Of a DNA stretch of 64,000 bases, positions 1-64,000 are shown in pieces. The translations under genes and the position numbers were made by a program. A model generated the notes under the pieces. That model saw only the letters and a list, made by a program, of their open reading frames with translations, did no database searches and was not told where the DNA came from. The stretch is from a virus, in the IMG/VR virus record IMGVR_UViG_3300046534_001193, positions 1-64,000 of that record; one strand, given 5' to 3'. Position 1 is the stretch's first letter. Each line of letters opens with the position of its first letter.

Positions 1-214
1 ACATGTTAGGCCATTTATCTCCAAACGGCTCCATGTCGTGATCACCTTCCCTGCAAAAAACTTCATAGCTGAAACTTATGCTTGTTTCAAACTTAAACTC
101 TTCATTGCAGCTTGTACAGTGCTGTTCGTGGGTGGTCGACTCTTCGTAGCCCGCGCCATCGTCGTGATTTATTTCCTGCTCAGTCTGGCAGTAGGGGCAT
201 TTTACGTCGCTCAC
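1..214 (-). CDS. Zinc-ribbon-like small protein, cut by window edge
   Basis: Leftward frame from a GTG at 214, open to the edge. The 71 visible residues begin MSDVKCPYCQTEQE and carry a CPYC pair followed by a CTSC pair about 27 residues later, the spacing of a small zinc ribbon. A GAGGTGA Shine-Dalgarno lies just before the GTG, inside the conserved junction that also separates the next genes. The stop TGA of an upstream frame encoding LEDEVTK overlaps this GTG (GTGA). Function unknown; the C-terminus is outside the window. Confidence 0.6.
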   Translation of the reverse strand, partial: MSDVKCPYCQTEQEINHDDGAGYEESTTHEQHCTSCNEEFKFETSISFSYEVFCREGDHDMEPFGDKWPNM

Positions 215-248
215 TTTGTCACCTCGTCTTCAAGTTTTAAAATATTAG

Positions 249-662
249 TCACGAATCGCACCTGCCAGTAGACAACAAGGCAAATTCTTTTATTTCCGTC
301 CAGTGTTCATCTATTTCATCTGAATCCTGCTCACAGTTATCCATATCCATAATATTATTAGCCAGTTTTACAATGCTTAAATTTTTCTCTCGGAGCTGAG
401 CTTCAAGCTCTGCAACCCTAGCTTCAAGCTTCTCAGTATTTGCATAGCAATGTACACGTTCTAGGCTGTTGCACATCATACAAGCCTTCATAGCGTAGCT
501 AGCCCGATAATCAGTGAACGCGTGTTGTGTTGCGCCAAGCTCGATCTGAATCTTATCGATAAAAGCGGCGGTCTTTATCACCCAATCATCAACACTTTCA
601 TTGTCGATTGCTTCTCTCAGCTCAGTCTTTATCACTGATTGTATGATTCCTAGTGTGCTCAC
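249..662 (-). CDS. Small coiled-coil protein of unknown function
   Basis: 137 residues from a GTG at 662 that overlaps the stop of the upstream gene (GTGA). A heptad-rich stretch (EKLEARVAELEAQLREKNL) predicts a coiled coil in the second half; three Cys lie near residues 60-65. The C-terminus differs from its two upstream neighbours, which end in LEDEVTK. The same LEDEVTK ending is present just downstream in another frame with its stop at 211-213, so this gene may carry a recent frameshift near its 3' end. Function not recognised. Confidence 0.65.
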   Translation of the reverse strand: MSTLGIIQSVIKTELREAIDNESVDDWVIKTAAFIDKIQIELGATQHAFTDYRASYAMKACMMCNSLERVHCYANTEKLEARVAELEAQLREKNLSIVKLANNIMDMDNCEQDSDEIDEHWTEIKEFALLSTGRCDS

Positions 663-1063
663 TTTGTCACCTCATCTTCAAGTTGTCTCACATGGGTCTC
701 CAACATGTAAATAGGCACGCGGTAACGAGGCCCACAGGTGGAGCTAAATTTACTTTTGTGATCATGATCCGAACCTTCGCGGACCCAATCAATACCCACA
801 CTATCGGCCCATCCGATTTGCCTCAACTCTTTCTCTCGGAGCTGATGCTCAAGATGTTCAATCTTTCCCGTCATTGCATCGCACTCTGCGTCAGTTTCGA
901 CAGCTTCAAGTTTGATATATTTAACTTCAGCTTCAAGCTCTGCAATTCGCTCCTTGACTACCTCATCAACCAAGTATTCTACTTCGCCTATTGACGTAAC
1001 CACCCTTTTTCTGTCTTTGTCGTTTTGTCCAGCCCGAGCCATCATCTTTGTAAAGTCACTCAC
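659..1063 (-). CDS. Small coiled-coil protein of unknown function
   Basis: 134 residues from a GTG at 1063, overlapping the upstream stop by GTGA with the SD GAGGTGA directly before it. A charged coiled coil (ERIAELEAEVKYIKLEAVE and IEHLEHQLREKELRQ) occupies the middle. The protein ends RQLEDEVTK, the same tail as the upstream neighbour. The tail is partly dictated by DNA, because those codons contain the Shine-Dalgarno of the next gene. Function unknown. Confidence 0.65.
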   Translation of the reverse strand: MSDFTKMMARAGQNDKDRKRVVTSIGEVEYLVDEVVKERIAELEAEVKYIKLEAVETDAECDAMTGKIEHLEHQLREKELRQIGWADSVGIDWVREGSDHDHKSKFSSTCGPRYRVPIYMLETHVRQLEDEVTK

Positions 1064-1539
1064 TTTGTCACCTCATCTTCAAGTTTTCTAAGTTCATTCA
1101 GGCAATTTTCAACTATCTCTTTCAATGTATTTTCACAATGCCCATCTGCTAACGCCTTTGCCTCTGCCATGTGATCTACAAATATCTCTATCTTAGCCTC
1201 CAGATTTTTACTGACCTCCGCCAGAATTACTATGTGCTCACGCCGGTTAGGATTCAATGTGTCAATCTGAAGCCGGCTATCAAGATGTCTAATACGATCA
1301 GCCGCATTACTAGCCAGCGTCTCAGCTACGTGGTCACCGACGCATACGCCATCAACTTCGGTCGCGCATGGGAATAGGTCCAAGTCATTTTTGTACCATG
1401 GGAAGCCTAGGACTTTGCCTAAGGTTTGGCAGATTTCGTCGTTGCTTTTAGCGGCGGCAGCTTGGAGCGCCTCGACTCGTTGTTCTGCATCGTTTAAAGA
1501 TTTGATAGCAAAATTGTATTTGCCTCTAGTTACGTTCAT
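1060..1539 (-). CDS. Conserved-looking phage protein of unknown function
   Basis: 159 residues. The ATG at 1539 is chosen over one further upstream because GAGGTAACACA stands directly before it and it overlaps the methyltransferase stop as ATGA. The central part (FPCATEVDGVCVGDHVAETLA) resembles a motif I know from unannotated phage accessory proteins (an acidic 'VCVGDH' segment). The rest is helical and ends RKLEDEVTK. Translationally coupled to the methyltransferase. Function unknown. Confidence 0.65.
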   Translation of the reverse strand: MNVTRGKYNFAIKSLNDAEQRVEALQAAAAKSNDEICQTLGKVLGFPWYKNDLDLFPCATEVDGVCVGDHVAETLASNAADRIRHLDSRLQIDTLNPNRREHIVILAEVSKNLEAKIEIFVDHMAEAKALADGHCENTLKEIVENCLNELRKLEDEVTK

Positions 1540-2699
1540 TGTGTTACCTCGGTCTGGCTTATTAAGTTCAATGTTATCCATGCTTTAGCGGCTGTCTGTG
1601 GCACTACTCCGTTTCCCAAGAGCCTAATTCTGTCCACCCTGTCGGGACACCCATCAACCACTCTACCCACGTTGGGTTCAGGTGGCCACTGCATTGTTGC
1701 CTGCCACCTGCACTGTTCACTATTACTGTGGTCAAGCTCTCTTGGGTACCCTTCTTCGTTGGGTCGCTCCTGTCCTGATAACCCAGACGCGCTTCGTGGG
1801 CTGATGGAGTCGGCCAGTTCAGTGCCGCAGTCTGTAGATTCACTCCGCCCTTCTGTTTCGGCCCCTTCCCAGCTCCCGTGTGAGCGCTGGCGGTCGGAGT
1901 CGGCCATAGTCTCCCCGTGTGGGGGTCTATCATCCCTTCCGCTAGAGCCACCTGAGTTGACAAGTGAGTTGACTTCTCCACTGGTCGACCCGACGTTTTC
2001 GCTGACATCCCTGGCATGTTCGCTTTTGGAGTCGGCCAAGTCTGGACTATCGCTACTTGCTGATTCAGACCGTACTGGCAGTTCCTCCCTGTCACCTTGT
2101 CGTACAACCTCTCGCCTAGCTTCGGCGGCTGGCCATCCTTCGTCTGAAGTCGGTCTATCGTTATGCCTGATTCCCCCACGGCTGGAGTCCGCCAAGATAA
2201 AGACTCGCTTTCTCTGGTGAGCTGCGCCGACTTCACGCGCACTGAATATTCCCCACGTCGTAGAGTAACCTGTTTCTTCCAAGTCACTAATGACTGTACT
2301 GAGTCCAAGCGAGATGTGTCCTTCAACGTTCTCGAAAAATACTCGTCCAGGATTGATTGCTGCGATGTGATGGTAGATGAAGGGCCACAAGTGTCTGGGA
2401 TCTTCTTTACCGAGCCGCTTGCCTGCTGAGCTAAACGGTTGGCACGGATAGCCTCCAGTGATGATGTCAACTGCGTCTCGAAACAAGTGTGATGGGAAGG
2501 TTTTAAGATTCGTGTAAATAGGTGCGGGAGGTAGCTCACCCCTTTCCATCTTGCTGACCAAGTTCGCAATAGCGAAGGCTTCGATCTCCACATAAGCGAT
2601 GACTCTATGTTCAAGTCCTGCAAGGTCAAGTCCTCTTTCGAGCCCACCATATCCTGAGCAAAAGCTGATGACAGTTGGTAATTCTTTGGTAATATCCAC
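1536..2699 (-). CDS. dcm: DNA (cytosine-5) methyltransferase
   Basis: 387 residues. It transfers a methyl group from S-adenosylmethionine to C5 of cytosine in DNA, probably to protect phage DNA from host restriction. Motif I is SFCSGYGGLERG (about 12-23), motif IV GGYPCQPFSSAG with catalytic Cys near 86, motif VI ENVEGH (123-128), motif VIII HQRKRVF (161-167), and the C-terminal motif IX/X RIRLLGNGVVPQTA near 360. The region between (about 170-340) is the expected target-recognition zone but is low-complexity, with repeated ADS tripeptides. The start is GTG at 2699; AGAGG lies about 10 bases upstream. A second long frame covers almost the whole gene (see 1604-2701). The last codons contain the SD of the next gene. 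No partner restriction enzyme is seen. Confidence 0.92.
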   Translation of the reverse strand: MDITKELPTVISFCSGYGGLERGLDLAGLEHRVIAYVEIEAFAIANLVSKMERGELPPAPIYTNLKTFPSHLFRDAVDIITGGYPCQPFSSAGKRLGKEDPRHLWPFIYHHIAAINPGRVFFENVEGHISLGLSTVISDLEETGYSTTWGIFSAREVGAAHQRKRVFILADSSRGGIRHNDRPTSDEGWPAAEARREVVRQGDREELPVRSESASSDSPDLADSKSEHARDVSENVGSTSGEVNSLVNSGGSSGRDDRPPHGETMADSDRQRSHGSWEGAETEGRSESTDCGTELADSISPRSASGLSGQERPNEEGYPRELDHSNSEQCRWQATMQWPPEPNVGRVVDGCPDRVDRIRLLGNGVVPQTAAKAWITLNLISQTEVTQ

Positions 2700-2701
2700 A
2701 C
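1604..2701 (-). CDS. Possible second protein in another frame of the methyltransferase gene
   Basis: A 365-codon open frame on the same strand, +1 relative to dcm, starting at a GTG two bases before the dcm GTG, so one AGAGG could serve both. Four W(P/R)TP motifs fall where dcm has ADS, because the 11-mer TGGCCGACTCC (and one variant) recurs. The C-terminus SGHLNPTWVEWLMGVPTGW resembles an L-P-WVEWLMG-P-GW motif that I recall from C-terminal parts of phage cytosine methyltransferases and associated proteins. This suggests real coding at least for the 3' part. An open frame of this length could also be a by-product of codon bias in dcm. Unproven. Confidence 0.4.
   Translation of the reverse strand: MWILPKNYQLSSAFAQDMVGSKEDLTLQDLNIESSLMWRSKPSLLRTWSARWKGVSYLPHLFTRILKPSHHTCFETQLTSSLEAIRANRLAQQASGSVKKIPDTCGPSSTITSQQSILDEYFSRTLKDTSRLDSVQSLVTWKKQVTLRRGEYSVRVKSAQLTRESESLSWRTPAVGESGITIDRLQTKDGQPPKLGERLYDKVTGRNCQYGLNQQVAIVQTWPTPKANMPGMSAKTSGRPVEKSTHLSTQVALAEGMIDPHTGRLWPTPTASAHTGAGKGPKQKGGVNLQTAALNWPTPSAHEARLGYQDRSDPTKKGTQESLTTVIVNSAGGRQQCSGHLNPTWVEWLMGVPTGWTELGSWETE
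1806..2194 (-). repeat. Four spaced copies of an 11-mer read in two frames
   Basis: On the plus strand ggagtcggcca occurs at 1806-1816, 1896-1906 and 2028-2038, with ggagtccgcca at 2184-2194. On the coding strand each gives ADS in the dcm frame and WPTP (once WRTP) in the other frame. Spacing is 90, 132 and 156 bp, all multiples of 3, so both readings are kept in phase. Confidence 0.75.
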
Positions 2702-2732
2702 TATTTATTCCTCTTTAGTAGTTTATCGCTCA

Positions 2733-2948
2733 CTACAGTACCTCAACAGTGATTCGATATTTAGGAGTGCTATCCGCATCGCTGACAACTACTGGCGCGC
2801 CAAAATGGACGGCATGCTGTGCAACGGCGACGAGAGCTTCGATTGTGACGTCTTTTTTATTGGCTGCCCAAAGTCCACGCCTGAGAACTTTGCCGGCAAA
2901 AATAGTACCGGTTAATGGGCTGGCGGCTATGTGTAGGTCTTTTTTCAT
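2733..2948 (-). CDS. Small conserved phage protein (DUF7446-like)
   Basis: 71 residues, MKKDLHIAASPLTGTIFAGK onward. The pattern 'SPLT-TIFAG ... KKDVT-EA--AV--H ... PKYRITV' matches a short phage family I know as DUF7446, of unknown function. The ATG overlaps the upstream stop (ATGA) and is preceded by GGAGATAATCAG. Downstream lies dcm, separated by 31 bp holding the AGAGG of that gene. Confidence 0.7.
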   Translation of the reverse strand: MKKDLHIAASPLTGTIFAGKVLRRGLWAANKKDVTIEALVAVAQHAVHFGAPVVVSDADSTPKYRITVEVL

Positions 2949-3442
2949 CTGATTATCTCCGATTCTTTAAGCGCCCAATACTCGCTCATTTTAAGCGCCG
3001 GAAAGATTACTCCCTCAGGTATATTGCTGAATTTGGGCAGCGACAGAATAAATTCAAAATTGATTTGTTGGTAATGAGGGTAAGCCAACGTCATTCCCGA
3101 CATGGTTAAATCAATCTTAAGATCTTTGCATAAGCGAAAGGCGTCAGGCTTACTGCCCAACGAAGAAAACTCGTTATACGCTGAAAGGCACACTTTTCTC
3201 TTGAGTGGGCGATAGAAGTTTCTTGATAAATCCTTAGTGCTCTTCCAACCTTCTGGCACGTCTTCCTTTTTTAACTCTAACCCTGTGACCGAATCGCCAC
3301 CGAATAGTCTTGCAGCTTTGTATTTTTTCGCGAAAGCTAACCATTTTTCAGCGCACAATTGTCCGTCAGCCTGAAATTTTATTATGACAGTTTCAGCAAA
3401 ACCCCCTTTAACTAATCGGTAGTAAGTTCTTTCTTGGCTCAT
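2945..3442 (-). CDS. Hypothetical protein
   Basis: 165 residues, not recognised. N-terminal beta-rich part (YYRLVKGGFAETVIIKF), basic middle (FYRPLKRKVCLSAYNEF) and a hydrophobic C-terminal third. No signal peptide or obvious motif. It is joined to both neighbours by ATGA overlaps, so it is translated as part of one leftward operon. Confidence 0.65.
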   Translation of the reverse strand: MSQERTYYRLVKGGFAETVIIKFQADGQLCAEKWLAFAKKYKAARLFGGDSVTGLELKKEDVPEGWKSTKDLSRNFYRPLKRKVCLSAYNEFSSLGSKPDAFRLCKDLKIDLTMSGMTLAYPHYQQINFEFILSLPKFSNIPEGVIFPALKMSEYWALKESEIIR

Positions 3443-3960
3443 GGTAATATCTCCGTATACAAATTGTCTAGCCGGTCGCGGTCATCGCAGCTTAACAAAG
3501 CATTGCTGTCAGAATCGTTATCGGCAACTTCTAAATCTCTTATTATCGATATCAGTCTAATTAGCTGCTCTTTGGTAGCAAACTTTTCACTTGGCGCTTG
3601 CGGTTCTACCAGTACACTTTTTACAGCCACTTCCGACTCGTCGAGTTTATGTCCAGGCACAGCTGTTGACCGGATGTCCATAGGATAAGAATCGCGCATG
3701 GCGTCTATCGTAAAGTCTACACACTTTTCTACAGTGCTCATGTCGCGAATAAGTGTGCTCGGGCCATCGTCCAAGTCTTTCTGAAGCACATTACCCAGAT
3801 GGTCCATAGCCGCAGATATTACAGCGAGATGAATATCTTCTGGCGCGTCAACTTGACAGATTAGCTCAGATATCCATTTGTTTATTAAACTATAAGTCTC
3901 ATTTTCAACTTTCACAAGTTTGTTGTAGGAATCTTCACTACTTTGTTTTACTCGTAACAT
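3439..3960 (-). CDS. Hypothetical protein with shared C-terminal module
   Basis: 173 residues from the ATG at 3960, chosen because GGAGGTGTAGA directly precedes it; the frame is open a little further upstream without an SD. The last ~55 residues start APSEKFATKEQLIRLISII and match the C-terminus of the next gene upstream (APSEKFATREDLASLLATL), also at DNA level. The N-terminal parts are unrelated by eye. The module looks like a small helical docking or oligomerisation unit; function unknown. Confidence 0.65.
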   Translation of the reverse strand: MLRVKQSSEDSYNKLVKVENETYSLINKWISELICQVDAPEDIHLAVISAAMDHLGNVLQKDLDDGPSTLIRDMSTVEKCVDFTIDAMRDSYPMDIRSTAVPGHKLDESEVAVKSVLVEPQAPSEKFATKEQLIRLISIIRDLEVADNDSDSNALLSCDDRDRLDNLYTEILP

Positions 3961-3994
3961 TCTACACCTCCAAAATAGTGTGATCGACAATGTC

Positions 3995-4615
3995 TCATTT
4001 GAGTACCAACTTTTTCAAATCTTTCAGAAGGTCAATGTCATCGGCCCTTAACAACGAGTAGCCGCGATCGTTGTTGCCGAGTGCAAGTATTAGTGTCGCT
4101 AACAGGCTGGCCAAGTCCTCCCTAGTCGCAAACTTTTCACTTGGCGCTTTCTCAAGTTTGTCTAATCTAGCTTCTAGCAGGCTAACCTTAAGTCTTAAGT
4201 CCACAGGTTTTGGCACAGCTGGACTTTCCGATTCTAAGTCGACAAATTGATAGACATTAACATTGGGCACAAGGTTGGAGCCGTCTAACTCAGCTCCGCC
4301 TAGCTCTACTTCGGTCAGTGCGCGGGCGAATGGCCAGTGGTAGGTTGTGTCTCCCTGCAGATGTGAGCTTCCAAGGCACTCATAACGATCTTCGCTCATG
4401 TGCATAAACTTCTGAAAAGTGTTAGCGCTAAAATCTCCTTCAATATCGCTAACCGCAATGATTTGGTTATGCTGGGCCTTGAACTTAGGTGGGAAGGCTG
4501 CGGCCATTATGCAAGTTAAAATGCCGTCGCCCTTAGTGTCAACATTTTGGTGCGTCTCCGCAAATTCGCCTAAGGCTTCTCTTAATTGTTCTTCGGTAAT
4601 CGTTCTTTCAGTCAT
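3995..4615 (-). CDS. Hypothetical protein with shared C-terminal module
   Basis: 206 residues. The N-terminus is helical and acidic (ITEEQLREALGEFAETHQN). The C-terminus, KAPSEKFATREDLASLLATL through LLKDLKKLVLK, is paralogous to that of the downstream gene and preceded by a short heptad region (LKVSLLEARLDKLEKAP). The ATG follows the recurring leader aactaagagaactaatatt. Function unknown. Confidence 0.65.
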   Translation of the reverse strand: MTERTITEEQLREALGEFAETHQNVDTKGDGILTCIMAAAFPPKFKAQHNQIIAVSDIEGDFSANTFQKFMHMSEDRYECLGSSHLQGDTTYHWPFARALTEVELGGAELDGSNLVPNVNVYQFVDLESESPAVPKPVDLRLKVSLLEARLDKLEKAPSEKFATREDLASLLATLILALGNNDRGYSLLRADDIDLLKDLKKLVLK

Positions 4616-4634
4616 AATATTAGTTCTCTTAGTT
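4616..4634 (-). repeat. Recurring leader before small genes
   Basis: Coding-strand sequence aactaagagaactaatatt immediately before ATG. The same 19 bases stand before the ATGs at 5092 (5093-5111) and 5405 (5406-5424). Shorter forms (aactaagagaataacc, accaagagaaaatatc) stand before the ATGs at 4870 and 6163. AAGAGA is the likely Shine-Dalgarno. The conservation beyond the SD suggests module exchange by recombination or a common regulatory leader. Confidence 0.7.
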
Positions 4635-4636
4635 AA

Positions 4637-4870
4637 TTAGCGTTTTTCAAAAATAACGTAAATACCTGAAATGCGTGAGTCTGCTAGGAAGTACCCTTTG
4701 CTGGCCAGGTATTCAAAGTCCAACAATGCTTCGGCCACTGTGTCCGTGTTTTCGGGTTCGTAGCAAACAATATAGTGGAGCGTCTCGTACTTAACCACGA
4801 AATCACTACCTCGCTCGGTGGTTATAGTCCGTATCGATTCTCTTTGTACTGATTTGGTTTTTCCAAACAT
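4637..4870 (-). CDS. Hypothetical small protein
   Basis: 77 residues, basic N-terminus then a mixed alpha/beta segment (YETLHYIVCYEPENTDTVAE, SGIYVIFEKR). Compact single-domain look; no known motif. Preceded by the leader accaccaactaagagaata. Part of the run of small leftward genes. Confidence 0.6.
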   Translation of the reverse strand: MFGKTKSVQRESIRTITTERGSDFVVKYETLHYIVCYEPENTDTVAEALLDFEYLASKGYFLADSRISGIYVIFEKR

Positions 4871-4891
4871 GGTTATTCTCTTAGTTGGTGG

Positions 4892-5092
4892 TTAATGCTC
4901 TGGGTCGCGGTCACCTTCAGTAGTCTCATTCGCATAGACTAATCGGGCACCCTGCACTTCGAAATCTTCTCCAAGCCCATCCATGCACATAGCATCACTT
5001 GCACCTTCTTCGATGGCTTCTTGAAGCAAATTTAGGTCTGACTGATTCACGTTGGCTTTGACGCGTACTGTTACTAAAACTTGAACGTACAT
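4892..5092 (-). CDS. Hypothetical small acidic protein
   Basis: 66 residues, beta-alpha-beta-like (MYVQVLVTVRVKANV, then a helix LNLLQEAIEEGASDAM, then FEVQGARLVYA). Acidic overall. Introduced by the 19-base leader aactaagagaactaatatt. Function unknown. Confidence 0.6.
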   Translation of the reverse strand: MYVQVLVTVRVKANVNQSDLNLLQEAIEEGASDAMCMDGLGEDFEVQGARLVYANETTEGDRDPEH

Positions 5093-5132
5093 AATATTAG
5101 TTCTCTTAGTTGGTGGTTAAAGTATTTAGCTG

Positions 5133-5405
5133 CTAGCTAAAGCTTTCTGGCGTCGAAGACAAAACTTTAGTTTGCTTTGTGTCCAACATTAATACCAAGT
5201 TATTCGCTGGTCGTTTTCTACCGTCAACATTTGAATAATGTATTTTCATGTCGCCGCTAAATCTATCATCGACTTCGTTTCTTATGTTCATTTCAGGGAC
5301 ATAAGAAACACTGACCGTTTCTATTCCGCATTTATCAGCCGCTTCTTTTATCATGTTGGCAAAATCGATGTGATTCTGTGGTATTTCAATTGCTTCAATT
5401 TTCAT
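5133..5405 (-). CDS. Hypothetical protein
   Basis: 90 residues, starting MKIEAIEIPQNHIDFANMIK. No recognised domain, signal peptide or membrane segment. Same 19-base leader as the genes at 4615 and 5092. Confidence 0.6.
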   Translation of the reverse strand: MKIEAIEIPQNHIDFANMIKEAADKCGIETVSVSYVPEMNIRNEVDDRFSGDMKIHYSNVDGRKRPANNLVLMLDTKQTKVLSSTPESFS

Positions 5406-5442
5406 AATATTAGTTCTCTTAGTTGACGATTAATAGGTCAGG

Positions 5443-5613
5443 CTACCGCCCGTAGAGCTTGAGCATTGTGCCATCAAGCTGACGGCCTTTGACCTTCTTC
5501 TCTTCTTTGTAAGGGGGCGTTTGGGCAAGTACACCCATGCGCTTGGTATATGCCTTGCGCATGGCTTTCTTTTGCTCTTTGATAACTCGGTTAATTCTAT
5601 TCTTTATGCCCAT
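5443..5613 (-). CDS. Very basic small protein
   Basis: 56 residues from ATG 5613 to TAG 5443-5445, starting MGIKNRINRVIKEQKKAMRK. About a third of residues are Lys or Arg, all through the N-terminal helix, so RNA or DNA binding is plausible. It is the first gene downstream of the promoter at 5654-5682. Too short for most gene finders. Confidence 0.6.
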   Translation of the reverse strand: MGIKNRINRVIKEQKKAMRKAYTKRMGVLAQTPPYKEEKKVKGRQLDGTMLKLYGR

Positions 5614-5653
5614 GGTTATTGCCTCTTCTGGTTGGGTTTCTAATTGAGTCCTG

Positions 5654-5682
5654 ATTATGAGGGACTGACTTTAACTTGTCAA
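5654..5682 (-). promoter_or_regulatory. Sigma70-like promoter with GTCAGTCCC spacer
   Basis: Leftward TTGACA, 17-bp spacer, CATAAT. The spacer ends gtcagtccct, shared with the promoters at 8598-8627 and 11209-11237. It would drive the small-gene operon from 5613 down to the left edge. Confidence 0.7.
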
Positions 5683-5695
5683 CAGGTGTGGAGTT

Positions 5696-6163
5696 TTATT
5701 TGTCTGCGGAACCAGTCAAAGTTTTCGCTCGCTCGTTCCATCCCATTAGAGCGAATGCGCACTTTATCCAATACTCCTTAACAGTGTCCTCTTCACAGTT
5801 ATCAGGTGCGCCTCGAACGCTTACCCACCACAACTTAAAATCGGCGTTTAAGTTGTGGTGGTGAAATTCCGCGAACCAGCGGTCTGCCTTCCAATCTATT
5901 AAGGCGGGCTCCGACTCATCAGTAGTTTCAACACCAAAACATAGCTTCATAACTCTGCGGGCGGCATCGTTGGCTACCTTGTCGCAGTCGATATGAATCA
6001 TATCAGCCGAACTTTCCCATTCCGTGGTCATTGCGTTACTACACGAGGTGGCTATCAGGCGGTGCCAAACATTCGCATAGCTGTTAATGTGGGTAGGCTT
6101 ATCATCAATCATTGCTTGCTTGATAACTTCTAATGCTTCCACTATTTCTAATTGATTATTCAT
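5696..6163 (-). CDS. Hypothetical protein
   Basis: 155 residues, Trp-rich in the C-terminal half (DWKADRWFAEFHHHNLNADF, KLWWVSVRG, EYWIKCAFALMGWNE). No known motif. The stretch HHHNL...KLWW is encoded by a 15-bp perfect inverted repeat. Ends just upstream of the promoter at 5654-5682. Confidence 0.6.
   Translation of the reverse strand: MNNQLEIVEALEVIKQAMIDDKPTHINSYANVWHRLIATSCSNAMTTEWESSADMIHIDCDKVANDAARRVMKLCFGVETTDESEPALIDWKADRWFAEFHHHNLNADFKLWWVSVRGAPDNCEEDTVKEYWIKCAFALMGWNERAKTLTGSADK
5825..5861. repeat. 15-bp perfect inverted repeat inside a gene
   Basis: Arms ccaccacaacttaaa (5825-5839) and its exact complement (5847-5861) around a 7-base loop. It sits within the coding region of the 155-residue protein. 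A stable hairpin in mRNA or a protein-binding dyad; not followed by a T-run, so not a terminator. Confidence 0.75.
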
Positions 6164-6182
6164 GATATTTTCTCTTGGTTGG

Positions 6183-6635
6183 TTAAGGTTTATTTGTCTG
6201 CGACATATCTATTATTTCACGAGCTAACTGCAACATTTCATCACGGGTTAAATACTCCATGAAATAGTCATCGCACTTTTCTTTTACCCGAAATGTGCCA
6301 TCACTTTGAGGTTTGAACGATACAACTTGATGGGATTTTAGGCGGGCCATGATGCTGGGCTTGGTGGCTTCTGGAACGACATCCTGGGAGCTTTCAAACC
6401 ACCCTTCAGCCCAGTAGTCGCGATAACCACAATCTAGACATTTTATTTCTGCTTCGGAAATTACACCGCCATCGATAGCCTTAGGTGTAGTGATATTTTG
6501 CCCTCCACACTTTTTGCACGCGTCTATGTTGTGGTAATTGGTAGTGTTGGTTTGCATCTTATTATCCGTCCCACTTAATTTCACCTTAGCTTCATACAAA
6601 GCGCTATCAACACCATCTCTCCATTGCTTATCCAT
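6183..6635 (-). CDS. Zinc-ribbon protein, N-terminus possibly fused
   Basis: 150 residues. Cys pairs ACKKCGG (about 38-42) and IKCLDCGYRDYW (about 64-75) form a zinc ribbon like those in small phage DNA- or RNA-binding proteins. Two starts are possible: ATG 6635 with GGAG, or the internal ATG before QTNTTNYH with a weaker GGA. The first 26 codons look like the front of another small gene joined in frame: the sequence just before the internal ATG repeats the end of the upstream gene (EIKWDG-stop) in a different frame. Confidence 0.6.
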   Translation of the reverse strand: MDKQWRDGVDSALYEAKVKLSGTDNKMQTNTTNYHNIDACKKCGGQNITTPKAIDGGVISEAEIKCLDCGYRDYWAEGWFESSQDVVPEATKPSIMARLKSHQVVSFKPQSDGTFRVKEKCDDYFMEYLTRDEMLQLAREIIDMSQTNKP

Positions 6636-6663
6636 CTTATTCTCCGTCCCACTTAATTTCGCA
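6556..6663 (-). repeat. Direct repeat of a gene junction
   Basis: The ~29-base sequence catcttatt(a/c)tccgtcccac followed by ttaatttc occurs at 6556-6583 and 6634-6661, 78 bp apart. It carries the end of one gene and the SD and ATG of the next. This looks like the scar of a duplicated small gene whose body was lost. Confidence 0.6.
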
Positions 6664-6843
6664 CTGTATGTTTACGCCTACAACCGGTTCAGACCTAAGG
6701 CCTATTGTCCTACCCAGCGTTAGATCTACGTTGAAAACACTCAATACCGTGTCTGCTTCCAGCTGTTTTAATATCGCTAGTATTTTAGCTTCTGCGGCGG
6801 ATTTTAAGCCTCTGATCTCGCCTACTGTGAGTTCTTTTGACAT
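6637..6843 (-). CDS. Small conserved-looking phage protein
   Basis: 68 residues from the ATG at 6843, preceded by AGGAGAAACAAG; the frame is open further upstream without an SD. N-terminal helix (TVGEIRGLKSAAEAKILAIL) followed by beta strands (VLSVFNVDLTL, VVGVNIQCEIKWDG). I have a vague memory of similar helix-plus-strand phage proteins but can name no family. Confidence 0.6.
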   Translation of the reverse strand: MSKELTVGEIRGLKSAAEAKILAILKQLEADTVLSVFNVDLTLGRTIGLRSEPVVGVNIQCEIKWDGE

Positions 6844-6856
6844 CTTGTTTCTCCTG

Positions 6857-7105
6857 TTACTTGTTAATTTTAAAAGACAGCTTAGACAATGCTTTGGCCG
6901 CATCGGCTGCTGAGCTACTAGCCCGTAGAAAAGCTAATTTTGCATTGGCATGTGCCGTTGAGCTACTGAGCCGTTGCACTGCTATTCGCAGGTTGGTACT
7001 GGCTTCTAACAATGTGCCCTTGAAGCTAGCTGCAATCTGCTCATCGGTTACCGAGTCAGGTAATGAATGGTCTTTGCGGATCTGGTATATCCATTGCTTA
7101 TTCAT
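6857..7105 (-). CDS. Hypothetical Ala/Ser-rich protein
   Basis: 82 residues. N-terminal part (WIYQIRKDHSLPDSVTDEQ) followed by a helical Ala/Ser-rich half (ASSSAADAAKALSKLS). No known domain. Lies 13 bp upstream of the next leftward gene in the operon. Confidence 0.55.
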   Translation of the reverse strand: MNKQWIYQIRKDHSLPDSVTDEQIAASFKGTLLEASTNLRIAVQRLSSSTAHANAKLAFLRASSSAADAAKALSKLSFKINK

Positions 7106-7121
7106 AATGTTCTCCGGTTCG

Positions 7122-7283
7122 TTACCTACAGGCCTCAGTGCAATCGTATTTCCAGACTATCGGCCCTTTCATCTTACGCATAATCCTTAGCCCTGCCATC
7201 GTGGCATCAGATCTATTCTCTGCTTCAACTTGCAGCTTCATTTGGTTGTTTTCGGCTTTGAAATATACCCAGTAGATTCCCAT
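7122..7283 (-). CDS. Hypothetical small protein
   Basis: 53 residues from ATG 7283 to TAA 7122-7124, MGIYWVYFKAENNQMKLQVE onward, ending WKYDCTEACR. A beta-hairpin then a basic helix (MAGLRIMRKMKG). Fits neatly between neighbours on both sides. Confidence 0.5.
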   Translation of the reverse strand: MGIYWVYFKAENNQMKLQVEAENRSDATMAGLRIMRKMKGPIVWKYDCTEACR

Positions 7284-7306
7284 GGTTTTATCCTATAGTG
7301 TTAAGT

Positions 7307-7687
7307 TTATCGACCGCACTTAGTGCACGGAATTCTTGCAGGCTTACACGGTGGCACAGGTGGGGCCTCGCGCTGCACACACGCAAAGTTATCGCATATC
7401 TTTTTGCCAAAAAATATAAACTTCTCTCGGTGCATAGTGCTGCCGCATCTAGGGCAATTTCCGCACCCGCCATTTTCTCGTCTTACTTGGTTCAACGGTG
7501 GCAATGGTGGCGCTACCGGCCTAAAGTTTAGTTTCTCGTGATAAAACTTAAACTTACAGCCTCCGGCAGAATTGTGTGGATACTCGCTACAATACCTCGG
7601 ACCCAAGCCGAAGAAAGACCGCTTAACGTTGGTGTTTGTGCACCAGGCACCCTTTTCATTGTAGTGTACGCAGTTTACGTTGATCAC
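7307..7687 (-). CDS. Cys-rich zinc-binding-like phage protein
   Basis: 126 residues from a GTG at 7687 overlapping the upstream stop (GTGA). The N-terminal half (INVNCVHYNEKGAWCTNTNV, GLGPRYC) resembles short Cys-rich phage proteins I have seen without an assigned function. The C-terminal half has CGNCPRCGS and ends PCTKCGR, so there are at least two metal sites, linked by a Pro-rich segment. Likely a fusion of two zinc modules. Confidence 0.6.
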   Translation of the reverse strand: MINVNCVHYNEKGAWCTNTNVKRSFFGLGPRYCSEYPHNSAGGCKFKFYHEKLNFRPVAPPLPPLNQVRRENGGCGNCPRCGSTMHREKFIFFGKKICDNFACVQREAPPVPPCKPARIPCTKCGR

Positions 7688-7968
7688 TTTTTGGCCACTA
7701 TAGAGTCGAACCTGTCAACGGCATAAGCACATTTATTGGTCCAATAATTACCAGGCATTTCACCCGTGGTTTTGGTGTAACTAGCGTTATTCCTAGCCGC
7801 CTCCGTGGCTTTGCAAGCTGCATGGTTAGCCGCACAGTCAACTTCATAAGAATCGCCTGTAAAATCGATGGTCAGGTAAGCTGCGCGTGAATTTTCTCGC
7901 AGCTCTTCTACTGTCACGCTATCGGGATCTGCTAGCCACTTTTTGACTAGTTCTATGTGTGGGTTCAT
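7684..7968 (-). CDS. Small protein, KWLADP family copy 1
   Basis: 94 residues, MNPHIELVKKWLADPDSVTV onward; many Ala and Asn in the middle. The N-terminal 25 residues match the upstream neighbour (VELVRKWLADPTSVSDEELR), so the two are tandem paralogues. Function unknown. Joined to the downstream gene by a GTGA overlap. Confidence 0.6.
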   Translation of the reverse strand: MNPHIELVKKWLADPDSVTVEELRENSRAAYLTIDFTGDSYEVDCAANHAACKATEAARNNASYTKTTGEMPGNYWTNKCAYAVDRFDSIVAKK

Positions 7969-8252
7969 TCGCTATCACCTTCTATAGAGTCGAATTCCTT
8001 CAACGCTGCTATACGCTCAAGTATCCAATAATTAACAGATGTGAGTGAAAATGCCCCCGTAGCACAGGAATGAGCGGTATACGCAGCCCAATTAACAGTG
8101 TGTAAAAGGGCATGATCATTCCAAGGAAGGGTAAGCGCACTTCTATCAGTAAGAGCCCTGTAGGATTCTCGTTCATTCACCCTTAGCTCTTCATCGCTTA
8201 CGCTAGTTGGATCTGCTAGCCACTTCCTGACCAGTTCTACGTAAGTGTTCAC
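7965..8252 (-). CDS. Small protein, KWLADP family copy 2
   Basis: 95 residues from GTG 8252. It shares ELV(R/K)KWLADP-SVS-EELR and the C-terminal YW...FDSI with the downstream paralogue, while the middle has diverged. GTGA overlap with the gene before it, ATGA with the one after. Function unknown. Confidence 0.6.
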   Translation of the reverse strand: MNTYVELVRKWLADPTSVSDEELRVNERESYRALTDRSALTLPWNDHALLHTVNWAAYTAHSCATGAFSLTSVNYWILERIAALKEFDSIEGDSE

Positions 8253-8569
8253 TTGCTGTCACCTTCTGCTACAAACAAACCTTCTGCTTGCAGGTAGTAA
8301 ATGTAACAAAGAGACTTCAAAGACCGCTTGCCATCGTGATTTGTCTTAAGCGCATTCTGCTCGACTATCCAAGTCCGTGTATCTAGCTTAGCGCAACCAA
8401 ACATTTCTTGAGTTGCCCGCTTAAACACCGCATAGACGCGCTTTTGAAACTCTAAGCTAGTAGTGTCATAAGTCCGTTGGTCTGCCAGACTGGATCCAGC
8501 TAAGCGAATCAGTGCGTATTCTCGCGCGTTCCGGTAAGTAGTCTCAAAGGTATTGTATTTAGTCTTCAT
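8249..8569 (-). CDS. Hypothetical protein
   Basis: 106 residues. The second of two close ATGs (8569) is preferred because GACGGAA is then about 7 bases away; the first (8575) leaves no room. Helical, with a basic middle. First gene after the promoter at 8598-8627. Function not recognised. Confidence 0.6.
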   Translation of the reverse strand: MKTKYNTFETTYRNAREYALIRLAGSSLADQRTYDTTSLEFQKRVYAVFKRATQEMFGCAKLDTRTWIVEQNALKTNHDGKRSLKSLCYIYYLQAEGLFVAEGDSK

Positions 8570-8597
8570 TTTCATTTCCGTCTGTGTGTGATTGTTA

Positions 8598-8627
8598 ATT
8601 ATAAGGGACTGACAATAATAAAGTCAA
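8598..8627 (-). promoter_or_regulatory. Sigma70-like promoter with GTCAGTCCC spacer
   Basis: Leftward TTGACT, 18-bp spacer ending gtcagtccct, TATAAT. Same family as 5654-5682 and 11209-11237. It drives the operon starting at 8569. Confidence 0.7.
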
Positions 8628-8668
8628 CAAGTGATTAAAAGAGCTGGTGAGTTTTAGGGGTCTATAGA

Positions 8669-8697
8669 ACCCTTAAAAGAAAACTTTGTTTAAGGGT
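8669..8697 (-). terminator. Hairpin after the 8703 gene, possible weak terminator
   Basis: Arms acccttaaa (8669-8677) and tttaagggt (8689-8697), 9 bp with an 11-base loop, just past the stop of the 117-residue gene and before the 8598-8627 promoter. No strong T-run, so termination would be weak or need a factor. The flank ggtctatagaaccc resembles the repeats near 12685 and 13183. Confidence 0.5.
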
Positions 8698-8702
8698 AGT
8701 TT

Positions 8703-9056
8703 TCATCCTGCGTGCTCCTCTATAGAATCCTCAGCTTCAATACGCTCTTTCCATCGATGCTGACAATACAAATCAAGCGCTCTTTCAACACTTTTAGGAT
8801 TGGTGACACCCTCTGCCTGGTTAATCAGGCTGTCCAAGTAGAATTCTAATTCTGGGTAGCCTGCGTCTTTTGCAGCCTGGTTTAAGGCTTCTACGTGCTG
8901 AGGCGCAATCTCAGCGTAAGTCCCACGTCCTTTGCCTAAGTCATAGACCATGCCTACAAACATACGACCTAGGCATAGAGGCGCATTGAACATCAGGCCT
9001 TCTGTCGTCTCTAGGTACTTGATAGAGTCGGGATCGATTTTAAATTTCACGTTCAT
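8703..9056 (-). CDS. Hypothetical protein
   Basis: 117 residues from ATG 9056 with AAGGAGATAATCA before it. Acidic C-terminus (RIEAEDSIEEHAG). Mixed fold, no recognised motif. Overlaps the upstream gene by 17 bp. Last gene before the hairpin and promoter, so it probably ends a transcription unit. Confidence 0.6.
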   Translation of the reverse strand: MNVKFKIDPDSIKYLETTEGLMFNAPLCLGRMFVGMVYDLGKGRGTYAEIAPQHVEALNQAAKDAGYPELEFYLDSLINQAEGVTNPKSVERALDLYCQHRWKERIEAEDSIEEHAG

Positions 9057-9306
9057 TGATTATCTCCTTAGGCATTTTCCGGTATTTATTAGTAACATAG
9101 TCTATCCACTCTGACTGGCTAATTAACCCTCCCGCAACTGATAGCATGACTAGCGCTTTAGGACTGGGCGAGGCTGCATGTGGAGGTGCAATGCCTCTAG
9201 GTGTACTATGGAGCAACCAATCTTCACGGATTGCCATATCCCAGTCACGCATAAAGTTATGTTGGACCGCGAGTTGCTTCTTTTTCTGACTATTGCTGAG
9301 TTTCAC
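9040..9306 (-). CDS. Hypothetical protein
   Basis: 88 residues from GTG 9306 (GTGA overlap with the upstream stop; GGAG just upstream). Basic N-terminus (SNSQKKKQLAVQHNF), a short PP/PS-rich linker, and a C-terminal helix ending KMPKEIINEREI. Function unknown. Confidence 0.55.
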   Translation of the reverse strand: MKLSNSQKKKQLAVQHNFMRDWDMAIREDWLLHSTPRGIAPPHAASPSPKALVMLSVAGGLISQSEWIDYVTNKYRKMPKEIINEREI

Positions 9307-9629
9307 TTGTTATCTCCTGCTATAAGAAAGTCAACTTTATCCCCTGGCATAGGGAAATCAACCTTCGGCATATCCGGCACTGTACCAGCAACAAAGTCAG
9401 CGTTATTATTAACGTGATCTCTAATTACATCTAACAAGGCTTCGTATGAACTAGGGTAAGCCTTCTTGAGTGCCACGAAATCAGGTGAAAAGTAATAGCC
9501 TATTACCGTCCATAGGAAACTACCCGCGCGAGTGCTAATCCTTGCACCGGTAGGGACAATGGGAATTTGCACTTGTAAAAATACGAGTTTACCTCCGTTG
9601 GCACTGTCTAAACTGATTTGTGTTGGCAT
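9303..9629 (-). CDS. Hypothetical protein
   Basis: 108 residues, beta-rich start (GGKLVFLQVQIPIVPTGARI), helix in the middle (YEALLDVIRDHVNN). No known domain. The leader before the ATG is of the type 'gagaccaataaaATG', shared with the gene at 11170. Confidence 0.6.
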   Translation of the reverse strand: MPTQISLDSANGGKLVFLQVQIPIVPTGARISTRAGSFLWTVIGYYFSPDFVALKKAYPSSYEALLDVIRDHVNNNADFVAGTVPDMPKVDFPMPGDKVDFLIAGDNK

Positions 9630-9640
9630 TTTATTGGTCT

Positions 9641-9898
9641 CTATAGGGTTACAATCAAGGGTTCAATGACTGGTTCAATATCTACTGGTGATAAAGTCCA
9701 GCTTATAGGGACAAAGGAAAATCCGTCTCTGTTCAGGTAGACCACATCACTACCCGCAGGCTTGCATAGGATAGTCACCTCAGCTTGTGGACCTTCTTTC
9801 TTTGCCCATTCTGTCGCGACTGTTATAGCTTGTTCTTTGTCGTCTACTCGCAATGTATAACGGTTATTGAGCTTAACTACTTTTATTAGGAATTTCAT
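9641..9898 (-). CDS. Hypothetical protein
   Basis: 85 residues, beta-rich: FLIKVVKLNNRYTLRVDD, a helix (AITVATEWAKKEG), then strands. Compact alpha/beta look. First gene after the terminator at 9930-9951. Confidence 0.55.
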   Translation of the reverse strand: MKFLIKVVKLNNRYTLRVDDKEQAITVATEWAKKEGPQAEVTILCKPAGSDVVYLNRDGFSFVPISWTLSPVDIEPVIEPLIVTL

Positions 9899-9929
9899 GT
9901 TATTGGCCTAGTGGTGAGTGGTAGTACCC

Positions 9930-9951
9930 AAAAAGCCTCAATTAAGAGGCT
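9930..9951 (-). terminator. Rho-independent terminator, leftward
   Basis: On the minus strand agcctc, loop ttaatt, gaggct, then TTTTT. A second, similar hairpin (10045-10062) lies 100 bp upstream, with only a possible 20-codon frame between. It separates the cassette region (10-15.7 kb) from the operon below 9.9 kb. Confidence 0.65.
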
Positions 9952-10004
9952 ACCAACTGATGCTGGATTTGTGGGTCGATTAGCTGGGCATTGGCGGTCT
10001 TCAT
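9942..10004 (-). CDS. Possible 20-residue peptide between two hairpins
   Basis: ATG 10004 to TAA 9942-9944, starting MKTANAQLIDPQI. The stop lies inside the terminator hairpin. Upstream of the ATG is aacgagaac, similar to the leader core of neighbours but with a poor SD. It could be a leader peptide or chance. Confidence 0.25.
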   Translation of the reverse strand: MKTANAQLIDPQIQHQLVAS

Positions 10005-10044
10005 GTTCTCGTTAAAAGGAATATACTTTGGCTTACACCTTAAA

Positions 10045-10062
10045 GGCCTCAACTAAGAGGCC
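10045..10062 (-). terminator. GC-rich hairpin downstream of the 10089 gene
   Basis: ggcctc, 6-base loop, gaggcc, then TTTAAGG on the minus strand. It has the same loop type (aactaa/aattaa) and the same CCTC core as 9930-9951. Weak T-run; probably a partial terminator or processing site. Confidence 0.45.
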
Positions 10063-10088
10063 GGTTAGTGGTTACGGTAGGTTATAGG

Positions 10089-10427
10089 CTACCAACTTCC
10101 CTCAGTGATCATCCTTTGTACTTCTTGGGTAACGTCAACCGCCATAGCGTAGGCGGCAATCACAAAAGTTATATCCTCAACTCCTCGCTCTATTACTATC
10201 TGACCTAACGTCTCAGCGTCATAGTCGTCCAAGTAGGCCTTACTATTGTCCGACAATTGCGCAACGTCTCCTCTATAAGCTGTAGAGGTCAGCCATTCGT
10301 GGCCGTCCAGTGCTTCGTGGATAATGCGACCAAAAATATCATCGTCATCATTTTCGCCATAGTCGGCCATAATGTTAGTCGCTAGATCCAGTATTTCGGC
10401 TTTGTATTCTTCAAGTGTTATGTTCAT
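10089..10427 (-). CDS. Hypothetical acidic phage protein
   Basis: 112 residues with an acidic cluster (YGENDDDDIFGRIIHEALDG) and helical ends. The alternating acidic and helical pattern is common in small phage accessory proteins. No function assigned. Leader of the '..gagacaaataaaATG' type. Confidence 0.6.
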   Translation of the reverse strand: MNITLEEYKAEILDLATNIMADYGENDDDDIFGRIIHEALDGHEWLTSTAYRGDVAQLSDNSKAYLDDYDAETLGQIVIERGVEDITFVIAAYAMAVDVTQEVQRMITEGSW

Positions 10428-10462
10428 TTTATTTGTCTCGATTGTGGGTTAGTTGATATCGC

Positions 10463-10489
10463 TTTAGCCTCTCGTGTTGAAAGACTAAA
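10463..10489 (-). repeat. Intergenic hairpin, class 2
   Basis: tttagcct (10463-10470) against agactaaa (10482-10489) with one mismatch; interior ctcgtgttga. Same family as 13682-13709 and 15133-15159. Sits between the 10427 start and the clamp-like gene's stop. Confidence 0.5.
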
Positions 10490-10510
10490 CCGATTTTAAC
10501 TCGTGACTAC

Positions 10511-11170
10511 TTACAGTCTTATAGGCATGACCACTGCTAGGCAATCATTGGCCGATATAGTGATGGAATCCATTGCGCCCGCATAGTTTATTTCTACAGT
10601 TTCACTGGCATCCCAAAATGACAATGCGTCTACAAGATATTGCTTTTTGACCCAAACATCGCCAATGACGTTTATTGCCTCATCTTTTCCTGTATGCAAT
10701 TTGACTTCACCGGATAGTAGAAAAGACTTGGTTAACTTTCTGGACTGGTGGCGGACTCGACTTGAATTAGGTAGAACACGTTTGTAGTCGGGGTACTTCG
10801 CATCTTGATTGATTTTGAAAATGTTTTTATTATAAAACCCATCTGGCAACGTGTTAGCGGTATATATGTGCAATCGGTGGCCGTCGGTGGCTACCAAGTC
10901 GAGTCCGTCTGCGTAGATATATTGGAGGTAATGCCTTACATCGTTTTTACCTGCCATTGCTTTAGCAAGCCATTGCTGAGGCGTCTTGGGCTTTGCGGGT
11001 ATTGCTGGCTGGAAATGGTTATACATGTTTATCAATATCGCTTCTAAAAGAGGGTCCTCGTGCTGAGGCGTATCCAGATTTTCTATCAATCTTTTATAGT
11101 CCGCCCATTGGTTAGCTTTGTTTAACTTCTTTTGATTTTTTGCGTAGTTTGCTATTTCGTTTATGTTCAT
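10511..11170 (-). CDS. DnaN / sliding-clamp-like phage protein
   Basis: 219 residues. The segment LDLVATDGHRLHIYTANTLP (about 95-115) carries the ATDGHRL signature of the beta sliding clamp. It is followed by KYPDYKRVLP, which matches clamp-like phage proteins. At 219 residues it is well short of a ~366-residue bacterial DnaN, so it may be a two-domain or degenerate clamp. Possible roles are processivity factor for the phage polymerase encoded at 57.9-61.4 kb, or a decoy for the host clamp. It is far from the replication genes. Driven by the promoter at 11209-11237. Confidence 0.6.
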   Translation of the reverse strand: MNINEIANYAKNQKKLNKANQWADYKRLIENLDTPQHEDPLLEAILINMYNHFQPAIPAKPKTPQQWLAKAMAGKNDVRHYLQYIYADGLDLVATDGHRLHIYTANTLPDGFYNKNIFKINQDAKYPDYKRVLPNSSRVRHQSRKLTKSFLLSGEVKLHTGKDEAINVIGDVWVKKQYLVDALSFWDASETVEINYAGAMDSITISANDCLAVVMPIRL

Positions 11171-11208
11171 TTTATTGGTCTCTCGATTGTGTGATTGATT
11201 GAGACCTG

Positions 11209-11237
11209 ATTATGGGGGACTGACAATTATCTGTCAA
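11209..11237 (-). promoter_or_regulatory. Sigma70-like promoter with GTCAGTCCC spacer
   Basis: Leftward TTGACA, 17-bp spacer ending gtcagtcccc, CATAAT, 39 bp before the ATG of the clamp-like gene. Together with 5654-5682 and 8598-8627 it forms a family with a common 20-base core around the spacer and -10. Confidence 0.75.
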
Positions 11238-11250
11238 CAAGTTTGTATAC

Positions 11251-11769
11251 TTATTTTACAGTGCCATGGTTAACGTGGTACCCGTATTTAATGTTAGCCT
11301 CCATTCTGGCTTTTATAGCGTCTGACTTGTCTTTGAAGTAGCCTAAGTGGATAGACTTGCCTTCAATACCTATTTGAACCTTCCATTTACCTGAGCGCTT
11401 GTGCCATCTAACCCCAAGTACACCTGATTTATTGTTAGACCCTACGGATTGATTTTTCATATTTTCCGAGCGCGTTGCTAGGCGTAAATTTTCTATACGG
11501 TTGTCATTGCGGTCGTGGTTGATATGGTCCAAGTCATTAAGGGGGAATTCCCCGTGAACCATGCACCAGATAAGCCTATGTGCAAGGTGTAGTTTGCCGC
11601 CAATTGTTATACTGGTATAGCCTGCCCAAGTTAATGTACCAGCCTTGACGCCCATTGGAATTCGATACGAGGCTCTAACCTTCCAAAACAGAAAACCAGT
11701 TTCAGGCTCATATCGAAGTACAGAGTTTAAATATTCTTTAGTCGGCGGATTTTGTACGGATTTATTCAT
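11251..11769 (-). CDS. HNH homing endonuclease with AP2 domain
   Basis: 172 residues from ATG 11769, chosen for AAGGTGAAAACA before it; the frame continues upstream with no SD. The HNH core is LAHRLIWCMVHGEFP, LNDLDHINHDRNDNRIENLR (about 65-100), with His/Asn metal ligands intact. The C-terminal AP2-like DNA-binding part is SGVLGVRWHKRSGKWKVQI and ends near KYGYHVNHGTVK. Such free-standing endonucleases spread themselves between phage genomes. It stands at the edge of the AT-rich gap, with the GTCAGTCCC promoter beyond its 3' end, consistent with insertion into an intergenic site. Confidence 0.85.
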   Translation of the reverse strand: MNKSVQNPPTKEYLNSVLRYEPETGFLFWKVRASYRIPMGVKAGTLTWAGYTSITIGGKLHLAHRLIWCMVHGEFPLNDLDHINHDRNDNRIENLRLATRSENMKNQSVGSNNKSGVLGVRWHKRSGKWKVQIGIEGKSIHLGYFKDKSDAIKARMEANIKYGYHVNHGTVK

Positions 11770-11976
11770 TGTTTTCACCTTGCTGTAGACCTTGCAAAAA
11801 TAGATAGCGGCAACCCTGCAAGGGTCGGGATGTCCTCTGGTTATAAGGCAGAGTAAGCCGCTGACATCTATTTTACTAATTACACCTAAAATTACAAGCG
11901 GTAACCACTTTACAAGGTCCAAATATAGCTACCCTATTATAAGGCCACTTTTTCTAGAGCTGACCCTACTAAAATA

Positions 11977-12007
11977 GTTTATGTAGTCGGATTTAGGGTA
12001 CATAAAC
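11977..12007. repeat. 9-bp inverted repeat, operator-like
   Basis: gtttatgta (11977-11985) and tacataaac (11999-12007) with a 13-bp spacer. Centre-to-centre distance is 22 bp (about two helical turns), typical for a dimeric regulator. A TATAAT on the minus strand lies about 40 bp to the left. Confidence 0.5.
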
Positions 12008-12246
12008 TCTGAAAAATACGTTTTAAAAGAACGGCCCAAAAAGGGCCAAAAAGGGGTGTTTTTGAAAGTTTCGTTTGACTATTATTTTTATTTGTGAAAG
12101 TAAAAAGTGAACTTGTTTACAAGTGTCGTAAATTTAATACTTTGGCGTCGTTCCTGTAATTTTCTGTTTTGGCCCTCCAAGGCGTTTTTTGGCCTAAAAT
12201 CAAAAAGTTTTTTACGATTTCCGTTTACCAACCGTTTTTTTAAAAA

Positions 12247-12281
12247 TTATCAACGGTTGACAAGTTTTAAGTTGTTGATAA
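12247..12281. repeat. Inverted repeat with DnaA-box-like arms
   Basis: ttatcaac (12247-12254) and gttgataa (12274-12281), exact complements, 19-bp spacer that includes ggttgacaag. Arms match TTATCCAC at 7 of 8 bases. Placed in the most AT-rich part of the gap. Confidence 0.4.
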
Positions 12282-12427
12282 ATAAAGGTATTCCAAAAAC
12301 AGTAAAAGTTTTAAAAAACCCAAATTATTTTGAAAATCGCCAAAAGACTTTTATAGCGCGTTTTCTAAAAAACTTTTGTAAACCAAAAACAAAATAAAAA
12401 GCTTCAAACGTCCCCGTAGGCCCTCAT

Positions 12428-12447
12428 AAAAAAACGTCCGTTTTTTT
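12428..12447. repeat. A7CG/CGT7 palindrome
   Basis: Seven A, CG, TC, CG, seven T: 9-bp arms with a 2-base centre. It could act as a bidirectional terminator or an extruding cruciform in the AT-rich region. Confidence 0.45.
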
Positions 12448-12617
12448 AAAACTACACCGTTTCAATAATTAATGTCCTACTATCTGACTACAATAATTAC
12501 CCCTATATATATAAAACTTTTTATTTCTTTAATATAAGTAATAGAGATTTGTAGATTTGAGGGCAAAATACAGGGATATTTTCGGGTGCTGCGCAGGCAT
12601 ATAGTTGTAAGAGTGGA

Positions 12618-12642
12618 AAGGCCCCGTGATTTTCAGGGCCTT
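12618..12642 (-). terminator. Hairpin, possible leftward terminator
   Basis: aaggccc (12618-12624) and gggcctt (12636-12642), followed on the minus strand by TTTCC. Second hairpin downstream of the 12760 gene; T-run short, so efficiency is doubtful. Confidence 0.4.
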
Positions 12643-12684
12643 ATAGGGGTTTTGTCAGGGGGTGAATAAGGCTGGTGAGTTTTG

Positions 12685-12728
12685 GGGCTCTATAGGGTCT
12701 ATAAAATCTTATGATGGTCATAAGATTT
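12685..12728 (-). terminator. Repeated element with 11-bp hairpin, leftward terminator
   Basis: Arms aaatcttatga (12704-12714) and tcataagattt (12718-12728), 3-base loop; on the minus strand the hairpin ends in TTTTATAG. The 30 bases 12685-12714 are identical to 13183-13212, and the right flank (agcgggtaaaac, ggctagtt) is shared too. Two copies of one terminator-like element bracket the 12760 gene. Confidence 0.6.
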
Positions 12729-12759
12729 CTTAGCGGGTAAAACGGCTAGTTGCTTACTT

Positions 12760-13128
12760 CTATAGGTGAGAATTGTCCTCATAGTCCTCGAATACCGCGT
12801 CTACCTGCCCATAAGCTTCGGCATAAGCTTGAAATTTATCCGCTATGGCATTAGACATTGCATAATCCCTATCAAAAAACCCCGCGCCATGGCCATTCCT
12901 AGACAACCAGAAGTCATGCCCAGCCTGCGAAATCTCATCATTAGACAAGTAGCAAAATACACTCCCATAAAATGACAAACAGTCTATTAATGAATCCCGT
13001 AAAAAGTCTGGATCTAGATCCGCGCCGGATTCGGGTTGGCCAATATCGCCAGTTTCAGTGAAGTTGATGCATTCCAGGTAAGCATTGTAGAATTCTAACT
13101 CTTTCGGTGTTGGTGTAATTTGCGTCAT
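12760..13128 (-). CDS. Antirestriction-like or hypothetical acidic protein
   Basis: 122 residues from ATG 13128, preceded by GGAAACTAATACA; upstream in-frame ATGs lack an SD. Acidic, with NAYLECINFTETGDIGQPES and DAVFEDYEDNSHL. The order 'F..D..Y.MSNAIADKF..YAEAYG' and DFWLSRNGHGAGFFDRDY match small phage/plasmid proteins with 'FWLTRNGHGAGFWDR' segments that I have seen unannotated or labelled antirestriction-associated. That label is weak and the function is open. It sits between two copies of the terminator-like repeat. Confidence 0.6.
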   Translation of the reverse strand: MTQITPTPKELEFYNAYLECINFTETGDIGQPESGADLDPDFLRDSLIDCLSFYGSVFCYLSNDEISQAGHDFWLSRNGHGAGFFDRDYAMSNAIADKFQAYAEAYGQVDAVFEDYEDNSHL

Positions 13129-13182
13129 TGTATTAGTTTCCATTGGTTTTGGTGCATTGTAAAAATACCCCGTGACTTTCAA

Positions 13183-13230
13183 GGGCTCTATAGGGTCTAT
13201 AAAATCTTATGATACCCATAAGATTTTATA
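13183..13230 (-). terminator. Repeated element with 14-bp perfect hairpin
   Basis: Arms tataaaatcttatg (13198-13211) and its exact complement (13217-13230), 5-base loop; T-run on both strands. 13183-13212 equals 12685-12714. It lies 14 bp past the stop of the 57-residue gene and ends that leftward transcript. Confidence 0.65.
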
Positions 13231-13244
13231 GCGGGTAAAACAGG

Positions 13245-13418
13245 CTAGTTCTTAGCCTTCAGGTTATTGAGCCGTCTAACCTCGCGTTTGATGACATCGC
13301 GCTCAAAAGGTGAAACTACTGGAGTTTCTATAAACCTTAAATATCTCAATAGATCTTTCGGGCTACGTGTTGCTAGTTGTACGACGTTTTGAGCCACGAT
13401 GCTGGTAAATTGTGTCAT
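13245..13418 (-). CDS. Hypothetical small basic protein
   Basis: 57 residues, ATG 13418 to TAG 13245-13247. Begins MTQFTSIVAQNVVQLATRSP and ends with a basic helix (FERDVIKREVRRLNNLKAKN). The first codons (atgacacaatt) nearly match those of the 12760 gene (atgacgcaaatt). Two bases after the stop of the upstream gene. Function unknown. Confidence 0.55.
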   Translation of the reverse strand: MTQFTSIVAQNVVQLATRSPKDLLRYLRFIETPVVSPFERDVIKREVRRLNNLKAKN

Positions 13419-13420
13419 TG

Positions 13421-13645
13421 CTATAGGTCCCCTTCGTTAACGGCGCAAAAATAGTAATCCGCGCCATAGTCATAGTAAATATCCAATGTACCATCTTCGA
13501 CCGTATCGATTAGCCTGCTATGGGTCGGGCGTGTTTGGCTAGTTATATCAGCTTCATAATACACCTCAGTTAGCCATTCAATGGCTTCAGCTTCATCCCA
13601 TTGCGTGCCTGTTATAACGTCATAGATTTTAATAGCATTGGTCAT
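13421..13645 (-). CDS. Hypothetical acidic protein
   Basis: 74 residues, strongly acidic and Tyr-rich (DGTLDIYYDYGADYYFCAVN). Acidic small proteins of this kind are sometimes DNA mimics, but nothing here proves it. Leader gcgagagaataaaATG, shared with the genes at 13888 and 14198. Confidence 0.6.
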   Translation of the reverse strand: MTNAIKIYDVITGTQWDEAEAIEWLTEVYYEADITSQTRPTHSRLIDTVEDGTLDIYYDYGADYYFCAVNEGDL

Positions 13646-13681
13646 TTTATTCTCTCGCTTGTGAGTGTCGGTTTGTACCGC

Positions 13682-13709
13682 TTTAAGGTCTCAATATCTG
13701 GACCTTAAA
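13682..13709 (-). repeat. Intergenic hairpin, class 2
   Basis: tttaaggtc (13682-13690) and gaccttaaa (13701-13709), 10-base loop tcaatatctg. Flanks ggtttgtac on the left and aaactaac on the right are shared with 15133-15159, while the arms differ by compensatory changes. Lies between the starts of one cassette and the stop of the next. Confidence 0.65.
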
Positions 13710-13723
13710 ACGCTAGAAACTAA

Positions 13724-13888
13724 CTAACTGGCAGTTTTAGGTGCTTGGTGCCCATTGGCCTCGACCCACATGTTAAATATATCGGCTTCAATATCTTCGA
13801 AATAGCTGTTGCCATCAAAAAATACTCTCATATATTTAACATTGTTGTGATCATAGACAGTTTTTGTACTTTCGATTTTCTTGGCCAT
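13724..13888 (-). CDS. Hypothetical small protein
   Basis: 54 residues, ATG 13888 to TAG 13724-13726. MAKKIESTKTVYDHNNVKY, then FFDGNSYFEDIEADIFNMW. Strand-strand-helix look. Leader ctgagagaataaaATG. Too short for a 60-residue cut-off but with a leader identical to its neighbours. Confidence 0.6.
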   Translation of the reverse strand: MAKKIESTKTVYDHNNVKYMRVFFDGNSYFEDIEADIFNMWVEANGHQAPKTAS

Positions 13889-13901
13889 TTTATTCTCTCA
13901 G

Positions 13902-14198
13902 TTATTTTACTAATTGTTTAAGCGCTTCGTTAACTTCTCTCATTTCTTGCCCATAGTCGTATTCGCCTATCAAATCGATGGTGCCGAAAGAATACCACCA
14001 ACCTTCGGGTCGTTTAGTGGCTAACAATAAAACCTTATGCTTAGTTATCACGCCTACTTTGGTTTTTTGCATATCCATTAGCTTAATTTGATTTTTTAAA
14101 GGCTTGTAATATCCGACACAAGTCGAGCCAGTATTGAATAGCGAGTTAATAAACTCTTTATTGTTCAGGGCGAATTGTTTACCGTTTAGCGTGATCAT
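13902..14198 (-). CDS. Hypothetical protein
   Basis: 98 residues, MITLNGKQFALNNKEFINSL onward, with beta-rich middle and a C-terminal helix (MREVNEALKQLVK). The pattern is that of small conserved phage proteins without assigned function. Leader ctgagagaataaaATG. Confidence 0.6.
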   Translation of the reverse strand: MITLNGKQFALNNKEFINSLFNTGSTCVGYYKPLKNQIKLMDMQKTKVGVITKHKVLLLATKRPEGWWYSFGTIDLIGEYDYGQEMREVNEALKQLVK

Positions 14199-14231
14199 TT
14201 TATTCTCTCAGTTACATGCAAATCGCATTAT

Positions 14232-14257
14232 AAAGAGACCGCGTTAACAGTCTCTTT
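14232..14257 (-). repeat. Intergenic hairpin, class 1 copy A
   Basis: aaagagac (14232-14239), 10-base loop, gtctcttt (14250-14257). Flanked by aatcgcattat and taatgagatc exactly as in copy B (14673-14698). The arms differ from copy B at three positions, each with the matching change in the other arm. Not a standard terminator: no long T-run. Confidence 0.75.
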
Positions 14258-14274
14258 TAATGAGATCTACAGGG

Positions 14275-14622
14275 CTATTGCTCGGCTTTGAAATGTTTAC
14301 CTACATAGCAATACTGGTTATATTGCAGCTCGTGTATTAAACCGTCCTTACACCAATTGTCTGTAATATTGTTAAAATCTTGAGTAAATGCCGTGTAATC
14401 CTCGCCATAGTCCGCGTCCATTTCTTCTAACATTTCGTCATATCTTTCTGATAGCGCACCTTCGCTATCGATACAATTATTGTCACCCGCCCATTGTTCT
14501 ACGGCTTCCAGTTCTGAAACGTTTAGAAATTTCAATATGTGGGCCGCGACTAGAGAATCCTCGCTATTTTCTAGCAATTCCAAGGCGTACTCTTTCGCGT
14601 CGTAGTTATTGAAGTCTGACAT
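14275..14622 (-). CDS. Hypothetical acidic protein
   Basis: 115 residues, acidic (LSERYDEMLEEMDADYGEDY) and helical. No motif recognised. Overall charge and size resemble DNA-mimic type proteins, which is only a guess. Bracketed by class 1 hairpins on both sides. Confidence 0.6.
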   Translation of the reverse strand: MSDFNNYDAKEYALELLENSEDSLVAAHILKFLNVSELEAVEQWAGDNNCIDSEGALSERYDEMLEEMDADYGEDYTAFTQDFNNITDNWCKDGLIHELQYNQYCYVGKHFKAEQ

Positions 14623-14672
14623 AATAATATTCTCTATCGATTGTAAGTTGATTCAATGCGAAATCGCATTAT

Positions 14673-14698
14673 ATAGCGGCCAGTCTATTAGCCGCTAT
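14673..14698 (-). repeat. Intergenic hairpin, class 1 copy B
   Basis: atagcggc (14673-14680), 10-base loop, gccgctat (14691-14698). Flanks aatcgcattat and taatgagatc identical to copy A; the loop is unrelated. The left flank also forms aatgcga-aa-tcgcatt, a second small palindrome. Confidence 0.75.
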
Positions 14699-14715
14699 TA
14701 ATGAGATCCAAAAGG

Positions 14716-15096
14716 CTAGTGAGTTTTAGGCACCTTATAACCGTCGAACAATTGAACAATTTTAGCGGCCATAAAATTGAAATAGTTTTCAACTATTCGT
14801 TGCGCTTGCTTCTCGGTATGATCCGGTTCTAGTCCGCCTGTTTCGATGGCTAGCGTGATAACATCACAATTCATGTATGGCAGTGCAACAGCACTGGGGA
14901 GGCCTTGGAGCCATTCCCTGATTGCACCTTGAAGGCCATAGCGCGCAATATGGAAACCATATTCTGATAAGAAGGTATCATGCAAGAATTTTACTTTTTC
15001 CGGTATTGTTTCGGGATCTTGTTGGTAACCGTCGGCGGTTATGTTGGCGATTATATAGCGCTTGATTGACTGGTCCATTTCACTTGATTTACTCAT
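14716..15096 (-). CDS. Hypothetical protein
   Basis: 126 residues, helical throughout: QSIKRYIIANITADGYQQ, ETIPEKVKFLHDTFLSEYGF, QGAIREWLQGLPSAV. The 'IREWLQGLP' segment is of a type common in phage accessory genes. No function assigned. Confidence 0.6.
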   Translation of the reverse strand: MSKSSEMDQSIKRYIIANITADGYQQDPETIPEKVKFLHDTFLSEYGFHIARYGLQGAIREWLQGLPSAVALPYMNCDVITLAIETGGLEPDHTEKQAQRIVENYFNFMAAKIVQLFDGYKVPKTH

Positions 15097-15132
15097 AATA
15101 TTCTCTTTTATTGCGTGGTTGGTTTGTACTGG

Positions 15133-15159
15133 CTTAAACTCTCAATGTGAAAGTTTAAG
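15133..15159 (-). repeat. Intergenic hairpin, class 2
   Basis: cttaaact (15133-15140) and agtttaag (15152-15159), loop ctcaatgtgaa. Flanks ggtttgtac and aaactaac match the copy at 13682-13709, with three compensated differences in the arms. Confidence 0.65.
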
Positions 15160-15169
15160 ACGGTTAAAA

Positions 15170-15490
15170 CTAACGGTTATCAGGTAACAAGCTCTCAAGC
15201 TCGTTCACTATTTCAGCGTGCAATTCATCGATATCCGTATCTGCTAGTATGCTAGTAACTGCCCAATGCCGGAATCGATAGCAGGCACCCTCGAAACTAT
15301 TGTGACCAGTTTGAAAGGCCCATTCAGTGCCGTTGTCGTTGGTGGCGACGGTCAGCTCCATATAAGAAACTTCGTCGTCTTCATCATCGTTATCGATTCT
15401 GGCTTGTTCGGCGTATTTTTTCCAGTCTGCCAAGTTAGCAGTGATAAAGGCTTTGAGGTCTTGCTTGACTTCTTTTGTTAGCGTTTGCAT
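15170..15490 (-). CDS. Hypothetical acidic protein
   Basis: 106 residues. LTKEVKQDLKAFITANLADW helix, then an acidic loop (DNDDEDDEVSYMELTV) and WAFQTGHNSFEGACYRFRHW. Similar acidic 'WAFQTGDNSYTG' style phage proteins exist without a known role. Leader before ATG is short (aatcggacaaactaaa). Confidence 0.6.
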   Translation of the reverse strand: MQTLTKEVKQDLKAFITANLADWKKYAEQARIDNDDEDDEVSYMELTVATNDNGTEWAFQTGHNSFEGACYRFRHWAVTSILADTDIDELHAEIVNELESLLPDNR

Positions 15491-15520
15491 TTTAGTTTGT
15501 CCGATTGAGGGATTAAAAGT

Positions 15521-15724
15521 CTAACGATTAGAATGGTAGCTAGCGTCGGCATGGTTAGCACCTTCACCGCGTCGCATGGTGTACTCAGTGTAATCCCTGG
15601 CGCTATGGGTAGCCACTTGCGTGTCGATGCACGCGCCGTCATTTTCAAACATTAGGGCGCGAGCTGGTTCTATGTTCAAGAATGAGGCGAGGATAACGCC
15701 GTTTAATTTAACGTGGTAAGTCAT
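15521..15724 (-). CDS. Hypothetical small protein
   Basis: 67 residues, MTYHVKLNGVILASFLNIEP onward. First leftward gene next to the divergent control region. C-terminus EGANHADASYHSNR. Function unknown. Confidence 0.55.
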   Translation of the reverse strand: MTYHVKLNGVILASFLNIEPARALMFENDGACIDTQVATHSARDYTEYTMRRGEGANHADASYHSNR

Positions 15725-15753
15725 TTGATTAGCCTTTTTTTGAATGTGAGCGA

Positions 15754-15782
15754 ATTATAATATTAATGGGGGGGTGACACAA
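15754..15782 (-). promoter_or_regulatory. Possible leftward promoter
   Basis: TATAAT on the minus strand at 15754-15759 with TTGTGT 17 bp upstream (15777-15782). The spacer holds a run of C similar to the GTCAGTCCC family. It would start the leftward cassette block at 15724. Confidence 0.45.
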
Positions 15783-15925
15783 GCGAATTAAACCATTTAA
15801 TCAAAATAATTAGATGACACCGACAAGTAACCAGGCTACCCCCACCCCCAATTTACAAAAGATTAATTCGGAGATCGGCCCACATAGTCCCCCCGCGAAA
15901 ATTTCTAATTTCCAGTTTCTACTTG

Positions 15926-15954
15926 TTGACAAATGCTAAAAGTCCGATTAATAT
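15926..15954 (+). promoter_or_regulatory. Rightward sigma70-like promoter
   Basis: TTGACA (15926-15931), 17-bp spacer, TAATAT (15949-15954), 45 bp before the ATG at 16000. The first rightward promoter, divergent from the leftward block; embedded in the recurring motif ACTTGTTGACAA. Confidence 0.65.
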
Positions 15955-15999
15955 AAATCCACCAAGACAAAGTAATCGACGAAGACAGAGGAAAATACC

Positions 16000-16356
16000 A
16001 TGAAAAAAGTAGACTGCACTTTCAATTTAAGCTTCTCTACCAAGGATGCCGATAAACTCCCAGCGCCTAGACTAATGAAGCAACACTTAGAAACGGTATT
16101 TGGCCATGCATTAGATAAATACTTGGATAACCGAGACGTAGAAGGCGAGGAAGTGCATCTAATTCTAGGCGACGAGCTGACCATTGAAGATGAAGAAGAT
16201 GGAGAAGATGAAGACATGCAAGACCCATCAATATGTCCACACGGATCACTATGGTCGAGATGCAAAGAGCCTGAATGCCATGAAGAAATGTGTCGCGTAG
16301 AAGCTGAAGCGTATTGCCCTCACGGTACTTTAGCTGGCTGCCCTAAGTGTTCTTAA
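16000..16356 (+). CDS. Acidic protein with CPHG zinc motifs
   Basis: 118 residues, SD GAGGAAAATACC before ATG. An acidic run (IEDEEDGEDEDMQD, about 66-80) is followed by a Cys/His-rich tail: ICPHGSLWSRCKEPECHEEMC and YCPHGTLAGCPKCS. The two CPHG repeats with CxxC partners suggest one or two zinc sites. First gene of the rightward block. Function unknown. Confidence 0.65.
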   Translation: MKKVDCTFNLSFSTKDADKLPAPRLMKQHLETVFGHALDKYLDNRDVEGEEVHLILGDELTIEDEEDGEDEDMQDPSICPHGSLWSRCKEPECHEEMCRVEAEAYCPHGTLAGCPKCS

Positions 16357-16369
16357 CTAGGAAAATAAA

Positions 16370-16618
16370 ATGATCAAATTGAATGAACAAGAAGTATCGA
16401 TTTTAGGTATGCCGTGTTTCAGATGTGCAGGCATAGCAAAACTGCTAATAGAAGCAGAAGTTTACGAAAATAAAGCCCAAAAAGCGGAATATGAACAGGC
16501 TGTTTTCATGCATTGGGCTATGACCTTGTACAAAGAGCACGGCGAAAATTGGAGGGAGGAAGCTTCAAAAATTTTAAAAGTTTACGGTAACAAAACTCAA
16601 CCAGGAAAAATAAAATGA
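16370..16618 (+). CDS. Hypothetical small protein
   Basis: 82 residues. It opens with a LNEQEVSILGMPCFRCAG segment holding a CxxC and continues as a helix (AEVYENKAQKAEYEQAVFMH). Ends overlapping the next gene by ATGA. Function unknown; CxxC may bind metal. Confidence 0.6.
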   Translation: MIKLNEQEVSILGMPCFRCAGIAKLLIEAEVYENKAQKAEYEQAVFMHWAMTLYKEHGENWREEASKILKVYGNKTQPGKIK

Positions 16619-17388
16619 TAACTACCGACCAATTATACGAAGTAAACAAGCTATATGCAGTCAGAAAAGACCACACCAACTTTTTAGACAGCTTAGACCC
16701 CAAATATCTCAAACGTAAAGTTGGGATTGTTGATGCAAACACCGCTGAACCGAAGATTACCGACGAATCCGTCTATTTTCACAGGTATTTTGAAGACCTC
16801 GAAGCCGAACTAACCGAAGTAGTCAAAGCTAAGCTAGTTGCAGAAATAGCTAAAATAAACCTAAAAATAGCCGTTTACATAGGCGATGAGCCGGTTGTTG
16901 ACTATGAATCAGCCTTACGCAGCCAAAATTTAAAAGAACTTGCAGAAGATCGTATTATTCGCACGACTAGTGCCCAAGACGCCTTAAAGCAGAGCAATCT
17001 TCGCTGGGTACGCCTTGAAAACGGTAATTGGACGCGGCTGCCTGAAGATGAGGCTGCTGCCACACCTAAAGAAGAGGCAATCGACGAGCCTGATAAGAAG
17101 CCAAAGTCTGTTACTCACAAATGGGAGCAGTTTGAAGCTTCTGGCCCGCCATTGCCTGTATTCTTCACGGAAGACATGGCAATCGAGCCGCCTAGTTTTG
17201 CTACTACGGTCGACGGTTCTATCTATGTAGGCCCTACTAACCCGTTTGCTTTGTCTGGAGTCACTAACAACCCTACAAAATCGAATAGCGAGCCACAATT
17301 GTCTAGCTCGTACACGCCAAGTGCTGAAAAGATGGCCAGTTTTGACACTGTGAGCGATGTTGATCTTATATGGCCAGAAGACGAATAA
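16615..17388 (+). CDS. Hypothetical protein with disordered C-terminus
   Basis: 257 residues. The N-terminal ~140 are helical (LEAELTEVVKAKLVAEIAKI); the rest is Pro/Ser/Asn-rich and probably disordered (EAAATPKEEAIDEPDKKPKS, TNNPTKSNSEPQLSSSYTPS). Coupled to the upstream gene. Last gene before the terminator and tRNAs. Function unknown. Confidence 0.6.
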   Translation: MITTDQLYEVNKLYAVRKDHTNFLDSLDPKYLKRKVGIVDANTAEPKITDESVYFHRYFEDLEAELTEVVKAKLVAEIAKINLKIAVYIGDEPVVDYESALRSQNLKELAEDRIIRTTSAQDALKQSNLRWVRLENGNWTRLPEDEAAATPKEEAIDEPDKKPKSVTHKWEQFEASGPPLPVFFTEDMAIEPPSFATTVDGSIYVGPTNPFALSGVTNNPTKSNSEPQLSSSYTPSAEKMASFDTVSDVDLIWPEDE

Positions 17389-17417
17389 CCACCAATAAAC
17401 TTCCCTACTAAACTAAA

Positions 17418-17495
17418 ATGACTTACAATACAGACTATGAAAAAGATACTCCCGACAAGCACTACAATTCATCAGCCAATTCTCCCTGGAGGTGA
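17418..17495 (+). CDS. Possible 25-residue peptide
   Basis: ATG 17418 to TGA 17493-17495, starting MTYNTDYEKDTPDKHYNSS. Composition looks protein-like, but no good SD is present (aactaaa). It lies between the 257-residue gene and the strong terminator. Confidence 0.3.
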   Translation: MTYNTDYEKDTPDKHYNSSANSPWR

Positions 17496-17537
17496 TCTTC
17501 TGTAAGTAGTAAGACCTATTACGACTAGAAGAAAATT

Positions 17538-17569
17538 AGCCTCCACTGCGCAAGTATTGGAGGCTTTTT
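17538..17569 (+). terminator. Rho-independent terminator
   Basis: agcctcc, 14-base loop, ggaggct, then TTTTT. Ends the three-gene rightward unit just before the tRNA genes. Confidence 0.85.
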
Positions 17570-17583
17570 CATGTGTAAAATAT

Positions 17584-17660
17584 CTGAGTGTAGGCTAGTT
17601 TGGTAAGTCACCTGTCTTGGACACTGGAGATCGTCGGTTCGAGTCCGACCACTCAGACCA
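17584..17660 (+). tRNA. tRNA-Pro (anticodon TGG)
   Basis: 77 bases with encoded CCA. Acceptor ctgagtg/cactcag, A73. D-stem ggct/agtc with loop agtttggta. Anticodon arm cctgt-cttggac-actgg, giving TGG, with a T-T mismatch in the stem. T-arm gtcgg-ttcgagt-ccgac. C1-G72 and A73 fit bacterial tRNA-Pro identity. The mismatch lowers certainty about strength, not about identity. Confidence 0.8.
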
Positions 17661-17673
17661 ATTTCAAAGTAGA

Positions 17674-17756
17674 GCGCGGCTGGTTAATGCAAATTGGCAC
17701 AGCTACTAGATTTAGAATCTAGACCATTCTTGGTTCGAGTCCGAGGCCGCGTACCA
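17674..17756 (+). tRNA. tRNA-Leu-like (anticodon TAG), unusual shape
   Basis: 83 bases with encoded CCA. Acceptor gcgcggc/gccgcgt (G1-T72 wobble), A73. Anticodon arm ctaga-tttagaa-tctag, anticodon TAG (reads CUN Leu). T-arm cttgg-ttcgagt-ccgag. The region between acceptor and anticodon arm is 25 bases with a large D-loop containing ttgg. The variable region is only 6 bases (accatt), whereas bacterial tRNA-Leu normally has a long variable arm. Confidence 0.7.
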
Positions 17757-17816
17757 ACCTTTTGACAAAGCTCACTTTCCCCGCTAGACTACAGGAAACC
17801 TTTAATGAGCTAGATT

Positions 17817-18236
17817 GTGACTAACCCTTTTGAAGACGCCGCCAATGCCCAGCCCTTTTACGACCCTAAGATTGGGGAAGACGGTGAAAGGTTGTACACT
17901 GAGAAAGATTACGCGGACGCTAAGAAAAATCGCATAGATGCGGCTATCACCCTCGATCTCCGTGATCTGGTAGAGGGAGTTGCGCATCAGCTCAATGCCA
18001 TACAGCAGCATTACTTTTTACCTAGCGGTAAGCCTAAGGAGACGACCGATGCGTCAGCTATCAGCAGCTATATGCGCACGAACTTGCAGCTTTTAGGTAT
18101 GTTGCAGAAATTTGAAGACGCATTATCCACCGATGCGGATGTCCGTAAGATTGAAATAGCCTTAGAAATGACCTTTGAGGACATGCAAGTGCCCGATTTT
18201 CAAGAAACTTTTAAAAAATACTTAGAGCAGCAGTAA
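17817..18236 (+). CDS. Hypothetical protein, possible small terminase component
   Basis: 139 residues from a GTG at 17817; no strong SD. Helical with LRDLVEGVAHQLNAIQQHY and a long C-terminal helix. The stop overlaps the next ATG (TAATG). The position just before the large terminase suggests packaging, but there is no sequence proof; the next gene, with its HTH, is an equally good candidate. Confidence 0.55.
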   Translation: MTNPFEDAANAQPFYDPKIGEDGERLYTEKDYADAKKNRIDAAITLDLRDLVEGVAHQLNAIQQHYFLPSGKPKETTDASAISSYMRTNLQLLGMLQKFEDALSTDADVRKIEIALEMTFEDMQVPDFQETFKKYLEQQ

Positions 18237-18451
18237 TGAAGAATTACAAAATAGGATCTGAGATTTTATCGCTGTCTGGTTGGGCTGATAAAATGGGTGT
18301 TTCCCGAGCCGGAATGTCGAAGCGGATAGCCAAACTTGAAAGAGATACGTCCCTGTCTGAGCGAGAAAAGGAACGCCAAATAAATAAAGAGCTGCAGCGG
18401 CCTAAGAGTCAGGGCAGACGGGCGGATACTAACGCCTCAAGTGCTAAATAG
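18236..18451 (+). CDS. Helix-turn-helix protein, candidate small terminase subunit
   Basis: 71 residues. The segment LSLSGWADKMGVSRAGMSKR (about 11-30) looks like a helix-turn-helix, followed by a very basic helix (AKLERDTSLSEREKERQINK). Small terminase subunits of the GpA class (Nu1-like) begin with such an HTH to bind cos or pac. The gene abuts the large terminase (stop TAG followed directly by ATG). A transcription regulator is the alternative. Confidence 0.55.
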   Translation: MKNYKIGSEILSLSGWADKMGVSRAGMSKRIAKLERDTSLSEREKERQINKELQRPKSQGRRADTNASSAK

Positions 18452-20200
18452 ATGGCCTTATCACCCAAGTTGCAAGGATTCTCTGATCGAGTAGCCGCTA
18501 TCGCCGACAGATCCACAGCAATGACTCGATTGTCTGAATGGATGCAGAAAAACCTTAGGCTAAACGGCCGGCCGTACAATTTTAACAAGCACGAGATGCA
18601 ACGAGCTATTGCGGAAGACCAGCACCCGCACAAAGCGGTTAAGAAGTGCTCACAGGTTGGGCTTACTGAGCTATCGCTTAGAACAGCTGCAGCGTTGGCA
18701 GCGGTTACTCGTTCTCGCATAATCTATGTGTTTCCTTCAGCTACTTTCTCTCAAAAAGTGTCAGCTGACCGTTTTTTACCTATTGTTAAGGATTCTCCAA
18801 CGCTTTCGGCTATGCAGCACAATGAGGTTAAGTCCTCAGCGATGCGCAAACTAGGCAATAGCACAGTTTACTTCGTAGGTGCCTCAGGCACGACTCAGGC
18901 AATATCAATACCGGCCACTCATCTAATAATTGACGAAGAAGACTTCTGCGATATGGTTGTGCTTGGGCAGTTTAACGCTCGTCTTCGACATGCAGAAGAA
19001 GACCCAAAAACAGGGCTTAGGGGCGTCCGTCAGCGGTTCTCTACGCCGACTATTCCTAACTACGGCGTCAGCAGGCATTTTAATAACTCTGACCAGAAAT
19101 CGTACACTGTGAAGTGCTCAAAGTGCAATACGACTCAGGTTCCAGATTATTACAACGACTTCGTAGTGCCTGGCTATGATGGTGCCATGGCTATGTTTGG
19201 TAAGGCCGATTTAAATAACCCTAAATTCCAAGTGGATAAGACTTATATCAAGTGCAATAAATGTGGTCAAGACTTGTGGAAAGATTTAATCGATCCGTCT
19301 AGGCGGGCGTGGGTGGCTAAATACCCTGACCGAATAATGATGTCTGGTTACCAAGTATCACCGATCGACGTGCCTGAGTATAACAAGGCTGCTGCCATAG
19401 TTAGGCAGTTGGAAGATTTTACTACTCAAGACCATAGAAACTTTGTCTTAGGCAAAGAGCACGAAGATACCAACAATTCTTTCTTGCAGTCGGTATTTAA
19501 GAACTGCACTGACGCTTTATTTCTATCATTGTCGGAGGCTAAGCAAACTACTTTATCAGGCATAATAATGGGAGTCGACATTGGCAAAGTGTCTCATTAC
19601 ATGATAGGTAAACGGCCAGAAGTAGGTGGTAAGCGTATTGACATAATTGCTATTGGAACGATATCGATTAATAACGGTACGTTGGCCGAGCAGCTTCAAG
19701 TGCTTATAGATGGCTACAATATTCATTTGACAGTATTGGATGCGGGGCCAGATTTTAGTACGCCTCAGACTTTGATAGCCGATAACTTGCATGGCTCTGT
19801 GTATGGCTGTGAGTATTACCGTAAGGTGTCGGCTTCTTACAGCAACGTTATGCCAGACCCTGAAACAGGCGTAGTCAAGGCTGACCGCTCAGGCACCTTA
19901 ACGGATGCTATGAGGGCGCACAACTCTGGTCATTTTCGTTATCCTGCGGCGCAAGTCGAAGAAGTCAAAGAAGTTAAATTACACTTGGAAGAGACTAAGA
20001 AAGTCACCAAGGTTGGCGAGATGGGTGATTCTTCTAGTTTCCCCAAAACAGGCAAAGCCGACCACTACGCGCATGCGCTTAACTACCTAAAGATCGCGGA
20101 TGAAATTGCGCATGAGCACTCTACAAACTTGAAAGGTGTACCCGCCATGCCTAGTATCACTTGCGTAGTGATCGGCAGCGGAAGAGCCAAGCGCTCTTGA
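18452..20200 (+). CDS. Terminase large subunit, GpA family
   Basis: 582 residues. ATP-driven DNA packaging motor and nuclease acting at the portal. Walker A-like KCSQVGLTE (about 64-72) is the deviant form typical of the lambda GpA family; Walker B is HLIIDEED (about 156-163). A zinc-finger-like insert CSKCNTTQ...CNKCGQ lies near 220-275. The nuclease part begins at IIMGVDIGKVSHY (about 373), with MGVDIG as the first acidic motif, VLDAGPD as a second, and KADHYAHALNY near the end. Length is a little below lambda GpA (641). Confidence 0.92.
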   Translation: MALSPKLQGFSDRVAAIADRSTAMTRLSEWMQKNLRLNGRPYNFNKHEMQRAIAEDQHPHKAVKKCSQVGLTELSLRTAAALAAVTRSRIIYVFPSATFSQKVSADRFLPIVKDSPTLSAMQHNEVKSSAMRKLGNSTVYFVGASGTTQAISIPATHLIIDEEDFCDMVVLGQFNARLRHAEEDPKTGLRGVRQRFSTPTIPNYGVSRHFNNSDQKSYTVKCSKCNTTQVPDYYNDFVVPGYDGAMAMFGKADLNNPKFQVDKTYIKCNKCGQDLWKDLIDPSRRAWVAKYPDRIMMSGYQVSPIDVPEYNKAAAIVRQLEDFTTQDHRNFVLGKEHEDTNNSFLQSVFKNCTDALFLSLSEAKQTTLSGIIMGVDIGKVSHYMIGKRPEVGGKRIDIIAIGTISINNGTLAEQLQVLIDGYNIHLTVLDAGPDFSTPQTLIADNLHGSVYGCEYYRKVSASYSNVMPDPETGVVKADRSGTLTDAMRAHNSGHFRYPAAQVEEVKEVKLHLEETKKVTKVGEMGDSSSFPKTGKADHYAHALNYLKIADEIAHEHSTNLKGVPAMPSITCVVIGSGRAKRS

Positions 20201-20253
20201 CTTTAGGCGCTCAGTAATTGATCATACTAACAATTCGCTTACCTGACAGATAA

Positions 20254-21717
20254 ATGCCTACTAAGCCATCCAAAGCCAATCCGATAGTTCTCCCGAAGTT
20301 GACTAGCACAGTCAAGTCGAGAACTGTCGAGTCGAAAACGCCTAAAGATGCGTTAATCCCTAATCAGCAGAACCATTACTCTACCCGTGATCCAAAGACG
20401 TTACGCGCGCAAGGGTTAGTTACCGAAGCAATCAGGGTTCTGTCGAAAGAGAACGGCAATTTAAGTACCTCTGTTTACAACATGGTGCAGGTAGCTGACT
20501 CGGGGTGGAAAGTGGCAGCTTACTTGCCTAGCACTTCCGAATTCTCAGAAGAAGGCACGATGCTGGCTAAGAACGTGATAGCTTCGATGGATACCCTTCA
20601 TGACTATACTGAGGGTTTCGGTAGGAAGCGGCCTATCCCTATGGTTGTCCAAACGTTGCTAAGGGAAAACATTCTTACAGCTGGCTGTGCTATCGAGTTA
20701 GTTTTAGACGAAGGTTTGTATCCTGACCGGCTCCAAGTAGTTGACTATTCAACTTTAAAGTGGGCGTCGGATGGTAAAGGGTCTAGGTATCCTGTTCAGA
20801 CAGGGTTTGAGAGCGGCGCATTTGGTGGCGACCCAGGTATCGATATCCCACTTGATATTGCGACTTTCTATGCCGAGACTTTGCACTTGGAAGCTGACAC
20901 AGCCTACGGCACATCAATACTTCGGGCTGCCTTAGATTCGTCATTTGCGTCTTCTGAATTTATAGCCGACATGCGCAGAAGCTTGTTTAAGTCAGGCCAC
21001 TCGCGGCTAACTGCTACCTTAGACACAGCTCGAATTGCGGCAACGGCTACGGCGGAAGTAAAAAAAGATCCGGTTAAACTGGCGACGTATTTGAACACAG
21101 TCAAAGGTGAAGTGGAAACAGCCTTAGCAGATATGTCGCCGGAAGACTCAGTTGTGGCTTTTGATACTGTCGAGTTCAAGACTGAGGACATAGGCGGCAC
21201 AAAGTCGGATTACACCGGTTTGCTGGCGGCCATAAACAACCAAGAAGCGACGGCTCTTAAGACTCCGCCTTCTATACTTGGCATGCGCTCGGCGGGCTCA
21301 CAGAGCTTGTCTAATTCAGAAACCCTCATATTCCTTAAAGGTGCAGCAGCGATACAGACGCCGGTCGAGTCAATACTTAGCCGAGCTTTGACGACTGCAG
21401 TGAGACTTTACGGTAGTGACGTCTACGTCAAGTTTAAGTTCAATCCAATAGATCTTCGGCCTGAGTCTGAGCTAGAAGCTTTCCACACTATGAAGGAAAC
21501 TCGCTTTCTTACGCGTTTGAGTCTTGGCATTATCACCGATGCACAGTTTTGTTACGAGATGGATATTCCGTATAATCCTGCGGCGCCTAAGCTGTCAGGA
21601 ACTAACTTTCAAGCTAGCGGTGGCAGTCAGTCTACGCAGACTACTCGCGGTCCTATGGAAGACAATTTGCAGCCAGGCAGCGACATACCGCGCAATGGCG
21701 GAGGTAGCAGCCAATGA
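20254..21717 (+). CDS. Portal protein
   Basis: 487 residues. Forms the dodecameric DNA channel at one capsid vertex and docks the terminase. Called from position between terminase and the S49 protease and from portal-like stretches: LTEAIRVLSKENGNLSTSVY-type helical start, PMVVQTLLRENILTAGCAIE, and PSILGMRSAGSQSLSNSETL, close to the 'P...LG...gs.s..e......' region of portals. The C-terminus is Ser/Gly/Gln-rich. Not obviously the lambda B subfamily; the precise family is open. Confidence 0.8.
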   Translation: MPTKPSKANPIVLPKLTSTVKSRTVESKTPKDALIPNQQNHYSTRDPKTLRAQGLVTEAIRVLSKENGNLSTSVYNMVQVADSGWKVAAYLPSTSEFSEEGTMLAKNVIASMDTLHDYTEGFGRKRPIPMVVQTLLRENILTAGCAIELVLDEGLYPDRLQVVDYSTLKWASDGKGSRYPVQTGFESGAFGGDPGIDIPLDIATFYAETLHLEADTAYGTSILRAALDSSFASSEFIADMRRSLFKSGHSRLTATLDTARIAATATAEVKKDPVKLATYLNTVKGEVETALADMSPEDSVVAFDTVEFKTEDIGGTKSDYTGLLAAINNQEATALKTPPSILGMRSAGSQSLSNSETLIFLKGAAAIQTPVESILSRALTTAVRLYGSDVYVKFKFNPIDLRPESELEAFHTMKETRFLTRLSLGIITDAQFCYEMDIPYNPAAPKLSGTNFQASGGSQSTQTTRGPMEDNLQPGSDIPRNGGGSSQ

Positions 21718-21759
21718 TAAAAACTTGCAGAAACCACACTAACTTGGTAAATTACCGTT

Positions 21760-23274
21760 ATGCTTAACCAATTTAACCACAATAACGCCTCTTTCTGGCT
21801 TGGCACTCCCGCCAGTTACGAGACAGTTATCTCTGCCCAAGCAAAAATTCAAGAGCATTCAGCGCGAGGCCATTACGACGAAGACGAAGATAAAATGTCT
21901 TCACCGATCTTGTCTATATCTGAAGGTATAGCAACAGTAATGGTTCACGGCTCTCTGACTTCTGAAGACAGCTTTTACAACCAGATGTTCGGCATTACTT
22001 CTTACAACGAGATTAGAAACGCTATTATAGAAGCCGTTGGCTCTATGGAAGTCAGTCGTATTGTTTTGGACATTGACTCACCTGGCGGATCAGCCAAAGG
22101 TATCGATGACTTAGGCGACTTCATAAAGTTTGCTAGTGCACGCTTACCAATTGTAGCGCACGTATCGGGCGAGGCTTTATCGGCAGCTTGCTGGATAGCG
22201 ACTTCTTGTGACAGCATCACTGGTTCACGTATGTCGCAGCATGGCAGCATAGGCGTTATAGCAGTATTGCAAGAAATTACTAAGATGGCGGAAGACCAAG
22301 GTGTTAAATTCCACGTTTTTCGTGCGGGCAAGTACAAGGCGATCGGAAGTCCTTACGAAGAATTGACTGATGAGTTTCGAGAGATTATACAAGCTCAAGT
22401 CGACACTATCGAAGGCTTCTTTTTAGATGCTATTTCAGATAATAGGGGCATCCCTCGCGGTTCGGTCAAAGCCCGAGTCGGCGAAGGTTTAACGTTTTTT
22501 GCTGCAGAAGCAGTGGACAAGGGGCTATTAGACGAAGTATTATCCATACAGGACTTGCTTACTAGACTAATAAGCCTGTCAAATTCAAACCCGAGAGGGC
22601 TAAATGCATCTACCGAGGAAACATCAATGGCCACTAAAGCCTTAACTGCAAAAGCTTCAGCTGCATTGGCCGCTGGTGCATCCGATGAAGAAATCAACGC
22701 ACTTCTTTCCGCTGCTAGCGAAGAAGAACTTACTGCTGAGCAGATCGCCGCTAATCTGGCTGCTGCCAAGTTAGAAGGTGAAGGCGCAGGTGAAGAACTT
22801 ACTGCTGAGCAGATCGCCGCTAATCTGGTCGTCGAAGGTAAAGGCGTAGAACTTACCGCTGAAGAGTTGGAAATTAAAGCTGCGGCAGATCTAGCCGCAG
22901 CTCCCACCGCTCCAGTCGTAGATCATTTGGTCACTTATCTTAAAGAAGAAAACCAAACACTCCGGCAAAAAATTACAGGCTTAGAGTCTGACAGTTTGAA
23001 ACTTGCGGAACTAAATACAATGATTCCTCAGCTGAAAGCTGCGCTTGGCGAATACGTCTCAGGCATGTCGGTCCGCTTAGGTGGATCGCATTTGGACACT
23101 TCTTCGTTGGAACTTCCTTCTCTGATGGCGCAATACACTAGCACTCGAACGGCTATGTTAAAGCGTTATCCTGTCGGTGGACAAGCCAACGTCGACGATT
23201 CAGAGTCAGATAGCTCTGATGCTGACACTGCAACCGTTACTTACATGCGTTCTGTTAAACAGAACACTATCTAA
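21760..23274 (+). CDS. Capsid maturation protease (S49) fused to scaffold
   Basis: 504 residues. N-terminal ~280 residues are an S49/ClpP-like serine protease: DIDSPGGSAKG, the serine in SGEALSAACWIA (about residue 141) and the lysine in RAGKYKAIGSP (about 193). The C-terminal ~215 residues are the scaffold: Ala/Glu-rich helices, a duplicated EELTAEQIAANL segment (37-bp direct repeat at 22723-22759 and 22792-22828) and a coiled coil (YLKEENQTLRQKITGLES). The layout is that of lambda C/Nu3: the protease trims scaffold and itself inside the prohead. Confidence 0.88.
   Translation: MLNQFNHNNASFWLGTPASYETVISAQAKIQEHSARGHYDEDEDKMSSPILSISEGIATVMVHGSLTSEDSFYNQMFGITSYNEIRNAIIEAVGSMEVSRIVLDIDSPGGSAKGIDDLGDFIKFASARLPIVAHVSGEALSAACWIATSCDSITGSRMSQHGSIGVIAVLQEITKMAEDQGVKFHVFRAGKYKAIGSPYEELTDEFREIIQAQVDTIEGFFLDAISDNRGIPRGSVKARVGEGLTFFAAEAVDKGLLDEVLSIQDLLTRLISLSNSNPRGLNASTEETSMATKALTAKASAALAAGASDEEINALLSAASEEELTAEQIAANLAAAKLEGEGAGEELTAEQIAANLVVEGKGVELTAEELEIKAAADLAAAPTAPVVDHLVTYLKEENQTLRQKITGLESDSLKLAELNTMIPQLKAALGEYVSGMSVRLGGSHLDTSSLELPSLMAQYTSTRTAMLKRYPVGGQANVDDSESDSSDADTATVTYMRSVKQNTI
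22627..23274 (+). CDS. Scaffolding protein from internal start (Nu3-like)
   Basis: In-frame ATG at 22627 within the protease gene, preceded by CGAGGAAACATCA, a good Shine-Dalgarno. It would give a 215-residue protein, MATKALTAKASAALAAG onward, consisting of the scaffold only. Lambda makes Nu3 the same way from within C. The SD is not needed to encode the linker (STEETS), which supports the call. Confidence 0.7.
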   Translation: MATKALTAKASAALAAGASDEEINALLSAASEEELTAEQIAANLAAAKLEGEGAGEELTAEQIAANLVVEGKGVELTAEELEIKAAADLAAAPTAPVVDHLVTYLKEENQTLRQKITGLESDSLKLAELNTMIPQLKAALGEYVSGMSVRLGGSHLDTSSLELPSLMAQYTSTRTAMLKRYPVGGQANVDDSESDSSDADTATVTYMRSVKQNTI

Positions 23275-23306
23275 CCTACTGTTTAATTTAACGAGGACAC
23301 TCTATT

Positions 23307-23771
23307 ATGGGCACTACAATTCAAGAACGGACAATGACAGTCGATACCAAATTTATGGGTATCGTTACTGATAAGCTGGGCACTACTGCGGGCGATTACA
23401 CTGATAAAGAGCTAGGCAAAGGCGTCAAGATGGCAGCCAACGCTTACGTACCTGTGGTTGCAGGCGACGAAATCGAAGGCATTGTTAATACCGTTGAGCC
23501 TGGCACTAAAAATTCTGGTTACAACTGGGGCGGCGTACAAACTACAGGCCGCGCAGAAGCTACTGTTGGTGCCAACCAAGTTACCACTATCAACATTGGA
23601 AATTTTGTCCTCAATGACACTCCTATAGATGCTGGCACTGCCGGCTTAATCCAGGTTTACGACGAGGATGGCGATGGTGCTGCTGCACCGACTAAGTTCC
23701 TTTGGCGCGTTATTAGAATTCTTACTGGCACGGGTATTGCCGGTGATAAAGTTCTGATCGAACGCGCTTAA
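23307..23771 (+). CDS. Head decoration protein (gpD-like)
   Basis: 154 residues, SD CGAGGACAC before ATG. Beta-rich and Gly/Thr-rich (TTAGDYTDKELGKGVKMAAN, then VVAGDEIEGIVNTVEPGT). Position between scaffold and major capsid protein is that of lambda gpD, which caps the three-fold sites and stabilises expanded heads. Longer than gpD (110). Length and fold fit other long decoration proteins in this position. Confidence 0.75.
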   Translation: MGTTIQERTMTVDTKFMGIVTDKLGTTAGDYTDKELGKGVKMAANAYVPVVAGDEIEGIVNTVEPGTKNSGYNWGGVQTTGRAEATVGANQVTTINIGNFVLNDTPIDAGTAGLIQVYDEDGDGAAAPTKFLWRVIRILTGTGIAGDKVLIERA

Positions 23772-23808
23772 ACCAGCCATTCAACTTTAATAATTCTGGA
23801 GAACCAAC

Positions 23809-24999
23809 ATGTCATACGATACAAAATTTAAATTTACAGACCTTAACGGCAAACTACAGGAAGGCGGAATTACTGTCCAATCTTACGCAGAGGCTGCCGC
23901 TAAAGGGTTGAGTTTGTCCCAGCACATGGCTCAGAAGTTCCCGACCGACGAAACTAAGTATGGGCCTATTTTGGCACAAGCCATGGCTTCAATTGGTTTA
24001 AATGTACGTCCTGACAATGTTACCGGTGTTCCTTCCACCAAGTTGTCTAGCGCTTTTTCAATGAATCTGGGTGCAATTACGTCTCCTGACGGCACCGGAA
24101 ATGGCACACCTGCGGGGCGTTTGTTCTTTCCTGAGGTAATCCTGCAAAGTATTGCAAAGGAATTGACGGAAGACAAAGGTGACTTTTTTGCTGGCTACGA
24201 AAGTTTGCTGAGTGGCAGCGAGAGCGTTAACGCGCCTGAGTTTAAGCGGGTGCGAATTGACAACACTGCACCTGAAGCTTCGGCGTCTATGGCAACATCT
24301 CAGTTGGCTGAACCTTCCGTCATGGTAAAAGTGACAGCAGCTGATACTACCACACCGATTCCGACCAAAGGTATTGGCTTGCTAGTTTCTGACCAGGCTT
24401 TACAGCATACCAGCTTCGATCTTGTCAACACGATTATGATGGCTCAAGCTCGAGGCGAGCGAATTCGCATGGTAGAAGACCAGCTTGACGACGTGTTCAA
24501 CGGTAACACTGATTTGGCCGGCATGGCTGCTTTACCTACGTTCAATGCCGACACTTTGGATGCCACTATCGCTGCTGACGGTGTTCTTACCCAGAAAGCG
24601 TGGATTCACTTTCTCCGCCAGAATTATCAGAAGATGACAGTGACAAACATCGTTTGTACGCTTAACACTGCGCTAGCGATTGAAGGCCGTACCAATAAGC
24701 CTACCAACGTGGTGGATGATCCTAACAGTCCTCGTATTGACAGCTTATTCAACATCGACAATCTCGGCATTACTGCTCCAAGAGTTTTCTTGGTAGGCAC
24801 AAACGTTTTACCTGATAACCGAATGGTTGGTTTGGATAACGCTTACGCCTTACGTCGGTACATTAACGTCTCGGCTTCTTACGAAGCAATCGAGTCGTTC
24901 GTAATTCGTCGTGCTACAGCTTTTCGAGTAGACCATGGTGAGGCGTTAACGCGTCTTTTTGACGACGCCTTTACTGTCATGGATTTGACTGACACTTAA
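23809..24999 (+). CDS. Major capsid protein
   Basis: 396 residues, SD GGAGAACCAAC before ATG. HK97-fold shell protein by position and composition. The N-terminal ~100 residues (SLSQHMAQKFPTDETKYGPI) precede RLFFPEVILQSIAKELTEDK, and the C-terminus YEAIESFVIRRATAFRVDHG with FDDAFTVMDLTDT looks like the P-domain end. A strong terminator follows. The last ~45 residues have a homologue in the small gene at 25136. Confidence 0.85.
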   Translation: MSYDTKFKFTDLNGKLQEGGITVQSYAEAAAKGLSLSQHMAQKFPTDETKYGPILAQAMASIGLNVRPDNVTGVPSTKLSSAFSMNLGAITSPDGTGNGTPAGRLFFPEVILQSIAKELTEDKGDFFAGYESLLSGSESVNAPEFKRVRIDNTAPEASASMATSQLAEPSVMVKVTAADTTTPIPTKGIGLLVSDQALQHTSFDLVNTIMMAQARGERIRMVEDQLDDVFNGNTDLAGMAALPTFNADTLDATIAADGVLTQKAWIHFLRQNYQKMTVTNIVCTLNTALAIEGRTNKPTNVVDDPNSPRIDSLFNIDNLGITAPRVFLVGTNVLPDNRMVGLDNAYALRRYINVSASYEAIESFVIRRATAFRVDHGEALTRLFDDAFTVMDLTDT

Positions 25000-25021
25000 T
25001 AGAAAGTTTTATTGGTGTTTT

Positions 25022-25047
25022 AAAAAGCCGCCTTCGGGCGGCTTTTT
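25022..25047 (+). terminator. Strong Rho-independent terminator after capsid gene
   Basis: aaaaagccgcc, ttcg tetraloop, ggcggcttttt: 11-bp stem. The right arm with its flank (gcggctttttattgtcaaca) is repeated without the left arm at about 25352-25371, after the capsid-fragment gene. Confidence 0.9.
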
Positions 25048-25135
25048 ATTGTCAACAGCCGATAAAATAAAAAGTATATTTGTAAACAAGTTAGGTGTAG
25101 AGTAGAGATCTAATCGAGACAACCAAGGTGTATTT

Positions 25136-25342
25136 ATGAAACCAGTTAGCCTAGCAGAAAAATTTTCAGCGGAATCGCCAGATGACCCACGCTTCTTACG
25201 CCGACAAATTAAATCCTCAAGCTCTTATCCAGAGATTGAAAAATTCGTAGTGCGTCCTGCCAAAGTAGTTATGCTTGAACAGGACGAGTCTTTGAAGGGC
25301 GTGTTTGACGCTGCCTTTACTCTCATGCCTTTTAATGACTGA
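25136..25342 (+). CDS. Free-standing homologue of the capsid protein C-terminus
   Basis: 68 residues, SD AAGGTG before ATG. Residues 21-68 align with the last 48 of the major capsid protein: LRRQIKSSSSYPEIEKFVVR against LRRYINVSASYEAIESFVIR, then E-L---FD-AFT-M---D in both. DNA around the stop (gactgacacttaa) and the terminator right arm are also shared, so the segment arose by duplication. The coding part has diverged but stays open with an SD, which suggests use, perhaps as a capsid accessory or a recombination leftover still expressed. Confidence 0.7.
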   Translation: MKPVSLAEKFSAESPDDPRFLRRQIKSSSSYPEIEKFVVRPAKVVMLEQDESLKGVFDAAFTLMPFND

Positions 25343-25458
25343 CACTTAACAGCGGCTTTTTATTGTCAACAAGTCAATGGACATTAACTTGTTAAGCGGT
25401 TAGTATTAGTGAGCTTATGTTCAAACACAGGCCTAACCAATTAACCAGGATAAATAAT

Positions 25459-25773
25459 ATGTCGCGTTCTAAGCCTAATAAAGGGACTACCCTTAGCCTA
25501 GCCAAGGTGGAAAAAGAAGAAGCCGAAGCAGCTGACGCTAGGGCAGTTTTGGAAAAAGAAGAAGGTGAAGCTGCCGCAGCCAGAGCGGCTTTTGAAAAAG
25601 CTAAAGCAGCCAACACAATAAAAACAGTCACTTTATTGCTCGGCTCGCAAATAACTGACCCAGGCACTGGTGTAATTTTAGTAAAAAACAAAGCAGTAAT
25701 AGTTCCAGAAATTTCTAAATGGGTTAGAATGCAAGCTGGATTCACACCTCCTTACTTAACTTTTACGGAGTAA
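25459..25773 (+). CDS. Head-region protein with coiled-coil start
   Basis: 104 residues from the ATG at 25459 (CCAGGATAAATAAT before it). Residues 14-55 form an Ala/Glu coiled coil with an imprecise repeat (ADARAVLEKEEGEAAAARAA). The rest is beta-rich (VTLLLGSQITDPGTGVILVK) and ends in PPYLTFTE. Position suggests a head or connector accessory (analogue of lambda FI in place, not in proven homology). Confidence 0.55.
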   Translation: MSRSKPNKGTTLSLAKVEKEEAEAADARAVLEKEEGEAAAARAAFEKAKAANTIKTVTLLLGSQITDPGTGVILVKNKAVIVPEISKWVRMQAGFTPPYLTFTE

Positions 25774-25779
25774 TTAGAA

Positions 25780-26262
25780 ATGGCCAAATCTTTTTTAGGG
25801 CTAGTGACCGTAGACGAAATTCGCGGATCACTCGGGTTGGACGCAAAAGACATAAGCGATGCCATAATGGCTAGCCAATCACCTGAAAAAGATTTGCAAG
25901 CTGATCTATTAACATGGGTTTCTACCTATCAGACTATAATTTCTGAAGGGGCCGCCACTACACCGACTACTGCGCAGACTCTGAAATATCTCAAGTTGCA
26001 AAACTATTCCAAATATTTCATTGCTGCCATATTCGCCTCTTCTGGTATGGTCTCAATATTTCAGAGTATGTCTGATGGGAAGAATCAATTTACACGATTC
26101 TCTAATGGTTCATTGAAAGATCTCCAGCTGGACCTAAAATCAAAGGCTGCATCGGCGAGATCTGAATTAGAGGCCCTAATCGATCCTGATCAAGTAGCTA
26201 CTTACACCCAGTTTTCTCGGGTGGTTTCTTCTTACGACCCAGTCACAAACGCAACTACCTAA
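25780..26262 (+). CDS. Head-tail connector (adaptor-like)
   Basis: 160 residues, mostly helical: FLGLVTVDEIRGSLGLDAKD, then QTLKYLKLQNYSKYFIAAIF. The size, helical nature and place after the capsid protein fit the adaptor ring of HK97 gp6 type. Overlaps the next ATG (TAATG). Assignment by position. Confidence 0.5.
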   Translation: MAKSFLGLVTVDEIRGSLGLDAKDISDAIMASQSPEKDLQADLLTWVSTYQTIISEGAATTPTTAQTLKYLKLQNYSKYFIAAIFASSGMVSIFQSMSDGKNQFTRFSNGSLKDLQLDLKSKAASARSELEALIDPDQVATYTQFSRVVSSYDPVTNATT

Positions 26263-27152
26263 TGGATCTCCGCAAAGTCGCTGCCTTTTTTGAAACCACA
26301 GAATTCGACGCCTACGACGAAAGCGATAACTCGTGGGACGCGTGTTTTCTGTTAGGCAAGGTTATGCCGATAGAGAGCGAAGTGTCTAATTCAAATCGAA
26401 ACACTCGCAGAGCTTTGCTTGGTACAGACCCTTTGGCAGTTTTTCCCGCCTCTAATACTCTCAGAGTTTTAACTTCTGGCGACATCTACATAGTAGGTGA
26501 CCTGCGTAAGGACTATCAAAACTCTGCTGCTTACGATCAATCAGGCTTGCTTCACCGCAGCAGTACGGTAGGCACGATAAATCGTCGTGCGCCTTCGGGC
26601 CCCTCAACAGACCCTGGTTGGTTAGTTGAGACTTTGATTAGCACTCACTACATGGATATAGAGCTACGGGCGGTTAAAGAAGCTGGAGAGCAAGAGCAGC
26701 AATTTGACAAGCAGTATCTTATTATTATGCCTTTGCACGCTGCCCCTCAGCAGTGGGACCGTATCAATGTGGGCAGTTACGACCATATTGTTGAGGCTGG
26801 ATATGTTGACAGTGGATTTAAGTTAGCCAGAGTAGCCAACCGACTCGACCCTCGTAAAGATTTTACTTACTATAGCCGTGGCGACACAGCGTCTTTTAAT
26901 CCTAGCAATGGCGTAGTCACCTCAGGACTAACGCCTTACAACGTTACAGGTTTTGCGCTTGATGCAAAGTCTGGGCAGGTTGCAAACACTGCAGCCAAAA
27001 GCGGCACATTCACGTTGGTAGTCGATAAAACTCACATCGGCGTTGTGCCGACTTCGAAAGATGAAGTAATTTGGGAATCCCAAAGATCTAAAGTTATTGA
27101 AGTCGAAGAAGATTTTATTGACTTTCAATATAAGATACACTGCTCATTATGA
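26262..27152 (+). CDS. Head-tail connector region protein
   Basis: 296 residues, mixed fold with beta-rich end (GTFTLVVDKTHIGVVPTSKD). No family recognised. It lies in the connector cluster and overlaps the next gene (ATGA), so a stopper-ring or neck role is likely. Confidence 0.5.
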   Translation: MDLRKVAAFFETTEFDAYDESDNSWDACFLLGKVMPIESEVSNSNRNTRRALLGTDPLAVFPASNTLRVLTSGDIYIVGDLRKDYQNSAAYDQSGLLHRSSTVGTINRRAPSGPSTDPGWLVETLISTHYMDIELRAVKEAGEQEQQFDKQYLIIMPLHAAPQQWDRINVGSYDHIVEAGYVDSGFKLARVANRLDPRKDFTYYSRGDTASFNPSNGVVTSGLTPYNVTGFALDAKSGQVANTAAKSGTFTLVVDKTHIGVVPTSKDEVIWESQRSKVIEVEEDFIDFQYKIHCSL

Positions 27153-27604
27153 GTAAAAATTCAATTGAAGCTGCACGAATTATAGCACTACTTGCTCCGT
27201 TGCCGTCTAAAATGTTGGCTGCGGTCAGTACGGAAGTCTATGAAAAAGTTTTGAATCTTACTATACAAGATTCGGGGGAAGCTGCTTTTAACTGGAGAGC
27301 TGGAGTAAATGATGAGAGCGAAATTGGTTTTACTTTTTCTGTCGGTAAAGACCCTGTAGGATTTAAAGGAGAAAAACGCTCTTTGACTGGCGGAGCCGAA
27401 GTAGTGGTTGGGTTTAGGATGCAAGAGTTTTTGTCAAAAATTTCTACCGATAATTTAACTAATGTGCATATTTACAACCCTATTACAGACGCCGATCACG
27501 CTGGAAACGCGCGACTTTTAATATCAAGGGCTGCCGCCACTAACCAAGATTTTATGGACGACATCGCAGAGAAAGCATTAAATGCCAACTTACCAAAGCG
27601 CTGA
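27149..27604 (+). CDS. Probable tail completion protein (gpZ-like position)
   Basis: 151 residues. Helical start (EAARIIALLAPLPSKMLAAV), then an alpha/beta middle, then a C-terminal helix. In lambda the gene at this position is Z, which completes the tail-to-head interface. Overlaps the next gene by 23 bp. Confidence 0.5.
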   Translation: MSKNSIEAARIIALLAPLPSKMLAAVSTEVYEKVLNLTIQDSGEAAFNWRAGVNDESEIGFTFSVGKDPVGFKGEKRSLTGGAEVVVGFRMQEFLSKISTDNLTNVHIYNPITDADHAGNARLLISRAAATNQDFMDDIAEKALNANLPKR

Positions 27605-28001
27605 GGACACGATAACTTCGCAGTTTGGAAATAATTGGAGTTACACTCCGGTTGCCTACCCCAATGCGCCGGCTATTAACGAAACGGTGTCTGGTCGACC
27701 TGAATTAGGTATTGGCCAAGATCCGTTTATAGCCGTTGAAATTATTTACAGCACTTCCCCAGCTATTGAGGTTGGGGCTAGCCCCTTGAAGAGAACCTTT
27801 GGAAACATCCTAGTAGAATTCTATACTAAAGAAGACACCGGTTCACTTCAAAACAGAATTAACCTTGACCGACTTGCAGCAATGTTTGAATACAAAACTA
27901 TCGAAGACATCTCTTTTAGAGACATTACTGTAATGCAATCTGGCACCCAAAACGGCTGGTACATTACCCCCGCCATGGTCAGGTTTTACTTTTACAGGTA
28001 A
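27582..28001 (+). CDS. Tail terminator protein (gpU-like)
   Basis: 139 residues. TYQSAEDTITSQFGNNW, PFIAVEIIYSTSPAIEVGAS, and LVEFYTKEDTGSLQNRINLD match the plan of gpU/DUF4128-type proteins, which form the ring stopping tail-tube growth and joining the head. Precedes the tail tube gene as in lambda (U then V). Confidence 0.65.
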   Translation: MPTYQSAEDTITSQFGNNWSYTPVAYPNAPAINETVSGRPELGIGQDPFIAVEIIYSTSPAIEVGASPLKRTFGNILVEFYTKEDTGSLQNRINLDRLAAMFEYKTIEDISFRDITVMQSGTQNGWYITPAMVRFYFYR

Positions 28002-28041
28002 AAATTCTAACTCGCCAAAAATACTAAGTTTTAGGAAAGTA

Positions 28042-28068
28042 TTGAAATACTTTACACCCTGCTATAAT
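28042..28068 (+). promoter_or_regulatory. Promoter before the tail tube gene
   Basis: TTGAAA (28042-28047), 15-bp spacer, TATAAT (28063-28068) preceded by TG-N (extended -10). An internal promoter giving extra tail tube mRNA would match the high copy number of that protein. Confidence 0.55.
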
Positions 28069-28108
28069 ATGAACCCATATTTCCAAAAATTGCCACAGGA
28101 ATACCACT

Positions 28109-29299
28109 ATGTCATTATTCGCTGATACCGCCAATACCTCTTTAGCCTACGCCGTGGAGTCCACTTTTGACGTAGCTCCTACTGCGGGGTATGCACTACT
28201 TAGAAATACCAGTGAGAGTTTTAACACCTCTATAGAGAGGGCCGACAGTGATGAAATTACCACTACTCGCCAGTATTCGGGCAGCAGCCAAGTATCCGGC
28301 TCTTCAGCTGGTTCTGTCGGTTTTCAATTGTCGTATGGTGAATACGACCCTTTTCTAGAAGCTGTTTTGCAGTCTTCTGGTTTTAGCACAGCTTACTCTG
28401 ATACCGTTGTAGATATCTCTTCTAAGGTCTGCGAAGTAACTTCTACCGCCAATTTAAAAGTCGGTATGCTGGTTAAGCTAACAGGGCTTACAGTATCTAC
28501 TCAAGACGGTGTTTTTACTATTGGGGCAATCCCCGACGCCACTCATTTTACTGTAGTAGAAACCCTCACTGACGAAGGCAGTTCTACAGTAGCAGCCACT
28601 CACGGCGGTTCAGCTTTCAATGAGAAAACGGATCGCAGTTTTACTTTTGAGAAAAATTTAGCAGCAGACGGCGACGATCACTTTTTTATATTCAGTGGTC
28701 AGAAAGCGTCATCTCTATCTTTAAGTATGACCACTGGTTCCATTATCAGTGGAGACATAGGTTTCATGGGTGCTACGCCAGCAGCCTCTGCAACGTCTAA
28801 AGACGGTGATGGATATACAGCTGCGTCCAGTAACCAGCTGATGAATTCAGTATCAAACGTAAGAGGCTTGTCTTTGCATTCAATTGCTTCCAATGGTACT
28901 GCCACTCTAATAACCGACACTACTTTTCAAGAGCTGTCTTTGTCAATTGATAACAACATGCGAGAGCAGCCAGGTATTGGTTCTTTGTTTTCCCAAGGTA
29001 TTGGATCAGGACGATTTAAAGTAGAAGCTTCTGCTACCATGTATTTTACCAACCGAGAAGTTTACGATAAGTTCCTTTCAAACGGGTCAATGCAATTGCG
29101 TTTTCAGGTTACTGACTCTAAAGACGTGTATGGCAACCGTTATGGTTTTGTTCTGCCGGAACTTAAAATAACCACTTACGAAGCGGCGGCGACCGGAGCG
29201 GATACTGACATTATGGCTACAATTGGTTTTACTGGCCAAGCAGACACTTTATCAGGCACCGGCAGCAGCCTCATTATTACTCGCATACCTTCAGCTTAA
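28109..29299 (+). CDS. Major tail tube protein
   Basis: 396 residues. SLAYAVESTFDVAPTAGYAL is a typical tail tube start; Ser/Thr-rich beta segments follow (SGSSQVSGSSAGSVGFQLSY). Residues ~95-170 contain an inserted Ig- or tube-like module (VVDISSKVCEVTSTANLKVG, FTIGAIPDATHFTVVETLTD). It polymerises into hexameric rings around the tape measure. Own promoter upstream and strong terminators downstream. Confidence 0.85.
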   Translation: MSLFADTANTSLAYAVESTFDVAPTAGYALLRNTSESFNTSIERADSDEITTTRQYSGSSQVSGSSAGSVGFQLSYGEYDPFLEAVLQSSGFSTAYSDTVVDISSKVCEVTSTANLKVGMLVKLTGLTVSTQDGVFTIGAIPDATHFTVVETLTDEGSSTVAATHGGSAFNEKTDRSFTFEKNLAADGDDHFFIFSGQKASSLSLSMTTGSIISGDIGFMGATPAASATSKDGDGYTAASSNQLMNSVSNVRGLSLHSIASNGTATLITDTTFQELSLSIDNNMREQPGIGSLFSQGIGSGRFKVEASATMYFTNREVYDKFLSNGSMQLRFQVTDSKDVYGNRYGFVLPELKITTYEAAATGADTDIMATIGFTGQADTLSGTGSSLIITRIPSA

Positions 29300-29318
29300 T
29301 CCTCCTCCCCTGGACTTC

Positions 29319-29357
29319 GCCGAGTTAAAAGCTTGTTCTTTTGCTCGGCGCTTTTTT
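29319..29357 (+). terminator. Rho-independent terminator
   Basis: gccgag (29319-29324), loop, ctcggc (29344-29349), then gcTTTTTT. Directly after the tail tube gene. Confidence 0.7.
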
Positions 29358-29368
29358 GCCTGCACACT

Positions 29369-29413
29369 AAACAAAACGTCAATAAGTTGCTTGAACTTAT
29401 TGACGTTTTGTTT
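29369..29413. terminator. 20-bp perfect hairpin between tail tube and chaperone genes
   Basis: Arms 29369-29388 and 29394-29413 are exact complements, loop gcttg; followed by T and A-rich sequence on both strands. With the hairpin before it this is a tandem barrier that would sharply lower expression of the chaperone genes relative to the tube protein. Confidence 0.75.
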
Positions 29414-29452
29414 TAGACTAATTTTTCAATACTACACCAGAGGATTTTAATT

Positions 29453-29854
29453 ATGGCATTTAATATGTCAAAAGATAAGCGCGACAGAGTTAGCGAACAA
29501 AAAGGTAGTTGGATGCCTTACGACGAAGACTGCGCGTTTCTTGTAGCTCGAAACAACAACAGTGACTACAGTAAATTTATTAGTAAGTGCCTCCGTGAAA
29601 ACGCATCCAATAAAGGTGAGGATGAAGGCCGTCTTACTGATGAGCAGCTTTTAGAAGGCGCTTCAAATTTTATTTTGTTAGGATGGCGAGGTGTTGTTGA
29701 CGGCAAAAAAGAAGTTCCTTATTCAGTTGAACTTGCTAAATCTTTGTTGGATGAACACGATGACTTGTATCGGGACGTGTCTGTTTATGCCACCGAGCGT
29801 TCAAACTATCTTGTAAAGCGCGACAACAAAGACGCTAAAAACTTAAAAAAGTAA
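29453..29854 (+). CDS. Tail assembly chaperone, G-like
   Basis: 133 residues, helical and charged, by position the equivalent of lambda gpG. It ends LKK followed by TAA at a slippery A AAA AAG (29845-29851). Tail chaperones coat the tape measure during assembly and are absent from the finished virion. No coiled coil or membrane segment. Confidence 0.75.
   Translation: MAFNMSKDKRDRVSEQKGSWMPYDEDCAFLVARNNNSDYSKFISKCLRENASNKGEDEGRLTDEQLLEGASNFILLGWRGVVDGKKEVPYSVELAKSLLDEHDDLYRDVSVYATERSNYLVKRDNKDAKNLKK
29845..29851 (+). promoter_or_regulatory. -1 ribosomal frameshift site A AAA AAG
   Basis: The heptamer AAAAAAG is in the right phase (third base of TTA, then AAA AAG) directly before the stop TAA. 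A -1 slip gives GTA ACC GAG TGG after AAG and continues in the frame of the next gene to 30213. AAAAAAG is the classical slippery heptamer of dnaX. Expected fusion is about 253 residues. Confidence 0.75.
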
Positions 29855-30213
29855 CCGAGTGGTTGATCCAATGGGGATCTCCTGAGAAGCAAAAACTACT
29901 CAAAGAGCACGAAGAGAACTGGGGTGTAAAGCCCCCAGCTCTTTTAAATAAGCCCGAGCTGTACTCTCAAAATGCAGTATACAACACGGCTTTTAATATC
30001 CTAGCTTCTGGACGCCAAAACACCGACAATGTTATAAACCCTATAACGTTTTTAGATGTTTTAGGTTACTGTGATTGCATTGAAGAGTTCGATGGCTACG
30101 AACGCCTTAGATACTGGCAAATGGTAAACGCCTGTGACGTTGCTTGGATGGCTAAAGTCTTAGAGATGTCGTCTGTAAAGACCCAAACTAAAAAACCTAA
30201 TATCCCTACATAG
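29851..30213 (+). CDS. Tail assembly chaperone, T-like part made by frameshift
   Basis: Frame -1 relative to the G-like gene, read as VTEWLIQWGSPEKQKLLKEH after the slip. It has no SD and no ATG at its start (an isolated TTG start at 29863 would be poor), which favours production only as a G-T fusion, as in lambda gpGT. C-terminal part contains LGYCDCIEEFDGYERLRYW and ends in a basic tail. Confidence 0.7.
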   Translation, partial: VTEWLIQWGSPEKQKLLKEHEENWGVKPPALLNKPELYSQNAVYNTAFNILASGRQNTDNVINPITFLDVLGYCDCIEEFDGYERLRYWQMVNACDVAWMAKVLEMSSVKTQTKKPNIPT

Positions 30214-30273
30214 CTAAGAGACGGCAAATGCCGTAAACTTAACGGCTAATTCTCCACCAAGAGTTAATTCCTC

Positions 30274-33200
30274 ATGGCTTTTGACATTAATCTTAATACC
30301 CGCATTGCACGGGCGCAAGTTATAGGACTTAACAGGTCTATAGTCAATCTTGCCCGTGCAGCCGATAAATCTTCTGTCAAAATGCAAGCAGCTTTAGGTG
30401 GAGGTTTTGGCGGCACCGCGCAGCTCAAGGGTATTGAGACCGCAGTATATAGCGTTAAGAACAGCTTGATATCTATGGCTGCTTCACAGCGTATGACTGC
30501 CAATGCCGCTGTCTCTGGACAAACTCGGACACGTATTGCTGTTGAAGAGACTCTTTTGTCTACAGCCAAGGCTGCCACTGAGACAATAAAAGGTAAAAAC
30601 TTAATTAGCAATGCCTACATAAAAGAAGGCGCTATAATAGAAGCCAGCAATAACGCAAAAAAATTGTCTGAGGCTAGAGTTCAAACTGAGCAAGCAAAAA
30701 CTGCGGCTGAAACTATAAAAGGTAAAAACTTAACTACTGGGGCCTACATAAGAGAAGGCTCTATAATAGAAGCTAGCAATAACGCAAAAAGATTGTCTGA
30801 GGCTAGAGTAGGGACCCAGGAGGCAAAAACTGCTACTGAAACTATAAAAGGTAAAAACTTAACTACTGGAGCCTACATAAAAGAAGGCGCTATAATAGAA
30901 GCCAGCAATAACGCAAAAAGATTGTCTGAGGCTAGGGTGCAAACTCAGCAAGCAAAAACTGCTACTGAAACTGTCAGAGCTAAACGTATAGAGACAGCTG
31001 CAGCAGCAGCTAATGCTGCTGCAGCACAAGCCGCCGCCGCTAGGATAATAGCCGCTCAAAGAAGAACTGACGCCGCACTTTTGTCTAGTCAAACAAGATC
31101 TATGGCTGCCACTACAGTTGCCGGATTTAACAGCGCCAACCAAGGTGCGGCAGCTCTACGCTCTACCTTAGGCGCCCTAGGTGCCAGCTTTGGTATATTC
31201 TCAGCAAGCACTCTGCTTGTAGCGACTAGCACATTTATGCTGGTTAGAGCATTTAAAAGCACTGTCACTGTCGGCGCCGAACTTGAAAACTCTATGCAAA
31301 GAGTTTATGCGGTTACCGGATCTCTTGGCCAAATAGCAGGAGAAGTTACACCTGCAATGCAGATGCTTAGTTCTGCTGTTAGAGACGTTGCTAAAGGCAC
31401 CATATTTACTTCTACAGAAGTTGCGCAAGGTGCGATCAGATTTGCCCAAGCAGGTTTTAGTGCGGCTAACACCGCTAGTGCTTTGAATGCTACTGCCGCG
31501 CTTGCCACTATCGGTATGACTGATATGGGGCAAGCCGCCAATACGGTTACCAGCATACTTAACTCTTTTGGATTAGAGGCTACAGCACTGCAAGGTGTGG
31601 TCGATACGATGGCCGTAGCAGTAACAGGCTCTATGTTAAACATAACTCAGCTGAGCAGTGCCTTGAGCTACATAGGCCCCCTGGCTAAGGAGACCAACAC
31701 CAGCTTTACAGAAACCGTTATCATACTCGAGCTTATGGCGGATGCAGGCGTGAAGGCGTCCAAAGCGGGTACGTCATTAAGACGCGGCATGGTCAACTTG
31801 CTAAACCCTACCAGTCGTCAGATGGGTGTTCTTAGAGAACTTAACGTTAGCACCAATAAAGCGTCAGGCGAAATGCGGTCAATGCTAGACATAGCCAAAG
31901 ACTTGGCTACCGAAGGTATTACCCCTGCCCAGCTTTCTCTGCTATTCGGAGCCCGAGCAGTTGCCGCATGGACCCAAGTTATTAATGAAGCCAATGGCAA
32001 AATGATAACTTTTATCGATGCACAAAAAGACATAGCAGGGACATCTTTGGTTCTGCGTAGACAGCTAGAGCAAAACTTGACCGATCAATTCAAGCTGCTA
32101 GTTTCCGCTGTACAAGAAGTTCAGCAAGTTCTTTTTGAACAGTTTGGACCTAGGCTGACTGAGTTAGTTGTGGGCTTTAAAGACTGGGTTACCGAAATAG
32201 GTAATAGCAGGGAAGAGCTAGTTGCTATGGCAACTGCGGCTTATGACACTGCAAGGACTTTAGCTGCAGGAGGTGCAATAGTTGCAGCCGCCGCTTTTGC
32301 TTTCAGTAAATATAAACTAGCCGTAGGCACTGCCGCAGTAACTGCCGCCGTTGGCGGGCTTAATAAAGCACTGTTGGTTACAAAAATTCTTTTACTCGGA
32401 ATTGTTAAGAATCCGATTATAGCCACTTTGTTGACAGCATCCGCTGTGTTTGCTTACTTCCGAAGGTCAGTCGAGGATTCCTCAGGCGCCACTCAAGAGC
32501 AGATAGAGGCTACTAAAGAGCTAGTTCAATCTCAAAAAGATTTAGCTGATGCTTCTGAAAAAGCTGGGCTGGCAGTAACTCGTATAGGGTATCTGGAAGC
32601 TGCCGAAGGTTTACGTTTAGCTACCCAAGCTACGGTAGCTAAAAAGAGGGCTGTCAATGATTTAGCCGAGGCTCAAGTGGTAGCCGCCAATAAAGAGAGT
32701 AAAGCAATTGCTGACCTAACTGCTAGAGCTATGAGGGGTGGGATGCCTTTAGGCATGGTACAGCCTAGAGTATTTACGCCTGCTGACGACTTTGTTGTCA
32801 CCCAGCAAACAGTCAGGCAGCAAGCCATCGCCGAAACTAACTTAGCCCTAGAGAAACAACTAGAGCTTACTTTCGGCGGGCGTGAAGCAACACTAGCTGG
32901 AAGAATGCAAAACCTTCAATCGGGCCGCCAAAGAAATCTTCCTAATGCTGCAAACGCACAACGTTTTCAGCAAATGGCTCAAGATTCGGTTCCCGACGGT
33001 GGAATGCCACAGCAAAGGGCAGCCAGAATCGCGGCCGAAGTTAACGCTCTAACTAAAGACGCCGCAAGCAATCTTATTTTGTTTGACCGTGAAATAAAGA
33101 AAGTTACAGAATCTACTTACAATTTGCGAGTAGAGAGAATGAAAGTTTCTGGTGTTTACTTAGACTCTCCAGAACAGCGGAAGGCCCACACTAAAGCGAT

Positions 33201-34587
33201 AGTAGCAGAAGAATTGGCACTAAAAACTTTGTTAGCCACTTTTAAAGTTAAACCGCCTGTCGACGTTATAAAAGGCACTGCTGAAGCTTTTAAATCCGCC
33301 ACAGCAGATATAGAAGCCACGACTCAGGCAGCAATACTGACTCAGCAACACCTACAAAAGATGGGGCAGTCTACGCCTACAGAGACTTTGCTGGCTGGCA
33401 TTGCTACGACTAGAGACGGTTTGCGTGAAATGAATGCCGAGTTTGAGAGTCAGCGCGAAATCTTGCTGGCTGCTCAAGCTGCAAAGCAGAAAATATTAGA
33501 TACTGTAACAGTAGATCAGGGTAAAGCTGAGTCCACTACGGGTGCAAAGCTGCTCACAGACGCTAACGACGAAATTAATAAAATTAAAGCAGCTATAATC
33601 GAGCTAGAGCAGAAATCGACTGAACAGACTAACTCTTATAATCGGGACCTTTTATCTCAAATTAGGTCGGTCGATCAATTGGCTGATGCTAAAGCCAAAG
33701 CGGCTGCTGCAGATGCCGCAGCATCTGTCGACGAAAGCGCTAAACGCGAAGCCGAAAGGAAAAAAGGAGTTGCCAGTGCAGGAGGTAGCCTGCTAAACGA
33801 TCTTTCTTCTCCATCTGCAAGGCTCCAAGCTGAGGAAGTAGAAAAACTTAAAATACTTGAACAATTTCGCGTATTAGAAATGCAGGCAGTTTCAGGCCAG
33901 CACAAGCAGGAGATGGCTATTGAAGCCGAGTTTTCTTCCTTAAAGTTGCAAATTAGACAGCAAACTTTAGATGCCCTAGCGGCAATAGAAAGCGAAGCTA
34001 TAAACAAGTCCATTTCTGCTTACGAGGACGAGGCGAAGGCTAAAGAATCTATAGAGCTACGAAAAACTCGTGCTGCGTTAAACGGATTTTCTTCGCTCAC
34101 TTCTGAAGGCGCTAAATCTAGCAGAAAGATGTTTGAGTTAAATAAAGCGATCAACGTGGCCAGCATCATAGCCGATACACCTGCAGCTATCTCTGGTGCG
34201 GCTAAATGGGGTTACTCTTTAGGCGGCACACCTGGGGGCATCGCGGCAGGTCTTGCAGCTGCAGCCAACCAAGCTGCATTGCTAAGGCAGGCTAGCTCGG
34301 CTTCTTTCGGCGCGTCTTCGTCAGTTTCTGCGCCTGCTACTGCCACTGCCGCCACACCTGAGACGCCAGAGATAGTCGTACCGCTCGCTAGCGACTCACT
34401 TGTAAACCAATCTACTTCAGCTAGATCTCAAGCGTCCGCACTTCAGCAGCGACCGCAAGGCGACGTAAACATAACTTTAAGCGCTAGTTCAGTTGATACA
34501 GAAGGCATGAGTGAACTCTTACTTAGGCAAGCACCGGTAATTGCGAGTATAGTAAGAGAATCTCAAGCAGAACAAGGTATCTCATAA
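30274..34587 (+). CDS. Tail tape measure protein
   Basis: 1437 residues; sets tail length (roughly 1.5 angstrom per residue, so about 215 nm) and is ejected with DNA. N-terminal region has three 43-residue repeats (TETIKGKNLTTGAYIKEGAI, EASNNAKRLSEAR). Residues about 345-560 match the TP901-type tape measure core (GTIFTSTEVAQGAIRFAQAG, NTSFTETVIILELMADAGVK). Hydrophobic segments lie near 660-730 (AAAYDTARTLAAGGAIVAAA, LLGIVKNPIIATLLTASAVF), and long Ala/Gln/Glu coiled coils follow. The C-terminus (GYSLGGTPGGIAAGLAAAAN) is a typical glycine-rich end. Confidence 0.93.
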   Translation: MAFDINLNTRIARAQVIGLNRSIVNLARAADKSSVKMQAALGGGFGGTAQLKGIETAVYSVKNSLISMAASQRMTANAAVSGQTRTRIAVEETLLSTAKAATETIKGKNLISNAYIKEGAIIEASNNAKKLSEARVQTEQAKTAAETIKGKNLTTGAYIREGSIIEASNNAKRLSEARVGTQEAKTATETIKGKNLTTGAYIKEGAIIEASNNAKRLSEARVQTQQAKTATETVRAKRIETAAAAANAAAAQAAAARIIAAQRRTDAALLSSQTRSMAATTVAGFNSANQGAAALRSTLGALGASFGIFSASTLLVATSTFMLVRAFKSTVTVGAELENSMQRVYAVTGSLGQIAGEVTPAMQMLSSAVRDVAKGTIFTSTEVAQGAIRFAQAGFSAANTASALNATAALATIGMTDMGQAANTVTSILNSFGLEATALQGVVDTMAVAVTGSMLNITQLSSALSYIGPLAKETNTSFTETVIILELMADAGVKASKAGTSLRRGMVNLLNPTSRQMGVLRELNVSTNKASGEMRSMLDIAKDLATEGITPAQLSLLFGARAVAAWTQVINEANGKMITFIDAQKDIAGTSLVLRRQLEQNLTDQFKLLVSAVQEVQQVLFEQFGPRLTELVVGFKDWVTEIGNSREELVAMATAAYDTARTLAAGGAIVAAAAFAFSKYKLAVGTAAVTAAVGGLNKALLVTKILLLGIVKNPIIATLLTASAVFAYFRRSVEDSSGATQEQIEATKELVQSQKDLADASEKAGLAVTRIGYLEAAEGLRLATQATVAKKRAVNDLAEAQVVAANKESKAIADLTARAMRGGMPLGMVQPRVFTPADDFVVTQQTVRQQAIAETNLALEKQLELTFGGREATLAGRMQNLQSGRQRNLPNAANAQRFQQMAQDSVPDGGMPQQRAARIAAEVNALTKDAASNLILFDREIKKVTESTYNLRVERMKVSGVYLDSPEQRKAHTKAIVAEELALKTLLATFKVKPPVDVIKGTAEAFKSATADIEATTQAAILTQQHLQKMGQSTPTETLLAGIATTRDGLREMNAEFESQREILLAAQAAKQKILDTVTVDQGKAESTTGAKLLTDANDEINKIKAAIIELEQKSTEQTNSYNRDLLSQIRSVDQLADAKAKAAAADAAASVDESAKREAERKKGVASAGGSLLNDLSSPSARLQAEEVEKLKILEQFRVLEMQAVSGQHKQEMAIEAEFSSLKLQIRQQTLDALAAIESEAINKSISAYEDEAKAKESIELRKTRAALNGFSSLTSEGAKSSRKMFELNKAINVASIIADTPAAISGAAKWGYSLGGTPGGIAAGLAAAANQAALLRQASSASFGASSSVSAPATATAATPETPEIVVPLASDSLVNQSTSARSQASALQQRPQGDVNITLSASSVDTEGMSELLLRQAPVIASIVRESQAEQGIS
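30574..30960 (+). repeat. Three 129-bp tandem repeats in the tape measure gene
   Basis: Period 129 bp (ggtaaaaac ends at 30600, 30729 and 30858), equal to 43 codons, so copy number changes keep the frame. Copies 2 and 3 are close to identical. Each 43-residue unit would add about 6.5 nm of tail. Confidence 0.85.
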
Positions 34588-34589
34588 CC

Positions 34590-35189
34590 ATGTCTGGAAC
34601 TTTCCCAACTAGTCCCATACCTACAGCAGTCGAGGTGACCTCAGCGTCACCTACGCTTTTGGATATGACTCACTCAGGTCGACGTAACGTTAGACAGCTG
34701 GGCGCTCAAAAGTGGGCGCTAGATTGCTCTTTCCCTAGCACTATGAGCCGTGCCCAGTTCATGCCGTTGTTTGCCTTCGCGCTTAGCCAAGCAGGGCGGT
34801 TTGGAACTTTTTCTTTTGTGTCTCCTGACTTGGCTACGCCCCAAGGGGGCGCTGGCGGAACACCTCGAGTAGCCGGAGCAAGCCAAACCGGCACTAGTGT
34901 AACCACCGACGGCTGGACTCCTAGCACTAATGTTTTAAAAGCCGGTGACATATTAAAATACTCCGGTCACAACAAAGTTTATATGGTGACAGCAGATGCA
35001 GATGCAGACGGATCAGGTGACGCCACTTTAGTCCATTACCCGCCACTGATGGCAGCTATCGCAAACGACGAACTTATAACTGTTATAGACGTCCCGTTTA
35101 CTGTTCAGCTTTCAGAAGACGTTTCTAAATATACGGTCACAGGGCCTTTGCTTTATAATTTTAAAATGTCAATGCTGGAAGTCGTCTAA
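34590..35189 (+). CDS. Minor tail protein
   Basis: 199 residues. MSGTFPTSPIPTAVEVTSAS, SPTLLDMTHSGRRNVRQLGA and FALSQAGRFGTFSFVSPD match a common phage tail protein encoded after the tape measure (lambda M position), with a beta-sandwich at the tail tip. Stop overlaps the next ATG (TAATG). Confidence 0.7.
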   Translation: MSGTFPTSPIPTAVEVTSASPTLLDMTHSGRRNVRQLGAQKWALDCSFPSTMSRAQFMPLFAFALSQAGRFGTFSFVSPDLATPQGGAGGTPRVAGASQTGTSVTTDGWTPSTNVLKAGDILKYSGHNKVYMVTADADADGSGDATLVHYPPLMAAIANDELITVIDVPFTVQLSEDVSKYTVTGPLLYNFKMSMLEVV

Positions 35190-35830
35190 TGCCTAGAAAA
35201 CTGGAATCTGAATCGATAACCGAGTTAGACAAAGACGGCCAATATGTTTTTCACATGGTCGAAATAATACTGGATGACGAAACACTTAGATATACCAATT
35301 CACATTCCGAAGTCTCGTATGAGAGTGAAACGTACACACCGTCTGGCAACCTGATAAGTTTTGGCGACGTTACTGAGACTGAGGCTTTAGTATTAAACTC
35401 GATGGTCTTTAAACTGTCGGGCGTAGACTTGACGCTCTTTGCTCTAACCTTGCAGCAAGACATTGTGAATCGGAAAATAAACCTGTATCAAGGTCTTATC
35501 GATCCTGACACTTACGTAATTGTGCCGTCTCCAATTCGCGTCTATAGCGGCAAAGTTAAATCGATTAGTCTCCAAGAATCGCCTGGCGATAAGAGCGTGC
35601 TAACAGTCAACACTGCGTCAGTCTTGTCGGACTTTGATAAGACTACAGGCCGCAGGGCCAACTCCCAAGATCAAGAAATGTATTTAATTATAAAAGGTCA
35701 GACAGATGCTGCCGATGCAGTCAGTCGCGGGATGGGTACTTTGGCAGGCGACGTCTTTACTCCAACTGTGGACAAAGGGTTTGACGAAGCCCACAAAAGC
35801 AACGTAGACGTTAAATGGGGCAGAGCTTAG
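35189..35830 (+). CDS. Minor tail protein (DUF2163/gpL-like position)
   Basis: 213 residues. VFHMVEIILDDETLRYTNSH, then LISFGDVTETEALVLNSMVF, and RKINLYQGLIDPDTYVIVP match tail-tip hub proteins of the DUF2163-like type that sit between the M-like protein and J. Lambda L coordinates an iron-sulfur cluster, but no such Cys cluster is seen here. Confidence 0.65.
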   Translation: MPRKLESESITELDKDGQYVFHMVEIILDDETLRYTNSHSEVSYESETYTPSGNLISFGDVTETEALVLNSMVFKLSGVDLTLFALTLQQDIVNRKINLYQGLIDPDTYVIVPSPIRVYSGKVKSISLQESPGDKSVLTVNTASVLSDFDKTTGRRANSQDQEMYLIIKGQTDAADAVSRGMGTLAGDVFTPTVDKGFDEAHKSNVDVKWGRA

Positions 35831-36252
35831 CCGTGCTAAGATTTCAAACCATAACACCTAAATGTGCCAGTAGGCTGTATAAAGATCCGTCTATGTTTAA
35901 CAAGATAGCGGCGGATAATTACGCTACTTTAGAAGGCTTAGAAATGCCTAGGGCTGAGTACGTAGGATTTTATTACGGAAGAGCCCTAGCTGCTATTTTG
36001 GTGCTTACAGCTTACAAAGATGGTTACTTAGGGCACGCACAAATACTGCCACAGTACCGGATGAAATTTATAGGATTTGGCAGGGCCTATTTAGAATCTA
36101 AAGCTTTCCGCATTTATGCCACTATCCCAAATAAATATAGAAGCTATCAAAAAATATGTAAAAGGTTAGGCTTTACTAAAGTTTCTGACTTGCCTAAAAT
36201 GTATTTAAAAGAAGGCGTTATTTACGATGGAGAAGAACTTGTTCACGGGTAA
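35815..36252 (+). CDS. GNAT-fold acyltransferase-like protein (P22 gp14-like)
   Basis: 145 residues, overlapping the end of the preceding gene by 16 bp. AEYVGFYYGRALAAILVLTA, AQILPQYRMKFIGFGRAYLE and IPNKYRSYQKICKRLGFTKV follow the GNAT plan: beta strand, Q/R-rich acetyl-CoA loop, and the conserved 'I--N--s---c-+LGF'. Phage P22 gp14 (DUF2824) has this look. In several phages such proteins sit among virion genes. The start could also be a GTG at 35833. Substrate unknown; it may modify the tip proteins. Confidence 0.6.
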   Translation: MGQSLAVLRFQTITPKCASRLYKDPSMFNKIAADNYATLEGLEMPRAEYVGFYYGRALAAILVLTAYKDGYLGHAQILPQYRMKFIGFGRAYLESKAFRIYATIPNKYRSYQKICKRLGFTKVSDLPKMYLKEGVIYDGEELVHG

Positions 36253-36258
36253 ATCGAT

Positions 36259-39200
36259 ATGTTAGGACTAATAGCTTTAGGTGGCTACGCGGGCGCAACG
36301 GCAGCTGTAGGATTAGGTGCTTTGACATTTGGTGCTGTAGCAGGAGCCTTGCTTGGTGCTGCCTTCGTCGTGAGCTTTGTAGACCTTATAACGCCAGAAG
36401 CCGAAGCTGAAATAAAAGGCGTACTGACTACCCGAAAAGGCGCAGTCCAACCATTGCAAGTGATTTACGGCAGAAGGGAAGTGGCGGGCGGTCAAATATT
36501 TTTAGCTTCTTCTGATAGAGAAATCGCTGCAGATCCTCCTGTTTATGAAATTAGGACAGTAATCCGAGAGGGTGGAGATAGCGTCAGCCAAGAAAGCGTC
36601 AATGTGTTCGCTGGCACCGCAGCCTACACTTTACCCAATGCTTTCCGGTGGGTAGTCTACCAATTAGCTGATGGCGATGTGCCGATCGAAGGCCTTGAAA
36701 GCATATACATCAACGACGAATTGCTAGTAGGTTCCAAATATGAAGATTGGGTAAGTTACCGCTTCACTGACGGCAGCCATACCAGCCAACCTTTCACCGA
36801 CCTAGCTGCCGCCGTGCCAGGGTGGACATCTGACCACCTAATATTAGGCACGGTTGGTATAGCCATAAGAATGGAATGGAATAAAGACATATTTGAAGGT
36901 GTGCCTAAGTTCACTTTTGTTTTGAAGGGGACTAAGCTGTTGGACTTGGACGCGCTACCTACGCAGACCAGACGCTATTCAAACAATCCTGCTGAAGCTC
37001 AATTTGACTATTTAATAAATCCTATTTACGGCAAAGGTCTTAGCCCTGTAGACGGTGTAGACCTAAGCGTGGCTTCATTTATAGCTGCGAGAGATTACGC
37101 CAACGATCCTGTTATTGCTTATTCAGGCGGGCCCCAGCACACTCGCATGTCGTCCAATGCAGTTCTGACCGCAGGGTCGACAGTTATGGACAACATGCGA
37201 CAGCTTCTAGTCGGCTGCCGAGGTACTTTGCCTTATATCAACGGCGTATTTAACTTAATGATTGAGCGCGACTACGCTTTTACCGAATACAAAGATGGCG
37301 AAGGCGCAGATTATTCAGAATTTTTTGATTTCAATGAAGATAACATTATCGGTAGTTGGAAAATAAAAGCTGGTGACATTGCTACTCGGTATAACCAAGT
37401 CAAAGTTATTTTTCCTAATGAAGCGAAGCACTTTGAATCTGATTTTGTCACAGTTTACTCCAACACGTTTAGAGCCGAAGACGGCAGGCTCTTAGAGAAG
37501 ACGTTTACATTGACAGGCGTAACCAATGCTTACCAAGCTACGGATACCGCCAATGTCATAATGCGTAAATCTCGACAGCAAATAGACGCCTCGTTTATGT
37601 CAACTCCGCGAGCTAGAAATGTAACTGCAGGTGAGATTGTAACTATCACTCACGCCACGCCTAGTTGGAGCCTAAAGAAGTTCCGGGTATCTAGTATTGT
37701 GCTACTCGCAACAGGGAATTGCAGCGTTACCGTGGCCGAGCACGAGCCGACGGTATACGATTTAACGGTGCCTAATGAGATAGCAACTAGTCCAGACACT
37801 GATTTTCCAGACCCGACTATAGTGGCCAGCTTAGCTGCGCCTACTCTAGTCAGTGACGAGACGGTATTAAAGACAGGCAAAGACGGAACTTTGACTCCAC
37901 AACTTAAAATAACTTGGGTAGCGCCGATCGATCCTTTTGTTGTGGGATATGACGTCCAAATAAAAGACATGTCTTCGACAGATTTGGTTTGGCAAACTGT
38001 CGCCTCACCCAACTCGATAGACTCTGTAACTGTAACCATATCCGGCGTAGAAGAAGGCATTGCTTACGATGTTCGTGTTCGGGCTAGAAACTCAGGTGGA
38101 TGGGTCGGAGCGTGGGCCACAACTGAAAATCATACAATTATAGGGCAAACTTCTTTGCCGAGTAACGTCCCTAATTTCTATATCAGTGGCAGTATTCTGT
38201 CTTGGGAAGCCATCACAGACTCAGACAGAGCAGGCTACGTAATCAGGTTCCAGCCAGGTGTTAATCGATCGTGGGGAGACGCTAACCCAGCTCACGATGG
38301 CATTGTTACTGAGTCACCTCACGATTTGTCCATAGATATTTTTGGTCAAAATACACTTATGATTAAGGCAGTTGATCGAACTGGCAACTACAGCGAGACG
38401 CCTGCGAGCATTATTACCGACTTCGGCAATCCCCTTATTAGCAACGTGTTTGAAGAAGTTGATGATCACGCACTAGGCTTTACGGGAACAATAACAGGAG
38501 CTGCCGTAGTGTCTGGCGATCTTAAAGCAGACAGTCAAACACCTGTAATCTGGGGTAATGCTTTATCCAATATGTACACTAGCAGCTCTGCGGCTATGTA
38601 TGTGGCTGTTCAATACGCTAAGCTGACTTACCTAAGAACTATTACGCCTTCTTTCTCGGCTAGCGGCAACGACTTAGTGATAGAGTCGACTATCGCAGGC
38701 ACCAACTCACAGATTACTTACAGGCCTGAGGCACCAGATTTGATGTGGGAAAGTCTAGATACTCAGCCGATGTGGCAAGATGAGCCTATCAGCATAGTTG
38801 TGAATGGTGATTTTGCTATTGACCATGGTTGGACTCAGCAGAGCGGTTGGACTATTGCAGATGGAAAAGCAAGCAGGAGCAGTGGCGAGTCTAGTAACAC
38901 TAGCATTCAACAAACAATAAACATAGTCTCAGGAACTGCTTATACAGTTAGCTATGACAGAACTTATATTTCAGGCAACGGCCAAACACTTTTTTTCTCT
39001 GAATTCTTGACTGATGGTTCATCTTCTACATTGGCACCATATACCAGCACCACCCAAGAGACAGTTACAGTGACTGGAACTTTTACGCCTACTTACTCTG
39101 GGGCTATGGTTTTAAAATTGTTTGGGATTGGGGATTTCGAGGGCTCAGTAGACAATGTAGTAGTTAAGACGGCTACAGGCAGCACGATAGTCGATAACGG

Positions 39201-39951
39201 AGACTTTTCTAGAGACGTTAGTTGGGATGAAGGTAGTGGCTGGAGCATAGGCGGTGGAGACGCAGACCGAGGCAGTGGTGAAAGCACCAACGGCATTCTT
39301 ATTCAAACAATAGATATAGTTGCGGGAACACCTTACATAATTAGCTATGACAGAACTTATATTTCAGGGGACGGCAGAACAACTTTCTACTCTGAGTTTG
39401 TAACTGATGGGAGTTTTATTAACTTAGGAGATTATGACGACACTACGGAAGAAACAGTTACTGTTACAGATGTTTTTACGCCCGCTTATTCAGGTTCTAT
39501 GCTTTTAAGGCTTAGTGCTATTTCTGACTTCACAGGTTCAATAGACAACATAGAAGTAATACCGCAGTACCTAAGTTACGCAACCCCACCGCCTTACGCC
39601 CAGTGGCCAGGCCGGTTTAAAGTGACTGCTCAGCCTTATAATTTTAAGTTTGGGATAGCCCAAGGTTTTACTCGAGGCGTGATATCTGAGTTAAATTTTA
39701 AAGTGGATGCGCTCGACATCACCGAAACATTGGCGGATGTAGCGATAGACTCTGGCGGCACTCGGCTGTCTTTGACTAAAACTTACTCTGTGATAAAATC
39801 AGTTAATTTAACTTTACAAGATGACGGCGGCACAGCAGCTACTGTCAAGGTCATGGATAAAAACGCCACTACAGGCCCATTAATCCAAGGCTACGATTCA
39901 TCAGACTCCGCGACCGGCTGCAATGTCGACGCTACTATAATAGGCTACTAA
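36259..39951 (+). CDS. Tail tip / central fibre protein, J-like
   Basis: 1230 residues. Hydrophobic Gly/Ala-rich start (LIALGGYAGATAAVGLGALT). Residues ~50-500 contain the J hub core: LQVIYGRREVAGGQIFLASS, YSNNPAEAQFDYLINPIYGK, SHTSQPFTDLAAAVPGWTSD. A fibronectin type III domain follows at ~525-630. Two tandem ~125-residue CBM_4_9-like beta-sandwich modules (about 849-972 and 977-1100) share NGDF, GW, SGES and YDRTYISG. The C-terminus is beta-rich. J proteins recognise the receptor; the added carbohydrate-binding-like modules suggest a sugar receptor. Confidence 0.88.
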   Translation: MLGLIALGGYAGATAAVGLGALTFGAVAGALLGAAFVVSFVDLITPEAEAEIKGVLTTRKGAVQPLQVIYGRREVAGGQIFLASSDREIAADPPVYEIRTVIREGGDSVSQESVNVFAGTAAYTLPNAFRWVVYQLADGDVPIEGLESIYINDELLVGSKYEDWVSYRFTDGSHTSQPFTDLAAAVPGWTSDHLILGTVGIAIRMEWNKDIFEGVPKFTFVLKGTKLLDLDALPTQTRRYSNNPAEAQFDYLINPIYGKGLSPVDGVDLSVASFIAARDYANDPVIAYSGGPQHTRMSSNAVLTAGSTVMDNMRQLLVGCRGTLPYINGVFNLMIERDYAFTEYKDGEGADYSEFFDFNEDNIIGSWKIKAGDIATRYNQVKVIFPNEAKHFESDFVTVYSNTFRAEDGRLLEKTFTLTGVTNAYQATDTANVIMRKSRQQIDASFMSTPRARNVTAGEIVTITHATPSWSLKKFRVSSIVLLATGNCSVTVAEHEPTVYDLTVPNEIATSPDTDFPDPTIVASLAAPTLVSDETVLKTGKDGTLTPQLKITWVAPIDPFVVGYDVQIKDMSSTDLVWQTVASPNSIDSVTVTISGVEEGIAYDVRVRARNSGGWVGAWATTENHTIIGQTSLPSNVPNFYISGSILSWEAITDSDRAGYVIRFQPGVNRSWGDANPAHDGIVTESPHDLSIDIFGQNTLMIKAVDRTGNYSETPASIITDFGNPLISNVFEEVDDHALGFTGTITGAAVVSGDLKADSQTPVIWGNALSNMYTSSSAAMYVAVQYAKLTYLRTITPSFSASGNDLVIESTIAGTNSQITYRPEAPDLMWESLDTQPMWQDEPISIVVNGDFAIDHGWTQQSGWTIADGKASRSSGESSNTSIQQTINIVSGTAYTVSYDRTYISGNGQTLFFSEFLTDGSSSTLAPYTSTTQETVTVTGTFTPTYSGAMVLKLFGIGDFEGSVDNVVVKTATGSTIVDNGDFSRDVSWDEGSGWSIGGGDADRGSGESTNGILIQTIDIVAGTPYIISYDRTYISGDGRTTFYSEFVTDGSFINLGDYDDTTEETVTVTDVFTPAYSGSMLLRLSAISDFTGSIDNIEVIPQYLSYATPPPYAQWPGRFKVTAQPYNFKFGIAQGFTRGVISELNFKVDALDITETLADVAIDSGGTRLSLTKTYSVIKSVNLTLQDDGGTAATVKVMDKNATTGPLIQGYDSSDSATGCNVDATIIGY

Positions 39952-39952
39952 G

Positions 39953-40729
39953 ATGACAGCTCTACCAGCAAAAACAGCATTTACAGCTGAAAACCTGACT
40001 GAGGGTGATTTCAGGGCCGCGATGGATAACCTTCGAGATTACTTGTCTGAGCGAGTGCAAGGCCTTAAATCTAATACGGCATTGTCTGATGCAGCCGCAA
40101 CATTAACAGCTGCTCAACTAGTTGGTGGGGAGTTCACTATAACTCCAACAGTAGCGAGGACTCAGACAACAGACACGGCAGTCAATATCATAGCAGCGAT
40201 GGCAGGTAGCGCGGATGGCAGTAGCTTTGAGTTTACAGTTGTTAATCTAGCTGATTTTGCTGTGACTATTGCACTGGGAACCGGTGTAACTTTAGTTGGG
40301 GATATGGCTATTAATATTGGTGCGGCTACTTTTAGAGTACGTAGGCTAACTTCTACAACAGTTAGTGTTACGCGTCTTGAAAGTCAATTTACTGCAGCTG
40401 ATAACACTAAGCTGGATAGTTTAGGTTCCCAAAACGTCAAACTCAATACCAAGCTTATTGATATAGGTGATTGGAACATGAACACAACATACGAGTTTGA
40501 GGTTACTCACGGACTAACGCTAAATAAAATAAGAGGGATGTCTGTACTAATTAGAAATGACGCTGATACCAACTACACTCTTCTTGCTATTAACGGGGTT
40601 ACAGCATGCTACGCAGATGCCACAGAGATTACTCTTAACAGAGTTAATTCAGGAGCGTTTGACACTTCATTCTATGAAAGCCCGCCATCAGGAAATAGAG
40701 GCTGGATAACCATCCAATACGTAGATTAA
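39953..40729 (+). CDS. Tail tip associated protein, anchor copy 1
   Basis: 258 residues, one base after the J-like gene. The N-terminal 35 residues (MTALPAKTAFTAENLTEGDF, then AMDNLRDYLSE) are repeated in the next gene and likely form an anchor for the tail tip. The C-terminal part is beta-rich (SSFEFTVVNLADFAVTIALG) and ends GNRGWITIQYVD. Confidence 0.65.
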   Translation: MTALPAKTAFTAENLTEGDFRAAMDNLRDYLSERVQGLKSNTALSDAAATLTAAQLVGGEFTITPTVARTQTTDTAVNIIAAMAGSADGSSFEFTVVNLADFAVTIALGTGVTLVGDMAINIGAATFRVRRLTSTTVSVTRLESQFTAADNTKLDSLGSQNVKLNTKLIDIGDWNMNTTYEFEVTHGLTLNKIRGMSVLIRNDADTNYTLLAINGVTACYADATEITLNRVNSGAFDTSFYESPPSGNRGWITIQYVD

Positions 40730-40755
40730 AACCCAATTATAAATAGGCCATTAGA

Positions 40756-41628
40756 ATGACAGCTCTACCAGCAAAAACATCATTTACAGACGCAGGCGTA
40801 ACCGAAGGCACGTTTAAAACCGCGATGAATAACCTTCGAGATTATTTGTCTGAGTCTATAGGGACTTCGGGAGGAGCGATTACGCCGAGTGTTGTTAGAA
40901 CCGCATTGGCAGCAGCGACAGACGCTAACGTACTGACCGACTACCAAAGTTCTAAACTAGGATCTCTTACAGGCCGAAATTTACTGATAGGTAATTTCTT
41001 TGTAAATCAAGAAGAGGTATCAGGATCGGTTGTTTTAAGCGCAGGCGATTACGGGCACGATATGTTTAAGGGCGGAGCAAGCGGTTGCTCTTACACTTTT
41101 TCCACGACCAACGGTGTTCCCATGACGACAATATCAGCAGGGTCACTGGTTCAAGTCGTCGAAGCGGTAAACATTGCGGCTGGCGATTACATTTTAAGTC
41201 ACGTAGGCACAGCCCAAGTCCGAATCGACGGCGGTAGCTACGACGATTCTGGTGAGGTTACGGCTACGTTAGACGGTTCAGCAAACGCTACTGTTGAGTG
41301 GGGCACTGGCACGTTGTCGTTGCCTCAACTAGAGCTAGGCACTGTAGTTACCGCATTCGATAGGCGGAACATCGGTGTGGAGCTGACACTCTGTAAGCGG
41401 TATTTTCAAGACTATTCTGGGGCCTTTACACTTTCAGCGACTTCTAGCGCCGCAAACATTAATAAGCCTATTCTAGAAGTCGAAATGAGATCAACGCCTA
41501 GCATAACACAGACAACTTCGGGGTCAGGCGGGTCTTGGGTGGTAACGACAAATAAATCTTTAAGGCAGTCGGGCGTCCATTCAGCAGACTCAACAACAAC
41601 TGTATTGAAATTAGACGCGAGGTTATAA
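40756..41628 (+). CDS. Tail tip associated protein, anchor copy 2
   Basis: 290 residues. N-terminus MTALPAKTSFTDAGVTEGTF, then AMNNLRDYLSE, paralogous to the previous gene; the downstream part differs (SGSVVLSAGDYGHDMFKGGA, LPQLELGTVVTAFDRR). It contains the 'GTLSLPQLELG---TAFDRR' motif seen in phage tail fibre C-terminal regions. Two proteins thus share one anchor and carry different outer domains. Confidence 0.65.
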   Translation: MTALPAKTSFTDAGVTEGTFKTAMNNLRDYLSESIGTSGGAITPSVVRTALAAATDANVLTDYQSSKLGSLTGRNLLIGNFFVNQEEVSGSVVLSAGDYGHDMFKGGASGCSYTFSTTNGVPMTTISAGSLVQVVEAVNIAAGDYILSHVGTAQVRIDGGSYDDSGEVTATLDGSANATVEWGTGTLSLPQLELGTVVTAFDRRNIGVELTLCKRYFQDYSGAFTLSATSSAANINKPILEVEMRSTPSITQTTSGSGGSWVVTTNKSLRQSGVHSADSTTTVLKLDARL

Positions 41629-41653
41629 ATTATTGTCGATTCAAAGATTTGGT

Positions 41654-41986
41654 TTACCTAATCCTCCACCTCATGCCAGCCCCAACATGGTCCAGAGTTG
41701 ACTCAGGCTCAAAGTTAAAAGGCTCACCCACATTGTATTGCGAAAAGTGGGTGAGCTGAATAAAAAATCCGTTGTCCCATTCGTTTCTTATTGAAATATA
41801 AGCGCCAATGCCACCGCCGTCATTCCAACAAATACTGCAAGCTGTAAGATTGCCGTTCTTGCCAGCGCCGATTTCAAAGTAAGTTTCTGAGTCAACTATT
41901 GATTTGATGAATCTGTCCTTGGCAGTTTCTGCCACCGCCGGCCCTGCAAACATTGTCAACAAAGCTGCTAATATTAATACTTTCAT
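41654..41986 (-). CDS. Secreted outer-membrane-like protein, possible PagL-type deacylase
   Basis: 110 residues, the only leftward gene within the rightward block. Signal peptide MKVLILAALLTMFAGPAVAE with cleavage after AVA. The mature part has alternating beta strands (YFEIGAGKNGNLTACSICWN, GGIGAYISIRNEWDNGFFIQ) and THFSQYNVGEPFNFEPES before a barrel-like end HVGAGMRWRIR. H-F-S and the following Glu resemble the HxS...E catalytic set of PagL lipid A 3-O-deacylase, though the chain is shorter. GGAG precedes the ATG. It may alter the host outer membrane, for example to block superinfection. Confidence 0.6.
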   Translation of the reverse strand: MKVLILAALLTMFAGPAVAETAKDRFIKSIVDSETYFEIGAGKNGNLTACSICWNDGGGIGAYISIRNEWDNGFFIQLTHFSQYNVGEPFNFEPESTLDHVGAGMRWRIR

Positions 41987-42144
41987 AAATTACTCCATTT
42001 AAAATTACTTAGATTTATTTGTCGGCAAATCTGATAGACTGCAAGCCTATTGAAAACCCAACAACTGCAACTTTAGCACTTGTTTACAAAATGTTCAAAC
42101 CTAATCTTTAGATTAAAGATTATTCTTAAAATAAGGACTGATTA

Positions 42145-42294
42145 ATGCTTATTGAGATACTGAATCAATTTTGGCCTATTATATTAAGTTGTATCAGTTT
42201 AATTGTTGTACTTGCAAAGATGTATAATAATATTGAAAGCTTAAAAGAAAAGGTTCGTATTTTATTTGACTTCCATAACAACAGGGATAAATGA
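42145..42294 (+). CDS. Small membrane protein, lysis cluster
   Basis: 49 residues, SD AAGGACTG before the ATG. LIEILNQFWPIILSCISLIV is one strong N-terminal membrane helix, followed by a basic amphipathic tail (YNNIESLKEKVRILFDF). Its size and topology fit a small holin, antiholin or pinholin. The stop overlaps the endolysin start. Confidence 0.6.
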   Translation: MLIEILNQFWPIILSCISLIVVLAKMYNNIESLKEKVRILFDFHNNRDK

Positions 42295-42665
42295 TGGGCG
42301 ACTTAACTAAAAACTTTTCAGCTTGGGAATTCGAATGCCCTTGTGGTTGTGGCGAATCGAAGATGAACGCGAATACGATGGTCAAGATTCAGCTTTTCAG
42401 AGACGCCTACGGTAAAGCGTTCTCTCCCGTAGAAGGTGGCGGTTATCGCTGCAAGGCGTATGAAAAAGGCATAGGCGTTCACAATATGGGACTTGCCATT
42501 GATCCCGGCATTCCTCGCGCAGACATGTTTCCGGCACTGAAAATAGCTATCGAAGTAGGCTTTACTGGCTACGGGTTAAAACAGAAAGGCGGTAGATGGC
42601 AGATGCACCTTGACGATTACGAAGGCGATGCTAAGCGTCCTCGCCCTTGGCTTTGGACGTACTAA
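42291..42665 (+). CDS. Endolysin, peptidase M15-like
   Basis: 124 residues. It cleaves peptide bonds in peptidoglycan. EFECPCGCGESKMNANTMVK is a typical start of M15A phage enzymes. The zinc set is seen in GVHNMGLAIDPGIP (His, Asp) and the final His in WQMHLDDY. The first of two adjacent ATGs (42291, 42294) is used. No signal peptide, so release needs the holin next to it. Confidence 0.82.
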   Translation: MMGDLTKNFSAWEFECPCGCGESKMNANTMVKIQLFRDAYGKAFSPVEGGGYRCKAYEKGIGVHNMGLAIDPGIPRADMFPALKIAIEVGFTGYGLKQKGGRWQMHLDDYEGDAKRPRPWLWTY

Positions 42666-42666
42666 T

Positions 42667-43137
42667 ATGAATTGGTTTAGCAAAATGATTAGCGGCGGTA
42701 TTGATAAAACCGTTGACTCAGTAGGAACGGCATTAGACGGGTTGTTCACATCTGATGAAGAGAGACTGCAAGCAAAGCAGATCATAACATCAGAAATGAA
42801 CAAGTTTAAAACAAGTGTAATGGACGCTCAGTCTAAGTACGATGCTGAGATAACAGCTAGGTGGAAGTCCGACAATGAACATGGTGTTACTAGGTTAGTC
42901 AGGCCAATAGCTTATGCTGCTGTTTTATTTGCCTTCTTTCTGATTACTTTTGCCGATGGCAATATTGGTGCTACTTGTTCGATAGTCAAGGGTGTTGAAA
43001 CCTGTGTGGGGGGCTTCGTTATCAATCCAGTTTATATACCAGTTTATGAATCTTTGCTAGTTACAATGACAATTGCTTACTTTGGTAGTCGTGGTATAGA
43101 GAAGGTAACAAAGTTACTAGGTAAAAGTAAGTCGTGA
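42667..43137 (+). CDS. Holin, 3-TM family
   Basis: 156 residues from the ATG at 42667, one base after the endolysin stop. NWFSKMISGGIDKTVDSVGT, then KWSDNEHGVTRLVRPIA-type segment, a membrane helix (AYAAVLFAFFLITFA) and a second one (YESLLVTMTIAYFGSRGIEK). This is the pattern of the Holin_3TM family: N-terminal soluble part, RP motif, then membrane helices and YFG-R--EK. It forms the lysis pore. Confidence 0.75.
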   Translation: MNWFSKMISGGIDKTVDSVGTALDGLFTSDEERLQAKQIITSEMNKFKTSVMDAQSKYDAEITARWKSDNEHGVTRLVRPIAYAAVLFAFFLITFADGNIGATCSIVKGVETCVGGFVINPVYIPVYESLLVTMTIAYFGSRGIEKVTKLLGKSKS

Positions 43138-43472
43138 ATACTCCGCATATTCCTGATGTGCCAAATACAACGAGCGATAGAAGAGTTATGGTACAACAGT
43201 CAGCTTTTGAAAAGAGTGCACAAACAGTTTTAGCCTCTTTAATAGTGTTAGCACTCAGCGGGTCTGCAGTAGCCTTAGTAAAAATAAGTGACACTCAAAC
43301 TAAGCAATTAGTTGAGATGAATCTATTGAAATACCAAATATCAGAACTTATAGCGAGTACCAAAGCTTTTTCTTCTGATCGAGTAGGTAAAGAAGATTAT
43401 TTAATATTTAAAAACAGGACAGAAGATAGGCTGTTTAATCTTGAGCAGTTGAAAAATAAGGTAGGCGAGTAA
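43134..43472 (+). CDS. Membrane protein, possible inner spanin
   Basis: 112 residues from a GTG overlapping the holin stop (GTGA). One membrane helix at about 30-50 (TVLASLIVLALSGSAVALVK), then a charged, probably coiled-coil periplasmic part (FKNRTEDRLFNLEQLKNK). Place and topology fit an inner spanin (Rz), but no lipoprotein partner is visible inside it. Confidence 0.5.
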   Translation: MNTPHIPDVPNTTSDRRVMVQQSAFEKSAQTVLASLIVLALSGSAVALVKISDTQTKQLVEMNLLKYQISELIASTKAFSSDRVGKEDYLIFKNRTEDRLFNLEQLKNKVGE

Positions 43473-43507
43473 TGGTGCTATTGAAGCAGTTGCGGAGGCT
43501 AGGCTAG

Positions 43508-46500
43508 ATGGCTTACATAGTAGACACAAAGATTTCCAGTGGTGCCAGTGGTTCTACAACCGTTAAGCTGCCAGCACATTTAGAAAATGATGTAGTTTTT
43601 GTTTTTTGGAACAGCTTGAATCCCGGAACAATTACTGGCCCTGGTGGAAGTTGGCAGGAAACAACTATAGCTAACCCCGGAGCGGCAGACTCTAAAGCGT
43701 ATTTTCAGCGTGTAGGCGGAAGTTCATTGGCTGACCCAGTAATCACAAATACTACAACTAGCAGACAGCCTGGTGCTATGTCTGCAGTTGTACGTGGGGC
43801 AGACGTTTCGACAGCGACTTCTTGCGTAGATGATGAGGATTCTGTGGGTAGTTCAAGTGCTTTAACTCTTACGACTAGTGCTATGACTTTAAGTGGTACA
43901 AGTTCGTTAATTCTTTTGTTTGGTAGTGGAGAAAGAGGCGATGAGGTTCCGGTCTTAGCGTCAGGTTCAGGTATTGAAGTTTTGTATTTTGCTCCTGGTG
44001 ATGACGCAAATATGTTTTTGGCATACAACTATGCAACAGGTTCAGCAAGTGATACTCACACTATTTACCAACTCAATACTGACTCAGAAGGTATGGCTCT
44101 TGCCGCAATAGCTATAAAAGATGATGGTAATTATGTTAATAAAGGATATGTGTCTACCAGCAACGCTGCTGAATTAGTTTTTCTGAATGTAGGAAATCAC
44201 GTACATACTATTACTGAAGAAGACGTGACGAATGTAGGTTTTACACCTCAAATATCATCTATCACTCATGCTATCAGTGGTATTACTAAAAACACAATTG
44301 ACGACTCAACTAGTCTTGGGTCTTCTGGCCCTTTACACAGAATTGACACTCACGCCCAATACGGCATAACCATTATATTTAACACCGGACAAGGTGAATC
44401 AACAGATTTAATTTTAACTAAAGGTATGACTTTTGCTACAGCCATTGATTTAAGTGGTCAGATTTTAGCGTTTAGTGGACTTACCCTTTCAAAATTTACA
44501 GAGTCAATTGACAATTTAGGGAGATTGATTGGGTTTAGTGATGGCACTAACGCTTCTGTATTTTTGTTTGACGGATCTGATGCTCTAGTAACTTCGCAAA
44601 ATGGATTAACGGCATTTTTATTAGAAACTGCGCCTTCAGGCTCACCCACTACTTTGACTGGTTATGAAATAGATACTTTCGGGGCTGGTAATTTAGATTG
44701 GTCAGCTATCGAAACAATATTTGTTGGTGCAAGCTCGACCAATTCCACAGGCATTGAGTACCACACAGGCCCAATGTACAAATTAAAAACCTTTCCTATG
44801 TTAGGAGGAACAGAAACTTTCCCACTCTCTTTTGATGATGTAGTTAAAGCATCAACGGCGGGAGCATTAAACGTAGCAACAGCACAAAGCGGACAGACTA
44901 CCGGCCAATTCTATTTAATGGGTAATGTAACTATCGGCGATGGGGTTGAAGATGTTTACTGGGAAAGCAAGAACCAATCTGTAGAATTTCCAAGAAGTTA
45001 TAACTATTCAGAAAAATCATTGCAATGCCAAATAAGCGCGGGAGCATTGTCACTGACAATAAATGCTGCAAGCGTAGACAGTGTAATAAGCCCTATCACC
45101 ACTACAATCAACTTCGGTAATTTCCATAATTTTGTAGAACATGCAGACACTTTTGATGGCGATATTTATGATTATACAAACCTTACACTTCTAAACTCCA
45201 GCACAACACTGCAAGGCTCAAAAACAAACATAGATAGGTCGGGCGCTATTTGGAGTGGCGGTAAGCAAATAACTCACAATGCGCCAACTACTGCAAGCAC
45301 AGCCAGAGTGTTTAAAGACACAGTTGTTAGTAATGTTGCAGTGGGTGAAACAGCAGCTATTGAAGCTATCACTACTCAAGAGCAGTTTAAAAATGCTGTG
45401 ACAGGCGCAACTTTTAAAAATAATACTAACGCTCCAGCAATCTTAATCACTGGTAATCAGACAGGCACATGGGCAGATGACCCTGGATTAACAGTTTCTG
45501 GGAATACTTTTGATATAAAGTACACAGGAACTACGGATTTCAGTATTCCCTCTTCCGTGTCATTGACAGTTCAGAACACAGAAGCAGAAGCGGCGGGTAA
45601 TACAGGTCTAACGATTGTTTTACCTGCTAACACATTGTCGATCAACTCTGACCTAAGCGCTTTGATCCGTTACTTTGTAGATGACGAACAAACAGTGGCT
45701 GACAGTGACACCAATACAACTTTAGGCTATGACTATGCCAATACCAATCCTATTGATATTGAAGTGTTGCTACAAGGCTACGTACTAGTTAACCGACAAA
45801 ATGTCACACCTGTTAATGGCCCTTTTGACATTGAGCTTGACCCAGACGAGGCTTACAACTCTGGTCACGCCTTAAACATCGACACTGAATACGCTTATGT
45901 TCGAGGAACAAAAGTATTAACATTCAATTCTGACCAGCAAGCTAGGAATGTTTATTCCTCACTATCAGATGAAATAAGGCTGGATAGCGCTTACTTTAAT
46001 ACTAAGTTGTTGATGACAGCTATAGGCCCAACTCGGTTTGATTTAACCGTGGGAATGACCGTCGCAGACATGCAGTATTGGAAGGGTGCTGGATCTCAAG
46101 TCTATAACGCACTAGATGCGGTAAACCCTACTGAAAAATGGTGTTTTGTAAAATCAGGCGGTAACATCACAGGATCGACCACCCACTTTAGGCAAACAGA
46201 TTCAGGCGCTTCAACAGCTTTGACATTGACTAATAATGTTGTGGATGAGGCTTTCCAATACTATCGAGATGATAATCACGATGGAGATACTAGTGATACA
46301 GACGAGTATAATTATAATGACTACATGCTTATCAAATCATTCTTGGCTGGTAGCAAGCAATCGCGGGTTGATGTTTTAGTAAGCCAAGGCATATCAGAAA
46401 TTGAAAGCTATCAATATGCGGTCAGTCTAGCCAATGCTTCACATGGTTACTCTGGCACTGACCCAGGCATCAGCGCTCAAATAACAATGGTTGCTGGTGA

Positions 46501-47926
46501 TACCTTTGGCGGCAAAGTTTTTGCGTATGAGATAATTGATGGTGGCACTAACTCTGGTTCTGATATTGCTGATCAGCTTAATTACGATGCTGCTGCTAAT
46601 CCCAACACTGTTATCCCTGGAGGTACTGGTTTACGTTATTTTGAAATGCCTGACGGTATTATTTACAACGCTACTGGGCAAGAGACTGAGCGTGGTTATA
46701 AAGAAGGCACAACCCCTGCTTTGGTCGGATTTTATGTGAGCCGCAGCAGCGCCGACCACCCCGACTTCACGCAGTTTCAAGCTGACGATGGGACGTATTA
46801 TATTCCAGCAGTAAACTCCAACATTAGCGGTTCAAATCTTGAGAATACAGCTGGTGGAACTGTCGAGCGCAGAATGCAAATCATCAACTCGACAGCTAAA
46901 GCAGCGTCAGCATGGCAAGCGAGTACCGCATACAGTGTGGGCGATGTAAGGTTGCGTTCAACAGGCGCAGGCACCGAGCAAATTGGCGGACTGTTTATAC
47001 GGTGTACTACGCCAGGCACTTCAAACGACACAGAGCCAACTTGGAATACAACATTAGCAAACACCACCGCTGACACTAATGGTTCGGGCGATGGTGATGT
47101 TGTCTGGACTATTTACGGAATTGTTTACTACGATGATGACCCTGCCGCTACGGGTTACGCTGCCACCTATATTGATGGCCAAGAGTTTGCATCCAGTGAG
47201 TCTTTTGAAGTCAGATTTGCAGAAGAAGATCCTGAAACCAGATTTGTGTTTGGTAGTGTGTCAGGCATTACCTCAAGCTCTGGCTTTTCTTTTGCGATGT
47301 CCGTCGAGGTAGTTTCTCCTTACGCAGAATGGCAATCGGGTGGCTCATTCTACGGAACACAACAGGACTCTACCTATTCACCAAATTTTGATTATGACTA
47401 TATCGTTTTAGATACCAACACTAATTACTATGGCGCAGGTGCGGGAGTGTACTATTGCTATATTCTGACGACTTCTCAGGGGATGTACGAATTTTGGGGA
47501 GGCGTTACAATTGTTGACGCTGGAAGTATTCGGATTAACAACGGAACTGTTAATCTATACTTTGACGAGACTAATGGTTTTGTTAGGCAATTAGACAACG
47601 TTAGAATATGGAGAGTTGATGGCGCTAGGCCAGCGCTTGACCCGACAACGGGCGGCTCAGGCATAGAAATCAAATGGGAAGTTCCTGTTCAAGTTATTGA
47701 AATAAATACAGGCTCAGCAGTCAATCAAGCAACTGTTCAATCAGCGCTAACCGCCCAAGGCTATACATCAGGTAGAGCGCCAGAGCTTGACAAGATCAAT
47801 GCTGTCAAAGTTAAAACTGATGATATGACGTACACTATCGGTAACCAGCTCGATGTAAACGTCCAATCAGTCAATGATGTTCTATTGGCGGGCGATGGCG
47901 ATGCTACTCCAATGGGCCCTACCTAA
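43508..47926 (+). CDS. Large tail fibre or structural protein
   Basis: 1472 residues, GGAGG SD upstream. Rich in Ser, Thr, Gly, Asp and Ala with no membrane segment. The first ~200 residues (VKLPAHLENDVVFVFWNSLN, SMQVRGADV-like strand) look like a jelly-roll. The middle has beta-rich repeats, and the C-terminal part contains Trp and Tyr rich modules (WQASTAYSVGDVRLRSTGAG, typical of carbohydrate-binding fibre domains). The end (AQGYTSGRAPELDKINAVKV) resembles fibre C-terminal adaptor motifs. Probably a second receptor-binding or decoration fibre. Confidence 0.65.
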   Translation: MAYIVDTKISSGASGSTTVKLPAHLENDVVFVFWNSLNPGTITGPGGSWQETTIANPGAADSKAYFQRVGGSSLADPVITNTTTSRQPGAMSAVVRGADVSTATSCVDDEDSVGSSSALTLTTSAMTLSGTSSLILLFGSGERGDEVPVLASGSGIEVLYFAPGDDANMFLAYNYATGSASDTHTIYQLNTDSEGMALAAIAIKDDGNYVNKGYVSTSNAAELVFLNVGNHVHTITEEDVTNVGFTPQISSITHAISGITKNTIDDSTSLGSSGPLHRIDTHAQYGITIIFNTGQGESTDLILTKGMTFATAIDLSGQILAFSGLTLSKFTESIDNLGRLIGFSDGTNASVFLFDGSDALVTSQNGLTAFLLETAPSGSPTTLTGYEIDTFGAGNLDWSAIETIFVGASSTNSTGIEYHTGPMYKLKTFPMLGGTETFPLSFDDVVKASTAGALNVATAQSGQTTGQFYLMGNVTIGDGVEDVYWESKNQSVEFPRSYNYSEKSLQCQISAGALSLTINAASVDSVISPITTTINFGNFHNFVEHADTFDGDIYDYTNLTLLNSSTTLQGSKTNIDRSGAIWSGGKQITHNAPTTASTARVFKDTVVSNVAVGETAAIEAITTQEQFKNAVTGATFKNNTNAPAILITGNQTGTWADDPGLTVSGNTFDIKYTGTTDFSIPSSVSLTVQNTEAEAAGNTGLTIVLPANTLSINSDLSALIRYFVDDEQTVADSDTNTTLGYDYANTNPIDIEVLLQGYVLVNRQNVTPVNGPFDIELDPDEAYNSGHALNIDTEYAYVRGTKVLTFNSDQQARNVYSSLSDEIRLDSAYFNTKLLMTAIGPTRFDLTVGMTVADMQYWKGAGSQVYNALDAVNPTEKWCFVKSGGNITGSTTHFRQTDSGASTALTLTNNVVDEAFQYYRDDNHDGDTSDTDEYNYNDYMLIKSFLAGSKQSRVDVLVSQGISEIESYQYAVSLANASHGYSGTDPGISAQITMVAGDTFGGKVFAYEIIDGGTNSGSDIADQLNYDAAANPNTVIPGGTGLRYFEMPDGIIYNATGQETERGYKEGTTPALVGFYVSRSSADHPDFTQFQADDGTYYIPAVNSNISGSNLENTAGGTVERRMQIINSTAKAASAWQASTAYSVGDVRLRSTGAGTEQIGGLFIRCTTPGTSNDTEPTWNTTLANTTADTNGSGDGDVVWTIYGIVYYDDDPAATGYAATYIDGQEFASSESFEVRFAEEDPETRFVFGSVSGITSSSGFSFAMSVEVVSPYAEWQSGGSFYGTQQDSTYSPNFDYDYIVLDTNTNYYGAGAGVYYCYILTTSQGMYEFWGGVTIVDAGSIRINNGTVNLYFDETNGFVRQLDNVRIWRVDGARPALDPTTGGSGIEIKWEVPVQVIEINTGSAVNQATVQSALTAQGYTSGRAPELDKINAVKVKTDDMTYTIGNQLDVNVQSVNDVLLAGDGDATPMGPT

Positions 47927-47946
47927 AATGATACAGATAATCGATC

Positions 47947-48861
47947 GTGGTATCGAAGGTGGCGAGTGAACCTGTAAATAATTTTTGGGCTGACGGCTTC
48001 TGGGCTACTGGATTTTGGGCCGAAGGTTTTTGGGCAGGCGACGGGCTAGGTACTGATGTTACTGTTGGTCAGATAACTGAGTCTGAGACTTTATTTGGCT
48101 TAGCAGTTATACAAGGCACTACCGCTGTTACTGTTGGTCAGATAACTGAGTCTGAGACTTTATTTGTTTTAACGCCTGTACAAGGAGTAGCCAGTCTCGC
48201 TGTTGGGCAGGTAACTGAGTCTGAGGCTTTATTCGGCCTGACCGTTGCACAAGGTTTAGTCAGTGTTGATGTCGGACAATTAACTGAGTCCGAATTATTA
48301 TTTAACTCCGCCGTTGTAACCGGAACTGCTAGTCTCGCAGTTGCACAGCTAACTGAGTCCGAGTTATTATTCGATTCTCAAGTTTTAAGCGGCTCGGTCA
48401 GTCTCAGTGTTGGACAAGTAACTGAGTCCGAGTCCTTATTCAGCTTAGCTGCGCAACTTGTAATTAGTGTTGATGTCGGACAGCTAACCGAGTCAGAGTC
48501 TATATTTGACTCGGCAATTGTGCCAGGCGCAACCAGTGTCACCGTTAGTCGGATAAACGAGTCTGAATTATTATTTGACTCCACTGTAAGCGGTTTGGTT
48601 ATTGTCTCTGCTGGACAGCTAATTGAGTCCGAGTCTATATCAGGCTTAGCAGTTATAATAGGAGTCTCTAGCCCTGCTGCCGTACAAATATCTGAGTCCG
48701 AGTTCATATTTGATTTAGTAGTTATAAAGGACTCGATTGACCCAAATGCCTTTAGGCCTTTCAGAACACTGTCTTTGGGCCTGACTCAAGAGGTTCTTTT
48801 CACTTGCAGCACTTTAGACGCACAATCGGGCAGCTGCAATATACTTAAGCGCTGTAGTTGA
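47947..48861 (+). CDS. TESE-repeat protein 1
   Basis: 304 residues. It opens with four NFWADGFWATGFWAEGFWAG (G/D-F-W-A) units, then ten repeats of about 23 residues with consensus V-VGQ(I/L/V)TESE-LF-L-V--G-(A/T)S, and a short Cys-bearing tail (EVLFTCSTLDAQSGSCNILK). Starts (GTG) have no good SD; a 13-codon ATG frame just before it (MIQIIDRGIEGGE) overlaps and may couple translation or be its displaced N-terminus. The repeats suggest a long beta-structured filament on the virion. Function unknown. Confidence 0.7.
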   Translation: MVSKVASEPVNNFWADGFWATGFWAEGFWAGDGLGTDVTVGQITESETLFGLAVIQGTTAVTVGQITESETLFVLTPVQGVASLAVGQVTESEALFGLTVAQGLVSVDVGQLTESELLFNSAVVTGTASLAVAQLTESELLFDSQVLSGSVSLSVGQVTESESLFSLAAQLVISVDVGQLTESESIFDSAIVPGATSVTVSRINESELLFDSTVSGLVIVSAGQLIESESISGLAVIIGVSSPAAVQISESEFIFDLVVIKDSIDPNAFRPFRTLSLGLTQEVLFTCSTLDAQSGSCNILKRCS

Positions 48862-48933
48862 TCTGATGGTACTATTGCACATAGAAGCCTAACGGTTGAT
48901 CCGCCCTGCACAAATTATCAACAGGAGAACAAG

Positions 48934-49314
48934 ATGAAAGTACAAATATTAGCTAGGCCATCATCCGGCGGCAATAGAGCTTACGGGATGAAAATGTTGT
49001 CACCACCTAATACTGGCAAACACAACTTCCGAAAAGACTGGCTGGAAGAACATCGCCAGTTTATCACTAAAACTGACGAGCGAATTACCCTTCACACTGT
49101 TGATGGGGATATTAATTTTAAGGTAGATCATCTGCCTGGTCGTTACTGCCTGACCACAAACGAAAGATTGCCGGACGTGTCGAAAGACCCTAAAGCGGAA
49201 GCCTGTCGTGCGCATGTAGCGGCTCAAGAAAATGCCGTAAAAACTGAGCGATGGCCTCACGGCTACATGGTTGTTGCACCTAAAATGATCAACACTACGA
49301 TGGAACAAGTCTAA
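48934..49314 (+). CDS. Hypothetical structural-region protein
   Basis: 126 residues, SD CAGGAGAACAAG before the ATG. Basic and His/Pro containing (GKHNFRKDWLEEHRQFITKT). No domain recognised. The stop overlaps the next ATG (TAATG), so the two are made together. Confidence 0.6.
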   Translation: MKVQILARPSSGGNRAYGMKMLSPPNTGKHNFRKDWLEEHRQFITKTDERITLHTVDGDINFKVDHLPGRYCLTTNERLPDVSKDPKAEACRAHVAAQENAVKTERWPHGYMVVAPKMINTTMEQV

Positions 49315-49787
49315 TGGCCAACATAATCCCTAATGAGTCGCTAGGACTTACGCGCCGTTACCTTCAAAATGTTGAAGATAATTCTCCAGCAGCAGCTCTT
49401 GTGCGTGTCCATGCATGGGTAATAACTGCGGCTGATACTAATATTATAGACATGACGGGTAACACTGTCCAAGCACTCGCGGCCTTAGCTGACATAGCCG
49501 AGGCGACAAACACTGACTATACCAATCAATCCTTTGACGATGCTGATATAACAATTGATGTCAATGACGCCAACAACCGGATAGACATCAGTTACTCTGA
49601 CTTGACTTTTACGAGTGTCGACGGCGGTGACGATTGGACACATATAACAGTGAGCTACGACGCTAGCGGGTCAGACACGGACGCCAATACGGAAGTGTTG
49701 CATGTGCTAGATTTTGTTGTGTCTCCTAATGGTGGCGATATTACTGTCGACTTCCCAGCGGTTTGCTACAGAATTGCGCAAGCTTAA
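49314..49787 (+). CDS. Structural-region protein, beta-rich
   Basis: 157 residues. Helical start (ESLGLTRRYLQNVEDNSPAA), then Asp/Thr-rich beta strands (FDDADITIDVNDANNRIDIS, WTHITVSYDASGSDTDANTE). Typical of small virion proteins. Function unknown. Confidence 0.55.
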   Translation: MANIIPNESLGLTRRYLQNVEDNSPAAALVRVHAWVITAADTNIIDMTGNTVQALAALADIAEATNTDYTNQSFDDADITIDVNDANNRIDISYSDLTFTSVDGGDDWTHITVSYDASGSDTDANTEVLHVLDFVVSPNGGDITVDFPAVCYRIAQA

Positions 49788-49821
49788 CTGCGGGTTATGA
49801 TAATTATAGGTTGGGTATTAG

Positions 49822-51672
49822 ATGGGCACATTAGCAGATAGAGTTAAGGAAACGTTTACCACTACGGGCGACGGCGATATTACGTTGGGTAATCCGGTGG
49901 CTAACCATCAATCTATATATGAAGCCCAAGGCCTCAATGATCCTATCGAATATTTCTGGCAGGATGACGACAATGAAGCATGGGAGTCTGGGGTAGGGCA
50001 GCATACCACCACTACAAATTTCGAGCGCACAACAATAAAGAGCAATTCAAGCGGGACAACTGATCCGTTGGTCATTGGGTCTGGTACAAAAAGTATAATC
50101 TGCTCTCGAAGTGCAGTTACCATTGCTGAACTTTTCGACCAGAGCGTAGCAAGTGGCGCAAGCCCGAACTTTAATATTGCTAACATGACGTTAGACGATA
50201 CTGATTTAGAGGTTGTTAACACTACCAACTTGCAAACATTTGCAGAAGAAGTAGATGATGCTTTGCGCAGGGCGAGAGGGACAGGAATCTCAACGACTTA
50301 TGTCTCTACTGCCACAGCAGGGGGAACAACGTTTGACCAGCCAGCCGTAAAAGGTGAAATAACTAGTGATGAAGGTTATTTTAGAATTGTTTACGCAGGT
50401 GCTACAGGTGTACCAGTTGCGAACTTATCTGCTACTTCTACTTGGGTTTACATTGACAAAAACAGTGCATTGCAGCAACAAACTACTGCCCCAACTAGGC
50501 AAGACAGAACCAGAAAAGCATTTGTGATGCGTATTGGTGTTAACGTGTCTTCTAATGAGATAATTGGTTTTGAGTATGAGAATAACCCCATAGGTCATTA
50601 TGCTAACAGCCTGAGAGATTTGTACGAGTTTTTGCTGGTGCAAGGTGTGCCGTTCAAAAGAGACCAGATTGTAACGGGTAGGACAGACAACCTTGGATTT
50701 GATGTGTCAGCAGGGAGTCTCTTAGAGTTCGGCGGTACAGGCGATATCAACAACCCAAACATTAAGAGTTTTGACTTAGTATCAAATGCAAGCTACAACT
50801 TGCTGTCAAGAACAGCACTTATATCATCCGAGACAAACCTCCCGACAGTTTGGGACAACGCTGGTTCTGTAATCGCATTAGGCTCTACAACTTTTGCAGG
50901 TCATAGATTGTACAGATTTAGTTCTGGTAACTTCGCTATTCAGTACGGGCAAGGAAACTATGCAAACATAAATCTTGCAAGAACTGGAGTAAGGTTAGAA
51001 GATTACGTTTTAAACCCAGTGCTTAAAGACGCAACATTTTTTGGTTGGTGGCTTGTCGCTTTAGAGACGACAGCTACATCAGGAGTAGCAAACGCAGAAT
51101 TTGTTGAGTATACGATAGGAATACAGGGCGGCAGCTCCAGCGGTTTATCGGGTGCCGCGCTTAGGGGTAATAATCTTTCTGACTTGACGGATGTAGACGC
51201 AGCAAAAACAAACATAGGACTTGGAACTGGCGACACTCCTGAGCTTGCAGGTGCGAATTTTACAGGTGATGTCAGTATAGAGGCTACAGGCATAGTCGAC
51301 ATCCTAGGCGGCACCGTCAAGCTAAACAACGCTACCATGTCGGCAATACAAGTTACAATTGCTGATGATGGTGTTGCTACATTGACTTTTCCTAATCGCT
51401 CGTTTGGGGTGCTTAATATGACCGTGGGAAGCAATGCGACTAACGCCAGTAATTCAGACGTTTGTTTTATTGGCTACGTTTCTTTTGGCACCAGCTCTAG
51501 TGTGAACGCTGCACTTACAGGGGCCGACGTTGAGACAAACATTGTAGACACTCTTGCAGGAGCAACCGGAACAGATGGGGCTGTCACTATAGGTTTGGCA
51601 GGGGTAAGCCGAACCTTATACATTGAAAACCGCCAAGGCTACGGTATAACCCTTAACATAACTCTACTCTAA
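49822..51672 (+). CDS. Tail fibre protein
   Basis: 616 residues. The start (MGTLADRVKETFTTTGDGDI) and TNFERTTIKSNSSGTTDPLV, GSGTKSIICS form a tail-fibre N-terminal domain common in phages of Gram-negatives. Later GAALRGNNLSDLTDVDAAKT, NIGLGTGDTPELAGANFTGD is the collagen-like/fibre shaft motif found before receptor tips. C-terminus beta-rich. Likely a side tail fibre. Confidence 0.75.
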   Translation: MGTLADRVKETFTTTGDGDITLGNPVANHQSIYEAQGLNDPIEYFWQDDDNEAWESGVGQHTTTTNFERTTIKSNSSGTTDPLVIGSGTKSIICSRSAVTIAELFDQSVASGASPNFNIANMTLDDTDLEVVNTTNLQTFAEEVDDALRRARGTGISTTYVSTATAGGTTFDQPAVKGEITSDEGYFRIVYAGATGVPVANLSATSTWVYIDKNSALQQQTTAPTRQDRTRKAFVMRIGVNVSSNEIIGFEYENNPIGHYANSLRDLYEFLLVQGVPFKRDQIVTGRTDNLGFDVSAGSLLEFGGTGDINNPNIKSFDLVSNASYNLLSRTALISSETNLPTVWDNAGSVIALGSTTFAGHRLYRFSSGNFAIQYGQGNYANINLARTGVRLEDYVLNPVLKDATFFGWWLVALETTATSGVANAEFVEYTIGIQGGSSSGLSGAALRGNNLSDLTDVDAAKTNIGLGTGDTPELAGANFTGDVSIEATGIVDILGGTVKLNNATMSAIQVTIADDGVATLTFPNRSFGVLNMTVGSNATNASNSDVCFIGYVSFGTSSSVNAALTGADVETNIVDTLAGATGTDGAVTIGLAGVSRTLYIENRQGYGITLNITLL

Positions 51673-51681
51673 GGAAATAAA

Positions 51682-51852
51682 ATGCAACCTAAATACACAG
51701 CACAACGGCTCGCCGACACCACCAATGGTTGGGTAGTTACAGAAATAGAAAATGAAAAAAAGAGTGTTGTATTCTGTAACACGTTGTCAAATACAGCTGA
51801 AGATGCCGTGGAACTTATCGAAGAAAGCCTAAATACTGATGAACCCACTTAA
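51682..51852 (+). CDS. Hypothetical small protein
   Basis: 56 residues, SD AAGGAAATAAA before ATG 51682, stop TAA 51850-51852. QRLADTTNGWVVTEIENEKK, then a helix (AEDAVELIEESLN). Ten bases after the fibre gene, perhaps a fibre-assembly helper by position. Not recognised. Confidence 0.6.
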   Translation: MQPKYTAQRLADTTNGWVVTEIENEKKSVVFCNTLSNTAEDAVELIEESLNTDEPT

Positions 51853-51885
51853 CCAAAGCCTAAGCGCTACAGGCAATAATACGCT

Positions 51886-52347
51886 ATGAGTTTAGGCTTC
51901 GCCCCTTTAGGCACCTTGCCCCTTGGCGGTCAAGTTGTTGACCCTAGCCCACAATCGGTTGCTGTATACCAGCTAACCGAAAGCGAAGCGCTATTTAGTT
52001 CTTCTGCTGTCCCAGGTGTCACCAGCATAGCGGCATCATTAGCCAGCGAACAAGAAACTTTATTTGACTTGGCAGTAGCTACAGCGATATCAATTAGCTC
52101 AGTCCAAGTAGACGAAAATGAATCTTTATTTGACTTGGCAGTATCTCATGGAGCCTTTAGTGTAGCTACTTCTCAAATAACTGAGTCAGAATCCTTATTT
52201 GATTTGTCAGTATCTGAGGGTGGCTTCGGTAAAGCTGCCTCACAGATTACCGAAAGTGAGTCATTGCTGGCAGCAACAGCGCGAATATCTTTCCTAGGAA
52301 AAACAGTTTACGCGACTTTAAGTATATCCAGACACATCTCATTTTAA
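51886..52347 (+). CDS. TESE-repeat protein 2
   Basis: 153 residues. After a Gly/Pro-rich start (LGFAPLGTLPLGGQVVDPSP) it has five repeats of the same kind as the gene at 47947 (YQLTESEALFSSSAV, SQITESESLFDLSVS). They are less regular than there, and a short different C-terminus follows (GKTVYATLSISRHISF). The two genes are 3 kb apart, on either side of the fibre gene. Confidence 0.65.
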   Translation: MSLGFAPLGTLPLGGQVVDPSPQSVAVYQLTESEALFSSSAVPGVTSIAASLASEQETLFDLAVATAISISSVQVDENESLFDLAVSHGAFSVATSQITESESLFDLSVSEGGFGKAASQITESESLLAATARISFLGKTVYATLSISRHISF

Positions 52348-52449
52348 GTGAGAATGTTCCAGTGATAAGCGACTCGCCTATAGAGACTAAGTTGCTAGAC
52401 TGAAGGAATTAAAGTATCCTTGTTTTTAACGCTAATCTAGCAGGGCCAA

Positions 52450-52764
52450 ATGTCGACAATAACTGGTGAGATACACGTCAACTCCGTAGGCACAGTCTTC
52501 GAAATAACCTTAATCGAAAACGGCACAGCAGTACCTATAGCCACTGCCACGACCTTAACGATAACTTTTAAGAAGGCTACAGGCGCTACTATTAGTCGTG
52601 CGGCCGCATTGTCTACGGACGGATTTGACGGCAAGATGAGTTACGCTACTATCAGCGGAGACTTAGACGTTGACGGTTCATGGATGTTACAAGCGTACAT
52701 AGCCATGCCCAGCTGGCAGGGTTACTCCAGTATTGGGGAATTTGAAGTTTTGGGAAATCTTTAG
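52450..52764 (+). CDS. Ig-like virion protein (BppU N-terminus-like)
   Basis: 104 residues. FEITLIENGTAVPIATATTL, TITFKKATGATISRAAALST, and GSWMLQAYIAMPSWQGYSS followed by GEFEVLG give a beta-sandwich pattern of the type found at the N-terminus of BppU/receptor-binding baseplate proteins. By itself it could be a fibre adaptor or decoration. Weak SD. Confidence 0.5.
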   Translation: MSTITGEIHVNSVGTVFEITLIENGTAVPIATATTLTITFKKATGATISRAAALSTDGFDGKMSYATISGDLDVDGSWMLQAYIAMPSWQGYSSIGEFEVLGNL

Positions 52765-52774
52765 GAGAAAAATC

Positions 52775-53005
52775 ATGTTAGAACAAATAAAAGAAAGCTT
52801 GGCGCAGTTTCAAAAAGAGAAAGGCACTGAGCTGTCGCTTCGAGACAATCAAGGCATTGCCAAGATAAACTCGGAGTTAGGATTGTTAGCTGAGCGTCAC
52901 GAAAAAGAGCCGGTTAAAGTAAGTTCTGAGCTGGAGCTACTAACCGGTGAAGGCAAAAAACAGCCCGCTAAAAGTCTGCGGGCTAATAAGCACGGGGTTA
53001 TTTAA
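52775..53005 (+). CDS. Hypothetical charged helical protein
   Basis: 76 residues from the ATG at 52775 with AGGAG. Helical and charged (EQIKESLAQFQKEKGTELSL, SELGLLAERHEKEPVKVSSE). Contains a leftward terminator in its 3' end. Convergent with the next gene; the two stops abut (53003-53008). Confidence 0.6.
   Translation: MLEQIKESLAQFQKEKGTELSLRDNQGIAKINSELGLLAERHEKEPVKVSSELELLTGEGKKQPAKSLRANKHGVI
52955..52984 (-). terminator. Leftward Rho-independent terminator inside a rightward gene
   Basis: On the minus strand agcccgc, 9-base loop, gcgggct, then gTTTTTT. It would end the leftward replication operon about 20-50 bp past the stop of its last gene (53006), while being translated in the other direction. 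Confidence 0.75.
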
Positions 53006-53266
53006 TTACAGTTCTACCGCCCCAACTGCATTCCACTGGCTAGGCATGTCGTCTACATACTGCTCTAGCACGTCACTGCCCACCGTCTGATCGTAGTAGC
53101 AAGCTGTGGCTGGGGCAGTAGGTGTTCCGACCATGGCCGCCAATTCCCTGCCTCTGTCTTCGGCTATTGATTCTGTGTCATATACGCAATCGATTATTGC
53201 ATGCCTGTTTATGACTGGCAGCCACCCAAAACAGCGTATTTTACCTTCGCTTGTAAATTCAATCAT
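53006..53266 (-). CDS. Hypothetical protein
   Basis: 86 residues. FTSEGKIRCFGWLPVINRHA, then CVYDTESIAEDRGRELAAMV. Last gene of the leftward replication/recombination unit; its start has the leader tggagagtagtaATG seen in front of the genes at 57583 and 57859. Function unknown. Confidence 0.6.
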   Translation of the reverse strand: MIEFTSEGKIRCFGWLPVINRHAIIDCVYDTESIAEDRGRELAAMVGTPTAPATACYYDQTVGSDVLEQYVDDMPSQWNAVGAVEL

Positions 53267-53280
53267 TACTACTCTCCATT

Positions 53281-55419
53281 TTAAAGTTCGACTATATTGG
53301 TGGCAACGCCTTTGTCGGACTCTCTGTGAGTTACCATAAGTACCTGTTCATTGCCGAGAAGGGCGCCTGACAATCTCATGGCGGGCTCTTCTCGCATTGC
53401 CTCTGTAGGTTCATCCAGCACCACAAGGGCACAGGAGCTGCGCAAAGACTTCGCCAATGCTAATCTGACAGCTACGCCTATGAAGCCTCTCTGCATGCCA
53501 GACGCACTCTCTACCGGTGCAAATACACCATCTTCACAATACATAAAGCCTTCTTTTTCCGATCGCATCAGTGCAGTGATACTGTTATTAGTCGATTGCA
53601 TCAGAAATCCTGAAGCCGCACCGAGTATGTTAGCCCATACTGAGGTCAGGAACCTAGAACGAGAGTCTTTCAAGTATTGTACAAAGTCTGACAAAGTTTT
53701 GACTTTACCTAGCTTTTCTTGGAATTCCAGTTCATCAGCCAAAGCCTTGCCTAGCTCTTTGATTTCCGTAGCCATCTCAGACAGCTGAATCTTCGCACCG
53801 TTTATAAGGTCTCTCGATTGGTTGAAATCAACTTCAAATTGCTTTATCTCATCCCGCAAGGTTTGAAGGGCAAGTTGACCTACGACTGGTAAAGACAATC
53901 CGTGTAGCTGCGCCAAGTCGGCATTGGCTGCTTTGATGCCTTCCTCCGCACTTGCCAGCTTAGCCGCATTATCATTTATCTGCTTTTGCAGGGAGGTTGC
54001 TAAAGTTTGAGACTTTCTGTCGTTCTGCAATAGCTTAGACTCGGCACCGGTATCAGTCCAAATAGCAGTTTCTAAGTAGGCATCATTTTCTGCAATACGC
54101 TCTTCCCAATCCAATTGCCGCTTGTGCCAGCCTTTGTAGTACGTGTCGTAATCCTGCTCTTCGGCGTCAAATATAGGCTTGGCGATAGCTGCCTTATCTT
54201 CTATCTCTGCCAGCTTGGCCAGCAATGGTTTTAGAGAGTCTTTAGCTGATTGCAGCTCTTCTACGTGCGCAGCCTTTGACTCTTCACTGACAATGCTCTG
54301 CTTACAGGCTGAGCAAACGCCTGAGGCTAAGGCTTGTTCGGTTGCAGTTACAAGGGATTGGGCACTTTTAGCTTCAGGGGATATTTTTGCGTAATCCTCG
54401 CGCAATTGGTCTACAACTGCTTTAGCTTTGGTAACTTTGTTGGATAGCTCATTGTCATTGATAATTCCAGCTTTGCAATTTCCTAAGACCTCCTTAAACT
54501 TCTCAGAGCTTTCCTTTACTCGGGCTATCTCTGTATTGGTTGCAATAGCTTTATTGTTATTTCGCTCACGTTGATCAAGATCTTCTTCGCTTGCTATTTC
54601 GCCTAGTTCAGCCAGCTCAGCAGCCAGACTTTTAGCAGTTGCACTGTACAATGCTTCTGAGGCTATAGCGCTTCCTAAAGTATTTTCAGCTACCGCAATG
54701 TCCCGAGTATTCTGCTCAGCCTTCTGGTTGCCTTGTTCACCGGCTTCTAAATGTCGCTGCGATATAGCCTTGGAAGCTGTCGTTTTAGCAGAGTCGTCTT
54801 CCTCTTCTGCGATGTTTTTAGCTAATTCAGCATGTTCAGCTGTGACTTCTTTTGTTCGGGACTCGATTTCGGCTGCGCTGCTAGTAACTCGACTCTCCGA
54901 AAACGAATCAGTATCGCGCTTCAAATCTCGCAAGTCGGTGCCAGCCAGCTTAATCATTTCGTCAATGAACTCGACGCCCGAGAACCTCTCTACGTCGCGC
55001 TGCAGCTGAGTTGAACCGATAGTTAGCAACGCTGATGTCTCGCCTTGTGCTGACCAGTTCAGCATTCTGAAACCTTTCAGGTCGGTGCCTGTTATATTTT
55101 CTTCAATGTAGGCTGAGCAGACGGAGTTACCAGTGGCAACCGGTGTGTTATCGACTAACACTTTGCAATTCTTCAAGGTGCGAATGATTGTATATTGAGC
55201 CATAACTACTATTACTTCACAGTCTTTCTCTCCCCAAGTCGGAATCTTGTCGGCGCTACCTGGTACAGCTTTGACGCCAAACAAGGCAAACATCAGCGCT
55301 TGGGTAACCGTAGTCTTACCCTTGGCGTTGTCACCGCAGATAATGTTCAAGTCTGGCGTGAAGTCGAAGTGTCCACTAGCCAGCTTCTTAAAGTTTTTAG
55401 TTGTGATAGATTTTAACAT
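53281..55419 (-). CDS. sbcC: SbcC/gp46-like recombination nuclease ATPase
   Basis: 712 residues. Walker A GDNAKGKTTVTQALMF (about 29-44), long antiparallel coiled coils, a zinc-hook CSACKQS near the middle, the ABC signature region SASGMQRGFIGVAVRL, and Walker B CALVVLDEPTEAM, ending VLMVTHRESDKG. It partners with the SbcD-like nuclease (next gene) in an MR-type complex that processes DNA ends and hairpins, as T4 gp46/gp47. Shorter than E. coli SbcC (1048), close to phage gp46. Confidence 0.92.
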   Translation of the reverse strand: MLKSITTKNFKKLASGHFDFTPDLNIICGDNAKGKTTVTQALMFALFGVKAVPGSADKIPTWGEKDCEVIVVMAQYTIIRTLKNCKVLVDNTPVATGNSVCSAYIEENITGTDLKGFRMLNWSAQGETSALLTIGSTQLQRDVERFSGVEFIDEMIKLAGTDLRDLKRDTDSFSESRVTSSAAEIESRTKEVTAEHAELAKNIAEEEDDSAKTTASKAISQRHLEAGEQGNQKAEQNTRDIAVAENTLGSAIASEALYSATAKSLAAELAELGEIASEEDLDQRERNNNKAIATNTEIARVKESSEKFKEVLGNCKAGIINDNELSNKVTKAKAVVDQLREDYAKISPEAKSAQSLVTATEQALASGVCSACKQSIVSEESKAAHVEELQSAKDSLKPLLAKLAEIEDKAAIAKPIFDAEEQDYDTYYKGWHKRQLDWEERIAENDAYLETAIWTDTGAESKLLQNDRKSQTLATSLQKQINDNAAKLASAEEGIKAANADLAQLHGLSLPVVGQLALQTLRDEIKQFEVDFNQSRDLINGAKIQLSEMATEIKELGKALADELEFQEKLGKVKTLSDFVQYLKDSRSRFLTSVWANILGAASGFLMQSTNNSITALMRSEKEGFMYCEDGVFAPVESASGMQRGFIGVAVRLALAKSLRSSCALVVLDEPTEAMREEPAMRLSGALLGNEQVLMVTHRESDKGVATNIVEL

Positions 55420-56450
55420 TGCACTAGCCCTCTGTAATATTCATAAGTTTCTTCCAGATCCCCGCCCTTAAGCTGTTCGGCAATAACCTCTGGCAGCTTG
55501 TCAAAGTCGACCGTCTCAATTACTTGGTGGTCTTCACTGACAATGCGAACACTGTTGCGAATCATTAATACGCCTGGGTGCTGCCAATAGTGCTTAATAG
55601 CCTCAGCTAATTGCACACCTTTGTCAGCTGTTATTTCACCTTTGATATCGACGATTGTAGTCGTAGCATTTAGCTCTGGCAGCAAGTCTTCTGCGTTAAA
55701 GTCGATCTCTTGGTAGCAGGTCTCCATAGACCAAATCAAAGTCTTGTCTAGACTGGTAGGCGTCAAATCGTAGTAATACTTATCAGAGATGTCTGAAAAG
55801 CTGGTAGGGTGAGTGCAACCACAGATGACTAGTCTGCCGCCGAGCAATTGCCGAGGCTGATGCTCGTGCCCGAGAAAGATGTAGTCGCAGATTGTTAGCA
55901 ACTTCTCTGCTTGCACCTTAGTCAGATTAAGGCTGGTGTCGAGGCCTTGTGTGTGGCCATTCTCATAGTTGCAATGTAAGAAGACTGCGCGAAAGGTTGA
56001 CTCGTCATGTGCATAATCCATCGACTCTAAGGCTGCGTCAAATAGCTCCTGCGAGCCGTGGTGAGGTACAAAGGCCAAAGACATGCCTTCAAGTTCACCG
56101 TACTCGACGTGATGGCTGGCGAAGTCAGGATTGATAAGAAAGCTAGTTTCGGGCAACATCTCTGCCAATAGATCCAGAGAACTAACACTTTCAGCTACAT
56201 TTAAGCTGTCGTGGTTGCCCGCCAGTACAACATCGTAGTGCTTAGCCACCTTGGCAGCTTTTAATATATCGGCTTCTGAATTGGAGTAAGTGTCGAAAAG
56301 ATCGCCTACGCAAACTTTCGCTTTCGGCTTGCCTGCGGTTACTGAGTGTAAGGCATTGTAGTGGATAGCCTCGGCCAATGCGGCTCGGGAGGCTTTGGTT
56401 GTATGTGACTTACGTTGCAGAGCCAAGTGTGGATCAGTGGATATTCTCAT
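55413..56450 (-). CDS. sbcD: SbcD/gp47-like metallophosphoesterase nuclease
   Basis: 345 residues. Metal-binding phosphoesterase motifs: TDPHLAL (near 6), VGDLFDTYSN (about 48), LAGNHDSLNV (about 77), FLHCNYENGHTQG (about 160) and FLGHEHQPRQ (about 195). Forms the nuclease half of the complex with the SbcC-like ATPase; stop/start overlap of 7 bp with it. The start MRISTDPH lacks the usual few residues before DxH, so the N-terminus is minimal. Confidence 0.9.
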   Translation of the reverse strand: MRISTDPHLALQRKSHTTKASRAALAEAIHYNALHSVTAGKPKAKVCVGDLFDTYSNSEADILKAAKVAKHYDVVLAGNHDSLNVAESVSSLDLLAEMLPETSFLINPDFASHHVEYGELEGMSLAFVPHHGSQELFDAALESMDYAHDESTFRAVFLHCNYENGHTQGLDTSLNLTKVQAEKLLTICDYIFLGHEHQPRQLLGGRLVICGCTHPTSFSDISDKYYYDLTPTSLDKTLIWSMETCYQEIDFNAEDLLPELNATTTIVDIKGEITADKGVQLAEAIKHYWQHPGVLMIRNSVRIVSEDHQVIETVDFDKLPEVIAEQLKGGDLEETYEYYRGLVQC

Positions 56451-56809
56451 TTTATTTCCTTAGTCGGTAGTTGTACGGATTTCAGAAGGATATCCCCTGC
56501 GTCAAAACTCCAAGTGTCTACGCTGACCAGCCTAACTCCGAAATCGTCATTCAGAGCAGCCCACCCCTCAGCTTCTGCGAAATACGCAACAATGCCAGAT
56601 AGGCTGCGACTTTGAGACAGAGGTAGGATTTCTTGAGCTAGTGACCTCAAGTATGCCTTTTCAATGTCTCCGCCAAGTTCGTCCTCAATTCTTTCAGTGC
56701 CGCCAGCCCAGAACAAAAGCTGGTCTTTCATCCACTGCAAAGTATTTTCGTTGTAATTTATTTCTACAACTGCATCCCACCATTCGTAGTTAAGTGACAC
56801 TCTTTTCAT
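56447..56809 (-). CDS. DUF2528-like protein
   Basis: 120 residues. KRVSLNYEWWDAVVEINYNE, LLFWAGGTERIEDELGGDIE, and EGWAALNDDFGVRLVSVDTW match my memory of DUF2528, a small phage protein of unknown function. First gene behind the promoter at 56855-56884, and overlapping the SbcD gene (ATGA). Confidence 0.65.
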   Translation of the reverse strand: MKRVSLNYEWWDAVVEINYNENTLQWMKDQLLFWAGGTERIEDELGGDIEKAYLRSLAQEILPLSQSRSLSGIVAYFAEAEGWAALNDDFGVRLVSVDTWSFDAGDILLKSVQLPTKEIK

Positions 56810-56854
56810 TTTTATTTCCTAGTTAATCTTAGTTAATCGTCAATTTCAGACGGG

Positions 56855-56884
56855 ATAGTAGCCTAGCGGTTAAGTGTTTGTCAA
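56855..56884 (-). promoter_or_regulatory. Leftward sigma70-like promoter
   Basis: TTGACA at 56879-56884, 18-bp spacer, TACTAT at 56855-56860. Embedded in the ACTTGTTGACAA motif. It drives DUF2528, SbcD, SbcC and the last small gene. Confidence 0.65.
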
Positions 56885-57351
56885 CAAGTTATCTCGGACG
56901 CGTCTATAATTGTATCTTTAATAGTTTTTATGTCGCCTTGTGCGAGCAAATAAGCATTCTTCGGAAACCTGCCACCTTTTGCTCTGGCTACAGCAATGTG
57001 GAGCCCGTCCCAAATATCCACCCTTCCAGTATCGTAGTGGCAGAACATGACCCAAGAAGGCAAGCCAGCCCTGTGCCACATACGGTGAAAAGCGGCTTGG
57101 TCCTTGGACCAGAGACTAGAGAAGCCGCTACTCAAAGAGTCATACTTCGCAGAACACTTAGCTTCAATAAGGATTGCAAGACCGTCAATCGCTAGCAGGA
57201 AGTCGCCTGGCTGGGCGGGCAGTATATTTCTGGCCGCCCGCGTGTCGGGATATCTGTGGAAAGTCGATTTTCTTTCCGACTCTGTCTCTTTCAGTGCGTC
57301 TTGGATTTTGCCTTCGAACCATTTACCTATGTCGTTGCTTTGATTAGTCAT
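56881..57351 (-). CDS. PD-(D/E)XK-type nuclease, Holliday-resolvase-like
   Basis: 156 residues from ATG 57351 (GGAAGGCCG before it). IGKWFEGKIQDALKETESER then LPAQPGDFLLAIDGLAILIE, AKCSAK give D-(x)9-11-E-x-K, the catalytic core of the resolvase/RecU-like superfamily. The context of recombination genes (SbcCD, Pol I) supports a resolvase or end-trimming role. Overlaps the previous gene's stop by 8 bp. Confidence 0.6.
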   Translation of the reverse strand: MTNQSNDIGKWFEGKIQDALKETESERKSTFHRYPDTRAARNILPAQPGDFLLAIDGLAILIEAKCSAKYDSLSSGFSSLWSKDQAAFHRMWHRAGLPSWVMFCHYDTGRVDIWDGLHIAVARAKGGRFPKNAYLLAQGDIKTIKDTIIDASEITC

Positions 57352-57583
57352 CGGCCTTCCACACAAGTTTTTCCATAAATTTAACAGCGAAATAGGCGTA
57401 GCGTGTAGGGTTAACCGCCCCTGTAAAAAGCAATACTACCGTGGTGTCGGTTATTTCTACAATCTTACAGAGCTTTGGGCAAGTGTTAATCGTTATCGGC
57501 TCTATCTGTACCAACCAATAATCACCTAACCCTACATCTGCAAATTCGGGCGGGTACTTGTGTATTCTGGTTTTCTTTGTCAT
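57344..57583 (-). CDS. Small protein, tandem paralogue A
   Basis: 79 residues. PPEFADVGLGDYWLVQIEPI, then VVLLFTGAVNPTRYAYFAVK. Aligns with the gene at 57629 (ELSEIEVGQVWIIQEIPVAP, LVLFFAGSNNNTKHTFVSLR): same spacing, about a third identical by eye. Leader attggagaatagtaATG shared. Function unknown. Confidence 0.6.
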   Translation of the reverse strand: MTKKTRIHKYPPEFADVGLGDYWLVQIEPITINTCPKLCKIVEITDTTVVLLFTGAVNPTRYAYFAVKFMEKLVWKADD

Positions 57584-57628
57584 TACTATTCTCCAATTTT
57601 AATAAAATTAGTAAGGTTGGGCTGCCCA

Positions 57629-57859
57629 CTACATCCTGAGCCTTTCAATAAATCTAAGTGATACAAAAGTGTGCTTAGTATTGTTATTCGAACCTGCAAA
57701 AAACAAGACTAAAGTGTTGCCAGTTTTTTCTACAATTAAACACTTCTTTGGGGGAGTCTCACTTGTTATCGGTGCTACTGGAATTTCCTGAATTATCCAA
57801 ACCTGTCCAACTTCAATTTCAGATAGCTCTGGCGATTGATCGGGTATTCTAGTTGACAT
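57629..57859 (-). CDS. Small protein, tandem paralogue B
   Basis: 76 residues, upstream copy of the pair with 57344-57583. The conserved core is V-VG--W-I---P----T-P-KC-IVE-T--T-VL-F-G--N-T---(F/Y)--(L/V)(R/K)F-E-L. SH3-like small beta barrel is plausible. Leader identical to paralogue A's. Confidence 0.6.
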   Translation of the reverse strand: MSTRIPDQSPELSEIEVGQVWIIQEIPVAPITSETPPKKCLIVEKTGNTLVLFFAGSNNNTKHTFVSLRFIERLRM

Positions 57860-57884
57860 TACTATTCTCCAATCCTAATAAAAG

Positions 57885-60800
57885 TTAAGCCGCTTTCTTA
57901 GCTTCCCATTTAGCTAAGGCATCCACAATTGCCTGATCGATGTCTTCGCGACTCGGTTCCACGCCTATCTCGATTTGATCGTTCCAGTTCTTACCTAGCG
58001 ATACATCGGCTGTCATCGGTGCCACATGGTTAGGCGGCGTCAAGGTCATAATCGCTACCAGCCTATCGATGTACTCAGGTATCTTAGAGATTGGCACCGA
58101 AGCAGTTATCTCGTCGTAGACTGGGCCTAGCAACGTTGCACCGGTATCTGCCCAAAGATGTTTCTTCCAGCATTGCGTCAAAACTACCTTTAGGATATCT
58201 GCTGCAGTACCTTGAATTATCGAGTTGACGCCTTGACGCTCCATTCTTCTGCGCTCGGAATTCTTGTCAGAAAATATGGTTGGACCAATATGTCTGCGAT
58301 TACCGTAAGCTGTTTGGGTGTAGCCATTAGCTTTAGCAAAGGCAATGACTTCTTGCTGCCAAGGCTGTATTCGAGGGTAGGTGCTGTAGGCTGCGTTCAT
58401 CATAGCCTCAGCCTCAGTCAAAGGTATTATCAACTGTCGGCTCAAGGTTGGAGCTTCCCCTAAGTAGGTCATTAGAAAGTTGGTACGCTTAGCTGGGCGT
58501 TTTCTAACTTTCAAAAACTTGTCATGGTCAGCATGTTCTTTATCTTTGTAGGCTTCCATGTAGTCTACGTAAGAGACACCTGCTATTCCTGAGGCTGTCA
58601 TTGAGTGGACGTCGCGTCGATTGTCGCCTACGTAGCACGATATCAGGTTAGCATCTCCACTTTCAGACGCGGTTATTACCAATTCTTGCTGAGAGAAATC
58701 GATCGATACAATCATCTCGTCATCGGCGTAAGCCTTGTAAACTGATCGCATTATGCCTTCTTCTTGGTGCTTGCTCACGGCCAATATGTTCGGCGCAGTA
58801 GCCGATGGCCTGCGAGTAACCGTACCGCAGTTCTTTATCTGAGGATGAATCCTGCCGTCTGTCGGGTGGGCCCACGCAGGGTAAGGCGTGTGGTAAAAGC
58901 TAATCCTAGTGGTAGCCTCCTTCACCAGCAGCACAGTTTCTAATATCTGCTTGCGCCAAAAGTCCGATGGGTCATCCAACATGTCTTCAGCCAAAGCTGT
59001 TTGTATTGCTAAAGCGTCGGTAGATGGATTTCCGCTCAGCTTATTTATGTCTCTAAACCCACCTTTTTCAGGGAAAGTTTGCAGTCGAACCGGTAGGCCT
59101 AACTTGCAATACATCAATTGCTGCATCTGTTTGTACGATCCAACACTGAGTTCGTCGCCGATGTGGACTACCTTGCCCTCGCTCACCAGCTGGCCAGAAC
59201 AAAACTTAGCCAAAGCATCATACTCGACACCTTCTCTGCTCTTCAATTGCTCTACAGCCTCAGCTAGCAAAGTCGTAAATTTGTCTTGGTCTTTGGTCAG
59301 CGCAGGCCTAGCGTCGTGCTCGTCTTCAGCACTAAACTGGCAAACCTCAGTCAACCATTGTGTTATGGCCTTCCTGGCTACACTGGTAAACGGCGTACTG
59401 AAGCCTAAGTTTTTGACGACTGACTCAAACTTTTTCAAGGTCGGTACGAATTCCACAGGCTCACAAACTTCTTCGTAGGGCACGTACTGGGATGCGTCTA
59501 AACATTGCTTAGCAAAATTGGCAGCAGCAGAACCCATTGCCTCGGTAACTGCTTTTGAGGCTGCTTCTGAATCTAAGGCAACACCTTCTTTGTCTAATTT
59601 CTTTCGGGCAGCAGCTTTAGCTTTTGCTTTTACAACGTCCAGCTCAGCAGCCAACAAAGGTTTGGCTCTTTCTTTATCGACTTTACTGCAGTGCACCTCT
59701 AAGATCGTTCTTAGCCGCGCCATGCCGTCTGATATTGTAGCAACGTCTTTCTGTCGCAAAGTTTCTAAGACGTCCCAGTCCATCTCACATCCCACTAGAT
59801 AAGCGTCTACCAGCGCATGCTGAGTGTAGACTTCGTTCTCCATGAAGAAAGCATGGCTACCTTCAATCTGCATAATGATATTGCGCAGTACCCAAATGTG
59901 AGCCGTGCAAGTTGCGTCGTCACAGCCATACTTGAATACTTCGTCCAGGCTCAGCTGATCCATTGTTCGCATTTCACCAGTCACAGGGTCGGTCACAGTA
60001 TCTTTGTAGCTGGCTTGGTCGTGGCCTAGCAGTCGTTTTGACGAGCTTTTAAGGCCTGCCAGTTCTTCTTCTTCAACGTAAGACGACATTATTGCAGTAT
60101 CGATCACAGGGCCTAGCCAAAAACCTAAATTCTGCTTGGTGACTGCGATCTCAAAGAAAGCATTTTGTACCGACAAGGTTGAGACTTCTTCTGCTATCCG
60201 AAGTAACTTTCCAATGACTTCTTTATCTACGTTGCCTTCCGAGTTGTGTTGCACAGGAAGGTACATAGTCTGCTGCAAGTTCTCTCCGAAAGTGAATGAA
60301 GCACCGGCTATCAATGCTTCTTTGACGTCCACATAGTCTTCGCCCTTAGGGCCATGCAACATTGCGTCTTCTGACGGATAAGTCTCGTAGTCAAAAGAGA
60401 CTATCGGGCTTTTAGCACACTCCGATCGGAACTCAGTGTACAAGTCTTCGTCGACATCTTCGGCTGTTATTGCGTATGAAACAGGTAAGTGTCGCTCGAC
60501 ATCTTCGTGATCAATTAAATCTGAGCAGCCCATTGCGTCAAAAATTCTTTGCACAGTAGCAACGTCAGGCAGGCGCTTGAACCAATGGATATTGGTTAGC
60601 TTCTTACCTTTAGGCTTCCAACAAAGCTCAGGGTGAAGGATTGCCAGCAAGTAGGACTTTCTCCAATCATGCCTATGATCCGACAGCATTTGCAATACTT
60701 TGTTGGGCTCGTCGGCCAACACTTCTTCGATGACAGAGTAGTCGCTATTCTTGACGCACTCTTCAAGTTCCAGCAATCCGTCGTAGCCGTAGGATTCTAC

Positions 60801-61403
60801 TAAGGCTGTCCACTTGGCAGGTCCGAAACCTTTGACGCCGGCATACTTGTCGGATGTATCTCCAACCATCGATTTGCTAAGGCTGGTAAAAGCGTAAGGT
60901 ACATCGTGCCAAGTGCCTTCGGTTTGCAGTTCCATTTTCAAGTAAACTTGCACGTCTTCATTAGCTAGTTGCAACAAGTCAGCGTCAACAGTGTAAATCA
61001 TGTGCTTACCTGGCATTGTCTGACAAAAATAAGCCAGCAGGTCGTCAGCCTCCACGCCGTCAACTTTCGCTTGGGTACATCCGATCGCGCCCCAGAAGCG
61101 CTTCATCATGTCCATCATAAGAACATTTTGCTCACGTTCTTCAGGGTCTCGGTCTAGGCGGGCTTTTGTTTGCTTGTAATCAGGTAGCAAGGCGGTACGG
61201 TAGTCAGTGCCGCCGTCATGCGCTATCAAGATATCGATAGGCGCGTGGTATTCTAAAATTGGCAGCATGTATCGAGTCATAAACTGATTGAAGCCGTAGG
61301 CCGCCGTGTTTATGTCGTTATCCAGTGCTGTGTTAATAGCTTCTGGGTCGGTGCCGATGTGGTAGCAGTGGTACATTACAGCTTTTGCGTCGAGTAATAT
61401 CAT
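57885..61403 (-). CDS. polA: DNA polymerase I with 5' nuclease and proofreading domains
   Basis: 1172 residues, about 240 longer than E. coli Pol I. N-terminal 5'-3' nuclease with DGVEADDLLAYF and the H3TH MVGDTSDKYAGVKGFGPAKW (about 178-197). 3'-5' exonuclease: Exo I SFDYETYP (near 334), Exo II-like SVQNAFFEIAV, Exo III YGCDDATC (near 495). Polymerase: motif A VSIDFSQQELV (near 900), motif B KRPAKRTNFLMTYLG (near 970, Phe at the 762-equivalent position), motif C GPVYDEITA (near 1094), where the usual HDE is YDE. An extra ~200 residues of helical and acidic sequence lies between the exonuclease and the palm. Confidence 0.93.
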   Translation of the reverse strand: MILLDAKAVMYHCYHIGTDPEAINTALDNDINTAAYGFNQFMTRYMLPILEYHAPIDILIAHDGGTDYRTALLPDYKQTKARLDRDPEEREQNVLMMDMMKRFWGAIGCTQAKVDGVEADDLLAYFCQTMPGKHMIYTVDADLLQLANEDVQVYLKMELQTEGTWHDVPYAFTSLSKSMVGDTSDKYAGVKGFGPAKWTALVESYGYDGLLELEECVKNSDYSVIEEVLADEPNKVLQMLSDHRHDWRKSYLLAILHPELCWKPKGKKLTNIHWFKRLPDVATVQRIFDAMGCSDLIDHEDVERHLPVSYAITAEDVDEDLYTEFRSECAKSPIVSFDYETYPSEDAMLHGPKGEDYVDVKEALIAGASFTFGENLQQTMYLPVQHNSEGNVDKEVIGKLLRIAEEVSTLSVQNAFFEIAVTKQNLGFWLGPVIDTAIMSSYVEEEELAGLKSSSKRLLGHDQASYKDTVTDPVTGEMRTMDQLSLDEVFKYGCDDATCTAHIWVLRNIIMQIEGSHAFFMENEVYTQHALVDAYLVGCEMDWDVLETLRQKDVATISDGMARLRTILEVHCSKVDKERAKPLLAAELDVVKAKAKAAARKKLDKEGVALDSEAASKAVTEAMGSAAANFAKQCLDASQYVPYEEVCEPVEFVPTLKKFESVVKNLGFSTPFTSVARKAITQWLTEVCQFSAEDEHDARPALTKDQDKFTTLLAEAVEQLKSREGVEYDALAKFCSGQLVSEGKVVHIGDELSVGSYKQMQQLMYCKLGLPVRLQTFPEKGGFRDINKLSGNPSTDALAIQTALAEDMLDDPSDFWRKQILETVLLVKEATTRISFYHTPYPAWAHPTDGRIHPQIKNCGTVTRRPSATAPNILAVSKHQEEGIMRSVYKAYADDEMIVSIDFSQQELVITASESGDANLISCYVGDNRRDVHSMTASGIAGVSYVDYMEAYKDKEHADHDKFLKVRKRPAKRTNFLMTYLGEAPTLSRQLIIPLTEAEAMMNAAYSTYPRIQPWQQEVIAFAKANGYTQTAYGNRRHIGPTIFSDKNSERRRMERQGVNSIIQGTAADILKVVLTQCWKKHLWADTGATLLGPVYDEITASVPISKIPEYIDRLVAIMTLTPPNHVAPMTADVSLGKNWNDQIEIGVEPSREDIDQAIVDALAKWEAKKAA

Positions 61404-61437
61404 AATAGTTGTGCCTCGTGTGTTTGTTTGGTGAATC

Positions 61438-62757
61438 TTATCTTCTTAGGAGTAATGCACTCTCTCGTGCTCTGCTTACGCCTACGTAAAGCAATTGATT
61501 GCGCTCTTTCATTCTCGGGTTTTTGAATACGTCATCCACGTCTAAGAATACGTTGCCGTAACTAGAGCCTTGAGAACGGTGGATAGTCATTGCGTGTGGT
61601 GACTGCAGGTTTGCGAAGCTATCTTTAAAATTCCAAAAATCTGACCACTTGCGACCTTCTACCTTGGCTGCAGCTCCAAGCTTTTCGAGCATAGCTTTGT
61701 AATCCCGCGCACTGTCTTCGTGTAAGATGTAGGCACAAGTTGACACGCCCCGTTCGGAAAGCAGGAGAACTTCCCAGACTGTAAACTGAATAGTCATACC
61801 AGAGTACAAGGGGTGAAGCGCTTTGGTTATTGATAAGACTTTCAGCTCTTCGTCAGTGTGGGCTACAATCTCGGGCTTAGGGTCGGTTATGTCGCCCACT
61901 AAAGCAGATCGGGTTAGAACCCTCTCACCTTGGATAAAAGGAGTCTTAGTCTCCCCGACTAGCAGGCGCCTAAGACTTTTATTCAGAGAGTCGACTCTCT
62001 TGTTAGTCCATGCCAAGCATCTAAATGAGTCAGGGTCATCGCGGTATTCATCTGATAAGAAGTTCTCTTTAACACAGTTGTACCAATCGACTGCGCCTAA
62101 GACGTAGATACCTTGATCTAATTTGGAGTTTATTTTGTTTACAAACTTGGTCGTAGATTTTCCTTCAATTATGTCATTGCGCAACGACTCGGTTAATTCT
62201 AGAATAGGGTTTCCAGTAACCTGCCTGCGGTTCTCAGTCAGGTGAAACATCTGGTCAGCCTGCTCAAAAGCCTGCGACTTTACCTCTTTTACCGGAGGTA
62301 TCTGATATTTGTCACCCATTACGATAACTTTAACCCTGTCCAATATGGCAGCCTCTCGAAGGTGTGTAACGACATTCTTATTTAGCATAGAGCCCTCGTC
62401 GACTACAACTAAATCCATGTCACCAAAACCTCCTTGCGACATCTTCTTGGCCATTTTAATTTCGCCGTTGCTATCCAATACCATACCCAACAGAGAATAG
62501 ATTGTTCGGCACTCAACATTGATGCCGTAGTCCTCAGCCATAGTGTTTAAGACTTTTACAGCTTTGTGAGTAGGCGCGGTTAAACAGACCTTAATGTTCG
62601 GGTGAGATTTTTGCAGATTTTTTATGACTCGCTGAATTGTGTAAGTCTTGCCTACACCAGCCCAGCCAGTCAGAACGAAGAAAAGCTCACCAACAGCCTT
62701 GTAGAATTTTATCATAGCGTCAGCAACTTCTTGCTGATCGGGTTTTAAGTCTGACAT
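61438..62757 (-). CDS. Dda-like SF1 helicase
   Basis: 439 residues. Walker A LTGWAGVGKTYTIQ (about 30-43), motif II LVVVDEGSML, motif III MGDKYQIPPV, motif IV LTENRRQ, motif VI HRSQGSSYGNVFLDVDD with SRARESALLL at the end. This is the UvrD/RecD-type superfamily 1B plan of T4 Dda. It unwinds DNA 5'-3' and removes proteins ahead of replication. Between the polymerase gene (33 bp) and the hairpin at 62783-62811. Confidence 0.9.
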   Translation of the reverse strand: MSDLKPDQQEVADAMIKFYKAVGELFFVLTGWAGVGKTYTIQRVIKNLQKSHPNIKVCLTAPTHKAVKVLNTMAEDYGINVECRTIYSLLGMVLDSNGEIKMAKKMSQGGFGDMDLVVVDEGSMLNKNVVTHLREAAILDRVKVIVMGDKYQIPPVKEVKSQAFEQADQMFHLTENRRQVTGNPILELTESLRNDIIEGKSTTKFVNKINSKLDQGIYVLGAVDWYNCVKENFLSDEYRDDPDSFRCLAWTNKRVDSLNKSLRRLLVGETKTPFIQGERVLTRSALVGDITDPKPEIVAHTDEELKVLSITKALHPLYSGMTIQFTVWEVLLLSERGVSTCAYILHEDSARDYKAMLEKLGAAAKVEGRKWSDFWNFKDSFANLQSPHAMTIHRSQGSSYGNVFLDVDDVFKNPRMKERNQLLYVGVSRARESALLLRR

Positions 62758-62782
62758 CTTAGTTACTCTTAGGGTTTTAATT

Positions 62783-62811
62783 GAACTGGGCGAATCATGT
62801 TCGCCCAGTTC
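62783..62811 (-). repeat. 12-bp hairpin between two replication genes
   Basis: gaactgggcgaa (62783-62794), 5-base loop, ttcgcccagttc (62800-62811); perfect. On the minus strand CAATTAAAACC follows, so no T-run. Placed to attenuate or process the transcript between the 62838 gene and the helicase. Confidence 0.7.
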
Positions 62812-62837
62812 CCTACTTATTGTGCTGTGTCTTTATC

Positions 62838-63644
62838 TTAGTCTTTAACTAGTTTAAAGTCCCAAGGATAGAAAGTGTCACCACTGCCTTTTATGGTTAC
62901 TTTCTTGCCGACACAAACTTCGGTTGTGACTTCGCGAGGGTTAATACCTGCGTAAGCCAGCCGACCCATGTAGCCAGTTAGACGAGCAATAGATGAAGGT
63001 GATATAGACATAATGACAATGTGCCCTTCTAGCTCGCCAGAAACAACTTCCGCCGTCAGATCTAGATACTTCTTCTCGATCACAAGTTTGTCCTCAGCTT
63101 TCCACTCAGCAAGGATGTCAGCCAGCGGAGTTCCATCTGTAGTCGTCTCTTTATCTAAGCTAAAGACGCAGGTAGCATCGCGCTCTTTGCTGTCAAGGTA
63201 TGCCCAGCGTGGCTTGCTTTCCATCAGGTTAGCTTGGAAAGACTTGCCTTCGAGTTCTACGCCTTCCGAAGTTTCAAACACGCCTTTGTCTAACTTAATG
63301 TTAGTAAAGCTGTGGTAGCCGACTTCCAAACCGCCGAAGCCTTCGGATGCCATTTTATCTACAAAACCACCTGAGACACCGGTTGATTTGGCTACGCCTT
63401 TACTGGCTGTCGAAGTGTTAGCTAAGGCAGTTTTAGGGGCATCAACTTCTTTAGCCTCCGGCTCAACCTTCTCAGCTGCCACCTCTTTAACTTCAGGTGC
63501 AACAGTTTTTTCCGCAACGGTTTCCGCAACAGCAGTTTCTTCAACCACTTTTTCTTCGTGCACAACAGCTTCTTGCTCGACTTCTTGATCGGCACCTTGC
63601 CGAATTTTTGAAGCCGCCGAATTTTTAGGTGTTTTAAGTCCCAT
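62838..63644 (-). CDS. Possible DNA-binding or replication accessory protein
   Basis: 268 residues from ATG 63644 (AGGAGAAATACC before it; the frame is open further without an SD). Residues ~20-90 are a disordered Glu/Val/Ala/Lys run (VVEETAVAETVAEKTVAPEV). The C-terminal ~170 residues form a folded beta-rich domain (GFGGLEVGYHSFTNIKLDKG, LEGHIVIMSISPSSIARLTG). A charged disordered tail plus a beta-rich domain and its location with helicase and polymerase suggest a single-strand DNA-binding-like role; unproven. Confidence 0.55.
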   Translation of the reverse strand: MGLKTPKNSAASKIRQGADQEVEQEAVVHEEKVVEETAVAETVAEKTVAPEVKEVAAEKVEPEAKEVDAPKTALANTSTASKGVAKSTGVSGGFVDKMASEGFGGLEVGYHSFTNIKLDKGVFETSEGVELEGKSFQANLMESKPRWAYLDSKERDATCVFSLDKETTTDGTPLADILAEWKAEDKLVIEKKYLDLTAEVVSGELEGHIVIMSISPSSIARLTGYMGRLAYAGINPREVTTEVCVGKKVTIKGSGDTFYPWDFKLVKD

Positions 63645-63694
63645 GGTATTTCTCCTAGTAGTAATTGTAAAAGTAAGTTTTAACAGTAATTGCC

Positions 63695-63723
63695 CCTTAA
63701 TCAAGGGGTGACGCAAGTGTAAA
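63695..63723 (-). promoter_or_regulatory. Possible leftward promoter for replication genes
   Basis: TTTACA (63718-63723), 17-bp spacer, TTAAGG. The spacer holds gcgtcacccc, like the C-run spacers of the GTCAGTCCC family. Lies inside the recurring AACTTGTTTACA motif. Weak -10. Confidence 0.4.
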
Positions 63724-63762
63724 CAAGTTAAATATGTAATGCAACTTGTTTACAAATTCTTT

Positions 63763-64000
63763 TTAATCTGCTGGGTACAATTCGTTCAAGTTGTCAATGA
63801 CAGCTCCAAGCATGTAGTTTGTTTTCATATCAATGTAGTCCTGATCTAACCCGATATCCTGCAAAGCCCTGCCAAAATACATTATCCCAGTCAAGACTGT
63901 CGAGTAGCAAATTTGCTGTCGACGCTGAATATCTTTAGGTATAAAGTCGTTGAAAAAAGCCATAGTTTCTTTGACCCACTGAGAACCGGTATCGAGGCTG
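63763..64000 (-). CDS. Hypothetical protein, open to right edge
   Basis: The frame is open to the window edge (SLDTGSQWVKETMAFFNDF, then IPKDIQRRQQICYSTVL). A 66-residue form could start at ATG 63963, but its SD is poor, so the true start is probably outside the window. Helical with ALQDIGLDQDYIDMKTNYML. Function unknown. Confidence 0.5.
   Translation of the reverse strand, partial: SLDTGSQWVKETMAFFNDFIPKDIQRRQQICYSTVLTGIMYFGRALQDIGLDQDYIDMKTNYMLGAVIDNLNELYPAD

Follow-up and report, generated by a model that had tools for sequence, protein, structure and literature searches.

Intercistronic hairpins with compensatory arm changes in leftward early operons of an uncultured phage

Two families of imperfect hairpins were found between small genes in the leftward early region of an uncultured phage of about 82 kb, and the members of each family differ by changes that are matched on both sides of the stem. 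We favor as the more probable explanation that the elements are intercistronic mRNA hairpins of the early operons, which would serve as a boundary of expression at the RNA level. That they act at the RNA level in one way or another is quite likely, and RNA processing or stability is tentatively put forward as the likeliest single mechanism. We infer the function of the elements from their position and shape. Early phage operons consist of small unknown genes in rows, and little is understood of how their expression levels compare. When an RNA element with compensatory arms recurs at gene boundaries, it flags these as functional and opens a direct way to study them by experiment.

Family A and its setting

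The window analyzed here, 64,000 nucleotides long, begins at position 1 of a virus record of 81,991 bp and ends at position 64000. Matches for portal, head and tape measure mark the virus as a tailed phage with a long tail, and its terminase is 36-37% identical to those of Vibrio phages of the SHOU24 kind. From 15724 to 12760 the minus strand carries every gene; these genes are small and closely spaced, and they presumably share a single transcript. Since the genes at the elements are on the minus strand, the mRNA corresponds to that strand, and the hairpins are therefore to be read in the minus sense. The genes next to the elements and the two family A elements are as follows.

14716..15096, minus strand: 126-codon gene between elements B2 and A2, family phrog_11100 (unknown function)
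14662..14708, minus strand: element A2, second 47-nt copy, base identical to that of A1, top with four two-sided compensatory changes
14275..14622, minus strand: 115-codon acidic gene lying between A2 and A1, similar in part to a protein of Erythrobacter phage XM05
14221..14267, minus strand: element A1, 47-nt hairpin of 4 bp, a U.C mismatch, 5 bp, a bulged A and 10 bp
13902..14198, minus strand: 98-codon gene downstream of A1
13421..13645, minus strand: 74-codon gene downstream of element B1
10089..10427, minus strand: 112-codon gene downstream of element B3

The original prediction placed hairpins with 10-nt spacers at 14232-14257 and 14673-14698, and we located them exactly there. Their 8-bp arms are AAAGAGAC/GTCTCTTT and ATAGCGGC/GCCGCTAT. 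As had been proposed, the arms differ between the copies at three positions, every one of which is matched in the other arm, and the flanks AATCGCATTAT and TAATGAGATC are identical at both hairpins. The 10-nt loops, which had been called unrelated, are not wholly unpaired, since part of the loop pairs in the minus sense. Beyond the 8-bp arms there is a U.G pair in both copies, followed by G-C in one copy and A-U in the other; this fourth two-sided change is reached through the shared U·G pair. The flanks also pair with each other in the minus sense (GATC-U-CATTA with TAATG-C-GATT, plus the bulged A), so that each element is one 47-nt, 19-pair imperfect hairpin and not an 8-bp hairpin with unpaired flanks. 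The top stem of A1 has 11 bp in the minimum free energy fold, compared with 10 bp in the element model.

Comparison of the two copies showed that the base is identical (0 of 21 positions differ), with the U·C mismatch and the bulged A retained in both, whereas 12 of the 26 top positions differ. Both copies nonetheless keep all 19 pairs, four of which are changed on both sides. When the partner strand was slid by one to three columns as a control, at most one two-sided change appeared. Shuffling the 3' letters, a weak control with two sequences, matched the observed value in 32 of 500 cases. In a simple neutral substitution model with independent sites, the ten upper pairs stayed intact with at least four double changes in about 3-8 per 100,000 trials. 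The composite pattern of family A occurs exactly twice in the record when up to 3 mismatches are allowed, and the reversed-pattern control does not occur. A scan for flank-matched hairpin pairs in the window and about 100 fetched loci found two pairs in the window with three arm changes each; elsewhere it found one pair with a single change (in a distant relative, L062), one weak GC-rich match (L075), and repeats without real arm change. The family A hairpin pair is not due to chance.

It was proposed that selection acts on the structure and not on the sequence. The compensatory changes in the top support selection on pairing, but the base, which is formed by the flanks as the lower stem, is conserved in sequence. 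Selection also acts on the base sequence, or the base reflects a recent duplication; the invariant bases could come from such a duplication instead of from function. A recent duplication could explain the identical base, but not a top that has diverged at 12 of 26 positions with every pair kept. A candidate switch through a mutually exclusive hairpin, AATGCGATTTCGCATT, at A2 was dropped, as A1 retains a weak form only.

Family B, coding strand and position

The scan for hairpins sharing flanks also found a second family in the same operon, like family A in size and design. A covariance model of its first two members identified a third one in another early gene gap (match at 10446-10506; with filters off its E over the window was 2.7e-5, and the E-values are rough owing to short calibration).

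15122..15170, minus strand: element B2, 49 nt, from the scan for shared flanks
13671..13720, minus strand: element B1, 50 nt, from the scan for shared flanks
10452..10500, minus strand: element B3, 49 nt, from the covariance model

Relative to B1, B2 has three two-sided changes and one one-sided change from C-G to U.G. Across the three members, four pairs carry two-sided changes (in five cells) and 95.8% of the cells are paired. Shuffles of the three-member alignment reached the main values in 1 to 8 of 500 cases, which by the tool's own warning are not probabilities. The sense-strand fold of B3 has a z of -5.2.

The same operon contains a third hairpin pair, family C, at 12685-12743 and 13183-13241, with 59-nt copies that are 92% identical; the arms are CTATAAAATCTTATG/CATAAGATTTTATAG, and the base of one copy is imperfect. 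A related stretch lies at 8628-8678. In the late region, an inverted repeat at 29369-29413 has perfect 20-bp arms and a 5-nt loop. An exact 37-nt direct repeat occurs at 22723-22759 and 22792-22828, 69 nt apart. At 53281-56450 lie genes whose products resemble SbcC and SbcD, the subunits of a palindrome-specific nuclease, which is notable given the many inverted repeats.

The paired structure had been described as either RNA or DNA. The pairing stands, but the strand is not neutral. U·G pairs are found at top pair 9 in both family A copies, at one pair in B2 and B3, and at a second pair in B3, and all of them hold in the sense strand only. Because these pairs would turn into A·C in the antisense RNA and would not match in DNA, RNA is favored over DNA. 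Folding of the full intervals gave a more stable sense strand for A1 (-20.3 versus -14.5 kcal/mol antisense), A2 (-22.0 versus -17.8 kcal/mol), B1 and B3, and a less stable one for B2 (-13.3 versus -15.4). Together, the U·G pairs and the stability of the sense folds favor minus-strand mRNA, short of proof.

The elements, which are 47, 47, 50, 49 and 49 nt long (A1, A2, B1, B2 and B3), take similar positions between genes. A1 begins 7 nt after a TAG stop and ends 22 nt before an ATG, and A2 begins 7 nt after a TAG and ends 39 nt before its ATG. B1 begins 3 nt after a TAG and ends 25 nt before an ATG, B2 begins on the last base of a TAG (-1) and also ends 25 nt before an ATG, and B3 begins 10 nt after a TAA and ends 24 nt before an ATG. 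All five therefore start between 1 nt inside the stop codon and 10 nt after it, and four of five end 22-25 nt before the next ATG; with A2 at 39 nt, the spacing to the start is not strictly constant. The hairpin thus occupies the space left between the ribosome that terminates and the footprint of the one that initiates, a reading that relies on generally known sizes of ribosome footprints.

A start-associated sequence such as AACTGAGAGAATAAAATG is common to several genes. Longer than a ribosome-binding site and placed just 5' of start codons, it takes forms such as GAGAGAATAAAATG and AACTAAGAGAACTAATATTATG, and on the minus strand it occurs at 14209, 13899, 13656, 11184, 10439, 9641, 5418, 5105 and 4628.

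Proposed action and alternative explanations

In the explanation we favor, the hairpins would function as part of the minus-strand mRNA. Lying after one gene's stop and before the following gene's start, each would mark a boundary within a polycistronic early transcript. The hairpin may be an endonucleolytic processing site of RNase III-like shape (a stem of about 20 bp interrupted by a mismatch and a bulge) that would then protect the resulting ends. Alternatively, it may separate the terminating ribosome from the next initiation site. The outcome would be that each early gene has an expression level of its own. No RNase III is encoded in the record, so that processing by RNase III would need the host enzyme.

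The fixed base and the free top suggest two parts, namely a base recognized by its sequence and a top whose one requirement is to form a stem. An unlikely extension is that this is a previously undescribed two-part phage RNA element, in which a sequence-fixed base with a bulge and a mismatch lies under a top fixed in pairing only. The base would be recognized by a dedicated protein, which the phage itself may encode, or by the ribosome as it terminates; with near-constant distances to stop and start codons in successive gaps, one factor could set the expression of many early genes.

Searches for known elements returned no match that would identify the hairpins. In the window, Rfam at the gathering score gave one tRNA only and no match at the elements, and the sigma-70 promoter scan called none at the elements and three promoters of the TTGACA/TATAAT type elsewhere in the region. 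As the original prediction held, the elements are not ordinary terminators: no T-run directly follows the stem, and the terminator scan had no match at them. The integron attC cores GTTRRRY and RYYYAAC are absent from all five elements on either strand. We accordingly rejected terminator, sigma-70 promoter, attC site and Rfam family as identities. Two terminator-like hairpins, GGCCTCTTAGTTGAGGCC and AGCCTCTTAATTGAGGCT, were seen on the minus strand in neighboring gaps at 10045-10062 and 9934-9951; their outer pairs differ by a matched change from G-C to A-T.

A boundary for recombination at the DNA level, with the conserved bases serving as linkers like PeSLs or as folded single-stranded sites like attC in the shuffling of early genes, is quite unlikely. 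In its favor, the elements begin at stop codons and are repeated between genes that are unrelated, enclosing single genes or groups of genes, and the early gene sets differ in relatives. Against this stand the missing attC cores, the G.U pairs that favor RNA, and the searches of the record, which found neither a tyrosine integrase (PF00589; a host enzyme might act instead) nor a Y1 transposase. The related idea that the hairpins frame a cassette stands insofar as the two family A copies bracket the 115-codon gene. The framing is topological only: the second family has three members in the gaps of other early genes, and, as noted, neither an integrase nor a Y1 transposase turned up in the record.

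A promoter with a dyad operator is improbable. A perfect TATAAT -10 hexamer ends both family A copies where the stem exits (TTTATAATG in A1 and CTATATAATG in A2), and the ESAS of mycobacteriophages hold SigA-like promoters with inverted repeats (PMC11373665). However, a -35 hexamer at 16-18 bp is absent, the promoters called in the region lie elsewhere, and covarying arms are ill-suited to a duplex operator that is read by sequence. Strong sigma-70-type promoters (11 of 12 matches) were observed on the minus strand at 11209-11237, 8598-8627 and 5654-5682. They share a dyad, GTTGAC-N8/9-GTCAG, over the -35, together with a CCC-(C/T)ATAAT context, and the dyad is perhaps a candidate operator of a phage repressor.

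Self-templated repair is a serious competitor as an explanation of the matched arm changes: template switching during replication would copy one arm of a palindrome onto the other, and no selection would be involved. It is a known mutational route for quasi-palindromes and would yield such changes. We nevertheless hold it to be improbable as well: it tends to erase mismatches and bulges, yet both family A copies keep them in the lower stem, B3 has U.G where a perfect palindrome would be expected, and each element keeps a set spacing to the stop and start codons around it.

Attenuators of transcription, or sites of anti-termination, that work through Rho or a phage factor with no need of a T-run are very improbable. 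Stable hairpins directly after stop codons within an operon would suit them, but the stems lack a T-run and gave no match in the terminator scan, termination at one gap after another would leave the operon's distal genes short of transcript, and anti-termination sites are usually near a promoter and not in successive gene gaps.

Relatives and known systems

The family A and B patterns had no copy outside this genome among 2.9 million viral contigs, and the family A pattern had none among 84,980 genomes; such scans need exact flanks and could miss diverged copies. None of the outside matches to the A pattern folds as the element, and the recurring ones are near-identical copies of one unrelated sequence; the only one that folds well (L009) lies inside a long open frame resembling an HNH gene. 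Two matches to the B pattern do not fold as the element, and a later scan gave none. Neither the 126-aa protein nor the terminase led to a close relative in direct peptide searches. Alignment searches led to three relatives, L035, L036 and L119, with a terminase identity of 62-64%. L036 and L119 are the nearest relatives that have sequence upstream; their genes in that region are different ones, and no such hairpins occur there. L035 has almost no upstream sequence. Covariance models gave weak matches only in 1.07 Mb of relatives; the best one (E 0.03, in a 19% GC stretch of L094) had an E above 1 under the three-member model. Families A and B are known from one genome, with two and three members, respectively. 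Covariation among repeats within one genome can thus reveal RNA elements preserved in no sequenced relative.

Hairpins were also noted in other genomes. In the distant relative L062, two hairpins lie close together at 5304-5321 and 5369-5386 (TTTCGGACATGTCCGAAA and TTTCCGACATGTCGGAAA); their flanks match and they differ by one compensatory change, a pattern of the type described here. Vibrio phage K478b (L032) has gene-gap hairpins at 10333-10361 and 11225-11251, in which the inner TTTGGTC/GACCAAA is common and the outer arms differ.

Among known systems, the ESAS of cluster K mycobacteriophages occur with SAS (PMC3203893) and were later found to hold putative promoters (PMC11373665). Like the elements described here, ESAS are imperfect inverted repeats with a variable spacer (4-13 bp in ESAS). 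Both are present in several copies in a genome, lie in the gaps before non-structural genes, and precede a start-associated sequence that is itself repeated; the start-associated repeats of this phage resemble SAS. A pair of imperfect inverted repeats of about 17 bp with a variable spacer is present here as well (19 pairs with one mismatch and one bulge in family A, and similar in family B). The sequences and hosts are different, however. The 13-bp SAS GGGATAGGAGCCC was not found, the repeats here being GAGAGAATAAAATG or AAGAGAACTAATATTATG, and the elements do not contain -10/-35 hexamers 17-18 bp apart, a -10-like TATAAT being present in family A only. ESAS arms are conserved as sequence and carry -10/-35 hexamers, whereas the tops here change by compensation and no -35 is found.

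Phage T7 has several RNase III sites between its early genes. Its early RNase III signals, e.g., R1.1 (PMC4858673), are likewise irregular hairpins in phage RNA. Here, too, early genes are separated by an irregular duplex of about 20 bp; RNase III cleavage itself is putative in this phage, and the base, unlike that of the T7 signals, is conserved in sequence.

A conserved base, an extrahelical base and a variable top also belong to the anatomy of integron attC sites. Like the elements, attC sites are structured and directly follow a stop codon. The elements differ from integron attC sites (PMC11641012) in the absence of core sites, in that no integrase was found, and in the G.U evidence for RNA.

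The PeSLs of T4-type phages, described by Arbiol in 2010 and Comeau in 2014, reportedly combine a promoter with a terminator stem-loop. They share with the elements the repetition of intergenic stem-loop units between unrelated early genes, and they differ in being promoter plus terminator, neither of which was called here.

As testable defining features of ESAS, PeSLs and attC sites were not found, the elements are not assigned to these families, nor to the T7 signals. By organization they most resemble ESAS, the T7 RNase III signals and the T4-type PeSLs, with membership established in none, and by analogy they may work like an intercistronic processing or insulating hairpin.
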